Positions 1 to 64,000 of a DNA stretch of 64,000 bases are shown piece after piece. The number at the start of each line of letters is the position of its first letter. Positions within the stretch are counted from its first letter, which is position 1. The stretch covers positions 65,424,118 through 65,488,117 of the forward strand of contig CM060190.1 of NCBI GenBank assembly GCA_030549335.1, read 5' to 3'. Origin of the DNA: Pontederia crassipes (lineage: Eukaryota; Streptophyta; Magnoliopsida; Commelinales; Pontederiaceae). A program made the translations under genes and the position numbers. The notes under the pieces were generated by a model, which saw nothing but the letters and a program-made list of their open reading frames with translations, searched no databases and was not told where the DNA came from.

Positions 1-3000
1 TAACTATTTCAGTCATTATTTATATTATTAATTGTCACGACCCCGATTTAAATGGTGATTTAAATCAGAGTTCGCGACTAATTACAGACGATCAAATATT
101 ATTATTATTATTTTATAAAAAAATTATGCATCACTCCTCTAGATAATACAAGAAAATGATAACACATATAAACAAACCACGTAATTTATATTGATCATTC
201 AGAGCATGTAACAACCTTAGGATTTACACTACCACATAGTCATAAAAGATTCATATTTTACAATATACAAAATTACTTTTCATATATATCACATATCAAA
301 CTCTCTCCATATCCCAACAGAGGAATATAAGAGCTACAAGTCTTCTATCTAACACGCGCAGTGGGGCACATGACGTTTCAATACCTTAGCAGCAAAAAGG
401 ATCCACACCCTCCTAAGACTGTCTCTCGCGCTCTCAAAAGTTCTACTGATCTGAAAAAGTATACAACAACACTGTGAGCAAATAATAGCTCAGTAAGCTG
501 ATAACTCATAAGCTATGTGTTACCATCTAATAAATTCGATGAGACATAAACATACATGCATTAATCATAATATCAAAGTCAATATCTTCATACATTTACT
601 AAATATATACATATATAACATCTCAATCAAAAGCATTGCACTCAATTTACATTCATTGTCACTTAAACATATCAAACATGTGTATGCAATGCAACACTCT
701 CATATGTATGCACGGATCACTAACTGGCCAGTGGTCAATAGGTGGACTTTAGAGGTGGCTCCCATCGTGATCAGCGATATAGCACTTAGCTCCATTCTAT
801 CTCATTCCTTTCGGAGAACAAATCATAAAATAATAGGTGGACTCTAGAGGTGGCCCCTACGAATTTTAGAGGTGGCCCCCATCGCGACTACTCACGATGT
901 GGCACTTAGCTCCGCATGACACTTAGCTCCAGTCGATCTCATCCCATTACAAGGGAACAGAATGATGGATTGGACTCTAGAGGTAGCTCCCATCGTGATC
1001 AGCGATGTAGCACTTAGCTCCAACCATTATATATACAAATGCAAATGGATGTCGATGCATGATTCATCACATAACAAATATTTCCTGACTATCAGAAGAT
1101 GAATCATATTCAACACCATTTCAAAATGAACAAAATTGCACTCATCGCAATCCATTCAAATCATATCACACATACTTCCCATAATTGCATTTCTCGAAAT
1201 CAATTCATAGCATTCTAAAATATATTCAATACATATAATAATTGATGTCACACCGAATTCAAAAGAGGTGAAAACATAGAGTAGGAGAAATCAACTTATC
1301 TATAAGGGCTAACAAAATGTTTTCCTTTCCCTTTCACTACTTTACACTTCTACTCCTATAATAATAATAGTAAGGAACACATTACTACTATGATATGAGC
1401 ACAAGTCTATAACACATGAAACATCATTAATTGCAAAGGGTATATGAATCTTAAGTATTTACTCTTATAACTTAAGTAACTATTTAGCATAAGGATTGAC
1501 CTAATAATATGACAGATTGCACACATAGTAAAGAAAAATACATATCTTCTTATATACATAACCAAATGATATCATTCAAATTTTCTTTAGTTTCATATTA
1601 CATATACATTCATCTGTAAAAGTTTTATTTGTTATTTCATTATGGTTTGCTCTCATGAAAATCAATATTCAGCCTAATTTTTATGTTATTTTTATTTCCT
1701 GACAGATTGAGTAATCTTATTTTTATGATTTATATAAAATAATAAACATTCCATGTTCTAGTAATTTTAATTTTCCCAATTTGTAGACATCATAGGGTGC
1801 AACTCATAAAATTACTTGAATTTATATCTATTTGTACTAAGTACAATAAATTTAACCAATACTATCATAATCTGCCCTAAGTTCCCTCCTGACAAACTGA
1901 GTAAGGCTCGGTATATTATTTATAACTTTCGCTACACATATCATTTTCTAGTGATTACAATTGTCAATGAATCTAACATCAATGTCTATGACACCCTAAA
2001 TTATTAAATAATTCCACGACATATTAAATTTAATACATAATTTACAAATTCGGGTAGCAATTTAAGCGGACAGAGTGATAGTACCTTAAAGATATGAACA
2101 TAACTTTATCTACAGAAATCATATTAACTTGATTCTAATGCTCAATGAAAGTAGACTCATAGGGGATTAATCAAAATAAATTTCATAATTTTTGGATCAC
2201 TCGAAGATATGAAATTATGTAGTTAAAAATTCGTGAATCAACTGAACATGGCTAGGTTTAATCTTACCCATGAACAACATGAGTTTTGCCCCATGTTCAA
2301 GTAAAATTCGAAAATAAATGGATAAGAAAGGTTCAGAGTCACCCTAATTAAGAATTATGTAGTTAAAATTCAAAGAAAATGAAGTAGAAACTTACCAAAC
2401 TTTAAAATCATAGTTGCCCCCTCTCTTTTTCTAATTTGCTTCAATCATGTGGTATGGTATCTTCCACCTTCTCTTTTTCTAATTTCGGCCAAGAGTGGTG
2501 AATAGGGTAGAGGAAGGTAGTAAAAGGTGAAAGGATAAATGTTAAAATGAAGGAAGGAATCGACTTCAAGTGGTGGAAGTCAGTTTTTCAAAAATACCCT
2601 TGTTTATATGGTTTATTCACATGTAATGCCATTTAAGTAAATGACTTTAGCATTTTTCATTTATTTATTTATTTACTTAAGACATTACATATAAATAAGA
2701 AACTACACCTCATTTGGATTCAAATAAAATATTTAGAAAAATAAATAACTAAGGAATCGAAATCTAAATTTTTGTCCGAAGAATAAAAATCGCGATTTCA
2801 CAGATTTTTTGATTTTATGTCTATGTTTTACCTAACTCGTACACCTCATAAAAATTCTTTAAAATCACTTTTAGAATCCTTTCACATATAGGAACAATTA
2901 TCGGGACTTTAATTTTCCAAATTTTTACTTTTCCAAAAATCATATTTTCATGCCTTAAATAAATTTTCATTGATATTGAAGTGTAAGTCTTAACATCACA

Positions 3001-3369
3001 TTCATAGAAATTATCAATAAGATAATATAACATCACATTCATACCACTAATCATGTATAGTTAACTTAGAGATATTATATTAATACTTATCAAACACTAT
3101 AATATGATATTATTAATAATTTAAATAATAATAATTCTAATTATTAATTAATTAATTTGATAAATGCGGTTGAATTAAACCGATTCAAAATATATTGAAG
3201 ATAAACAAATGGGACCGGATGCTTCCACCTTATTCAAAGGTTAAAATTAAAATTTTGTAACCGAGAGGGAAAATAATTAAAGTTTTGAGAACCAGAGACC
3301 AATCGGGCTGACCCGTGATTTGTACACCTAAGTGGCTCCTCTAGATCAATTGGAGGCCCGCGATCGGCG
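1..3369. other. A+T-rich repeat-like region with no supported gene
   Basis: No coding region can be supported here. Short open frames are A+T-rich and match no family I know. A string starting TGTCACGACCCC at about 36 looks like the start of some plant Ty3-type LTRs, but I could not find a matching partner end, so I do not call an LTR. A repeated motif lies at 740-1022 and is listed separately. The last 150 bases before 3370 are the probable leader and promoter of the following gene. Confidence 0.5.
740..1022 (+). repeat. Degenerate tandem repeat, about 53-bp unit, roughly three copies
   Basis: Copies at about 741-793, 834-916 (rearranged) and 969-1022 share the order: gtggactYtagaggtggctc, then ccatcgtgatcagcgat, then a variable base pair, then gcacttagctcc. 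The middle copy has an internal partial duplication of the gaggtggcccc part. The unit is too short to code for anything recognisable. It may be an internal LTR repeat or a minisatellite. Confidence 0.6.
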
Positions 3370-6300
3370 ATGTCATCCGCGGCAAGGAAGCGGCCGAAGG
3401 GAAGGGTGAAAGATTCCGCTCCGCCACCGCTCGCCGGCCTCCTAGGAGAGCCCTCCTCCACCCTCTTCCCTTCGAAGGGGGAGCTTCTCAAGGTCGTCGC
3501 CGTGGTCGTCATCGCGGCCGTCGTCGCCGCTGTCTGCAATAACGTTGCTCTCTTCTTCAACCGCCAGCCGAAGGCTTTCTGCGACAGCTCCACTGAAGAA
3601 GGTTCCCAAGATATCGTTTCAGGTGTTGATCCTTTCTCAAATTTTCTGCCCGTCGTTCATGTTTTGGACTTTGCTGATGATTTTATGCAAAAACGCTATT
3701 TTGAAAAGTAAAGTTCTTGACACTGAAACCAAAAAATTTTTTTTTTTTCCATGATGAGAGGGACGAAGTACGTAGAACAAGAAACAATCATGGTTAATAA
3801 TGATGTAACACTAGAAAAGAAAAGACTTCGTGTGATCCTGCTGGCACATAGCTAACCTATCTTTTCAATGCGACAATTTCGTTGATGCCTAAAATTGCAG
3901 ATTACTGTGTACCATGTCCTGAAAATGGACAATGCACTGGTGGCAAGTTGGAATGCTTTGCTGGATTCAAGGCGCAGGGAAGGAAATGCGTGGAAGATGA
4001 AGCAGTTAGTGGAACTGCAGGGGCAATTGTGCGTGCTTGATATGTTTGTTCCTTTGAGCTTAACTTACAATAGTTTCACGAGTTAAGATCTCTATTGCTA
4101 ATGCATGTGTGTAAATTTTGATGCAGTCCAAGCTTCTACAAGACCAGATTTGTGATGCATATGCACGAGTTTTGTGCAACGAGCCTGGGAATATCTGGGT
4201 CCGTTATCATGACCAACTTCATCGTTTTCATGCAACTTATAAGTAGGAATTTCTGGTATAGAATTGCCTTCATTATAAGTGCAAGTGCCTTCTGTAAACA
4301 CAATGGACACCATGGTGATTGTTTCTTGAATGATCTTCTCAGTTTCAAGAGAGTGATATAATCAACATAATCAATGAACACATGACCAAGGATAAACTTG
4401 GCTGGAGACTTCACACCATCACATTTACAAAACAGAGGGCATTGGAAGCTGCAGAAAATTCTCTGGAAACAAGGACACTTCTCAATGGGTATGTCATATG
4501 TTGCCTTTTCTTTAATATCTAAAAAAGTCCAAGGTTCCTTAGAAACTGCACAGCTGCTGCTTTGTGAATTTATCATCTCTTGGTTTGTATAGGAGTAAAG
4601 AATTTAAATGTCCAGAATTGCTGGCTGAACTCCATAAACCTCTGCAATGCCAAGCCCGTCAATGGATCTATAAAAATGCTCTAGTTCTGATTATAATTTT
4701 CTGTATGGTATATGACCTCAAATCGCCCTTCTTGAACCTATTTTACTACAATGCATAACACTGATTCATGTTTAAAATCTATACAGATTTTAGGTTCAAC
4801 GATATTCTTGCTGAACTTGCGTCAAAAGAGAAATGTCTTAGTTAGAGCTGAGCAATTATATGAGGAGGTAATCTTATAGCTTTATTTATCTTCAACCAAC
4901 ACAATTATCATTGTTCACCTCTATGGTTGATGTATATATACAATAATAAGCTGACAGTATAATTTTTGCCATTGTTATTATCCATTAAGTTTAGTCAAAT
5001 ACTTTATCCTTTTCTGTCTTAAAGACAATTATTACGGTTACTGCTCTTTTTCTTTTCTTTTTTTTTTGGGGTGGTGGGTGGGGGGGTGGGTAGCTTTATA
5101 ATCGCTCTCGGGCCTCATATAACTTACTTTCTCCTACTTTGGGTACATGCTCCCACTAATATTGTTTTTTGTTTTACAACTTATAAAGTTGTATTTTAAT
5201 TCTTATTTGTAGAGTGAGGAACCTCTCATTTTAATCATGTATTAATTTCTGTGATTTATCTTTGTAGTTCAATAGCCTTTCTTTTGGGGGTATGTGCTAT
5301 CAACAAATTTGTAATGGCCCAAATTATTTAACCTCTTTGTCATTTTCCTTTGCCCTCATGCCATGTTATGGGGACTGGGAACACATTCGTTTTTGTCAAA
5401 GTTTCTTGAATCTTGTTATGCACTCTTTACATCATTCTTTTTTTTCTATTTTGAGGGAATGCGATGTAGGACAAGAATAGAATTATGGCCCATTAGCTTA
5501 GTCTTCCTTATATTATATTTCTTTTAATTAGTTTAACTTTTATTACTTTTCCTTTTATTCAGGTTTCCTTGTTATTTGAGTACTTAGAACCTTATAAATA
5601 CCCTCTATTGGTTGTATTAGAAGATAGACTTGATTTATAATCACTGCTCAGGCCATAGTTTTATAATCACTGCTCAGGCCTCATATAACTTACTTTCTCC
5701 TACCTTGGGTACATGCTCCCACTCATGGTTGTCAAAAACGCGTGTTAACTCGTAAAAGCGTACGATTTTACGTCTTCACCTTTGCATTTTGTGCTCCATC
5801 TCACCCGGAAACGTTTTTGGCCAGCACGCGATAGAATCGCGTGCTGGCCCGTAGAATCGGTGGAGACGCACGACTCCACCGATCCCACAATATATATTTT
5901 TTTTAATGTTTTATAAGCGTGATAACTCCGCCTATATTTTATAGCCGGTCCCAAGCCCGGATAAAGGAGGAGGGTTGTGTTAGGCCCCGACAGCCAGCAT
6001 AAAATCCTGTCGAATCTTATGAACATGGATCAACGAATAGCGTCGTATGATCCATGTAGCCGACCCCACCTAGTGGGATAAGGCTTTGTTGTTGTTGTTG
6101 TTTTATAAGCGTGATAGAACTCCGCCTATATTTTATAGCCGGTCCCAAGCCCGGATAAAGGAGGAGGGTTGTGTTAGGCCCCGACAGCCAGCATAAAATC
6201 CTGTCGAATCTTATGAATATGGATCAACGAATTCGTCGTATGATCCATGTAGCCGACCCCACCTAGTGGGATAAGGTTTTGTTGTTGTTGTTGTTGTTGT

Positions 6301-9300
6301 TGTTTTATAAGCGTGATAGGCACTCATCTCTTCCTTTTTGTTTGTTGTCTGCCGCTGTGCCCTGTCGCTGCCACCGCTCACTGCTGCTGTCGCCACTGTT
6401 GCTCGTCTGCTGCTCGCGCTGCTTCCGCCGCTCACTGCTGCTGTCGCCACTGTTGCTCGTCTGCTGCTCGTGCTGCTTCCGCCGCCGTGCTGCTGTCCTG
6501 ATGCTGCTGCCACTGATCTAACAGGTTCCTCCCCCGTCCCTCTCTCGTGTTCTCTTTCTCTCCCTCTCCCTTTCTCTTCCCGCACTCTCTCCCTTTCTCT
6601 TTCTCCCCTCGTCTTCTCTCGCCCTTTCTCTTTTCCTCCCCTCTCCCTCTCTCGCTTTCTCTTTCTCTCCCTCACCCTCTCCCTTTCTCTTCCCGTACCC
6701 TCCCCCTTTCTCTTTCTCCCCTCTTCCTCTCTCGCCCTTTCTCTTTTCCTCCCTTTTCCTCTCCCTTTCTCTTCCCACACGAGAATATGTTTTTTTTCTC
6801 CTTTTCTCTTTCTCTCTCTCTCCCTTTCTCTCTACAAATCGAAACAGGTTTCTTTTTTTTTCCACGAACCCAATAGTTCTCCCCATTGGTGAACAAGGGC
6901 CATGGCGACCTTTTTACTTTCTATTATGTTATAAAATTAAAACATTTTTATATTTCAACTATGGTTAATATTTGCTTAATAAAGTGGAAATCATCAATTG
7001 CTTTTAATATTCTGAATTTATTATTGTGTTAATTTTTTATATATTAATAATGAAAGTTATTTATTGATGTGTTAATTTTTCATGAATTAATTATATTGAT
7101 GTGTCTGTTGTTATTCTGTTATTATTACAATTTGTTAAGGTTGTGAATTAATATATATATATAATTAAATAGGTATTAATATCATGAAGTGTAATGTTAA
7201 AATTATAAATTTGGACATGTATTATTGCATTTTGTACTTATAAGTTCAAAGAGAATTTGCATTTCACTACTAATATCATGAATTTATATATATTATATAT
7301 TAATATATACATTTAATATTAAAAAATAATCTGGTAAAATCGGCTGTGTCGTGTTACGTGTTCACGATTTACGAGTTTTTCCGGCCCTCCGTGTCGAGTC
7401 CGTTTTACGTGTTTGACAACATTGCTCCCACTAATAGTGTTTTTTGTTTTACAACTTATAAAGTTATATTTTAACTCTTATTTGTAGAATGAGGAACCTC
7501 TCATTTTAATCATGTGTTAATTTCTGCGATTTATCTTTGTAGTTCAGTAGCCTTTCTTTTGGGGGTATGTGCTATCAACAAATTTGTAATGCTCTGTCAA
7601 AAAAAAAATTGTAATGGCCCAAATTATTTAACCTCTTTTTCATTTTCCTTTGCCCTCATGCCATGTTATGGGGACTGGGAACACATTCGTTTTTGTCAAA
7701 GTTTCTTGAATCTTGTTATGCACTCTTTGCATCATTCTTTTGTTTTTCTATTTTGAGGGAATGCGACGTAGGACAAGAATAGAATTATGGACCTTTAGTA
7801 TAGCCCATTAGCTTAGTCTTCCTTATATTATATTTCTTTTAATTAGTTTAACTTTTATTACTTTTCCTTTTATTCAGGTTTCCTTGTTATTTGGGTACTT
7901 AGAACCTTATAAATACCCTCTATTGGTTGTATTAGAAGATAGACTTGATTAATGAATATTTGCTATTAGCATATTTATATCCTAAGTGGATTCAAGTCTC
8001 CATCAGAATGCATCAATCAATTTTATGTAATAGTGTAGTATTTTTATATGAAAAGCATCATGTATCAATAATTTTGTTCACATTGCAATAAATAAGGAAA
8101 CCTTGTTAGCCTAAATAAAACCTGTGTTGTTGCACACTTGCACTGGACTAGGAATTTTTTTCCAGCGGTTAACTAAGGTTGTATCAACCTAAACACGTCA
8201 TAATGCATACTAATAAGAATATTTGTTTGCACTGGAATCATATCTTTCCTTGTAAAATTTAGTCTAAGGGTCTTTTCAACGTTAAGTGATTGGCTTCATA
8301 ATGATTTTCTAGGACAACCATGTCTCATGATATAGACCAACATAAGATTGTCTTTTTGCTTTTCTCCACACCTGATTTTACCAATTAATTGTTTTCTTAA
8401 GGCAGTGACTATAATGAGGTAGAATCTCCCTGTGTGCTTCAGGCCGAGCACTATCATAACAGTCTTTGATGATAAAGCACACAAGGAATTATGGTAGTGA
8501 AATTTCCTGCTATGTTAAAATAGGAATGCATAATGATTTACTCAAAATTCACATCATGAGCTTAAAGTCTTATTATACCTTTCCTAATCCACATCTATGT
8601 ATGACAGCAGAGAACTAGAGATACAGAGAGATTAAAAGTGTCATGTTTATCTTGGAATTTCTTATGTGAGCCTGTTAATAGACTAGAAGTCTGTTCATCG
8701 TTGCATGACATTATTATTTGTTTTGATTGTTAATTACAATATCTGCTGTTGCAATTTCTCTAAACATTGCTTTACAGGTGTGTGAAGTCCTTGAAGAGAA
8801 TGCCATAAAGCTGAAGAGTGGACATAGTGAAGGTGAACCTTGGCTGGTTGCTTCTTGGCTAAGGGATCATCTACTCCTGCCAAGAGAAAGGAAGAATAAT
8901 ATGTTGTGGAAGAAGGTTTACTTAGTAAAATTTGATTCCAGTAGTTTTCTTTAAAGTTGAACAATGGTTACTATATATAGAAAATAATTGTGTATATATG
9001 TTTCTTTGTTTTCCCTTTGTATTAGCTCAATATTTCATTACCTTTTTTCTTTTTTGAAAGTGGATGCTTCATTACCTTTGCATTTCATAATCTTACTGCC
9101 AAAAATTTCCTTTATCTATCTTGTCTCATATTCTCATCAGGCTGAAAATTTTACACAATTCAGTGTGACTTTCTGATATTTGGAACTCTTTCTGTCATAA
9201 CCTAATAATGTGTTATGCTTTCTCTCATGTTGTTTAAAAAGCCCTGTTTCATTTTTAATCTGGCTGTGTCCATCTTGATAACCCTCCTTAAAGCCTGAAT

Positions 9301-10864
9301 AATTTTTAGGATTATACATTTCCTAATTCGCAAAGATTCTTTTACATAAGGTGGTCTTCGATTTAATGTTTGATACACTCAATGTTTTATGAGATTCCTA
9401 TACTGTTTCTTTATTCTCTTTCAATTTAGGTTGAAGAACTGATACTTGAAGATTCTCGCATAGCTCAGTACCCAAAGTTGATAAAGGGAGAATCTAAAGT
9501 TGTACTTGAGTGGCAAGGTACTGTATCTATTTATTGAAATTTCATTTCAGAGCTTGAAGTTCTAAGGTCACAATTAACAGATTCTTTTTTCCTGTAAAGT
9601 GAAATCGAAACAATCCATCTCAAGGTAAGAAATAGTTTAAATTGATACCTGACTCAAAGGATATTATGTTGTCAGCAATTGGCTGAAATTTTTATGACAA
9701 CAGGGAGTTTTTTTTTAGTGCAAAGATGGCAATTTTTGTGCTACACATGTATTACATGTGGACCATTGGGCGTGACATATATGCCGCATCTATCAGACTG
9801 ACCCTTCCAAAATTCCAATGGTCCACATGTTCGCACGTTACATGTGTCGCTTGCTGCATACATTATTACCTATTGCAATTCTTTTAAGGGGTATTACTAC
9901 TTGGGCAAATTTATAACTGACATTTGTTTCTCCAAAAAAAAGAAGAGTTGAAAACCAGTCTACTTTTTTGGAGCCTCAATTTTAGACATTATAGCCAGAA
10001 GGAAGCGTCCTTACTTCTTAGTCCCTCTAAGAAGGGAAGTGTCCTTGGACTAAATGCACCATGCTTACATATTTGCATCATACTGTCGGTGCCAATTTCC
10101 ATGAAGAAATCAGAGTTTCTTTCTTGTCATTCCATTTCTGAGTTGACATTAGATAATCCTTTAAAACACTAGGAAGCCATGAAGCTGAAAGAGATAATGT
10201 GAAGAGAGAAAAAAATACCTCAGCGTGTATACCTCCAAACAAAAGAAGACTTTTTGTGCATATATGAAAAGGCACTGTCCAAAGCAGGAATATCTTTCCA
10301 TTTATACTTGTACTTCTCCGACTCTTTTTCTTTATTTTCTTTTTCCGTCATTTTACTTTTTCTAATTGCTTAATATTATTATTTCCTTCTTTCCGTACAT
10401 TGGACAATCTGATTTCAAATAGACTTGTCTTCCATGTGGCCTAATAGGCGTTGATCCTCCCACTGAGCATTCCATAGCACTCTTACCAACTCAACTCACA
10501 GCCAACTACATTGTTGATAAGCATTTTCTTTTTCTTGAACGTTGTTGGTTGATATATGTGTTCACCCTTATGCAGTTCTACTTCTATATATGTTTATGCT
10601 AGGATACTAAGTTTTGTGCGATACAGAAGCCAACTTGCAACTAGGCTGACTTTAATAGGCATCTTGCTTGCCTTAATTCCTTCAGTAGTCACTGAAGAAA
10701 ATATATTTCTTGCAGACTATAGTTCGCCAAGTTCAAAGCTGAAAGAGAAGAGATCTGCAATTAAATTACAGAACAGCAGGAAAAGGGACCCATGTACAAA
10801 TGTTGCAGAAGCCACAGCGATGAACCAACATAAAGTAGCTGATGAGAGACCAGTGTTAACGTAG
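3370..10864 (+). CDS. MAN1-Src1p C-terminal domain protein (inner nuclear membrane type), 10 exons
   Basis: Probable exons: 3370-3622, 3901-4028, 4127-4198, 4343-4488, 4593-4707, 4787-4867, 8778-8915, 9430-9517, 9600-9624, 10723-10864. They encode 395 aa, all with GT-AG introns and consistent phases. The protein has a basic N-terminus, a hydrophobic segment at about residues 38-62, a cysteine-rich stretch at 86-117 (YCVPCPENGQC then ECFAGF and KCVED), a second hydrophobic segment at about 227-249, and a C-terminal winged-helix-like part ending near EDSRIAQYPKLIKGESKVVL. This order is that of the MAN1/Src1 C-terminal (MSC) family. Plants have such a protein without an N-terminal LEM domain, as here. 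Family knowledge suggests a role at the inner nuclear membrane, with the MSC domain binding chromatin; that is not shown by the sequence. Intron 6 is 3.9 kb because of repeats. Exon 9 is only 25 nt. The start is the first ATG of a G+C-rich first exon. Confidence 0.85.
5925..6100 (+). mobile_element. SINE-like (TTG)n-tailed element, copy A
   Basis: The element starts actccgcctatattttatag, continues through gataaaggaggagggttgtg and gtatgatccatgtagccgac, and ends cctagtgggataaggctttg followed by TTG repeats. It is flanked by the 16-bp direct repeat ttttataagcgtgata at 5909-5924 and 6101-6116. It codes for nothing. The 3' part resembles the widespread Au/TS-like plant SINE 3' ends. I see no clear Pol III A and B boxes. 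Confidence 0.75.
6117..6302 (+). mobile_element. SINE-like (TTG)n-tailed element, copy B
   Basis: This is a near-identical second copy directly after copy A. It is flanked by the same 16-bp direct repeat at 6101-6116 and 6303-6318, so the target repeat occurs three times in total. The longer TTG tail ends at about 6302. It either inserted at the same site or arose by unequal exchange. Confidence 0.75.
6535..6870 (+). repeat. CT-rich low-complexity tract
   Basis: About 330 bases consist almost only of C and T on the + strand (cttttctctttctccctctc-type units). Both strands give long open frames of biased composition (Ser/Leu/Pro on one, Arg/Glu/Lys on the other). These are composition artefacts and not genes. 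Confidence 0.85.
9741..9850. repeat. Small imperfect hairpin, MITE-like, in intron 9
   Basis: The left arm ctacacatgtattacatgtg plus gaccattggg pairs with the right arm ccaatggtccacatg, then cacgttacatgtg. The hairpin is about 110 bp and sits between exons 9 and 10 of the MAN1-like gene. No target duplication was assigned. Confidence 0.5.
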
Positions 10865-12580
10865 AGATCTTGGATTCTAGACTTTGAAGTAGTCGAGTTT
10901 TATTTCTATTATAGGCTACTTCGTTTTTGCTTTTGTGGTATTATTTGTTGCAGCTTTTGGAACTGAAAACGTTCAATGGATTTGCACTTTTGAGTCTCTG
11001 GTTAAAAGATCAAACGTTTGCCCTCTTTTGATCTATGGGGGTGAGTAGCTGATGGTTGCGGATTTGTTAAGATAATATTTATAATCAAAGTATGTTTTGA
11101 TGCTTTATGAAACTGAAATTCACTACAAACCAATATAGAAAGAAGAAAATGCTTGTAGTTATTAATAGATAAGTATTTATTTTTCAAAAAAGAAAAGAAG
11201 ATTTACGAGTGATGCCACAAAATTTGTAATAATATCGTATCCAAAACAAATTTTACCACATGTCAATCAATTGTCACAACTCATGATAATTAATATTGTG
11301 TGTAACAAATGTGTATCTCAACATCAGTTATACAATGTAATGAGATATCCAAGTTTGAGTTGGTGTAATTGGACGGTGAAGTTGTGTTTCGAGATTCAAA
11401 ATCATCACATTGTCAAGATTTATTCGTACTGCGCATGTCCAAATATCGAATTATTCACTGTTAGTAGTGTTAAAAATTGATGAGTTTCGATGAAAAAAAA
11501 AATAATGGAGAGATGAAACAGTCTATCTTATAACAATGAGATAAAGTAATAGACAAATGAGATAGTCTTATCTTATAACGTCTCGCCCTTATCCTACACG
11601 CATTCTAAGCAAAACTCGTGATGCTGGAAGATGATTCTAGCTAACTTCGCCTTAGAAGCCGACAAAGGAGGCGAAAGGAAGCAAATAGACCAGCCCAGCC
11701 TTTGAACTCGCCTAATCTCAATTCTCATAGTTGAGCACTTTTCCTTTTAAAAAAAAAAAAATAGAAGACCCCGCTTTATATTTTCATATCGTGCACTTCA
11801 TTTCCATTATTTAATTAATTTGATAATAAAAATCATCTAGATTTAACAAATCATGATTATTGAATTTATCATATATGTTTAAATAGTATGATCTTCGATA
11901 ATCCAAAGAATTTGATCTCAATTAAACTCATTATTTAATTAATATAAAAAATTAATATACTATTATTTTATAAATTTAATGAGGAAATTTGATGTTTGTG
12001 TAGTACGATTAAAAATTTCTGACCCTTTTAAAAAAACTTAAATGCATTAGATAGAACAATAAAGTTTGACACAAAAACTGCTGCAAAAAAGAAAAAAAAG
12101 GTTTAATTGAAGGCCTTTGTGTAGTTGCTTTTCTTATGCCAATAAATTTTGATTAAATGAGTTCTTAGAAAATGAGAAGTAAATAGGCTTAGTGATCATT
12201 TGTTGATAAATATTTTTGATAACACATAAATTTATTTATTTTTATTGTCATCGTATTCGAAAAGTGACGTCGATCATTCAAATTTGATCACGAATTTAAA
12301 GTCTTGATTCATCATTAAATTTAATTATTTTAATATCGTTCCGATGCTTATTTTAAAGTCGACTATTAAAATTTCGCTAAGCTCTAAATTTTCTGCATCC
12401 ACGGTTCAAACTCAAGACCTGTTAACGCATAAAAAAAAGTTGATCACGATAGAAATAATGTTGATGATGACTTTGGACAACCGCCTTCGAAACAAATTAA
12501 GAAAACAACGTGTTGCACAAGTCACTCCTCGCTGATTGCTACACTTTTCTTTCCGCTCGCCTCGCGCCAGCCGCAGTTCC
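10865..12580. other. Intergenic region between two + strand genes
   Basis: The first few hundred bases are the probable 3' UTR of the MAN1-like gene. The middle is A+T-rich with short homopolymer runs. The last 50-100 bases become G+C-rich and are the probable leader of the next gene. I see no coding potential or clear repeat in between. Confidence 0.5.
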
Positions 12581-15500
12581 ATGGCGACGACGGCGACGTC
12601 TGTCCCGTGGCGCCCCAAGCTCCGCTTTCAGCCTCCGCCGGTGGCGTCGCCGCCGCGTGCTGCCCCTTATCGCCGCCACCCGTCCTCCGCCGTTCCATTT
12701 CCATTCCTCGCGCCCATTCGCGCCTTTGGCAGGAGCGACTTTGAGGGGTTTGCGCGGCGCGTTACCTCCGGCGAGGCATTCCGGGACGCCCTGAGGGGCG
12801 CCAGCGATGGCATCGAGCAGCTGGCCTTCGAAGCTCGCCGCACCGCTGAGCGCCTCGACCGCCGGTACTCCCTCTCTCGCCGATTCGACTCCGCCGCCCG
12901 CGCGGCGTCCGTCCGGGCACGCGAAATCGACCAGGAGTTCGGCATCGGCCAGCGTTGGAGGTCGTTCTCCGTAGACTTCTCCAGGAATTGGCCTAAGGTT
13001 GTAGTTTCCCCATGGAATCCTTATTTTTGTTGTTTTGCACCTTTTCTTGTAGAACTTTTTAAAGATTCTAATCTTCAAATGTGCTTTCTTCTGTCTTGCA
13101 GTACGAGAAAGAGTTCAACAGCTTTGTCAGAACACCTCTCGGCAGAGGATTTGGGGTGAGTCATTCTCTATGATTAATGTTTGGATAACGAGTTTGAGCT
13201 TATCAATGTTTAATTGTTAGTATCAAACAGATTGATTCATATGTGAATCTCCGCTTTACATTAATTGCCCAAGTTGGATAAAAATTTCTTAAGTAGCGGT
13301 GTGAAGTTTGGCACTTCAAACTACTGGTGTATCATGTGTGTATATATATCTAATATCTCTGTATATGTTTGGAAAATTCACTAATGAGTAAATTTACATA
13401 TTTGTCCCACATGCCGAAGTCCAAATAACATATTATCTAAGGGATAAATGAGTTTACGAAGCAGCATTCCCTTCACACAGTGTCACACGCACTCGCTGGA
13501 GAGAGAGATCCGGATTCGTGTGACAATTGGCGATTGCGAAGAGAGAGAGAGAAAGGGCGAAGAGAGAGAGACTGCCGGCAATTGGGAAGAAGAGAAAGAC
13601 CGTCCTATTTCTTGCCAGAAAGATATCCACCATTGATGATGTCAAGATTGTTGAATCATATGTTTTGATGATAACAAATTAAATTGGACATAAAAGTTAC
13701 TAATATATATTTAAGGGATGATAATGTAGGTGTAAGATTGTTATGACCTCATTTGCAGAAGAAATCGCTAAGTTAAACGATGAAAATAAAGATTCTGCAC
13801 ACGACCGATCGACCGGCCATACCGATCGGACAATCGATATCAAGCGGTAAAAATGACGAGACTGTACCCGTCGATGAATTGGTCGTTGCACCGGTCGACC
13901 GATCAACTCGAAGGCCCATTCAAGAAATGTTGAGACTATACCGGTCGACGGTCCGGTCATTGCACCGGTCAACCGATCAACGCAAAGATGAATTCCATAA
14001 ATGACGAGACCATGTCGTCGAAGAACCGGTCGACTGGACAGCGGATAAAATCATAGATATCGCGCAACGGTTATATTGACAGGTCGACTGGCCTATCAAT
14101 GTAATCGACCGGTACATATGAACAGTAACAGCTATCTTTCGAAAATTATGGAAGATTTTTTGGACGAAATTTTCATTGTAGAAACCTACAAAAGGAGTGT
14201 CAAAGCCTGAAGAAAAATTATCCAAGCAAGCAAGATTATTCCAAAGTTATTTTCAAGTTCTTAAACCCAAAGTTACAAATTCTTTCCTTTCTCTTTTAAG
14301 CTTTGAATGTGAGAATATTTTGTAAGAAGAGAGTTGGAGGGAATCATTGTGTTCAGATTTAGTAAAGTTGAGAGCTCTTTGTAATAAGAGGTGTGTCTTG
14401 CCTCTTGAATGAAGAAGTAGGCGAATGGTGTAAAAATGATTGTTCTCTCCCTACAAGATAAGAGAATGATAGTGGATCTCCGACAATCTCGAGGTCGAGA
14501 AGTCAGAGAGGAGACGACATATAGTGTCTTTTTGTGTTTGCTCTTTATCTCTCACTTACTCTTTATCATTATTTGCTTATGATCGGTTTTATTGATTTTC
14601 CGAAAGTGATTTCACAAAAAAAAATTTTATACACCAATTCACTCTCTCTCTTGGTGCTTTCGATCCTACAAAGATCGCACTGCCCTTGATTCACGGATGA
14701 ACGACTCCTCTCACGCACGACACTGTGCAAAGCGAGTTCTGCTTTGTATACTCATTTATCCCATTATATAATTATAAACATAAGGAGAATCAATAGATTG
14801 GCTCTAAGGCTTGATTTTGACACAGACCAGGTTGTTAAAAAACACAAGCACACAGCCTTAGAAGGTGCAAAACAAATCTTTATTTCTTTTTTACATTCAG
14901 TGATGGTTTAAGGAAAGTTCCTTGATCACGATTAACTTGCTACGATTTTTAACCCCCAAGTCAAACGGGTACTTGGTGACATCCCTCAAACATCTACTAT
15001 TATACACAGAATGATTGACCATACAAATGGTTCAATTTTCTCTAGAGGAGGTGGGATTGTTTTTTCCTCAGCAGCTACCACACAGCTGCAAAAATGAACT
15101 CAGATGGGCTATGTGCTCTCTTCTTTCAGAAGCTATATTCAAAGTAAGTTCACTGATCCTGTGATTAAGAGACACTTGCGTGACTTCCTGGGGCATTGGT
15201 CATGGTCTACATTTCAGAGGCGCAGAAGCAACAGTTTCTAGACCATTTAGTAGCAACAATAAGATGGCAGATGTTTTTCGAGTGACAAGGAATCAGAGTA
15301 ATATATACATATATACACAGCATTTTGGGAACTTCTCGAAATACCATGGAAATCTTCTTGGTGGCCCAATTTATTGTACATATAGTTCATGTAACCGTAA
15401 TTTGTAATAATTGTCCTCAGGCTCCAATTTTGCATCTTTACAATTTGACATCATTAATCATTAATTGTGCAATCATGAACATGAATATATCAGAAAACCT

Positions 15501-17672
15501 TTTGGGGCATAATGGATCTGTATGTTTTCTTCTCATTCAGAATCTTCTTGTTATGAAAATTTTGTAACTGCACTTATTTGCATCGTGTTTTCTTATCTTT
15601 CCTCTCTTTTTTGCAGTCAATCTTCTTGCTATGGTTCATATTATCCGGTTGGATGTTCAGAATTTTTATTTTAGCTACATGGATATTGCCATTTGCAGCA
15701 CCTTTCCTCATTGGAAAACTCGCTAATAATCTTTCTGTTATTGAGGTATGTTATCTAATATATATAGCATATTTACGTTTTTCGCCATTTTTTTACAGAT
15801 GTATTTATCTGAAATATGATTTTTTTTCTATACAATAGTTCTTTGGAAGAACAAAAAAAAAAATAAAAATAAAATGAGAATGCCATTTGAATTATCTAAG
15901 AAACTGATTTCATTCAGTTAGCTTCTGAAATGGACCAAAGTTGCTCATTTATTTTGGGGAATTAGGAGTTATGTAACTCCAAATATTCCAGCCAAGGTGG
16001 GTATTACTTGTCATCAGAATTTAATTCTTCTGCCAGTTTCTTTAACTCTGATTAATAGATTGTCATTCTGATGATCCCAAGAACATCCTGTGTAGACCTT
16101 TTCTCTCTTATCTTAAATTCCTCCCTAACTAGTTGGTCTATTGACATGTACTTCATGTTTGCATTTGACCATGTCCCATTAACATTAAAAGAAAAACAGC
16201 AATGCTTCTCTTGCTTCTTTTTTCCACCCGTGCTAATTTTTTATTTCGAACATAGACATCATCTTAATTTGCCATTATTCACCACTGAGGCACTGAACTT
16301 ATTTTCTGTTGTTCTCATTCTTATTTGTTCTTTTTATCAGAGGGAACTTTAGTCTCTGCCACACATAACAGTTACAAATTTCAAGCATTTATTTCCCTAG
16401 AAAAAAATCAAGTAATCGTCTTAAAGAGACATTTTGCAGAACTATGTTATCCACACCTTAGTTTGCTCCTTTTTTTTTCTACCAATTTCCTGTATAACAG
16501 TGGCATGAAAGATTCTCATCATAATACTTCTTCTCTAAAAGCATATATTGCATATGTAAAACATAAATAATTTTATTCCTAAACCATTATGAAGCACCAT
16601 TGTTTGTTATTTGTGTTTTTGTTAAAGCTAGCAATCATGTTTCAAAGATCTGAGTGATTACAGTTATAAAGGATAATATTACGCTTCAAGTGGATAGTTA
16701 TAAAGGATAAAATTACTCTGAGCACACAGTACAAGTAAATGAAAAGGAAATCACATGTCCAAAAGATTGTGGATAGTTTTTCTCAAAGTGTTGTAGGAAT
16801 TTCAACTACTGGATTATGGATGCTGATTTTTCCATATGATGTTCTTGATGAGAGTTGACAACAAAAGGTTCTAACAAGTTGTGGAAGACTTATGACAATC
16901 GCTCCATATGATAATGAACAAATATGGTTTACATACAAATTTTAATGAAAAAATTTCTGAACAGCAAAACATATGTGATAAAGCAACTGCCATATAGTTT
17001 ACTTTCAACCATTGATTAGTTCGTTATTGCTTTTTATGTACTGCCCAGATCCTTTAAAGTTATGACTTAGATCTGTGACTGTTGTCCTATTATTTAATTA
17101 TGCCAGTCATATTGCAAAAGGAAAGTTTATGAAATAACGACACTATTTGATGCCACTTGGAAACCAGTCAGCTCGTTACCACATCTAATCTAGAAAGCTC
17201 TTCCAATGAATCATTTCATTTGAGAGAAGCAATGTCTGCAGGTCGTACTAGACAGTAGAAGCATTTCCTGTAGTTACTTCTTGAATTGGACTGACTGGAA
17301 TGCCAGTCCAATGCAAACTATTTGAATTTGTACATTTTCCTTTTCTCACTCTCTAATAAATTCATATTGGAAATCTTACAATATATTTGCAACCAGGAAA
17401 TATTAACATCTTCACTGATAGATAATTACTGATGTGGAACATGATAATATTCAGTTATTCTTGTTGCAAGTTTGCAGCTCTGATATGCTTCTTCAAAACT
17501 TATTCAATAGGGTTCCTGTCCGGCTTGCCAAAGGCGTTTCATGGGTGTTCGCAACATGACTATTTGCTGCACTGGTTGTGGAAATATTGTTTGGCAACCA
17601 AAAACTGATTCATCACGAGGGTCAAGTGGCTCAGGACCTGATATAATTGATATTGAAATCGAGGAAAAGTAG
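12581..17672 (+). CDS. Predicted chloroplast membrane protein with C-terminal zinc ribbon, 4 exons
   Basis: Exons: 12581-12997, 13102-13155, 15617-15745, 17511-17672, all phase 0, giving 253 aa. The N-terminus (MATTATSVPWRPKLRFQ) is rich in Ser, Thr, Ala, Arg and Pro and lacks acidic residues, like a plastid transit peptide. Residues 50-139 look helical and charged. Residues 158-195 hold one long or two short membrane segments (SIFLLWFILSGWMFRIFILA onward). Residues 201-230 form a zinc-ribbon-like motif, CPAC at 203-206 and CTGC at 220-223, and the tail is acidic (DIIDIEIEEK). I do not recognise a named family and assign no function. An ATG in good context is used; an in-frame TTG 45 bases upstream is ignored. 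Exon 1 is very G+C-rich. Intron 2 is enlarged by a nested mobile element. Confidence 0.75.
13441..14762. mobile_element. MULE-type MITE interrupted by a solo LTR
   Basis: The left end GGGATAAATGAGTTTACGAA and the right end (reverse complement GGGATAAATGAGTATACAAA) are inverted repeats, and the pairing continues through AAGCAG and CACAGTGTC. The flanks ATTATCTAA (13432-13440) and ATTATATAA (14763-14771) are 9-bp target duplications with one mismatch, typical of Mutator-like elements. Without the nested LTR the element would be about 295 bp. It lies in intron 2 of the plastid protein gene and codes for nothing. Confidence 0.8.
13649..14670 (-). mobile_element. Solo LTR (copy 1) nested in the MITE
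   Basis: On the minus strand it starts TGTAGGATCGAAAGCACCAA and ends TATGATTCAACA, so it has TG...CA ends. Perfect 5-bp target duplications AAGAT flank it at 13644-13648 and 14671-14675. It contains many GGTCGACCGG-like motifs and no open frame of note. No internal retrotransposon domain adjoins it. The start resembles LTRs of Ty1/copia-type plant elements, which is family knowledge of modest certainty. Confidence 0.85.
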
Positions 17673-18718
17673 CCAACATTTAGAAGAAGTTGAGTTAAAA
17701 AAAACATGAGGTCACTTCTTCGCTTGGTGGTTTCTTGTTTCAGAAAGTTATTGCTTTATCTTGTACATGAAATTATGCATTTTTGAATTTCTTGCATGTG
17801 TATAAGATAGTTTTTTTTTTAAGAATAAGAGATTTGCAGATCATGATAAAGTTGTTGACTGTAAATTATCTAAATCATTTCCCAGTGTTTATGACCTTAG
17901 TACAACTGCAAATGATGGTGCGTACATGGTTTGTTACTTTACCGCATCTGAATCGAGTGAGGAGGCTGCCTTAACATTTCACTAGTAAGGATAATATTGA
18001 TGTTTTAAATTTGTAGTTGGGGGACATCCAAAGCAAAAAACGAGAAACAATTTTCTGGGTTTTCTTGAGCAATCCGGAAAATAATACTAGTTTGATTTCT
18101 CCTAAAAGCCTTAATTCTACTTCATCATAGTGGATATCATCAAAAGTGATGTTTAAAAAATCTGCCACATTATTTTTTCTTTATATAATAACACTCGTGG
18201 TGTGTTATTGTGATATTCCCTGTGCTCATATTGTGAGGAAGAAAAAAAAAGCAAATTACGGAGACTAGCGGAAGGCACGATTTTGGAGACATTTTGAACG
18301 GGCAAAGTTTGCAAGGAACATTTCCCGACTAAATATCAAAGGTCAATAATGCTCAGTTGCTAGAATATGGGACTTCGACAAACATCAACTGATGGAGTAC
18401 TCTGTTACACTTTGCCCTTGTATCATCCAATCAAGAGGAATGCCAATTAACAATGAGATATATTACAAAACAAACACTTGGTACAAACCGTGGAATAGAG
18501 ATATAGAGCTCACGAACAATCGATAATACATAATGTTAAATCAATTTACGGATAATACATAAATTACATCAATTTGCACACAAATGCAATCAATTCGTAG
18601 GGTAACTGATCGCCAATTGAACGGACAGAAACAATGGTTTTTCATTCAAGCACCGCTAAGAAAAATAATCTAATGGGAGAAGATATGATACATGATGTTG
18701 CAGACTGGTCTTTTAACC
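17673..18718. other. Intergenic region between converging genes
   Basis: This is the shared 3' region of the plastid protein gene (+) and the dynamin gene (-). It is A+T-rich with no coding signal. It should contain both polyadenylation regions. No repeat family was recognised. Confidence 0.5.
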
Positions 18719-21700
18719 TCATCTTGCCCATGATACAGCGTCAATCTCGTCTCTTGCATTTTTGTACAGTTCAAGCCTCTTGGCACACTGCTGCCTGCGC
18801 TCCATCAACGCGGGATCTTCATCAAACAGCTGAGAGAGCTGCTTGGCCTGCAGTTAAAGAAGCAGATTAGGTACTCCGGAAACGGTAGCAGAAAGATTAA
18901 TACACAGAGGTCAGTGGTTACTGGACCTCTTTCTTCCCCACGAGCGTATAAAAGTGAATGAGTAAATTGCGCCTAGCCTCTCTAACTTGGCAATACACCA
19001 CTGCCTTCGGGATGGTGTTCCTCAGAGTTTCTGACACCATTCCTATGTATGATGAAACATTCGAAGCTATCCTCCTGAAATGTTCGTCCGCATATCTATC
19101 AATATTGGATGGAGTAGGATTCCTGTCAGGGCGTCCAGGAGGATTCCCAGCCTTCTCGACTTCTTGTGGAAGCTTCCTGAAAAAGTCTACAGTTAGATAC
19201 GATGACTCCATGTCGACCAAGCGTAGTGTTGTTCTGCGGCTATCCTCACGGAACTTCTCCAAGGCTTCATATGAAGCAGCTGCTAGTTCCGCTTGGAGGG
19301 AGGGAAATCGTTTCAACTCCTAGAATGAATAAAAATCAACATATGCTTAGTCATCTATATGCAGTAGTCCAGTTCAAACAAGTGTTGGAACATAAACCTG
19401 AGTCTCTCCTATTGATTTCCTGACCAACTCTTTCAGAACAAAATGGACCTACAAAAAAAGCCAAAAGTCCAACTCTTTTTTAGACCTATAACGTCCAGTT
19501 AGAGTGCGAACAATGTCTAGTACAGAATCAAAAGACCAGACAGAACTTACAGCATCCACTGAGGCTTCAGCTGGACCTCTAAAATAGTTTAGAGAACTTT
19601 CAATTAGGCGACGGTAACCTTGCTCAGGAGCAATCAAGTGGGGTTGATAACCATCTGCTTCTGACACCACTTTTTTAACATTTTGCAGGGAGAGATGCCG
19701 ATCAAATGGAAGTTTCTTCAAAGCAGCAGGGAGTTGATTATCAAAAACTCCATAGATTCGATCACCACCAGGTCTCCTGTTGAAAAGGATCTAGGATATG
19801 AAGAAACTGATATGTAGTTGTGAATCTATATACTCCAATCCATAATTATACAGATATGAGCAAAGCTTATACACTGGGATGAATCAATACTAATTCTTCA
19901 AGGTACAGTTAGCAGGAAAACATGATGACGACAGTTAGACTTCTCAAAGAAGAGACTAAAAAATTCTAGGCCGAAGTAATTACTATGTAGATGTTCTGTT
20001 AATAAAGGCCAATAAGCATAAAAGTAGCCATAAAATGGTATGGAAACTAGAGATCCAGTCACAGAACAAGTTATCACTTTGACTCACGATAAAACTTTTT
20101 CTGGAAGGGGTTTCAACACAAAGCTTCAATAATAATGATCGACAAAAAGAAGAAATGTCTTTATGCAGAATGAAACTCCTTATTTATAATATCCATGGTT
20201 TTCACAAGTCTATATATAGGGACAACCATAACACAATTTACTCAACTCTGAGTACGATATAAGTGCAAGCCTACTTCCAAATCAGTCAACTACTCATCAA
20301 TGGACAGTTCCAAACATCCAACTGCAAATTGTCGTGAACTTGCACCCAGTTTAAATCAACATAACAAGGTCTATAGCTTTCCAAGAAAGCATGCAATATG
20401 GCTTCCGCTAGAAAAGCTTCTGCGATGAAAGTCACTTTCATGCTCAAACTGTCAGTCACTCACACCATACTGACTGCTCAGTACTGCGTCAAGGGATCAA
20501 CATTAACAAAATGATGCAATATTTAAGTCTTTACCCCCCATCAAGATGTTCCTTGAATATCTTGTCAAATGCACGGCAGAGTTCCAATATAGTGTACAAC
20601 TGAGCCTGATCACCGCAAAGATCAAATGTGATTCAGGTAAACAAATTTTTCGAGGTATTAATACAAAAAATATCCAAGTAAATATCTCACCCCCGAATCA
20701 ACAGCAATGGGTCTACCAAGATGGTTCATCTCTGCTTCAAGTTCATCAATAGTTTTGTTTATCAAAGATGTAATACTTGGAATACGCGCTCTTATAACAG
20801 ATTCTAGGTGCTGAAATAGAAACCAAAATTTGTGAGTTCGTGACAATCACACTTCATAAGTTCCATCCATCAATGGGAAGAATCTCAGCTGATGTACCCT
20901 TGAAAGAAGTTTTGCAAGATATTCTGAGCCCATTTTACTAGCTAGATGTGAATAGTCAGGACTATTAGCAAAATACTCCCTTTCCTTTCGCCTGGCAACA
21001 ATCATGTCGACATTCTTATTAATATCAGCTTGCGAGCGATTAACAATTCCAACCCAAGGATGTTGGAGTCTGTAAGATCTTCCTTCAAGAACCTAAGGAA
21101 CAAAGAAAATAATATGATAGTGTGTGGATATCATGATTCATGACCATGATAGTCTCTCATGAAAAGCTCACCTACCTCTAGTGCATTTGTTCCTTTATCC
21201 ATCAGATCAAGCTTTGTTAACACCCCAAATGTCCTATCACCTGCAAAATTATAAATAAAGTTACCCTGGAGTGTTCTTTCAAGTAAAGTTACATTGAATT
21301 GAAATGGGAATTAAGTCATGGCCGCACATCACAATGATATAACACATTCAGTATTTATGTTAGAAATGCAATTAGCACCACCACATTATAGCTGAAGATA
21401 CTCATACTGGAACAAACCTGTTGGATCAACTTCTCTGGCCAGTTTAATGGCGTCAGATGTTGCAATATCTTGATTGGCAGGTGATATCGCCAATATAATA
21501 CAGTTCGGCTGCGAAAATGACATACATGATCATGACACTGCTTCTATATGATTCTCAAAACAGAACAGATAGAAGCAAGAAATACACATAACAGGAAAAG
21601 AAGTTTAAGTTCAAAGATTAGCCCCAAGGACTTCATTAGTTCGGGACTAAAGACTGGCTGGCAGATTTATCTCAGCCATTTTCGGGTAGAAACAAAGAAA

Positions 21701-24700
21701 AAAACTGGATAACCCATCAAAGAAAGGGACAAGAAAATATTATATTAACTTATCTTTCTTGGAATCTATATTACACCACAGGTCAGTTCTTAATATTGCT
21801 CTCACGAGCTTATCTCAAACTTTAAGCATCTCATTATATTGTTGGGGTTTCATTAGTTAAATCCAGAGTCAGGTTTAATTTTTGCTTCTGTTGACTCTTC
21901 TCGAAAGGATGTAAGAAAGTTATGGAATAACCTTTTCTTCTGTAGGATGTTAGTGTTTATATTTGATATAATTTGAAATGATATTGCTAAAATAATTTAC
22001 TTAGTTTGTAACAGTTTATGTGCGACAAAGAAAACTATACATTTCAAATAGAAAACAATGAGCACTAAAAGAAACACCAAAAGCAACAATGAATATCATC
22101 TATTGAAATAGATGCATTGCTGGAATGAGAAGGGCCATCAACTAAAAAATATTGTTTAGAAAGCCAATATAGTGAACATTGACAGCATGAGTGAAGAGTT
22201 ATATATGAGACCCCTTATACAACTATAAGTAAATAGAGAAACTGCAAAAATTTACAGTGACTGGGTAATAATGAAATGGCAAGACCTTGCATGCGTCAGA
22301 CACACAATACTCGAGGAATGGTCACAGTATTCTAATATTTGGAAAATGAGGTAACTAGATGCAGGAATAGATTTCTATACTCCATATTTATCAATTTATT
22401 GAATAATGTATGACAAGACCACCACATAAGATGTTGCAGAAAGATTTATAAAGGTGTCCATTATCAAACTAACTTGACAGTTACCAGCAAGTAGAGCCAT
22501 GTTGGGTCTCCACACCATACATAAAGACAAGAAGCATTGATACTTTAGAGTCTTAATGATGTAGGAGAGTTTAGTTTATGGGCCGTTTGGTCCTAGTCTT
22601 TGGTCCTTAATTATAGGCCTTTAGCATGATCTATGTACTTTAGGCTTTTAAATTCCTTTCTTTAGATTCAATTGTTAGCTTTTCCTTGTTATTTGGAACA
22701 CAGGATTGTTGGAATTCCATATAAACCCTGTTGTAGTTGTTGAAAATCTAAGAGATTGGATGAATAATATTTATCTCCAGTTAAATTCTTGTAAGTGGTT
22801 AACTTAACTCGGGTCATGGTCAGTTTACAACACTTACCTTGTACAGGATTTAATATAAATATCATGAAGGTTGACATACATGTATAGACTCTATAGAGCA
22901 AAAGAATCATAAAAATATGTGCTTCTGGCTATCTCAATATGACTTATGTGCATTCAACATTTCCATTAAGTAATCACATGTATTTTAAGGTTGAATAGTA
23001 TACCTTCTCAACATAAGAGCGAACCATATTTTCAATGTCTTGCACAATGCTCTCCGGCTGCCCCTCTGCGTAAATAAATAAATATATTTAAAAGAAACTA
23101 AGGAACAAAGATAACAGGCGAAATCATGTTAGTAAACCTATATACAACATTAGAAATACATACCTATAGCAACCTTCGTTAGACCAGGTAGATCAATAAG
23201 TGTCAGATTTACAACTGCCAACAATAAAAAAACACCATTAAAGAGAATAAATAAAATGTCAAAGGCATTCTTAAAAATTAATTATTGTACATGGAAAGGT
23301 GATTTTTTTTTTTTGCTTGTTTGTCAAACACTTATACTGATCAACAGAACTTGAGCAGATTCAGTTGTTCAAAAAGTATACTTTCAACAACAATTGTGAT
23401 GAATAAACTTGTTTCCAATTCGATAAAAGATCAGAATCAATAAATTACTGAGGAAATTTTTTACAGAAATTCACAGGAAACTAACTTTAATTGGAAAAAT
23501 GGAATTGATACACACGCGTGTATGTGGACTCTTGTGTGCACACGTAGGTAGAACAAAAGAAGACAAAGATAAGTTAGGAGTTAGGATGCTCATACTATCA
23601 GACCCATACTGAGAGAGTTGCCTGTCAAACTCCGAGCTAAACTTGAAATTTAGGATTCTTGCTTAAATTGGGATCACTCAGAGCTAAATTATTTAATAGT
23701 AGGTTGACCCTATCACCCAAGATCTGGTTATGCTAAATATAAAGCATGAGGGAAAATGAACTTTGTAAGCACAACCAACTGAAGCCAGCAGTCTTAACTA
23801 ACATTTTAAAATTGAGAGTGGAGACAGATCAACTGGTATTTACCATGTGGCGAGTATATGCTGAGATGAATAGGAACAGGTGATATTTGTTTAGTTTTGC
23901 CAGTTAACCTGTCAGTGTCATCTTGTATTTCCTTACGCACAAGAGCTGCATAATCAATTAAAAGGCATTAGAAAGCAGTTATATTAATTGAATGTATATT
24001 ATGATACTTTACTATAATGGAATGCTGATCTACATCCAGTTTTATCAGATTCATTTAAATATAGGATTACATAATTTTCTTGATGTCTTAGCAAGCAAAT
24101 GAAGAAATTTGTGATGATGTTTTTTTTTTAAACAAATTTGTGATGATGTTACAAATATAATCAAAGTAGACTACATAAAACTAAGGGTGTTCACGGGCCG
24201 GGTTGAAAAAATTTTTAAGGTCAGACCCGACCCAACCTAGCCTGGGCCAGGTTGGATTACCGGACCACCATTTTTATTTTTTATTTTTTCTTTTACATTT
24301 TTTGATATAACATTTTATTTTAAATATGAAAAATACATTTTTCTATATTTAGAATACTTTATTTCCATATATTTTTAAATCTTAAAAATAAATAAGTAAA
24401 TATCTCAAGGGTCAGAATTTTTCAACCTGAATCCGACCCGATTCCATCAAGTTCACTGGGTCGATCGAACCAGGTGAACACCCTTAGATAAAATGAACTT
24501 ATGTGGTATTGATTGATCATCAAATACTTCACAGATAAATCAATAGTTAGCCCGCTGTGATGCATGTTTCTGAATGTTGAAAAATGAAAAAACTAGTGTA
24601 GTTAAGTTGAACATGGATGTTTAGAGGCATTTCTTTTCCCTTTTCCTTTGGGAGTAGTAATGAAGGAAAAATATATATGTTGCCCTTCTTGATGAAAAAT

Positions 24701-26751
24701 TAAAGAAAAATAGTTCAAGATAAATTGCATATGTTCTCATATGTATTTGTATAGCCCCTTGAGAAAAGTTGAAGCCCTTCAAATTCATAATCATAAAATA
24801 GGTAGACGTCAACCAAAAGAGATTTAAATATAACTTATTGTATGGTTAAGATTCATGTAGCCATTGCCAGGATAATGTCTTTTTGTTGTGTTACTTTGGC
24901 AAACATCAACTTATTGTGGCTAATTATTCCAAGAAGCATAATAAATATTTATTTGCTGCGGAACTAATTGCTAAATGAATGGACAAAATAGTAATAACAC
25001 CAGATCCTATAAGATCCATGAAATAAGGCATCCAAGCACAAGGAAAGAAAAATTAGTTTACACTCAAAAAGAGAACAAGGGTTTGGCAAAGCCCTCTCTT
25101 CCAGTTTCTTTTTCCTTTTTTCCATACTCATAAAATTGTTTTTTATTTAGCAGATGAAGGTCTAGTCACTGTTGACAAACCATTACTTTCAATATCTGAA
25201 TAACTATTTGATGAGGTGGGGCTAAATAATGGCAGTAAGAACAAAAGGAGAAATTAGTTTTCAACCATAAGGCACATCTGCACTTTCCTCCTATTTCTTA
25301 TTTTTCCTCATTTCCCATCCCCCTTCGCTCTCATTGATGTTTAATTAGCAATATTGATTGCAATGATATCCCACCAAGGTGCAATATAAGTTCACAGTGA
25401 CATAATCCCATAAGTTGCATCCAAACCCAAACTCTCTACGAAATCTGACCAACAACTCATTGTTGCAAGGCTAAAGAGAAAATTAAATGATTAATAATAA
25501 GAGAGGAAATATTACCTCATACAAGGCAGATCAAGCAAAAAATGTATTTCTAGAAATTAGGATTCTTAAAGTTATTTTTACTTCTCCTACTCTGACCTCG
25601 TGACAAGATAACAACGTATCTCTAGTAACTAGATTCTTAGAATCATTGTACTCCTTCAGTGATTTATTTCTATGGGATTCTCAGAATCATTCTAATTCTT
25701 CAGTAGTTGATTTCCATCTATTGCCAGTAAGATACGACAAAAAAGCATCAGTGAGTTTAGGAGAATACCAGACACCAATTGAATACTAGAAAGCTGAAAT
25801 CATTCAAGAAGTGTGGCATAAAGCATTCACCTCCGAAGTTATCAGTTTCAGTGCTTGTCAATATAATATTTCACGTAGCTATCTATAAGTCTAATGAAGT
25901 GGTGTAAAAAATCAATCAAGAAGTTTACACAACTGCTCATCTAAGATTTCACTTTATCTCAAAGCAAATGTCATAGGATAAGCTTTACATGATTTTTCAG
26001 TTAGCGTATTTAAACTGCATGAGCTCAATCATGATTGGACCAACTTTTCATGCAATTACAAACTCTTCTATTCTTTTTTAATTGGGATTTGGGACGTATC
26101 CTTGCAAGCAAAACCTCGAACAGTCCGAATAAGAACTTGTGCAAGCATTCCATAAGAAATTCACATATAAATAGTTCTTATAATGTATAAATAAATCATA
26201 ACAAAAGAAGATAGACGCACAGAAATCAGAAAATCTCCTTTTCGGCAAGTGAAGGAACTCCGCGTACTCGGTTTGCCCTTCCTCAGTTTTATGCAACTGC
26301 AGCACTAATGGGCGCCTCGTCACGATTCCTACGGAACAAAAGCAATAAATAATACTCAAGTTTCTTCGAACCAGGAATTGATCATTATGAACAGTTACTA
26401 AAAGTATACACCAAATTCCTAACCAGATCCACGGGGTAGGAAATCGCGGCCAACGATGCTTTCCAAAACAGACGATTTACCCGAGCTCTGTTCACCCGGC
26501 ACACAACCAAAACAATTTACGAACAAGTAAAGAGCGCCGAGAGTACTAAAAATCACGAAGACGGCATAAGATGGGCGATCCAAAAAAAAACGAAGGAACA
26601 AGAAGAAGACCTGTCCCCCGACGACGGCGACGGAGGGGAGTGCCTCCCACAGAGTCGGCAGGGCGGCGTCGGCGCCGCCGTAGTCTCCGAGGACCGTGCA
26701 GGCCCTCTGGATGCGGTTGACGAGTCCTATCAGGCTCTCCATCGTCGTCAT
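18719..26751 (-). CDS. DRP1E: Dynamin-related protein 1 (DRP1E/DRP1C type), 15 exons
   Basis: Exons on the minus strand: 26611-26751, 26424-26487, 26221-26328, 23844-23945, 23164-23214, 23004-23065, 21418-21508, 21176-21240, 20898-21092, 20691-20810, 20535-20605, 19551-19776, 19398-19448, 18927-19319, 18719-18847, giving 622 aa, the usual DRP1 length. The GTPase domain has the P-loop GGQSSGKSS (about 44-52, across introns 1), the switch region [15 protein letters not shown] at 146-149 and TKLD at 215-218. The middle domain follows, then a C-terminal GED ending [12 protein letters not shown] and proline-rich domains are absent, as is normal for DRP1. The start [20 protein letters not shown] matches the family; a longer in-frame extension of 39 residues is unlikely. 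DRP1 proteins act in clathrin-mediated endocytosis and cell-plate membrane remodelling (family knowledge). The closest subgroup, DRP1E, is judged from memory of the family. Confidence 0.93.
24181..24487. mobile_element. hAT-like MITE in dynamin intron 3
   Basis: The perfect 14-bp terminal inverted repeat CTAAGGGTGTTCAC / GTGAACACCCTTAG bounds 307 bp of A+T-rich DNA. The flanking direct repeats ATAAAA (24175-24180 and 24488-24493) are a likely part of the target duplication. Beneath the ends, the (g)ggccgggttg and caacctgaatcc arms also pair loosely. It codes for nothing. Confidence 0.75.
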
Positions 26752-27920
26752 CTCCGCAGACCTCGCTGGAGTCGGAGCCCCGTAATCCGAACGCCGGGGG
26801 GCGGAGGGTAGAGAAGGTTCGAGAAGGATAACGATGGGCGAGAGTTGCTGACGGTGGATTGCTTTCACCGTGCTTCCTGTTATGCCCCTAATGTTTTATT
26901 GCCGCTAGCTGGTAATTGTGGGGTATTGTGGGAAGGATTGTGAAGTGGGGCGGGAATAAACTTGATGCCGTTTTCTTCACTGGTTCAAAAGAGGTGGGTG
27001 GTCTTTGTCCGAAAAATTTGAAATTGCCATTTTTAATATGCACAAATTCGTATATCACGATTCACGACTAAAATTGTATTTAACATTTCTTTATTTTCAA
27101 AAGATATTGTACAAAGTATAAATTTAATTTAATGTAGTGAAACGTCCCTTAATTTATCCTTTGGATCTCAATCCCAAATGCTAATGGGCAATTTGAGGTT
27201 TATGAGGTCATAAACAAGCAAATCTCCTTTTTTTTTTCGATTACACAGTCTTATATTTATAAGCTTAACTGACTAGAAAAACGACACATGACATGCAAAT
27301 TTTCGTATTTTTATGGATAACGCCTTATTCCGTGGAATACAAATATCCCTATCATGTAAACATAATTATTCTCGTTGGGTAGATGTCAGTTGGAAATATT
27401 ATATTCCTACTTCTAACATTTGTATGCAACGATGGTAACAATTCCGGGTTATACGATCAATGTTCAACTTGTTGTCTAAATTTGTCAAAAATACGGAGTA
27501 ATTTGACTGCTTCTAGAAACAGATTTCATTTGTCCATCATAATTTTGTGTTAGGCCTTGTTTGGAAAGAGAAATGAAGGAAAATAAGATGAAAGAAAAAA
27601 AGTCACATTTCAAATTGGAATTGAGAGAAAATCTCCCCTCCATTTTCTTCCCTTCTCTTCATTTAAAATTTAATTCAAAGTAAGGAAAAAATTTCCCATT
27701 TTCCGTTCCCTCTTTATCTTTTTTTCACTTCACTCCAAACATAGATTTAGTTACATGATCCATCCGTAATAATTAATGATATATGTATTTTAATTTATTC
27801 ACTCGAGTAGGTACATTCATGTTCTTAGAGGAAATCATGGAGACCTTCAATTTTAACATGATTTTTTGTCAGTTAATTGTAGTCCAATAATTATTTTCAT
27901 TTTTCTCCACACTTGCACAG
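26752..27920. other. Intergenic: dynamin promoter side and 3' end of the next gene
   Basis: The sequence next to 26751 is the dynamin leader and promoter (read on the minus strand). At about 27552-27750 a MITE-like unit has loose inverted ends (ttaggccttgtttggaaaga against the complement of tcactccaaacatagattta). The rest is A+T-rich without coding signal. Confidence 0.4.
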
Positions 27921-30387
27921 TTAGAGATGAGAGATGATGGACTTCCAGATCCTACATTGCTTCTGATCCTCAAAGAGCAGCTGAATAATTCCTCCACTGG
28001 TTTCCAAATTCATCAAGTAGAAGCCACGATCGTCAACAGAGAAGCCTCCTCCATTCGGATCCTCCATTGCACCAAGTATCTTGTCTGAAAACTCAATTTA
28101 TCAGCCCACAGTTAAGCCAATAGGAATTCTTGCACTCGATCCTAACCTTCGAATACAATATTTCCAGACTCGTGAGCTTAATTTTGGTGATAAAAGTGCA
28201 CTTCATGTAAAAAAAAACAATAATTTATTGAAGTCCATTGTAATCCTGGAGTTGTGTTCAGAAGTCATGAACAATAAATAATTAATTGAAGCCTGTGAGG
28301 GGATGTCTTACACGCTTTGTTGGTGGTAATCACTCCACCAATATGCTTCTTTCCCAGTCTCAAAGCAAGCTTGTCACTTTTGGCACAAATCGAGACGAGC
28401 CTGCGGTGCACCCTTCCTGCATACAACCCGGACACAGCACACAACACAAGCTTCTTTCATTGATGCTCTAACTTCGATGAATAATTGTTATCAGTGTGCT
28501 AATGAATAATGATGGAGAGGTTGCTGCTAGAACGCATATGCATATGTCAAGCTTCAGGTTGGTCGATGCATAGGCACACAACTCATGATTTATTTTATTT
28601 TATTTTGGTCGACCGAATCAAAATACCTCAACTGACTATTAGCATTCGACTACGCCAAAGAAAATTCAGAACTTTCGTGCCGAGGAAACTTTGCAGGATG
28701 AAATCAGCAGCTCTTGCATTATGATTACCTTCGGGCATCCGAACAAAAAGCTGAGCGCCATTTGCAAGGATCTTGTGGTCCTCTGGTGCATGCGTGCTTT
28801 CTCTTGCTGTTCTCAGCTGAAGTGGTGCAGCACCCCTGAGACCTGTAATGATCATATATGCAGATGCCAAATAACAATCAGAGTTACAGTATTTTCATCT
28901 TGCGTTGAAGAAAACAAATTAATTGAAGCGTAACGCATGTATGTAACTCTAATTATACATGTTGCAGCAGTTGCACTCAGTGCCATCATATCTGCACAAG
29001 TTGCCGTTGTAAGTCCGGTGCTAATAGTAGATGCAACCATCGCGGTGTTCGCGCCGGCGGATGCGGCTGTTTCGGCACAGACTGTGGCGACCAACGCTGC
29101 GGCGGAGGCCACTACCGTGCTCAACTTCTTGTCCCGGTCCTCAGGCGCCAAGTTCATGCCCATAGAGCCTGAGTCAATTGGCTCCAGCATGCAGTTTGCA
29201 ACGATGCCAGCAACAGCTGAAGCCAGATGTGCAACTGCAAGTGCTGCATTCATGCGCATTTGCTCATTCCTTTTCTTTTTGCATCCAATGGACAAAGTGC
29301 TAAGAATCCCCCACCCTATCCATGCCTTCTTTTGGCTTCTTCTCATCTGTGCATGCATCGATCAGACGTTGTTCAGATGAATTGCAAGCTTCAAATCAAA
29401 TTTTGTGCTATTTATTCCTCAGGCTTCATGCTTACCCAGCTGCTGCCAAATGCCTTGTGTTTTGCAGTGTGCAATTCTGCTAGCTTTCCACTTGAAACCG
29501 GTGTCTAGAATGCATGGTTGAAGCAAAGAAAAAGTTAGGAGCACTAATAAAGAAAAGTTACAGACAATTGATCAGGGATAGGATTTGATTCCTACAAGAC
29601 TTCGTTCAAATGCCTCTCCAGTATTATTACTCAAACTGTTATGTTTCTCTCTTTCCTCATCCTCCAGATCATTGCCCCTGTTCTCTGGCCCCTGTTCTTC
29701 CGGGCTTGCTGCTAAGTTCTGCATCAAAAAGTGGGGTCCCGGTGCCATCTTAATTTTCACAAGATTTGGATGCATAATATTAACTAAACCAGTTGCAAAA
29801 CCAAGTGTGATGAAGTATAATATGTGGTCCATATATTAATTGTTTACTAAGATCTGTGTAAATGCATGGACCACTGCATGCCTTTTCTTGCCTAGGTACT
29901 AATATCCAATTTTATCCTAGTTCTAACGTATGCTCGCCAGGTTTCTGGGATTCATTCTTTTTAATTCACAATTTTATGTTATTATCAAGGAGTGCTCACA
30001 TTCAACAAAAATATTCGAAAGAAGTCGGAGGAAGTGGAGCTCCAGGTCCTCGAGAGGAAATTCAAAGCCTGAAGAGGACTTTCGGGGACCTCCAATGGAC
30101 TGCAACATGTAGATAGTTGTGATATGTCATTGTACTGATCACAAGTTCTCAGTTTACCCAATGCCTCCTTTCTCTTAATCTGCAATATTCATAAAAGTGA
30201 ATTAAATGAAATCTCATTGATTGCAGAATAGAAAGATGAAAGGTTTCGACCCTGCAGTGTGATGAGTATCTTGATTGATCTGGAAAAGTAGCATGAAATT
30301 ATAACAAAATACCATGGAGTAAGAAAATGAAGGATTCCTTGAGACTGTCACGCTCCCTGGTTTTGCATGAATTCTGCATCCTTCCAT
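27921..30387 (-). CDS. VAN3-binding protein-like / FORKED-like (DUF828 plus PH-like), 8 exons
   Basis: Exons on the minus strand: 30313-30387, 30000-30179, 29596-29718, 29436-29504, 28959-29346, 28729-28842, 28312-28416, 27921-28084, giving 405 aa with consistent phases. Residues 53-75 (PESPLQALNFLSRTWSSTSS) match the conserved N-terminal motif of the family (usually PxxPMEFLSRSWS). Exon 5 holds the DUF828 core: AALAVAHLASAVAGIVAN, then KLSTVVASAAALVATVCAE, then TTATCADMMALSATAAT. Exons 6-8 hold the PH-like part (GAQLFVRMPEGRVHRRLVSI, then LRLGKKHIGG, then YLMNLETSGGIIQLLFEDQK, then CRIWKSIISHL). Family members act with the ARF-GAP VAN3 in auxin transport and vein patterning. This copy is rather divergent, so the exact role is unknown. 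Exon 1 is the least certain part. A non-coding leader exon probably lies at 32010-32060. Confidence 0.8.
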
Positions 30388-30624
30388 GTCTAAGTCACTT
30401 CAACTCTGCCAGGAAGCAAAATAATAAGTGTTTCACTGCAATAGTACAACTTCTAAGATGATCCAAAGCATTTAAGCAACATCGGATAGGTATGAAATTA
30501 AGCAAACAGTTCACAGTTCCCCTATCACAATGATGCCATCATCTGCTAGTATAAAAGCATCACCTGAGGTAACAAAGTAGTACTTAATAAATTAACCGAA
30601 AAAAAGTAGTTCTTAGTAAGGCAA

Positions 30625-30637
30625 TGTAGGATCAAAA

Positions 30638-30669
<32 letters not shown>

Positions 30670-31898
30670 GAATTGGTATATAAAATTTAAAATCGAAAAA
30701 GATGTAGGAGTAAATTTAGAGCGAATGATCACAAGCAAGTAAAGGATAGGTAATAAAAGCACAAGAGAAGTAAGAGAAGAGATAAACATGATATATTGAC
30801 GAGATTCGGCCCAACTCCTTGGCCTACGTACTCGTTCCGATTTCTCAACCTTGAGACCGTCGGAGATTCACTAGCCTTCTTTTTTCTTATAGGGAGAGAA
30901 TAACCCTTTCTACACTACAATGCATTCTTCTTTGCACAAGAGGTAAGACACACCTCTTCTTACAAGGAGCCCTAAAAAACTATCTAAACAAGAATTCTCT
31001 CCAAGGTTCTTCTTCTTACAAATAATATTCTCACTAAGAAACTAGAAGAGGGAAGTGATGATTTGCAACTTTAGCTCAAGAAAATGCTTTGAATTTGAAG
31101 AGAGCTCTAGAGTAATTTGCCTTGCTTGGATGATCTTCCTTAAATCTTTTGGATCCCTTTTATATGCTTCTCTTGAAAATTTGGACGTTGTAAAGTAATC
31201 CAAAAAACTTTTGCTGTCAGCTCTGAATCGGTCGACTGTTTTAGTATCGGTCATCCGTTTTGCACAGTAACTAGCCGTTACTCTGTCTCTCGATTCTTCA
31301 GCGGTCGCCTATTATCTAATCGGTCATCTGTTTAATAAAAAATTATATCCGTTATTTTATCTTTTCTGCGCAGTTTATCGTTGATAGTTGGCCGGAGAAG
31401 AATTATAGTCGTTCTTGCTTCCATAACGGCCGCCCGAAAGTGAATCGGTCAACCGATACTAAAGTGCATTCCATTTTGTGATTAGCGGTCGATCCAATCT
31501 TCTATTTCGGTCGTCCATTCTCTTCATAATGGTCGACCGCTATAAGATCAGTCGCCCGTTTTTATAGGTTAATCCTTTTTGTGATTAGCGGACGTTCCAT
31601 CTTCTATTTCGGCCGTCCACTGTCTTCAATAATGGTCGATCGGTTATAAATCGGTTGTCCATTTTTTCACGATTGTTCTGAATAGCGGACGCTCCATCAT
31701 TAATTTCAGTCGTCCATTTTCTGTCATAACGGTCGACCGTTATAGTATCGGTCATCCGTTTTTATTACAGATAAAACTTCGACTATTTTTTTCAAAAAAT
31801 GTTAAACATGTTCACACTATCACTTTAAACATAATTAGTACATCATCTTTCTTGTCTGCTATAATTAAAATATATAAAATATGATCTTGAGATCAACA
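30625..31898 (+). mobile_element. Solo LTR (copy 2), same family as copy 1
   Basis: It starts TGTAGGATCAAAAG and ends GAGATCAACA. Perfect 5-bp target duplications GGCAA flank it at 30620-30624 and 31899-31903. Like copy 1 it has gtgaattggtatataaaa near the start and many GGTCG(A/T)CCG-like motifs. No internal element domain adjoins it. A run of 31 G lies at 30638-30668. It lies 238 bp upstream of the VAN3-binding-like start codon. Confidence 0.85.
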
Positions 31899-32009
31899 GG
31901 CAAAAGTCTCGTCCTGTGTCGACGTGCTTGCCGACGGATGAACAAGAAGAAAATGGAACACACAGGCGCACAAAAAAAAATCTAGTAATAACAGCACAGC
32001 AGCACTTAC

Positions 32010-32134
32010 TTGAAAAGGAAATGAAGTCCAAGTCCTTGTGGAAGTCTAAGCAACTCCTCTGCTCGACGTGTGTATCAGGTGGGTCTTATTTATACACACT
32101 CAAATCTGATTCTCTCTCTCTCTCACTCTCTGAG
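32010..32134 (-). promoter_or_regulatory. Probable promoter and leader exon of the VAN3-binding-like gene
   Basis: On the minus strand a TATAAATA box lies at 32087-32094, preceded by a GA-rich tract (32112-32134 on the + strand is CT-rich). About 80 bases downstream is a strong donor, TTTTCAA|gtaagt (last exon base 32010). A good acceptor, cctggcag, ends just before 30405, 18 bases upstream of the start codon. Together they would make a non-coding first exon and a 1.6-kb leader intron containing the solo LTR. This is inference from signals only. Confidence 0.45.
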
Positions 32135-33740
32135 TTTCGATTGCCGTGGACAATTATGTGATATTATAATATATATATATATATATATATATGAATTTTA
32201 CTCACAAAATTGAATTTAGTAATATGCGATCAATTTATATTAGATCTAATAAATTAACTTTGACTTAATAAAAAATAAATTTCAATCGCATAATCATCAA
32301 TGTTCCAAATGTACTGGATGCATATTAATTATATAAAAAAATAATTGCATATTACTTAGCATCCTCAAAATTCTCATTGTCAAAATATTTTCATAATCGA
32401 TTCTACTTAGGAAGATGCAGATAGAGTAAAAAGTTCCGAAACACAAAAAAAAAAAAGTGTTAGTCGGACCAGTCATAGACTAAATGATCCGTTTATCTTC
32501 GAACACTGCTTCAACTGTCTCTTTCTGGGAACTGCTTAGAAGTATGGTCTGCAGTCCATAGTGGCAATACCAGGAACCTTTCCGAGGACCAATCCGCTTG
32601 GCACATGATTTGCAACTATCATTTTCATACGCCTCTCGGGAGCGCAGAAACCTTAACTTGCCCCCAGACACTTCTCACCATGTTCTTTCCTTCCCATTGG
32701 CAAAAGAATACTCTTGGAATCAACTCTCTTCTAGTTTCAAGTTTTCACCAATCTCTGAGACATAAAATAATATCAAGATGCTTCTGACTGAGATCTGCAG
32801 CCCTTGGACAAAGCAACTGACGAAAGCTATTGCTACCTCCAAAATAGAAGAGGGAAACAAAAACTAAGTTTAAGAAAAAAAATATGAGGTCAAAGGGTTT
32901 ACTTAGCCAATAAATATGTTGCATATATGCAATCCTCACTTGGGTTGTCAAATCATCCAATTGTGTGGGTTTCTTGATATAAATATGCCCTACAAATATC
33001 CAATGTATCAAAATTATCATATATAAACTACATATCTTCTTTACACGTTCTGTAAAAGGTATATAGTTTATGAGAATGGGAGATGCAGGTTCCCTGCTAA
33101 TAATAGTATTATTATTACTATTATTATTATTGTTATTATTACATAGGGAATATATAACTTGCATATCAAGCTATTTATGCACACTTTGCAGACGGTCACA
33201 GCGTAAGTACATTTTTGTGCACATAAGATATTTCGAGGCAGAGTTCGCCTACATTATAATTGATTGGCTGCACGATGCAAATCAAAATTTGGTCTTCACC
33301 TTAATTGCCCTTGTACAAAAGAAAAACAGGTGGGTTTACATATGTACTTATAAAGTAGGCCTATTTTCAGTCAAAATTTGATCCAAATATTTAAGTATAA
33401 AGAAGAATTCATATGTGATGACCGCTGATATGTGATGCAATTTAGTTGTATCCACTTCTTTTCCCTCGGTGTAGAAATTATTCGTTCGTTGTCCTCACTT
33501 CTTTTCCCTTTTATCCTGGAGCTCTGGAGTGCTTTGTCTAATCAGCCAGGACGAGATAACAATACCTTTGCTGATCTTGCAGATATTGGTTACTTGTCTC
33601 ACATATCAGAACTGAGAGTACTGAAGATCACACGACATAGCTTAAACACTTCACGATCTGTGCACTTTCTTTCTTTCTCAGTGACGACGATTATGAGACC
33701 GTATGTTACTGTCACCTGGTTGAGAATGAGTGTGTCAAAC
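32135..33740. other. Repeat-rich spacer with no supported gene
   Basis: It contains an (AT)n tract near 32170-32192, a TTA/TTG-rich microsatellite at about 33100-33140 and A+T-rich DNA. At 32480-32671 (-) a short open frame has a cysteine pair pattern (SCKSCAKRIG, then WYCHYG) that could be a gene fragment, but I cannot name it. At 33430-33660 (+) an open frame has exon-like composition without a known match. Confidence 0.35.
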
Positions 33741-33815
33741 AAATACAACAACAACAAAATCTTATCCTACTAGGTGGGATCGACTATATAGATCATACGA
33801 CGCCATTCCGCTCTA
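33741..33815 (-). mobile_element. SINE-like (TTG)n-tailed element, copy C, truncated
   Basis: Reading on the minus strand, only the 3' part is kept: gcgtcgtatgatctatatag, then cctagtaggataagattttg, then TTG repeats ending near 33741. The 5' half is missing. No target duplication was assigned. Confidence 0.65.
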
Positions 33816-34718
33816 CAGAAAAAATTCACTTTGCTTTGGCATCTATCTCCTTAGAGTTGCAACATTTTCTTTCTGTTATGTGATCGTCTTATCAGATATG
33901 AGATGTAATCTTTTCTTTATGCAAAGTATCCCGCTTGATGCGCAGCCGAGCAAAGTCATAACCAAGCAAAAACTTTCGGATTGATTAGCTCTAAGTCTTG
34001 GAGCAGATGGTGACATTGCTATTTATAGAACCAGGTAAGGCGAGAGATCTGAAGTGGGCTTCTGATTTGATGGCTGCTGGTGACTCTGATTGCAGTCCTG
34101 GCTTTTCAAGAGACCCATCAAAATGTTTTACGAGTCTTTCATGATCCTGTACATATATTACAGACAAAGAAGCTTAGTTCTACAAACAAAAAAAAAAAGG
34201 GAATGTTAAAGATAATGTAAAAACAAAATCTTTTCGCCTTGGGGTGACCCGTTCATCTGCTCAGGTTCTGTATAGTATGAAGGCACAAACGGGGATGATA
34301 ATGCTTGGATTGGCTTACGAGATTCAGGGATTCAATAGACCTTGAATCCGCAATCAATTTGTTAAATAATCAATCATTTATTGGTGAAATGTGAATTTAT
34401 TTTATACGTTATCATGTTTTAATAACACAAATGGATTCTGCTTACGAATGAACATTGAAAAATTACAGTGACTCCGGTTGGCTCTCCCTATCGATTGAAT
34501 AACATTCTCAAATGATATAAAAGTTGAGAAAAAAACCCCATATAAACTTTTCAGAGTATATCTTTTATTATTTACTTTTTCCGACTCCAAGGGCTCCATT
34601 AAAGTAATCCCTGAAACAAAAATGATATATAAAATTCAGGATCATGATTTAATTCAAGGCCTATTAGCCTATCCGAAAGTGTCTGCAATTCATGGAAATC
34701 ACATTACCAAAAGGAATA

Positions 34719-34878
34719 CAACAACAACAAAGCCTTATCCCACTAGGTGAGGTTGGCTATATGGATCATACGACGTCATTCGTTGATCCATGTTCATGCG
34801 ATTCGACAAGGTTTTACGCTGGCTGTCGGGGCCTAACACAACCCTCCTCCTTTATCCGGGCTTGGGACCGGCTATGAA
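34719..34878 (-). mobile_element. SINE-like (TTG)n-tailed element, copy D
   Basis: Minus strand: from catagccggtcccaagcccg through ggaggagggttgtgttaggc and ggatcaacgaatgacgtcgt to cctagtgggataaggctttg and the TTG tail. It is nearly full-length, lacking about 20 bases at the 5' end. It forms the 3' half of the chimeric insertion. Confidence 0.75.
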
Positions 34879-34964
34879 ATATATCAAGATCATCTGCCAA
34901 AAAGTCTTGAATCTGACAAAAATATACTATGCAAGCATAATGAACATAATACTTACGGGATGCC

Positions 34965-35064
34965 ACCATGGAAAGGAGGTGGCTCAACAGAGCCAAAAAA
35001 ACGAGGATCATTGGGACCTACAAGCATGCCACCACCTCCTCCCAAACCCCTATTAGGATAAAAG
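34965..35064 (-). pseudogene. Fragment of a proteasome regulator PI31-like gene (one exon part plus donor)
   Basis: Minus-strand translation reads FYPNRGLGGGGGMLVGPNDP, then RFFGSVEPPPFHGGIP, then an intact gtaagt donor. The GGGMLVGPNDPRFF motif is characteristic of the C-terminal glycine/proline-rich part of plant PI31-type proteasome inhibitors. The rest of the gene (N-terminal domain and the usual PPGARFDPYGPP region) is not found nearby. It is therefore a captured fragment, not a working gene. Confidence 0.7.
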
Positions 35065-35530
35065 CCAAAAGGAATATTTTCTTATATAAGAATATAAAGA
35101 ATGGCTGCGGATGAAAAATTCAAATCTGGTTCTTTGCATCTACCACTCATACTTCTGATGGCTATAGCAAAAGATGGTGACATATCGTTAGTGTTGCTAA
35201 CTGCTACCTTTAATGATACTGAGGCATGTGCTGGTACCTTGGATTTGTACTAAATATGTGATCCTATGCAATCTTTTTTCACAAGTTTGATAAATATCTG
35301 ATTCTCAAGATTTTGATGCGTAGATGACAAAGAAGCCAAGGATAAATAAAATGACCAATCTTTGACTTAGTGAAGTGATGTTCCTTTCACATAACACTTT
35401 GCACTTATAATGTTTACCTCCAAAAAAGGAAGAAAAGACACATTGTCTACTTACTGGGGGACTCATCTTGATACGATAATTAAGATTTAAGAGGCAAGGT
35501 ATGAATAGATTTAAGAGGTAAGGTATGAAT

Positions 35531-35680
35531 AAGCCCGGATAAAGGAGGAGGGTTGTGTTAGGCCCCGACAGTCAGCGTAAAACCCTGTCGAATCTCATGA
35601 ACATGGATCAACGAAGCGTCGTATGATCCATATAGCCGACCCCACCTAATGGGATAAGGCTTTGTTGTTGTTGTTGTATA
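35531..35680 (+). mobile_element. SINE-like (TTG)n-tailed element, copy E, 5'-truncated
   Basis: It begins at aagcccggataaaggaggag, lacking the first 30 or so bases, and ends in the usual TTG tail near 35680. Just before it, the 24-bp sequence gatttaagaggYaaggtatg is repeated twice in tandem. No clear target duplication. Confidence 0.7.
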
Positions 35681-35933
35681 AGTATATAACTAGCATTGTT
35701 TTCCTTTTCAATGATACAAATTTATTTTCATCATCTAGGAACAAAAGCATGGACATTTACTTGAATTTCCATCTGTGGATAAATGATAATTACAAGCCCA
35801 TGGCTGTTCAGTTTTATTTTCGATTTACAAAGAATCCAAAAGAACCTTAATACAAGGCACTGAAGAAAACAAAAGTGTAAGTAAGAATCACACCTCCAAT
35901 CAATACCGAAAGTGTATGCCACTTGTTAATATC

Positions 35934-37982
35934 CTATTCAGGTTTAGGTATAAGATTCTCCTGGATGTCTGGACATAGATAGGAATCATCTCCTGACTTG
36001 TTAACCTTGCAGTCATCAAGATATTTCTGATAGACGTAAGTGAAAAATCCCCATACTGCGAGCAGCAATGAAATGATCTTGACGCCATCCATTTTGTCGT
36101 GAAAGAAGACAACAGCAAAGAAAGGCACTATAGGCAGGGCAAGGGTGCTGATTGCATTAGAGAACAGGGAGGACACCATAAAGATGAGACCCACAACTCC
36201 AATAGAAGCCATTTGCCATGACACAGCAACACCAACATTGGTCAATATGTATGATACCACCCCCTTCTTGTAACCCTTCATTTCTTCATTTAGACCCCTC
36301 CACTCCCCGCTGGCAAAGATACCGATGACAGCAACAACAGAAGTCACAAGTGCCGTATATATTTGCATTTCCAGTACAACCGAGAAGGTCTCTCTCCTGA
36401 TCACTTTTTCAAAGGTGAGTTGCATCAGGGAAAGGATGAGGGAGTAGGTGGCTGATGCCCCTAATGTCAACACAAAGCCAAGAATGGGCTTCTCAGTTGA
36501 GACATCAGCCGTCCCCCCTGATTCTTCATTCATGCCCAGTAGGGCAGCCGACATCGTCAACACCGCGACGGAGTTCAATATCAAGGCAGTAAACTTGTCG
36601 TTATTGATAAAATAAGAGAAGATAGCATTGAAAGCAAGTTGGCTGGCACAAACAAGGGAGTAGGTTGATACAGGAAGGTATAGTAAACCATAGGAGTACA
36701 TCAAGTTGTCACCAGCTATGATGAGGCCCAGTGCGATATATATCAAAGCCATCTTGGCAATATGAGGCTGAGGTGCAGATGCAACAGCTTCATATGATGA
36801 AGATGTGTGAGTTGAAGGGAAAAAGAAGAGGGGAAAGAAGAGGATAGGAAAGCCAGCAGTTTGGACAAGCGTGGCCAGCCATTTGCTGTTGCCTCCTTGG
36901 TCATAATAAAATCTGCCGAGCAACACAGCTGCAGTTTGGCCAGCAAGGAGAAAGAAGATATTGAATGCCACCACGATCCACCATCGGAAACGCCAGCCCA
37001 TGGAAGTAGATGATGATGATACTTGTCCAATAGCTCCACTTGTAAGTTTTGATTGCTCTGGAGTTGAAAACACAAATAGTCTTATTGAGTCATCTATGAG
37101 AAATGATCATCATTGAAACTTAACACGAGCTCATTAGATTCAGAACTTATACAAATTTAAGACTTGTAATTTCAAGTGTTTCTTCAGGCAGTACAAGTGC
37201 CCCTCAAAGTAAATCTATCGCGAACTTTAGTCACTTAAATAAAATTCAAAATCACTCGAGCTAAGTGCTAAATATTCTACCTTTATTATTGGTTAAGTAT
37301 ACAAAGGAGAAAGCTTGGCCTAAATCAATTTTAAAAACCACACTACATGCAAAAAGGTTATCAATTTCTTCTTGGTTCTCTTTGATGTGAATTTTCACCC
37401 TAATAACATTCTTGTATCTTGTTTTTGTTCTTTTCCTCCCTAATGGTTCTTTGTTCAAATGTACAAGTGCTCTATAGAAAAAAAAGAACTCAGCATAACT
37501 ATTATGACCAGGGATTAAAATTATATGTTAGTTCACAAGTTTAATGCAAAAAAGTATCTTTACTTCTTAGATAAATAAAAAAACTAAGACATCTAAAACG
37601 GCTGAACGATGCTTGTGTTGCTCCTTTTTCATGGTCAAGCTTCTTCGTTCATTGAGATAAAATTGGGGAAACCTTGTCATACCCGATACAGAGATGAGGT
37701 GATCCCAATTTCTCATCCTTACTCGCAACTCCTTATACCACATAAATTTCTTTCCATTATGGAAGAAAACAAGAACTATTCTGCTACAAGCCCTTCGTAA
37801 ACACAACTAATTGTAATAGCAACTAAACGAAGGACTACTAATGTAGAAAAACAAACAAAAGAAGAAAAAATATGAGAGGGAACGAATCGCTAGTGACCAG
37901 GAACAGGAGGAAAAAAGTTCAGGGTCTCACCCGAGATGTCCATGCAGACATGTTCGAGGCCTGTGCTATCGGCCCTCACCAT
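35934..37982 (-). CDS. PUP: Purine permease, PUP array copy 1
   Basis: Exon 1 is 37931-37982 (MVRADSTGLEHVCMDIS), intron 873 bp, exon 2 is 35934-37057; total 391 aa. The protein has about ten hydrophobic segments and the family signatures LLAGQTAAVLLGRFYYDQGG, YSYGLLYLPVSTYSLVCASQ, LAFNAIFSYF and SLFSNAISTLALPIVPFFAV. It belongs to the plant PUP group of the drug/metabolite transporter superfamily, which moves adenine, cytokinins and related bases with protons across membranes (family knowledge). The exact substrate cannot be read from sequence. The closest relatives are the two neighbours in the array. Its codons are clearly less G+C-rich than those of copies 2 and 3. Confidence 0.9.
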
Positions 37983-38519
37983 TGACGACCGGAGAGAGGT
38001 CGGCCGGGGAAGAAGAAAGAGGGGGCGAGACGATCTCAGCAGCCAGTTGAAATATGAAACTAGGGAAAGTGGAGCAGCAACCGATCGGACCAGATCATTT
38101 CGAAATTAATTTAATTCAGTTCAAAGCGGGGCTCATCGCAACCGTCCATTTTATTTTGACAGTTCAGATCAACCTTTATAGAAACCAAACTCCAACTACT
38201 TCCTCATTTTAATCCACTCCCACCCCCCCCCCCCCGCCGATTTCGCCGGATGTCGAACGCAGACAATCGGCGAATGCAGTATCTATAGGTTATAAGTAGT
38301 AGAAAGTTCACATCACAAATCTTTATGATAAGTATAGTTTTTTTTTCGGTTACAATTATGACAAGTATAGTTGATACTACAGAGTTATAATTTGACAAAT
38401 AAAATCGAAAAAGATCGACGTTTTGTTTCTGTTTTTTTTTTTATTACAAATAGTTGGGAAGAACCTTTTAAGCAAGAATCAAACCTCTAATCTTCTATAT
38501 AAGTGTTAGAACTGCTGTC
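37983..38519. other. Spacer between PUP copies 1 and 2
   Basis: It combines the promoter side of copy 1 and the 3' flank of copy 2. A run of 13 C lies at about 38223-38235. The stretch 38264-38519 is similar to the 3' flank of copy 3 (44190-44423), showing that the duplicated unit extends past the stop codon. Confidence 0.6.
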
Positions 38520-40472
38520 CTATTCAGGTTTAGCATAAGATTCTCCTGCATGCCCAGACAGAGTCCCGGTGTCATTTGTTGTCTTCTTGACCTTCCGCTC
38601 GTCCATATATTTCTGATAGAGGTAGGTGAAAAATCCCCACAGTGCGAGCAGCAAGGCAATGATCTTAATGCCGTCCATCTTGTCGTGGAAGAAGACCACG
38701 GCAAAGAAGGGCACGACGGGCAGAGCGAGGGTGCTGATCGCGTTGGAGAACAGTGAGGACACCATGAAGACGAGTCCCACTACTCCGATACAGCTCACCT
38801 GCCATGATACAGCGGTCCCAACGTTGGTCAGCACGTACGACGCTCTCCCCTTGTGGTAGCCCTTCATCTCTTCGTGCAGACTGCTCCACTCCCCGCTGGC
38901 CAATAGGCCGACGACGGAGGCGACGGAGGCCACGAGCGACGTGCATATTTGCATCTCCAGCACAACTGAGAAGGTCTCCCTCCTGATCACTTTTTCGAAC
39001 GCGAGCTGCATCAGAGAAAGGATGAGCGAGTACGTGGCCGACGCCCCTAGCGTCAGCACGAAGCCGAGCACCGGCTTCTCCCCTGGGACGTCGCCTGATT
39101 CTTCTTTCACGCCGAGGAGCGCGGCCGACATCGTCAGCACCACGACGGAGTTCAGTATCAAGACAGTGAACTTGTCCTTGTTGATGAAGTAGGAGAAGAT
39201 GGCATTGAAGGCGAGTTGGCTGGCGCAAACGAGGGAGTAGGTCGATACCTGAAGGTAGAGCAAGCCGTAGGAGTACATCAAGTTGTCACCAGCTACGATG
39301 AGGCCCAGGGCGACGTATATGAAGGCCATCTTGGCGAGAGAGGGGCGAGGTGCAGATGCAGAGGCGGATGCAGCACGACGTGAGTGGAACAGGGAGAGAG
39401 GAAAGAGGAGGATTGGGAAGCCTGCGGTCTGCACGAGGGTGGCCAGCCATTTGCTGTTGCCTCCTTGGTCGTAGTAGAATCTGCCAAGCAGCACCGCCGC
39501 AGTTTGGCCGGCGATGAGGAAGAAGACGTTGAGTGCCACCAGGAGCCACCATCCCAGCCGACTGCCCATCGAAGTGGCCGATGCTGATGCTTGTTTGTTA
39601 GCTCCGGTTGCATCTTTTGATGGCGCTGAGAGTTTGGAAACACCATTAGGCCTAAATTATGAGTTCGCTATCTGAATTCTAAATGCTACTTGTCAAAATT
39701 TTCAGCAGTTTCTTGTTTCAGTGACATTTGAATATTCAGGAACATTGCATGATCTTTTTTTTGTTCTTTCCATTTCTACATGCCTACACAATTTTTGATA
39801 ATTTAATCATGAACCATAATAATATTATAATAATAAGTAACTATCATAGCTAATCTTGACTGATCAAAGTTGCATTAAAAATCCTTTATATACAAAAAAC
39901 TGAATTCCCCAACCCCCTATAAAATAGAATTCTATATTTGACTTCAATCCTAGAACCTATTTGAATAAAAAAAATGTATTGATTATCACCTGAACATTAA
40001 TTTGATAATGCTTTCAATCATGACCGTGCCTATTCCCCTTTTTCTTACTCAAAAAAGTAGATTTCCTTGACAAAAAGGTGTGGCCAATAAAAAAAGAGTC
40101 ATCTAAGGCGGCCGAATTATTCTTGCATTGCCGAACCAGTGACCAGTCCATCGAAAGTGGAGAAATTTTGCCAACCTCCCAAATTGCCATCCCAATCTAT
40201 TCCATGACACTGTTCGCCTCACCACACAATTTTCTTTCCAAAGAAGTAATAAAAAGGTTAGAAAATTTTAGAATCTAAGAACATATATATATGAACTTAG
40301 ATTCTTGTATGCCTGACAAAGAGACTATTATTGATCAGGTAAAAAAAAAAAAACAATTCATAGATCTGAGAGTATGAAGTGTTTGCGACTTTGAAGGTGG
40401 AGGTGAAAAGGTGCAGGTTTCACCTGAGATATCCATGCTGACTTGTTCGTCTGTGCCGTCTGCCCTCGCCAT
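38520..40472 (-). CDS. PUP: Purine permease, PUP array copy 2
   Basis: Exon 1 is 40424-40472 (MARADGTDEQVSMDIS), intron 798 bp, exon 2 is 38520-39625; total 384 aa. Exon 2 from MGSRLGWWLLVALNVFFL onward is very similar to copies 1 and 3 along its full length, with about ten membrane segments. The short charged C-terminus ends GTLSGHAGESYAKPE. Exon 2 is strongly G+C-rich at third positions. A TATA-like box (TATAAAC, 40565-40571) and a box shared with copy 3 (40625-40656) lie upstream. Role as for copy 1. Confidence 0.9.
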
Positions 40473-40564
40473 TAATCGAAGGAAGAGGTAGGAAGGAAAC
40501 TGAGCAGATGACGCAAACAAGTTTATGAAGTCTGAAGTGCTCTTGCTCTTCCCAACGGGGCTGT

Positions 40565-40656
40565 GTTTATATCATTGTATGATCACTGTTTCGATGTTGA
40601 AACTTACGAGTCGTTAACAAGCAGCTCACATGGTGGAAAGATACCACACGTCACAA
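40565..40656 (-). promoter_or_regulatory. PUP copy 2 core promoter and conserved upstream box
   Basis: Minus strand: TATAAAC at 40565-40571, about 95 bases before the start codon. On the + strand, 40625-40656 reads ctcacatggtggaaagatac followed by cacacgtcacaa. The same box is found upstream of copy 3 at 46057-46088 with one change. It includes an ACGT core (cacacgtcac), a possible bZIP site. Its function is inferred only. Confidence 0.5.
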
Positions 40657-40857
40657 GGAGATCATTATAATGCAGCAGCAGCCTCGTGCAGCCATGCAAC
40701 TGAGAACTGACCGGATGCCATTATGATTTATGAAGATTCTTTTGCAGTACTTTTCACGGCAGTCTCTTTCTTTTTATTTTTCTTTGTCACCTTTTCTAAT
40801 CCACGGTAGTCCCTTTCACTTGACTTATATTTTAACTTCGTTTTATTTTGTAATGTA

Positions 40858-41036
40858 ACTCCGCCTATGTTTTATAGCCGGTCCCAAGCCCGGATAAAGG
40901 AGGAGGGTTGTGTTAGGTCCCGACAGCCAGCGTAAAACCCTGTCGAATCGCATGAACATGGATCAACGAATAGCGTCGTATGATCCATGTAGCCGACCCC
41001 ACCTAGTGGGATAAGGCTTTGTTGTTGTTGTTGTTG
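40858..41036 (+). mobile_element. SINE-like (TTG)n-tailed element, copy F, full length
   Basis: It starts actccgcctatgttttatag and ends in a TTG tail at 41036. A 16-bp target duplication TTTATTTTGTAATGTA lies at 40842-40857 and 41037-41052. It sits about 390 bp upstream of PUP copy 2. The equivalent position upstream of PUP copy 3 (about 46320-46345) has no insertion. Confidence 0.85.
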
Positions 41037-41052
41037 TTTATTTTGTAATGTA

Positions 41053-42323
41053 CTAATGTGTTAGTCTATAATTATTTTTCTTCGAAATCGAAAATAAAAA
41101 ACATAAGAATATTGTTACGAAGGATCATACATAAAATCAATGAAATAACAATCTTGATGAGATTAATGATAAAATTAGCTAGGCTGTCTAAGATTGGATT
41201 GACCTTAGGAACCTAATTTAATCCAAGCTAGAGTAAAATTGCTTGATACTATATAAAATAATAGGTCGATCAAAAAACTTTTATTATACAGTAAATCGAT
41301 TGACTAATAAGTCTAATTTAATTTCAAGTCAGCTTGGATCTTTATTTTGATATTGGAGGCAAACCGGCCTATGGAAATCCGATCATTAACCCATCCTGAC
41401 CAAATGATCTAATACATTATTTCATTTTATTATTAAAATTGAATCAAACTTATTTCATTTAAGAATTTAAACAATGTATGGACTTAAAATGGATTCGCAT
41501 ACGTGGATCTGTCGTTGATTTACAAATTAATGATGATTCTTAATAAATATTTTTTAAAAGTAAATTTATAATAAATTTAAGACTACCATCGATATCTAGG
41601 ATTTAAGGATTTAAAAAATGTATAGATCCAAAATGTAGAGAAGTCGTTTATTTATAAATTAATGATAAATTTTTTATAAATTTTTTTAAAAAATAAATTT
41701 ATAATAAATTTAAATAATGTATAGATCCGCGGTAGTCCACATTTTGTGAACCCGCTTCGGATTTATACAATCCTTGATTCCTTTATTTAAATAGTAACTC
41801 TAACATAGTCCTTAACAAACCATTAGAATGGAAGATAACTAAGTCTAGCATAATCCTAAATTAACCAATCAACAACTTGGATTATTGCAACTAAACTAGT
41901 AAAATAAAGAAGCCAAACGCGATCACCAGTTCACCACTCATGGATTTCCAGAAATCATAGGACCAACATTTCATAATAATAACATCTAAAACTATCATGA
42001 TCATGCAAAAAGATGAGAGGGATGTTGCGTGAGGCAAAGAAAATGGACGTGCCCCTTTGAATGTCTAGGATTTATTACCATGATCATGCATTCAATGGGA
42101 TTATATAATGTTCCTGAGTTCTTATTGATTAAAAGTATTAAGGGCTATTCAACATGATGACTTATTCGAGAATAACAGCTGCTAATTTCATCCACATAAT
42201 TTTTTTTTAGGTTTTTACACGACCAATATCGGCGAAAGCTGTATCTATCAGCTATACATAGTTGGGAAGTCGTATCTATCGGCGTACTCTTTAATATCTG
42301 TATTGTACTTGAATGTTTAAATA
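41053..42323. other. A+T-rich spacer
   Basis: No gene. At about 41460-41730 two degenerate direct repeats share tttaaaaaatgtatagatcc-like and aaataaatttataataaattt-like parts. At 42082-42268 is a copy of the PUP 3'-flank sequence that recurs at 44092-44233. Confidence 0.5.
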
Positions 42324-42324
42324 A

Positions 42325-42385
42325 ATTAGAGTAGCACTGTGGGCTCATAATCCACAGGTCCCAAGATTGAAACTTGGCTCTGATA
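42325..42385 (+). pseudogene. Broken initiator tRNA-Met (61 nt)
   Basis: The anticodon arm and T arm are recognisable (tgggctcataatccacaggt, then aagattgaaacttggctctg), but about 9-10 bases of the D arm are missing and several stem pairs are changed. It is a degraded copy of the intact tRNA at 51245-51316. The same 3' flank (aaattcttcacYg...) follows both. Confidence 0.8.
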
Positions 42386-42950
42386 GAGCAACTTCCCAAT
42401 TTTTTTTTTAAATTCTTCACCGTTTGTTCCTGATCTGATGGATTTAGGCCATGCTCTAGAGACGTTTTGGCATTTTTTCATTCTTCACCGTCTGTTCCTG
42501 ACTGATGGATTTTTTGGCAGTCATTCGCTTGATCATGCTCGCTTTTCATATGATTATTACAGTGTTAATCAACTTAACCATGCTCTTCCACTTATTAATA
42601 CATGTTGTTATCCAAAAATCCCGCCGCGAAAGTTGAACTTGTCACTGTCCCGAGTTTGTTTCTCGAGTAATTTTCTTGAGCTTTTCCCAGTGGGGTACTG
42701 AATTCTTTCGAGTGAAAAAAAAAAACCATATCTAAATGAATTCTTTTACATTTAGTTCTTTGCGTAATTTAATGAATGCCTTCCTTCAGCTTTTTTTTTC
42801 TGAATTCTTTGATCAACATATGATACATCACATGGCCAGTCCAAGGGAACAATCTCAAGTAATTCTTAGTTTGTAACAGAAATATAGTACTTGAAATGTT
42901 TCTCTCATCAATACAGAAGATAAATTATTTTAAAATAAGAATGAAGGATT

Positions 42951-44090
42951 TCAACTGTATTTACATATTTGTCTGAGCTGCCATAACCAAGAATACATCA
43001 TTTCAATAGCACAATAGAAAGAAAAATAGAAAGAAAAATCAACCCATCCGGTGGGATGATTCTTGACGATCGATGAAAACTTGCCAGCAGTTGACTGAGA
43101 CGAGTTGAAATACGAAGTAAAAGCCACCCAGTAACGATCGAGTATATGACCAGTAACAAGACTTTTTATCGGGTCCTCTTGAGGCTCAGGTAACAGGGGA
43201 AATTGGGAATAATGTGACTGCAACCTGGATATATTAGCTGGGTAACAATTTCTGTTTAAGATATAACTTGAACAATTCAAATAAGAACCGGATAAAGCAA
43301 TTTTCCGACAGAATTTCCTTGCCAGATTGCTTAGAAGGATGCTTGCTAAATTGTAAATACACTTCTTGACAAGTAATATCAGCAAATTTGATATACTTGC
43401 ATAATCTAGAGATGGTACATTTTTTTTTTGTTTCTTTCTCATGTCATTATGAAGTAATCCAATACTTGCTCACCACTGACATCTGTAAATGGACTACTTG
43501 TAAATAAACTTAACTCTTAAACCAGTATCCATATAATTCTTAAAGATAGGTTAAGAATAAAAAGTGCATACTTATTCAGAGCAAGGAGTAGTGTCTTGCA
43601 TCATCCATGCTGTTCATTGCAATCATACTCAAAGGGATCACAAAATGAAGAGATGCTTTCGTATGGACATGCCGACCGAACATGAAACCACATGTATAAG
43701 CATATGATGCCCATCTTATTATATTTTTGGGACGAGGATCGTGGAATGCCTTTAAAAGGCATGGGGGCATTGCCGCTATGACGAGTAAGAAGGTAACCAA
43801 TGGTGTAACCTATTCATGAGAAAAGGGATTATATAAGAAATAATTTTTTTTAAAGGAGAAGACAACTGAACATTGACTTGCTAAAAAAACAAACAGGATC
43901 AGACAAGGACCTGAGGGAGTACAGAAAAGTTGTTGGAGTTCCCAACCAGCCCAGCAGTAAACGAAGCTTTCGGAGCAAGAATCTCGAACCCCAGCTTTGT
44001 AAGTGTAAAAGCAAGCACCTTGTCAACAATTATGTAAAAGACCCAAAAGTTAGGAGCCCAATATGCATGGCATAGGGCCCAGATCATGCA
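42951..44090 (-). pseudogene. Truncated ALG8 copy (exons 2-4 only)
   Basis: Three blocks match ALG8: [20 protein letters not shown] within about 43909-44090 (exon 2, 5' end lost), [20 protein letters not shown] within about 43576-43810 (exon 3), and SQFPLLPEPQEDPIK to [12 protein letters not shown] in 42951-43240 (exon 4). Exon 1, which encodes the first 253 residues, is absent. Exon 4 has a 2-base loss at its start, a +1 then -1 shift pair, and a deletion of roughly 35 codons before YCAIEMMYSW. The exon 3 donor context is altered. Each block still reads open, so the copy is fairly young. It lies inside the PUP array. Confidence 0.88.
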
Positions 44091-44423
44091 TTCAACATGA
44101 TGATTAAAATTATTGAGGGCTATTCAACATGATGACTTATCCGAGTATAACAGCTGCTAATTCCATCCACACAATTTTTTTTAGGTTGTTACACGACCAA
44201 TCGGCGAAAGCTGTATCTATCAGCTATAAATAGTAGGGAACTCACATTACATTTTTTAAAATAAATATAATTTGTTACTACTGAGTTATAATTTACCACA
44301 AAAAAACTCAAATAAGAAATCGATATATATTGACTTTGCTACAAAGAGTCGGAAAGAACCTTTTAAGTAAGAATCAATCCTCTAATATTCTATATAACTG
44401 TTCAATATATATGTTATTCTATT

Positions 44424-45878
44424 CTAGTCAGGTCTAACATAAGATTCTCCTGCATGCCCGGACAGAGTCCCGGTGTCATTTGTTGTCTTCTTGGCCTTCC
44501 GTTCGTCCATATATTTCTGATAGAGGTAGGTGAAAAATCCCCACAGCGCGAGCAGCAAGGCGATGATCTTAACGCCGCCCATCTTATCGTGGAAGAAGAC
44601 GACGGCAAAGAAGGGCACGATAGGCAGAGAGAGGGTGCCGATGGCGTTGGAGAACAGTGAGGACACCATGAAGATGAGTCCCACAGATCCAATAGAAGCC
44701 ACCTGCCATGACACAGCGGCCCCGACGTTGGTCAGCACGTACGATGCTCTCCCTTTGTGGTAGCCCTTCACCTCTTCGTGCAGACTGCTCCAGTCCCCGC
44801 TGGCCAAGAGGCCAGCGACGGAGGCGACGGAGGCCACAAGCGATGTGCAGATTTGCATCTCCAGCACAACTGAGAACGTTTCCGTCCTGATCACCTTCTG
44901 GAAGGCGAGCTGCATCAGAGAGAGGATGAGCGAGTACGTGGCCGACGCCCCTAGCGTCAGCACGAAGCCGAGCACCGGCTTCTCCCGTGAGACGTCACCT
45001 GATTCTTCGTTCACGCCGAGGAGGGCGGCCGACATCGTCAGCACCACGACGGAGTTCAGTATCAAGGCGGTGAACTTGTCCTTGTTGATGAAGTAGGAGA
45101 AGATGGCATTGAAGGCGAGTTGGCTGGCGCAAACGAGGGAGTAGGTCGATACGCGGAGGTAGAACATCCCATAGGAGTGCATCAAGAAGTCACCAGCTAT
45201 GATTAGGCCCAGGGCGACGTATATGAAGACCATCTTGGCGAGAGGAGGACGAGGTGCAGATGCAGCATTGTCTGATGGGGAGGCCTGAAATGAGTGGAAC
45301 AGGAAGAGAGGGAGGAGGAGGATCGGGAAGCCTGCAGTCTGGACGAGGGTGATCAGCCATTTGCTGTTGCCTCCTTGGTCGTAGTAGAATCTGCCGAGCA
45401 GGATCCCCGCAGTTTGGCCGGCAAGGAGGAAGAAGACGTTGAATGCCACCAGGAGCCACCATCCCAATCGACTGCCCAACGAAGTGGCCGGCGCTGATGC
45501 TTGCTTGCTATCTCCGGCTGTATCTTTCAACGGCTCTGAGAATTTGTAACACCAATAGTAATTATGAGTTCTCCATCTGAATTTTATATTCTAGTTGTCA
45601 AAATTTTCATCAGTTCTCAAATAGTAGATTTCCTTGTCAAAAAGGCGTGGCCAAATAATAACATAAAGAACAAAATCCGGTAAGAAAACTTAGAATCTAA
45701 TAACATAAAGTTAGATTCTTCCAGACAAAGAGATTATTATTCGGGGGAAAAATAATTCATAAATCTGAGAGTATGACGTGTTTGTGACCCGAAGCTGGAG
45801 CCGTGGAGGAGAAAAGGTGTAGGTTTCACCTGAGATGTCCACGTGGACTTGTTCGCCTGTGCCGTTTACACTCGCCAT
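44424..45878 (-). CDS. PUP: Purine permease, PUP array copy 3
   Basis: Exon 1 is 45830-45878 (MASVNGTGEQVHVDIS), intron 294 bp, exon 2 is 44424-45535; total 386 aa. Exon 2 carries the same family signatures as copies 1 and 2 (LLAGQTAGILLGRFYYDQGG, LAFNAIFSYFINKDKF, SLFSNAIGTLSLPIVPFFAV) and ends GTLSGHAGESYVRPD, very close to copy 2. The first exon of 16 residues plus one base is shared in layout by all three genes. It is G+C-rich at third positions. A TATAAATA box at 45948-45955 and the conserved box at 46057-46088 lie upstream. Role as for copy 1. Confidence 0.9.
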
Positions 45879-45947
45879 TATCTAAAGGAAGAGGTAGACG
45901 AGTTTAAGAAGTATGAAGTGCTCTTTGCTCTTTCCCAATTTGGGTTA

Positions 45948-46088
45948 TATTTATATCATTTTGCGATCACTGTTTCCATGTAGAAGCTCAAAAGTCTCTC
46001 TCTCTCTCTTTTTTTTTCGCTTCTCGTCAAACCAACACTTCTAAGTTCTAATTAAGCTCGCATGGTGGAAAGATACCACACGTCACAA
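45948..46088 (-). promoter_or_regulatory. PUP copy 3 core promoter and conserved upstream box
   Basis: The TATAAATA box on the minus strand lies 70 bases upstream of the start codon. The box catggtggaaagataccaca plus cgtcacaa at 46057-46088 is shared with copy 2, and so is the following gcagcagcct...gaccggatgc part. Conservation between duplicated promoters may reflect recent origin as well as function. Confidence 0.5.
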
Positions 46089-46158
46089 TAATGCAGCAGC
46101 CTCCTGCGACCTGCAGTCATGTAACTGTGATCGCTGACCGGATGCTACTATGAAATAT

Positions 46159-46282
46159 CCTTTTTCTGTAATTTTCAACTGCAGTCTCTTAATTTCTCTT
46201 TTTTTCCTTTTTCTGTAATTTTCAACTGCAGTCTCTTAATTTCTCTTTTTTCCCTTTTTCTCTAATTTTCAACTGCAGTCAT
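46159..46282 (+). repeat. 47-bp tandem repeat, about 2.7 copies
   Basis: The unit contains cctttttctgtaattttcaa, then ctgcagtctcttaatttctc. Starts are at about 46159, 46206 and 46252. The last copy is partial. It lies upstream of PUP copy 3 and has no counterpart of this length upstream of copy 2. Confidence 0.8.
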
Positions 46283-47808
46283 GTAACTGTACTCTCTTTC
46301 ATTTTGACTTATATTTTAACTTACTTCGTTTTATTTCGTAACGTATTTGCCTATAATAATCCTTTTTTCCCAAAGATGGGAAAAAAATATATAACAAAAA
46401 TCGACTCTGCAGCTCAAGTTAAGTATTTATCTTTTATGAAACTCAGGAAAAAAACATAAGATAATTGTCAAATAGAAGAAATCTAAACCCCACAGATGTT
46501 GTTTAGAAGATGACGAACACGTGGCCAGGACATGGCCAAACAAGGAAAAAAAATCAAGATGGCCCCCACTTAATTCGATATTAGTAGTTCACTTCAACAT
46601 CAGAAATAATTAAACTGCTACAGTATTCATTATTTTTCCTCCAAATTTATTTTATATGTCCGTGCATCATTAAAAAAAAAACTTTGTTGAAGAATAATAA
46701 GACCAATGAAATAACAATCTTAATAATAAACCTTCATCCAAATGGATCAAATCAATATTATCAGTACCGAACCGAACAATGACCCATATGAGTTTTCGTT
46801 GCAGGTCGAACGGTCAATCAGATCGGATAATAATAAAATATTAATTTTAATATATTAGATTAAATCAAGCTATCATATTTTAATTATATACATAGTTACG
46901 TGATGTCAAAATTCAATTATATGAAAGAAAATAATAATAATAAACCATAAATTTATAAAAATAAATAAATCTCATGTGAAATGCTATACTAAAATAATAC
47001 ATTGTATATTAAATTAGTAATGTACATATATCAAAGGCACGACTATTATGTTCAAAATTATATATATACACTTGATAAATTAAACTATTATTATTTTTGT
47101 TATTTTTGTGTGTATTATATATTAACTATAATATAGTATTATCTATATATTATACAAGTTTCACCCCTCCATCCTTAACCAATTTATCTAATATGATAAA
47201 TGTTATATATAATATAGTAAATATAATATCAATTTATATATATTATATACATATATGACATAGAAATTTTTAAATACAATCATAATATAATACATAAGAT
47301 AAAGTTTAAAATTTAACAAATTCTAAACTACATAAAGAAAAAGCAACAAACAAGCATATTAGTAAAGTGGAAAGGACAAATATTAATTGAGGAGGAGATT
47401 AATGAGCGAAAATGTTAAAGTTCTTCTATAGAAAAAAATATTTTTTTTAAATTTAAAATAAAAAATTTTATTAAATAAAATATTAAAAAAATTATCCGAT
47501 TCAAAAAAACTAGTTCTATCCGATACTTGATTTTAGCTGATTTTAATTGGTTCTTGGCTGATCTGATTTGATTGCATGTCCAATTTTGAGTCATGTTATA
47601 ACTAATTATAGATTGTTTTTGGACTTGGTCGACGGTTGGACCGATGGTTTGGTCCTGACAACTCTGATATAAATACCCTCTAGTAGATGACTACGTAATT
47701 AAAGTTTATATATATATATATATATATATTAATTGCTTCATTTCACTTAATATATACAAATGTTTACTGAGTAAAAATAATAAGAAGTATTCATTTCTCA
47801 GCTTTATT
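46283..47808. other. A+T-rich intergenic region
   Basis: The first 60 bases match the sequence around the copy F SINE site upstream of PUP copy 2 and form the empty site. The rest is very A+T-rich with an (AT)n tract near 47706-47730. A stretch at 47590-47690 ending tggtcctgacaactctgata looks like one end of a DNA element, but no matching left end was found. Confidence 0.4.
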
Positions 47809-49196
47809 TACTACAAGAAAATCATGATTTTTCGACGGTTATGACCGTCGGAAATAATTTATATTATTATTTAATTTTTCGACGATTAGGAACGTCGATA
47901 TTTCCTACAGATATTCATCCGTCGTAATTTTCGATGGATTTTCCGACGGTCACGACCGTCGAAAATGAAAAAATAAATTATATAATTTGTTATATTATTA
48001 TTTAATTTTTCCGACGGATTTTTCGACGGTTACAACCGTCGAAAATGAAAAATTAAATTATGTATTTTTTATATTATTATTTAATTTTTCGACGATTAAG
48101 AACGTCGATGTTTTTGACGGATATCCATCCGTCGCAAAATTCGCCGTAATTTTCGACGGTCGTAACCGTCGGTAAATGTATAATAATATCGTATGAGGAG
48201 TATTTTATTAATATAACTAGTGATGGCCCAAACCGTCGCAATTACCGATGGTTCAAATCGTCGGTAAAATAAAAAATAAATATTATATATAACTAAATAT
48301 ATTTTCGATGGTCACAACTGTCGGTAATTTTAAACATAGTTAATATTTACATTTTCGACGGTCGGAGCCATCGGTAATCAAAATTTCGTTATCCCGCTTT
48401 CTCTCATCTTTTCCCTTATATATAATTCCTCCTCTCCCCTCTCTCTCTCCCGACCCGCGTCGGCGACCCTCTCCCGCACCGGACGCCGATGACTCTCTTG
48501 CGCCGGCGACCCTCTCCCGCACCGGACGCCGACGACCCTCTCCCGCACCGGACGCCAACGACCCTCTCCCGCACCGGCGACCCTCTCCCGCACCAGCGAC
48601 CCTCTCCCGCGCCGGTGTCTCTTTCTCCGGCCGGAGGCCGCTGTCGGCCGAATTCGGCCCCCAGGCGCCGGTGGTCCGGATCCGGCCTCCAGGGACTCGG
48701 ATCCGGCGTCGGCGGCCCCGGATCCTCAGCGTGGCGGCCGGATTTGGCCGCGGCTGGAGCTGGCCGCGGCTCGATCCAGCCGCTAATTTTTTTTATATTT
48801 AAAAAATTCTTTGCGACGATTGTGACCGCTGAAAGATCGACGGTTGCGACGACCGTCGAAAGTTTCAACAGTTGCGACCGTCAGAAACTTTCGACGGTTC
48901 GAACCGTTGACCTTTTTCGGTGGTTGCAACCGTCAGAAACTTTCGACGATTCGAACCGCTGACCTTTTTCGGCGGTTGCAATCGTCGGAAACTTTCGACG
49001 GTTCGAACCGCTGGGACTTTTTCGACGGTTAGAACCGTCGGTATTTTTGACGAATTTTTTTCGACGGTCGCAAATTGATTTGCGACGAGTGTTTTTCCGA
49101 TGGATCGACTGAAAAACCGTCGGTAATTACGTTACCGACGATTTTCGGGCTGAGTACCGACGGTCTGGACCATCGGTAATCAACGTTTTTCTAGTG
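47809..49196. mobile_element. Non-autonomous CACTA-type transposon
   Basis: The left end TACTACAAGAAAA is one base off the common CACTACAAGAAAA, and the right end reads CACTAGAAAAACG on the minus strand. Many copies of cgacggtNNNNaccgtcg-type inverted motifs fill both subterminal regions (47830-48370 and 48830-49180), as in plant CACTA elements where the transposase-binding protein attaches. The core 48380-48790 is G+C-rich and holds a tandem repeat of a gaccctctcccgcaccg unit (48465-48615). No transposase is present. The 3-bp target duplication was not settled. Confidence 0.75.
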
Positions 49197-51244
49197 GTGA
49201 TTGGAAGCATACAAACTTAAAACGGACTTACATGTAAATGGTGGTGTTAAGATTGCATGTCATTGTCGTCAATTGATGAAATAAAATTGTTTACGATTAT
49301 CATTAGTATATAGAAAAATTACTGTATCAAATAATATATATATATATATATATAATTATGTCACGTGCCACTTCCATCATTAGTTATCTTTTCTGAATAC
49401 GAATTTATTGTTATATACTAGATTTTATGAGAAAAAAATTATAGTAAACTCATTTCTTTTGTTGTGTAAACTAATATGCACTAGCTCTTAGAATGGCAAG
49501 ATAACGGTCGTAGGTGACAGAATAAGATCGCTAGCTGGTGACCTAAAAACCATAGGTGGTGTGACACATAAGAAGTGACAAAAACGATATATTCGAGTGA
49601 TTCCATGAATTTGTTGTCGAGATAATTTCATTCAAGCTAGGCGTTTGGAGAAAAGTTAAGTTTTCAAGAATTTGTCGAGGAGACAATTTTGTTCAATCTA
49701 GGTGTTTGGAGGAAAGTTCCCGCACGTCAGAACTTTGATAAATGATTTGATATTAATTAGTGCATCGAAGTTCTAATCATGTGTTAAAACTTTCACTCGA
49801 GAATTTGGGGAGATTTTTATGTCGATTAGAACTTTAGTCCCTATTGGGCCCACCATAAAAAATACTCGTGTTTGACAAATTCTTGTCCAAGCTCTCGTGC
49901 TGAGTATAAAAGATAATTTTAGAAATCAAGTGGTGATAGTTAATAGTTTCAACGTTGATCAGGAGAATGATAATTAATTAGAAAACATATAATTCATGAA
50001 CTCTTTCATATTGAATAACCGAGTTACTCAACTTCTAATAAGCATGACATCAGTAGTCCAATTTAGTAAAAGGTTAAAATATAATTTTAGATGCTCGAAA
50101 ATATAAAATTCTCCTCATTTTTGAAAAAAAAAATGATACTGTTAAAATACAATTTATTCTATAAATTGAATTCATATCACTATTTTTCTTATATTTTTTT
50201 GTTAAAATTAATTCACATAAATTTTACATTAATTGATGTATATATATATATATATATATATTATACACAATTTTAATTATGGAGGTTTTTATTGGATTTT
50301 GTTGGTATTTGAAATATAACCGTCTAAAAATTTCATTGGGATTTGGTTGGTCCCAAGTTGGCAATATTTTTGTATTGCACCTATTCATAGACTTAATACT
50401 CTTTTGCACCAGGGCTTTGTGTTTCCGATGAAAAATGCCACACAGTTCTTTGAACTTCTTAAGCATTCTTCTTTCATTACAAGGAACCGACTTAGTACAT
50501 AAAAATATCAATTTGAAATATATAAAAGGTATAATAAAGGTTGAATTGATCAAGCAAGTTGTCTACACTTCGTTATAATGTTATATTCGATGGTGGGTTT
50601 TGGTTAACTATGGATTTTACAGCTCTAAATTCTTGTTTGATACTTAATAAAAATATTTGGGGAAAAAGGGATTAGAGAATTATGTTGTCGGCTAATGTGT
50701 GTTAAGTGATTGGACACAAGAACAAACAAATATTTCACTAATGAAATAAAAAAATATTAAGATATTATGTTTCTTAATGACTTAAATTTTTAGGAAAGTT
50801 GGTACTGCGTGTTATTTTAATTAGATTACAATTTTATAGCTATTTTTATTATTTTCTTAAGAATTATGCAACAAAATATTATAACACTGTATTTTTTGAA
50901 AAAAATAACCTTGTATACTTATATTGCTAATAACTTGCGTAAGTTCAATAATTACAATAGTAACAATATAAACTTGCTTCGACATAATTAGTACTATAGT
51001 ATATTTATTTCAACCTAAAAATCTAATATGATGTAGTTTCAAAATATCATTTAGAAATGTACGCAATATCAAATAAATGTCACATAAAAAAACATAGAAC
51101 AAAAAAAAAACCACGCAAGTAATTCCCGTCATCAACCAAAACCGCTACCAATAAGGCAATAAATGATGACTATTTCAAGTAAGAAGAGAACGTCACCAGT
51201 TTCCTTTGTGAATTGAAGAAGTAAAATTATTAACCTTTCAACGA
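49197..51244. other. A+T-rich intergenic region
   Basis: It holds (TA)n tracts near 49337-49354 and 50235-50262 and many homopolymer runs. A degenerate direct repeat (agaatttgtcg(a)ggagacaa near 49610 and 49670) is present. No coding region or known repeat was identified. Confidence 0.45.
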
Positions 51245-51316
51245 ATCAGAGTGGCGCAGCGGAAGCGTGGTGGGCCCATAACCCACAGGTCCCAGGATCG
51301 AAACCTGGCTCTGATA
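51245..51316 (+). tRNA. Initiator tRNA-Met (anticodon CAT)
   Basis: The 72-nt cloverleaf starts ATCAGAGTGGCGCAGCGG and ends CCTGGCTCTGATA, so the acceptor stem ATCAGAG/CTCTGAT pairs. The anticodon loop CCCATAA has CAT at 51277-51279, and the T arm is CCAGG-ATCGAAA-CCTGG. The A1 start and the AUCGAAA T loop in place of TTCGA are hallmarks of plant cytosolic initiator tRNA. A T-rich run follows at about 51331, suitable for Pol III termination. It is 489 bases past the ALG8 stop codon. Confidence 0.95.
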
Positions 51317-51804
51317 AGAGTTGCTTCCCTGTTTTTTTTTTTTTAAATTCTTCACTGTCTGTTCTCATCTGATGGATTTGGGCCGTGCTCTAAAGACGTT
51401 TTTGCAGTTTTCAATTCTTTACCGTCCGTTCCTGATCTGATGGATTTTAGCCATGCTCATACTCGCTTTTCATATGATTATTACACTGTTAATCAACTTA
51501 AACATGTTCTTCCACTTATTAGTACATGTTGTTATCCAAAAATCCCGCCGCGTAAGTTGAACTTGTTACGATCCCAAGTTTTTTTTCTCGAGTAATTTTC
51601 TTGAGCTTTTCCCAGTGGGGTACTGAATTCTTTCAAGTGAAAAAAAAATCATATCTAAATGAATTCTTTTACATTTAATTCCTCATCGTAATTTAATGAA
51701 TGCTTTTCTTAAGCTTTTTCTGGATTATTTGATCAGCATATGATACATCACATGGCCAGTCATTTAGAAACTTACATATTATTTTAAAATAAGAATGAAG
51801 GATT

Positions 51805-54800
51805 TCAACTGTATTTACATATTTGTCTGAGCTGCCATAACCAAGAATACATCATTCCAATAGCACAATAGACAGAAACCAACATCAGAGGCACAAAGGG
51901 AAACCTACTACCAAAAATATATGGGTGTAATACTTGGCCCCATATTTCAACGGCCGCTAAACCTATCAAGTAACACAAACCAACCCATCCAGTGGGATGA
52001 TTCTCGACGATCGAAGAAGACTTGCCAGCAGTTGACTGAGACGAGTTGAAATACGAAGTGAAACCCACCCACATAACGATCGAGTATATGACCAGCAACA
52101 AAACTTTTATCGGGTACTCTTGAGGCTCAAATAACAGGGGAAACTGGGAATAACATGTGACTGCAATAAAATAATGGATATATTAGCTGTGTAACAATTT
52201 TTATTTTAAGATATAACTTGAAATTTTCAAATAAGAATCAGATTAAGCAATTTCCTAGAAAATTTCCTTACAAGATTGCTTAGGAAATGAAGGATGTTGC
52301 GAAATACACTTCTTGACAAGTAATATCAGTAAATTTCATAGACTTGCAAAATCTAGAGATGGTACATTTTTTTTTCTTTCTCCTCGTGTCAAGATGAAGC
52401 AATTCAATATTTGCTCACCACTTACATCTCTAAATGGACTACTTGTAAATAATCTTAGCCAGCATCCATACAATTCTTAAAGATAGATTAAGAATAAAAA
52501 GTGCATACCTATTGAGAGCAAAAAGTAGTGTCTTGCATCATCCATGCTGTTCATTGCAATCATACTCAAAGGGATCACAAAATGAAGAGATGCTTTCTCA
52601 TGGACATGCCAACCGAACATGAAACCACATGTATAAGTATATGATGCCCATCTTATTATATTTTTGGGACGAGGATTCTGGAATGCCCTAAAAAGACATG
52701 GGGACATTGCCGCTATGACGAGTAAGAAGGTAACCAATGGTGTAACCTATTCATGAGAAAAGGGATTATATAAGATTTTTTTATTTTTTTTTATTTTTTG
52801 AGAAGAAAACTGAACATTACAACAACAACAAAGCCTTATCCCACTAGGTGGGGTAGAAGAAAACTGAACATTGACTTGCTAAAAAAAACAAACTGGATCA
52901 GACAAGGACCTGAAGAAGTACAGAAAAGTTGGAGTAGTTCCCAACCAGCCCAGCAGTAAACGAAGCTTTCGGAGCAAGAATCTCGAATCCCAGCTTTGTA
53001 AGTGTAAAAGCAAGCACCTTGTCAAGAATTATGTAAAATACCCAAAAGTTAGGAGCCCAATATGCATGGCATAGGCCCCTGCCAAATGGAAATAGACGAC
53101 TAAGAACCTGCTGCTTCTGTACAATGAAAACAGTACCAGAATTCAGGAACATACGAACAGCACAGACACTTCTTTTCTTTTCTCTAATAATACCTCCGCT
53201 TCCTTCATAAAAAGAAAAGGAATTCGGCAACAATAGGGAAGAGAAACCAAAAAACACTATGATAATTAAACTTATTGCACAATGTTATTAATCTAACAGG
53301 GTAATACATTATTAAAATATGGAAGAATTATGTATAGAAAGGAGAAACATGATATTTCAATTATGCATATCCAAGAAATAATTTCCATAAAATATTCCAC
53401 AAAAAATAAAAAACACATAAGCTACAAGAATGACAACGTTAGTGTTGCCCGATGGCTTTTGGCATATATTGACTGATAAAGTTGCAGGGGTGTTAATAGG
53501 GAGATGCGGTATTGATGCATCAATTAATTTTTTACAAAGGAACAACTTTTGAGTACAAATGCTCTTACGTTGTCATCAATGCATTGAATGGTGCAAACAC
53601 AAAATTTTTACTTCAAACAATAACACATGCATTAAGCCAATCAAAGGCTAATGGTAGCTATTGGCAGGTTGAGTCACAGACTCACAGTACATTATCGAAA
53701 AAAAAGACAATGAATAACAATAAATCAGGTTTTAGTAAACATAAAACCAGCTCCTTCATTACATCAGATATCATTAATCCATGAACTAAGGGTGTGTATT
53801 GGTAATATGTGATCACTTGCCTTTGCAATAACTACAACAACAACAACAAAGCCTTATCCCACTAGGTGGGGTCGGCTACATGGATCATACGACGCCATTC
53901 CGCTATAATCGTTGATCCATGTTCATAAGATTCGACAGGATTTTACGCTGGCTGTCGGGGCCTAACACAACCCTCCTTTATCCGGGCTTGGGACCGGCTA
54001 TAAAATGTAGTGGGAATGACATATCCAATATTTTCAGCTTCATCAGACCTGAAATGCTACTCCTATATAATTCCCTCTCAAAAAAATATAATATATAATT
54101 TCAATCGAACAATCTGATACAATATTTACCAGGTTCTAGCTTACAACAACATAGAACTATATATGTAACATTTACATCATGTCATACCTTACCAATTCAA
54201 AATGTCAAATGGGATTACAGTTTATATCAACAATTTTCTGGTGCATGTGCCCCTGTTTCAGTTCGAGCATTTTTTACTTTCGCAATCATCATGGCAGTCA
54301 AATTTGAGACATAATACAAAAAGCTGGATTGCCTTACAAGTCAACTGGATTGTCTTCAAAACGAAGAAAGTTCACTGTCTATGTAGAATTTGTATATTGA
54401 GTACCATTTCAATATTGATGAAAATATAGATACTACAAAGGGTTTTTCCTATACATCCTCATATCAATTTTTTTTGTCAAAAGAAGCATGCCCCTCAGGT
54501 GGCGCCGCGATCTTCATCTCAATACATTTGAACCCATCAGAATCCTAGTTGGGATATCATTACAAAATTGAAATGCTGATATGCAGCTTCTGGGAGCACT
54601 ATATGTAAAGATCATGCTCAATATAATTATACTTGTTGTCAAAAGAATTTCCTTAAACATGTAGGTCTCTCGACTTCCTAAAAACTCCAAACATAAAGCA
54701 AATAAATATTCTGTACTACTTCACAACAGAACATTATCCACATATAACTTTGAATTCGCAATATGGAACCGCTTTCTTTCATTTCCGATTGTGTTTTCTT

Positions 54801-55804
54801 CTTTCTGGTGGAATGCTGATTAGATTCAGCAGATACTTATTATCCTATGGCCATTTTACTTAGTTCTAGTTTCGAATTTGAACAACACAAACGCCCCCTT
54901 TCTAAAGTATCTATCCCTTCCAGGCCAAATAAATCATTTAATACAACAAGATTCAAATGGTAACGGAAATGATACGCAAAAAGATTACATTACAACCGAA
55001 GCACAAACTACTGCGTCGAGAACAAAGAGGAAGCGAATCATTTACCTGCCCATAATACAAGAACGGGCCGAAGGCCGCAACGAAGACAGCCCCAACAGCA
55101 GCGCCCATAAGCAGAAATCTCGTCGTCGCCCTCCATACACCACCAACGCAGTAATGTCTGAGGAGATAGACGAAGTAAAGGGGTGCGGCCACCATGAAAA
55201 GATGCTTGGAGCAGATCAGGACCGCGAAGGCGAAGCCACCGGCGAGATCCCTGCCTGCTTCCAGTAGCGAAAGAGAAAGAAGCAGGATCCCCAGAAGGTA
55301 GCCATTGTACTGGAAGTGGATGTGGTCGACGATGAGCAGAGCAGGGGACCAGATGAGAAGCGCGGCGGTGGTTCGGCGGCGTGCTGCGTCAGGGACGGCC
55401 TGGAGAATGCGGAAGGCGGAGAGGAGGAGGGCAAGGTCAGCGAAAACGGATACGGAGATGCGGAGGAAGAGGACGGAGGAGGGCGAGGCGTAGTCGGTCG
55501 GAGAGGCGAGGGACACGATGGCGGGGTCGGCGGCGGCGGCTGGGAGAGCGAGGAGGCGCTGGAAGTACGCAAAAAGAGGGGGGTAGTCGAGGGTCCAGAG
55601 GGAGGAGTCATCGGCGTACCACCGGGCGAGTGGGAGGGAATGGGTAAGGGCGAGCCAGTGCCGGTGGACCTCAAAGTCCGTGCTATGGTACGACGGTATC
55701 AGCAAGAACTTTACGCAAGTCGCCACTCCCCAGAACCACAGGAGCTCCCTCGTCGGCGTTACGGCAGCCGCCGCCGGCGCTGTTGCCGTCTTGACAGCCG
55801 CCAT
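51805..55804 (-). CDS. ALG8: ALG8, dolichyl-P-Glc:Glc1Man9GlcNAc2-PP-dolichol alpha-1,3-glucosyltransferase, 4 exons
   Basis: Exons on the minus strand: 55046-55804, 52910-53116, 52509-52746, 51805-52160, giving 519 aa, close to the usual size. It belongs to the ALG6/ALG8 (GT57) multi-pass ER membrane enzymes, which add the second glucose to the lipid-linked N-glycan precursor. Diagnostic motifs are [20 protein letters not shown], then [17 protein letters not shown] near the N-terminus (acidic luminal loop), [51 protein letters not shown] and the C-terminal [16 protein letters not shown]. The start is the first ATG ([10 protein letters not shown]); an upstream in-frame GTG is ignored. Exon 1 is very G+C-rich, and later exons are not. 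Introns 1 and 2 contain SINE copies. Confidence 0.95.
52819..52854 (-). mobile_element. SINE-like element, copy G, 36-bp stub
   Basis: Only the TTG tail and the last part (cccacctagtgggataaggc) remain, in ALG8 intron 2. The 18-bp target duplication AGAAGAAAACTGAACATT at 52801-52818 and 52855-52872 is exact. The ALG8 pseudogene has the uninterrupted site near 43858-43875. Extreme 5' truncation with a long target duplication indicates reverse transcription from the tail. Confidence 0.85.
53834..54007 (-). mobile_element. SINE-like (TTG)n-tailed element, copy H
   Basis: A nearly full-length copy in ALG8 intron 1. Minus strand from ttttatagccggtcccaagc to cctagtgggataaggctttg and the TTG tail near 53834. 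It includes the ttataqcgg-like segment ataaqcggaatggcgtcgta in a form with extra bases (q marks uncertain reading); the target duplication is not clear. Confidence 0.7.
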
Positions 55805-55886
55805 CGGCTTCGGCAACGCTCTGGTCGCCGCCGGAACGATGGCAGCAGCCACCACACCTTGTGCGGGGTGAATCTAGCAGAAATCT

Positions 55887-55934
55887 TGGGCTGCTGGTTG
55901 ACTAAATTGCACTTATTAGGCCTTGAAATGGGCT
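55887..55934 (-). promoter_or_regulatory. ALG8 promoter site II-like motifs
   Basis: TGGGCT occurs at 55887-55892 and 55929-55934 on the + strand (AGCCCA on the gene strand), 80-130 bases upstream of the start codon. Paired TGGGCY/GCCCA motifs are common in plant housekeeping promoters and bind TCP factors in known cases. No TATA box is obvious. Confidence 0.4.
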
Positions 55935-56606
55935 TACACATGGGTGCTATTAGGCTGTCGGCGTGATTACAAAATTTTGTTTAATTTTCCTTTTTGTTTT
56001 CTTGTTTCTAATTCAAGGAAATGGAATACCACAATTCAAATGGTTTCCATTCCATCGTTCACTGGATTCAATTTTCCTCTATAATTTAGTAAGGGCTGAA
56101 TGTATATTAAAATTATTTAAACTTTATAATAAAAATCATCCTATCACAATTTGAAATGAAAAGTATAGAATAGTCTATTTATTTTCATCTGAGAGTGTTG
56201 ATTGTATTTTAAGTTTTTTTAAATAAAAAATGGACCTTGGGGTTCGCATTTTTTGTGGAAGAAAATAATTGGTTTTCTTGTAGTTTATTGCAACAAGAAA
56301 TTAGAGTTGAAAATATTTTTGTAGGAAATAAGCATATCAAGTTATTCAATCTTTTCTAATCATAAACACAATTTCTTTTTTAAAAAAGAAGAGGTTTTTG
56401 AGAAAGGAGTGAATCTTCGTTTATTGCAAAAGTTGGGTATTGATCCAGTAGGAACCGATCCATGGTAGCCCATAAATTCTAAATTTTTATTACATTTTTT
56501 TCTGATCGCTTAGACCGGGGATTCTGTTGCATTCTTCAGAAATATTCATTTACTGCTGCTTGTATATCATATATGTTTGTGCTCGTGCTCCCAACTCCAT
56601 GCTCCC
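55935..56606. other. A+T-rich spacer upstream of ALG8
   Basis: No gene or repeat identified. The region is moderately A+T-rich with short homopolymers. Confidence 0.4.
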
Positions 56607-58411
56607 AATCAAGGGCTCATATTCGTGTGCCTATCTCAGATGATTCATAGGTGACGGCTGAGATAGTTCATTTGTCCTGATGCTCTACTCTTCTCCTCCG
56701 GGTAAATTACACGAATGGTTCCTCAACTTTAAGTCGATTTTCAACTGGTCCCCCAACTTCAATTTATAATCAGAACGTCTCTTATTTTTTATTTTCTTGC
56801 ACGATTAGTCATCTTGATCGATGATAGTGAATTTTTCGATTGTCTTATATACGTGGCCGACATTTAACGTCATCTACGTCATTTAACGCTCCAAACTAAA
56901 TAAATTACACGGATCGTCCCCCAACTTTGAATCGATTTCTAAATAGTCTCCCAACTTTAATATTATTACAGATCATCCACTTGACCGATAAGAAATAGTC
57001 TTTCGATTATCTTACGACGTGACATAATAAAATATAATAAAAAAATTTAACTAGCTAACATCACACAATAAAAAATATTATAAAAATTTAAGGACGCGAC
57101 CGAGCTGACAGAGGGGAAGTGTCGGCCCCCCTCTCTAAGCTCGCCCTTTGGCGAGTTGGCATAGGGGGTGCCGACCCTCCTCTCCAAGCTCGTCCACTAG
57201 CGAGCTTCGCACAAGGGGCATCAACGCCCCCTCGCGAGCTCGTCGACGACCCTAAACGACTCAAAGTTGAGAGACTATAAAAAATAAAAATAATAAGAGT
57301 GCCAACGAACTCGCGAGGGGGCGTTAGCGCTCCTTGTGCGAAGCTCGCCAGTGGGCGAGCTTGGAGGCGGGGGCCGACACCCCTTATGCCAGCTCCTCAA
57401 AGGGCGAGCTTGGAGAGGGAGGCCGACACACCTCTTGTACTAGCTCGTCTGCGTCATGAAATTTTTATAATAATTTTTATTGTGTGATGTCAGCTAGTTA
57501 AAATTTTTTTATTACATTTTATTATTCCACGTCGTAAGATAATCGGAAGACTATTTCTTACCGGTCAAGTGAATGAATCGTGTAATAATATCAAAGTTGA
57601 GGGACTATTTAGAAATCGATTCAAAGTTGGGGGACAATCCGTATAATTTACCTGGTTTGGAGCGTTAAATGACGTGGATGAGAGAGAAACGACTGACGTG
57701 TCGGCCACGTATGCAAGGGAACCGGAAACTCACTATCACCGGTCAAGATGACTAATCGTGCAAGAAAATAAAAGATGATGGACGTTCTGATTATAAATTG
57801 AAGTTGGAGGACCAGTTCGAAATCGACTTAAAGTTGGGGGATGATTCGTGTAATTTACCCCTTCTCCTCCTCGTCTTCTCTCTCCTCGCGCGCCGTCTGA
57901 TCTGTCATCCGCTCCACCAGCGCTCTCCCTTGCCGACGCTCAACCGCACGCCGCCGACGAAGGGCTGACGGTGGAGTGGGGAGGAGCTTCGATCTCGCTC
58001 GAGAAGCCCTCGTCGTTGAGGCCGCTTCGATCTCGCTCAAGAAGCCATCGCCGTCGGGCCAAGCTTCGATCTCGCTCGATAAGCTCCGATTTGATGATCA
58101 TGCCACCACATGAGAACCTGCACGAGCTCGTACGTCGTCACTTGCACGACCCGTTTGCCGCCGCCTGCGTGACCCGTTTGCTGCCGCACACACTTCGACC
58201 TCGCTCAACGCTGATGCTTCGACCGCATGCCGCTTCGACATCGTGACCCCTCGCCAATGCCGCCTCGCAACCAGTCGCCGACCTAAAAACCCTCATGGAT
58301 GCTTGTCGCCACCACCCGCCGCCGCTTCGCCATCTCGACCACATGAACAATCTCAACAGTCGTCTGTGAATCAAATGGATGAGATACACGCGCGTATTTG
58401 AGCCCTTGATT
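56607..58411. mobile_element. Outer terminal-inverted-repeat element, split by the palindromic MULE
   Basis: The left end AATCAAGGGCTCATATTCGT and the right end (reverse complement AATCAAGGGCTCAAATACGC) pair, and the pairing continues through TATCTCA, GATTCA and GACGGCTGAGATAG/GACGACTGTTGAGATTG. Removing the inner insertion leaves about 634 bp, whose right half (57870-58330) is G+C-rich. No transposase was found. The target duplication is weak (CATGCTCCC against CATGATCTA). Confidence 0.6.
56700..57860. mobile_element. Palindromic long-TIR Mutator-like element (1.16 kb)
   Basis: The ends GGGTAAATTACACGAAT and the reverse complement of ATTCGTGTAATTTACCC are identical. Nearly the whole element is one inverted repeat, with arms of about 540 bp and a loop of about 60 bp near 57245-57305. 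Exact 10-bp flanks CTTCTCCTCC lie at 56690-56699 and 57861-57870, fitting a 9-10-bp Mutator-type target duplication. The inner parts of both arms are G+C-rich. No coding region. Confidence 0.85.
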
Positions 58412-61243
58412 CATGATCTAATGCTGTAAAAATGGAAGCAACATTAAACCCTTAGAATCTGACTTCATGGGAGGGATCAATCTCTGGTAACATCTGTTCA
58501 ATAACTCACAGGAGCACAGTGATCTGAATATGTTGAAATTCCACTGTGAGGATAGATCTTGATTTGTGAAACCCAAGATTTTATTTTCAAATAAGAGTGC
58601 TGAATTATAAAACTGAGTTCCCAACCTTTTGAAATAAGATAGTTTATACATTAGATTAGGGCTCTATTTGTCAAAACCTAGTAATTCCATTGAAAGATAG
58701 TGATTTAATTAGAGAATAATGATTAAATTAAAGAAGATATTAACAAATAGCGAATAGCGAGATAAATATAATTGTTTTAACTAATGTGTACATACAAAAT
58801 GACAAAAATATTAATATAAAAATATTATTTCCACTCATTACTTTAAACATCATATTCATTTTATATATTTTATTTTGGATAGTGATATTTCTTTAAAAAA
58901 TATTTTAATATAAAAATATTGATTTTTTAAAATCATTTTTTCCTTGTTGTAAGTAAAATTAAGTATGTGAAACATTAAAATAAAAAATAAAATATTATAT
59001 TTAAAAATTAAATAGTTTTTCATTAAAAATACTGAGGATATAGTAGGAATAAAATGTAAAATCCCAATACTCTATAAGTTACTCTAACAAAACTTATAGA
59101 GTTTTGTACTCAAAACGCTAAATATTAGCTTTAAAAAAATTCACCAATTGCTTAAATTAAGGTTTTGTTTCCAATCGTTACTTTTTTTATGTGTGCCTAG
59201 ATCTTGTAATAAAATATTTTAAAATTAATTTATATTTAAATTTTTAATGGAAAGTTTCTATTTATTCTAAATACTTTAGATGTTATTCTATATTATGTAT
59301 TTTTTTTTTGCATTTTTAAAGATTTTTTTATTTTTTTTCTAAATTTTCGAAAGATGTTCGAATCCATTGTAAGTTTGATGTTCTAACGACGTCACTCGTC
59401 TAAAGTTTCGGAAGTTCTGATAGATAGAGACGTCGAAAATTCTTACGGAATCAAAAAAATTTTGCGATGAATGTTTTTTTATCGATTTATTCCCATTGAA
59501 AATTTCATATGACAGCTTCGTCCGTCCGAAATGTGAACTTTTCTTTGTAAAGCTTTTAGTTGTTGGGTTATGTTCTTCTTATGTTGTTAGAAAACTAGCA
59601 TCTTTATATTCAATTTGATTTTTCCCGTTATGTGAATCACAAAAATTAAGAGTAAAAATATTACTTTTTTATATGTACATCTAACACAAATTCTTAAAAG
59701 TTTCAAATTTTTATTTAGTATAGGTAATAGAAACATTCAATATTATGTAGTTAGTATTCATTTGGAAGCTAGTACTTATATCATTTCCCATGGATCTTGT
59801 TCCTGTCTATATATTATAAACATATTATAAATTAAATATATATATAGTAATTTAGATTTTGAATGATCTTAAACATAAATTAAGAGGAAGGTGTGCAACA
59901 GAATGAGTTGATCATAGTCGAATGTTCATGGCACCTACTTAAATAAAAATATTAAACTACTTGTTAACGTCTTTATATCGATTATTGAAAAGAGTTTAGA
60001 GACGCATGCTTAATTAATTCATGATGAAAAGTAATAAAGAATTAAAAAGATCAATATGCATATATTTTCTATATATTATTATGTAACACAATATTCTGGA
60101 AAACATCGTATAACTATTTTAAAATAATATTAAATTTAAAAATAGGGATATTGTTAATATTTTTAGTGCAATTTTTTTATATCTTTAAATACTGAAAATT
60201 TTATAATTTCCGGAGATATTAAATGTGTTGGAGTGGACATATGACTAATCACGTTCATGGCCCGGGTTAGCAGGCCAATGGTTCATACTCAAATATTTTT
60301 CTCAAACTAAGTTCTGATACTTATTTAGATGAAAATAAAATATAATAGGGAAAACACGAGTTTTTTATTTCAAATTTAGACTAAATTTTATTTTGCATAA
60401 AAAGTTAATTTTGATTTATTCTAAAATTTACATAAAAATTATGAACTTTTAAATCCGTTATGAATACTAAAAGTTCATGATCTTTTATGCAAAAATAAAA
60501 ATACGCTAAGTTTAAAAATAAAACTAAAGTTCGATTTTTTTTATACATTTTACTCAATATAATATTCATATCTCATATTCATTTATATTAAAAGGAAGGC
60601 AAGGAGAAAGCAATGCCACATTCATATTAGTGTTGTAAAGATTTTAGATAGAATCGGACAAGAACCCCAGTCTTTTGAGACCTAATTTAGATACCAACCA
60701 CTCAACTAATTATTGTTATGTGAAAGTTTGCTAGTTGATTTTTATTTATTTCTCTATTTTATCGTAAAGATCGTAATTTCTTTACTACATTTGGATGTTG
60801 AAGTATTAAAAAACTTCATCCTCCAATTAAAATAAAATGTTAGATAATTTATTCAATTTTAAGAGAATTTTAACACTTTATCTTAAATCGATATTAATAA
60901 TTAAGTCAATGAATCAAAAGTTTTTATATATTAATTTATATGTTCAAGACCAAAATAAGGAATAAATTTGAACAATTGTATTATTATTTTATTTATTAAA
61001 TTCTTATAGTTTGACATATATACACTATATTAATTATTGATAACTATATGTTTTCACCAATATTTTTATATTATTTTGTTAACCGTCCAACCATTGGGGA
61101 CAAACGATTGGACGAACTCGACGTGATCCCAATCTTTCGGGTCTATACCCAATTTTACAACACTATTTCATATACAACCATATGTCATTACTATTACTTA
61201 TTTGAATTTATTAATACATAATAGTGTAAAATGATATATATAT
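58412..61243. other. A+T-rich intergenic region
   Basis: About 2.8 kb with many A and T runs and no long open frame. No gene, RNA or known repeat could be supported. Confidence 0.5.
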
Positions 61244-61948
61244 GATTTAATGGGGGCCATACGCCTTGTGTGGCGTATGACCCCCATACGCATCTACGCG
61301 CACTGTCCGATTAGATCGGACGGTGAGCGATGTGCCAGATCAGTCATCTCTCCTTCTCCGAGCACAGTCGCCATTGCCACCGTCGTCGTCGTCGTCGTCG
61401 CAGCCACCGGCACCTCTGAGCGTCGTCATCGTCGCCGGCTCCCCAACCTCGACCTTTGCAACATCATCCGAGCTTGCCTCCTGCGATCGTCGACCATGTT
61501 GATGATGACCTTCCCTCGCCGTCCTCGTCGTCGACCGGAGAGAAATGGGGAGAGCAGATCGCAACCCTTACCTCGCTGGATCCCTCGCAATCGGCCACCC
61601 TCGCTTTGTCAGTCGCCCTCATCTCATCGTTGTCGATGTTGCCATCGCTGAATCGGGAGAAGGGGGAGAGATTGGATCGCCTCGCCATTCGTGTCTCGCA
61701 GCCGCCGTCGCCTTGCCGCTCACGCCTCGTCACTGTCGCCCGCCGCTCTAGTCTCGCAGTCGCCGTCTCCTCGCCGCTCGTGTCTCACAGCCACCGTCAC
61801 CTCACCGCTCGCACCTCGTCGCTCGTGTCTCACAATCGTTGTCGCCTCACCGTTCGAACCTCTCCGTTGTCGCCTGGCGCTCATGCCTCGCCGTTCATGG
61901 CTCGTTGTCGCCCACCGTCCGATTAGGTGTATGAAACCCATTAAATCC
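61244..61948. mobile_element. Candidate TIR element with G+C-rich core
   Basis: The left end GATTTAATGGGGGCCATACG and the right end (reverse complement GGATTTAATGGGTTTCATAC) are imperfect inverted repeats. Further inside, CCGATTAGATCGGACGGTGAGCG pairs with CACCGTCCGATTAG. The left end also holds its own 34-bp hairpin (61251-61285: GGGGGCCATACGC and GGCGTATGACCCCC). The core 61330-61930 is G+C-rich with GTC/CGC runs and internal tandem similarity. Flanking AT repeats hide any target duplication. Confidence 0.5.
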
Positions 61949-61979
<31 letters not shown>

Positions 61980-61987
61980 TTATATTA

Positions 61988-62165
61988 TGATGCATTCACA
62001 ATATGTGATTGCACTATGCAATCTCATAATTTTGAACTGATTGACATCATTTTAATTTGGCGGTCCAAAACTTAAGCAATTTGAATCATTAGATTAAAAT
62101 AATTTCAATCCGATAGTTCAGAACTATGGGATTGCATGGTACAATTATAATTTGTGGTTGCACCC
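61988..62165. repeat. MITE-like inverted repeat
   Basis: The left arm (tgcattcacaatatgtgatt, then gcactatgcaatctcataat, then tttgaactga) pairs with the right arm (tagttcagaactatgggatt, then gcatggtacaatt, then tttgtggttgcaccc). A short loop separates them. Flanking bases are TA, compatible with a TA target site. It codes for nothing. Confidence 0.5.
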
Positions 62166-64000
62166 TAATATATAACCCTAATATATATATATATATATAT
62201 ATGGAAAAATATATCATGTGTGACATTTTTAAGATAATTAGAATAAAATATTAAATAATCTATATTGTTAGAAATGTCAAATAAGTTATATTTACTTGAG
62301 TTTGAACATGTAAAATTATTAAAAATAAAAGTAGATGTCATTTACTATCTATATCTGTATTATATTAAAAGCTATATGGCCTACATAAGTTAACATAAAA
62401 AAATAAAAAAAGAATAAGTAATTTATATCTTGCTAAAAACTAAAAAAGAGGGAGAGGGTGAGTAAATAAAGTAAAAATAACTATCAAATGAACGGTAGTG
62501 TTTTTTTGTTAAAAAATAATTTCATATAAATTTATTTTTATCGATGTGTTTACTTATATTATTTCCTACAAAGAAAGAAAAACAAAGGAAAGATAGTTCT
62601 AGATTTTTTTTAAAAAATTTGTAAAAAATATATTAAAAACATCAAATTTCATAATCATACGATACGCTCAGTTTCGTCGGCTGCGCATGGGTTAAGAACT
62701 TAAGATACTAGTAAGCCTAATAACCAAATTAGCTTGAGCTTATCTATTCTTAGTTGTCTACCCAAAAGAAAAATTTCACCCTAGTACAATTAATTTTCAT
62801 GGAGTCTTACTCTCATACAAGTGTATCAATAATCATAAAAGATTAGAAGGAACAATATTTTTTATGTTTGTAATCTTAAGAAACTCTAACCCCTCTTCCC
62901 CTAATGTCATCCTTTCAAGAGACCAGATCATGGAGCCTTGACAGAGCATGGCCATCAGTTCCTGTGTCCTGAAGCATTCTAGACAAACTTGGTCATAGTT
63001 TCCATGCACCTCTCAACTTTGGTGTTTTCCACATCAATGTTACTATGCTTTGCAATTCCAAAGTGGTGCTTTCTCCAAGTATTTGATGGTGCACTCATCA
63101 AGGAATCAGAAATAGTTGCTAAAGCAACGAATTATGTAGAAAAAAAGAGAATACTGACTTTGTGACTACTGCCAAAGTGATCCTTAAACCATTTGGCTTG
63201 TTGGTTCTTCATTTGTTTTGCTCACTGCTTGCTTTATTCTCCCACCTCTACTCCCAATTCTTCATTGATTGTGGCTTCTCCTTTCAAAGTGGACGTCCAT
63301 GCAGTCCATCATAACAACACTCGATAATTCTCTTTTCACATCTCAGCATCACATGTAATGATCTTGACTTGCGAACCTTTATTTTTTTTTGTTATCTCCT
63401 TAAGATATAGTGCTCATAATCAGCAGTGTCCATTTGTCACATGTAATGGTCTTCAACAAATCAGCATGATGAACTTGTATTTTGATAAGCAAAGAATCCA
63501 CTGGCACCGACCGGCTTTTATGGTAATAGATGGTTTCCTTTCAGAAAAGGAAAAGAAAAAGAAAAGAAAAATCTGTGAAACCAGATTTCTTCAAGCTGCA
63601 ATGATTCTTCATGTTCCCCCACTATAGACCGTTTTGGACTACGAGTAACCAGTAATAAATTTAAACAAATTCGCATTTTTACCATTTAACAGTCGGAGAA
63701 TCTGGTTCCTTATATAATTAAAGTTCCTCAGCTAACTGATAGAACAGGGCACACAGGAGCTACAAGGAAATTGCCAGCAAGTTCGTCATCAGAACAACCA
63801 GTAGAGATGTAAATGAAATTCTTGTACCTTGATAGGCTGGATTATTTTTACTACCACTATAATTATTTCCGGGGCATTATGCAGAAGTTTAATAATGTCA
63901 TCCATGCAGATTAATCTTATTGGCACTGAATTTTCATCGTCCCACGTTCAAAGAGGTCTGATATTTTGATACCTGTAGCTGGGCCTTCTGGTGTTCAGGC
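62166..64000. other. Right edge: A+T-rich, possible gene fragment beyond the window
   Basis: Composition becomes less A+T-rich after about 62880 and looks intron- or UTR-like. At the extreme end (63970-64000) the minus strand reads an exon-like string ending in a possible donor (cagctacag|gtatca), so a minus-strand gene may continue to the right. This cannot be settled here. A (TA)n tract lies at 62180-62201. Confidence 0.3.

What the first reader, a model, noticed from the sequence alone, without database searches (positions are those of the whole stretch)
34707..35076. A SINE appears to have carried an upstream host exon (PI31) with it
A 12-bp direct repeat exactly brackets a unit that, on the minus strand, starts inside a PI31-type exon, passes an intact splice donor and intron-like bases, and ends with a SINE and its TTG tail. 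This fits 5' transduction: an unspliced RNA reading through a SINE in a PI31 intron was reverse-transcribed from the tail and inserted. SINE 5' transduction of coding DNA is seldom described in plants.
Basis: partly seen in the sequence, partly recalled or inferred. Interest (0 to 1): 0.75.

Follow-up and report, generated by a model that had tools for sequence, protein, structure and literature searches.

The report
Plant SINE that carried spliced host exons
A short plant retrotransposon sitting in an intron of a proteasome-regulator gene was copied together with the gene's spliced upstream exons and pasted at four new places, a kind of exon-moving event that a 2026 review says had not been reported in plants.

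Summary
Window 34719-35064 (minus strand) is a 346-bp unit between perfect 12-bp direct repeats. Three PI31 paralogs lack the SINE there. So a partly spliced pre-mRNA was reverse-transcribed from the SINE tail. Three further copies exist; two have related empty sites and inserted with a small target deletion or almost no duplication. It is not isolated: of 52 young SINE copies, 5 have a distant TSD on inspection and a sixth (L007) shares a long flank; one passenger holds two spliced Sec23/Sec24-trunk exons. Source tests are mixed: two of six show the SINE in the source, four do not, so template jumping may be a second route. Read-through 5' transduction is firm for the PI31 unit; how general it is remains open.

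The parts
34707..34718 (.). Target-site duplication, copy 1 (CCAAAAGGAATA), next to the SINE tail
   Evidence: 12/12 match to 35065-35076
34719..34873 (-). SINE (Au-like; the name is recalled), 5'-truncated as in the donor, with TTG tail at 34719-34730
   Evidence: 95.8% to the SINE query over positions 10-174, the first few letters being donor TSD; same SINE at the C18 donor
34874..34890 (-). Donor-locus TSD copy (ATCTTGATATATTTCAT on the minus strand) carried along from C18
   Evidence: The same 17 bp lie on both sides of the SINE at C18; the paralogs have the stretch once, C7 with one change
34874..34956 (-). Retained 5' part of the PI31 intron, starting GTAAGT (includes 34874-34890)
   Evidence: Aligned to C18 L021 and three paralogs
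34957..35017 (-). PI31 exon (61 nt; GPNDPRFFGSVEPPPFHGGIP)
   Evidence: Pfam PF08577
35018..35049 (-). PI31 32-nt exon, joined without its two flanking introns
   Evidence: Introns of 79 and 81 bp (GT...AG) at L021 5508-5586 and 5619-5699 are absent here
35050..35064 (-). Last 15 nt of the preceding PI31 exon; 5' end of the unit
   Evidence: Base A in CCTAATAG occurs in C18 and in the window, C5 and C7 copies; the three paralogs have G
35065..35076 (.). Target-site duplication, copy 2
35085..35097 (.). Imperfect TSD (TATAAGAATATAA) of the adjacent second chimera
   Evidence: 12/13 to 35677-35689, read from the sequence; A+T-rich, so weaker evidence; the automatic scan did not report it
35092..35508 (+). 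Second chimera: 417 bp matching C5:56042571 and C6:13344495, with no SINE at that point there
   Evidence: 98.8% and 97.6%
35507..35530 (+). 24-bp near-repeat of the preceding 24 bp, single in the two source-like loci
35531..35676 (+). 5'-truncated SINE of the second chimera, TTG tail
   Evidence: SINE positions 30-174
35677..35689 (.). Imperfect TSD (TATAAGTATATAA), second copy

Best explanation
A SINE inserted in sense orientation into an intron of the C18 PI31 gene, its tail 24 nt from the intron's 3' end (shown). A pre-mRNA of that gene lost two upstream introns but kept the SINE-bearing one (shown by exact exon-exon junctions plus retained intron). A LINE-type reverse transcriptase started at the SINE's TTG tail inside this longer RNA and copied backwards through SINE, intron and three exons (start at the tail shown by the 3' ends; the enzyme is inferred). 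The cDNA was integrated in the window by target-primed reverse transcription, leaving a 12-bp TSD (TSD shown, mechanism inferred). Three more copies of the chimera come from the same source. In two of these the 5' join falls at shared CTTTT/TTTTA letters, which is a likely reason why copies start at nearly the same base (inferred).
For: Donor with the SINE at the identical junction and its own TSD, three paralogs without it. A donor-specific exon base and a donor-specific intron base (GGCAGATG, where the paralogs have AAATG) shared by C18 and the copies. Two introns precisely absent, third kept up to the SINE tail. Perfect TSD. Three further copies at 98-99% identity with unrelated flanks. Related empty sites on C6 (87%) and C8 (83%) for the C5 and C7 copies. 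Intron retention linked to intronic Au SINEs is proposed for wheat genes (PMC5787218, passages read).
Against: Three of the four copies have no ordinary TSD in about 4.4-4.5 kb. Two of them show instead a target deletion of about 17-23 bp, or at most a 4-5 bp duplication, and the third is unexplained. Three copies start within about three nucleotides of one another, which could also mean that one chimera gave rise to the others. The donor has two C-to-T differences from all four copies, read here as later changes in the donor. Four of six source loci tested for such chimeras in this genome have no SINE at the junction, so read-through cannot simply be assumed for the others. No RNA data were available.
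Confidence: 0.93

Rival explanations
1. The window copy is second-generation: one PI31-SINE chimera formed once by read-through, and then itself was transcribed and copied to the other sites.
For: Same 5' end within about three nucleotides in three of four copies; serial copying seems to occur elsewhere here (L006 to L042 to L007).
Against: No derived base is shared by two or more copies against the donor, apart from two sites where all four agree and the donor differs; a re-transcribed chimera would be expected to drag in upstream flank, and the flanks are unrelated.
Confidence: 0.15
2. Template jumping: reverse transcriptase copied a SINE RNA and then jumped to a separate PI31 pre-mRNA, so no SINE in the gene was needed.
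For: Four other chimeras in this genome have source-like loci without a SINE at the junction (L087, L048, L008 and the second window chimera); LINE-driven template switching makes such fusions in Magnaporthe (PMC2104539, abstract and outline seen).
Against: For PI31 the donor carries the SINE at exactly the same junction, with TSDs.
Confidence: 0.03
3. Decayed resident PI31 gene next to an unrelated SINE.
For: The unit does hold real PI31 coding sequence.
Against: Introns absent, exact TSD, four copies of the same structure at unrelated sites, intron-containing donor elsewhere.
Confidence: 0.01
4. DNA-level capture or segmental duplication (Pack-type element, Helitron).
For: Gene capture by such elements is well documented in plants (recalled; the review PMC13317346, passages seen, covers the topic).
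Against: Intron removal needs an RNA intermediate; outside the unit the copies share only other SINE copies and short repeats.
Confidence: 0.01

Closest known systems
5' transduction by human SVA retrotransposons (as described in PMC13317346, passages; the primary paper PMC2775593 was not held)
   Same: Transcription from a host promoter runs into the element, and upstream host sequence is copied with it; that spliced exons and multi-copy sources occur there is recalled
   Different: Here a short TTG-tailed plant SINE starts the copy from an intron, inside a longer RNA
Bs1 and Rider gene transduction in plants (passages of PMC13317346)
   Same: Host gene pieces carried by plant retrotransposons
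   Different: Those are LTR elements; [quoted passage not shown]
LINE template-switch chimeras (Magnaporthe WEIRD/Mg-SINE/MGL, PMC2104539 abstract)
   Same: Copies of different RNAs fused, one of them a SINE; the tripartite chimera is bounded by 14-bp direct repeats
   Different: No SINE at the source locus is needed; the PI31 donor has one
Au SINE (wheat study PMC5787218, passages)
   Same: TTG-type tail and sequence as recalled; about the same length (181 bp in that paper); intronic copies linked to intron retention
   Different: No transduction is mentioned in that paper (0 hits for 'transduc')
Processed retrogene
   Same: Spliced exons, TSD
   Different: No poly(A); one intron retained; 3' end is a SINE tail

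Membership tests
5' transduction by a non-LTR retroelement | Element at the 3' end, its tail abutting the 3' TSD | tested here: met
   Tail 34719-34730 directly next to 34707-34718
5' transduction by a non-LTR retroelement | Passenger lies directly upstream of the same element at a donor locus | tested here: met
   C18 PI31 intron with SINE and TSD; three paralogs empty
5' transduction by a non-LTR retroelement | RNA intermediate | tested here: met
   Two introns precisely removed
5' transduction by a non-LTR retroelement | TSD flanks passenger plus element | tested here: met
   12/12 in the window; not met in the C5, C7 and C11 sister copies
Au SINE | TTG-repeat tail and about 180 bp length | tested here: met
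   174-nt query covering the body and the first TTG units, TTG tails in the copies scanned; 181 bp in PMC5787218
Au SINE | Sequence match to the reference consensus | not testable with these tools
   No plant repeat library held; the name is recalled; four tail words found in 0 papers
Au SINE | Internal pol III A and B boxes | not tested
   No scan was made
Processed retrogene | All introns removed and a poly(A) tail | tested here: not met
   Third intron retained, TTG tail
LINE template-switch chimera | Source locus of the host part lacks the element at the junction | tested here: not met
   C18 has it; but L087, L048, L008 and the second window chimera do meet it

The most novel reading that the evidence does not exclude
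In this plant an actively spreading SINE family regularly carries upstream sequence, spliced host exons included, at its 5' end: roughly one young copy in ten. It does so both by read-through from introns and by template jumping, and so acts as a standing exon-shuffling engine not previously described in plants.
Probability: 0.5. Interest if true: 0.8.

Novelty: new variant of a known kind. Interest (0 to 1): 0.68.

Why it matters
A 2026 review of gene capture in plants states that 5'-transduction examples have not been reported (PMC13317346, passages). Here is one with its donor, its paralogous empty introns and its spliced junctions in a single genome, plus signs that it recurs. It shows that a SINE tail buried inside a pre-mRNA can serve as the start of reverse transcription of upstream exons, giving a concrete route by which intronic plant SINEs can move exons and splice sites. 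The 52 SINE copies examined are 97-99% identical to one query, so the process is probably recent and could be tested in living populations.

Tried and rejected
Decayed gene and DNA-level capture were rejected on splicing and donor evidence. An RNA stop at the G-rich exon, an exon-junction-complex stop and a new pol III start were considered by thought only for the shared 5' end and set aside: the two empty sites show shared CTTTT/TTTTA letters at the 5' joins, a simpler account. The distal repeats of L049 and L072 lie in locally repetitive sequence (read by eye) and are not counted as solid. The 31-bp repeat of L048 is a local tandem duplication; the likely true TSD is 9-10 bp next to a 791-794 bp passenger. 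L007's 9-bp repeat at 100 bp is taken as spurious; its shared flank with L042 points to a longer passenger whose own TSD was not reached. Truncated SINE ends with distant repeats (L046, L066, L071, L073, L085) were left out, since a partner LINE or another SINE sharing the 3' end could explain them. The target-site letter preference was tabulated but did not separate read-through from template jumping. The empty site of the window copy was sought repeatedly with window:34200-34706 and never answered. The species was not identified. Literature: 10 of 10 paper searches used; no listing showed a plant SINE 5' transduction by title or abstract start, but most subscription papers are not held. PMC8764390 was checked by passages only.

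Full report
Observation. The window holds CCAAAAGGAATA at 34707-34718 and 35065-35076, exactly bracketing 346 bp. Read on the minus strand, the unit starts CTTTTATCCTAATAGGGGTTTGGG, encodes FYPNRGLGGGGGMLVGPNDPRFFGSVEPPPFHGGIP in one frame, passes GTAAGT and 83 bp of intron (GTAAGT included), and ends in a SINE with a TTG tail. The coding part belongs to the PI31 proteasome-regulator C-terminal family (PF08577, E 1.1e-9).

Donor. A whole-genome search with the unit gave five places that reach into the PI31 part: the window, C5:2669589, C7:43191533, C11:68110289 and C18:184694. A search with the non-SINE part added three PI31 loci on C8:36715663, C17:10543380 and C7:39643667 (8 candidates, all 8 scored). 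At C18 the gene has its introns, and the SINE sits in the intron after the ...FHGGIP exon, in sense orientation, its tail 24 nt from the intron's 3' end, between two copies of ATCTTGATATATTTCAT. The three paralogs have that stretch once (C7 with one change) and no SINE there. The intron is 274 bp at C18 and 91 bp in the C8 paralog.

Splicing. Aligned to C18, the unit lacks two introns of 79 bp (GTTCATTTAT...CTGATTTCAG) and 81 bp (GTAAAGTCTG...AATGATGCAG) exactly at their boundaries, and keeps the third up to the SINE. The window, C5 and C7 copies span both junctions; C11 starts near the first junction, so only its second is clear. The window, C5 and C7 copies share with C18 an A in CCTAATAG where the three paralogs have G, and all four copies share the intron variant GGCAGATG.

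Four copies. Against the donor, the window copy has 3 private substitutions inside the aligned unit, C5 none, C7 one, C11 two, and the donor has two of its own; no substitution is shared by two copies to the exclusion of the others (differences at the 5' edge, columns 0-21, set aside). Outside the unit they share only other SINE copies and short repeats. The window copy has a 12/12 TSD; C5, C7 and C11 have none reaching 10 bp within about 4.4-4.5 kb upstream. Related, presumably homoeologous, empty sites were found for two of them (C6 87%, C8 83%) and read at the junction. At C5 about 17-23 bp of target were lost, and the letters CTTTT are common to target and unit start. At C7 at most 4-5 bp are duplicated, and TTTTA is common to target and unit start. 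So these are true insertions with atypical ends, and shared T-rich letters at the 5' join may explain the nearly equal 5' ends. For C11 only the right flank found relatives, and it lies in a repeat.

Is it a one-off? I took 52 young full-length copies of the SINE: 23 of 35 SINE sites listed (L006-L008, L041-L060) and 29 of the 30 fetched (L061-L089, of 40 scored; L090 dropped as the same place as L053). They are 97.1-99.4% identical to the query. A repeat of the 3' flank lies at or near the SINE's 5' end in 31 (gap up to 18 bp; six of these have 6-18 extra bases), further upstream in 7, and nowhere within 1.0-1.5 kb in 14. With flanks swapped between loci, 20 of 2652 pairs gave an adjacent repeat and 23 of 2652 a distant one at the same thresholds; at score 15 or more, distant repeats are 6 of 52 against 0 of 2652. 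On inspection, five of the seven are solid (L042, L048, L087, L008, and L079, whose 61-bp passenger is mostly another SINE's remnant) and two are doubtful because of local repeats (L049, L072; L072 is among the six at score 15). L048's reported 31-bp match proved to be a local duplication, but its donor boundary lies next to a 9-10 bp repeat. One of the 14 (L007) shares a long flank with L042, which suggests a long passenger, though its own TSD was not reached. That gives five, with L007 six, of 52. The sample is the best-scoring copies of two searches, not a random draw, and passengers longer than the flank fetched are missed.

Sources of those passengers. L042 carries about 389 bp that lie upstream of a normal SINE insertion at L006, and L007 shares 1223 bp, SINE included, with L042 but has another 3' flank, so one likely chain of copies is L006 to L042 to L007. 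L087 carries 116 nt of one exon joined to the next exon of a Sec24-like gene (Sec23_trunk, E 4.7e-22), then its splice donor and intron. The C8 source is 100% identical over both pieces but has about 1.06 kb of intron between them and no SINE at the junction; nor do its paralogs L093 and L095, and L094 was not resolved by the script. L048 carries 791 bp, 99.7% identical to C3, again without a SINE there, with CTA shared at the junction. L008's only relative, on C6, is 96% identical, differs upstream of the TSD boundary, and has no SINE. The block beside the PI31 unit, 35085-35689, is a further chimera whose two source-like loci lack a SINE at the junction. So of six source tests (PI31, L042, L087, L048, L008, second window chimera), two show the SINE in the source and four do not. 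The four could be template jumps or SINE alleles missing from this assembly.

Mechanism. Shown: SINE in the donor intron, splicing upstream, retained intron, 3' end at the SINE tail, TSD. Inferred: a LINE reverse transcriptase began at the SINE tail within a longer RNA, and the SINE's place near the 3' splice site helped the intron to be kept. In wheat, intronic Au SINEs are linked with intron retention, and the authors hypothesize this for plants in general (PMC5787218, passages).

Prior work. [quoted passage not shown] My paper searches (listed in Tried and rejected) showed none either, within open-licence papers only. The label Au for this SINE is recalled from memory and could not be checked against a repeat library.

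Noticed in passing
window 35085-35689: A second SINE chimera in the opposite orientation directly beside the PI31 unit: 417 bp from a C5/C6-like locus, a 24-bp tandem near-repeat, a truncated SINE, and an imperfect 13-bp TSD.
   Followed up: partly
L087:994-1500 (C5:52191897-52192403): SINE copy with two spliced Sec24-like exons, splice donor and intron as 5' passenger, flanked by an 18-bp repeat; the identical source gene on C8 has no SINE at the junction.
   Followed up: yes
L006, L042, L007: Apparent serial transduction: L042 carries the upstream flank of the L006 SINE, and L007 carries L042's flank in turn. By eye, L042's 5' join also has about 20 bp resembling an inverted copy of its TSD.
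   Followed up: partly
L021 332-5096 (C18 PI31 gene): A Copia-like element (by eye from its reading frame) in sense orientation, LTRs 98.4% identical, lies just upstream of the copied PI31 exons, followed by an antisense SINE; it might influence transcription of the donor exons.
   Followed up: no
window 5924-6300: Two SINE copies in tandem sharing the same TSD (GTTTTATAAGCGTGATA three times).
   Followed up: no
L046, L066, L071, L073, L085: Short SINE 3' ends (from positions 112-136 on) with repeats 168-643 bp upstream: possibly the partner LINE or another SINE family sharing the 3' end.
   Followed up: no
window 35955-36398 (-): Coding sequence of a purine nucleobase transporter (PUNUT, E 3.2e-52), about 0.9 kb from the unit.
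   Followed up: partly
L043, L050, L054, L057, L058, L067, L071, L076, L078, L080, L083, L084, L085: Thirteen young full-length SINE copies with no target-site repeat within 1.0-1.5 kb upstream; longer passengers or repeat-less insertion are both possible.
   Followed up: no
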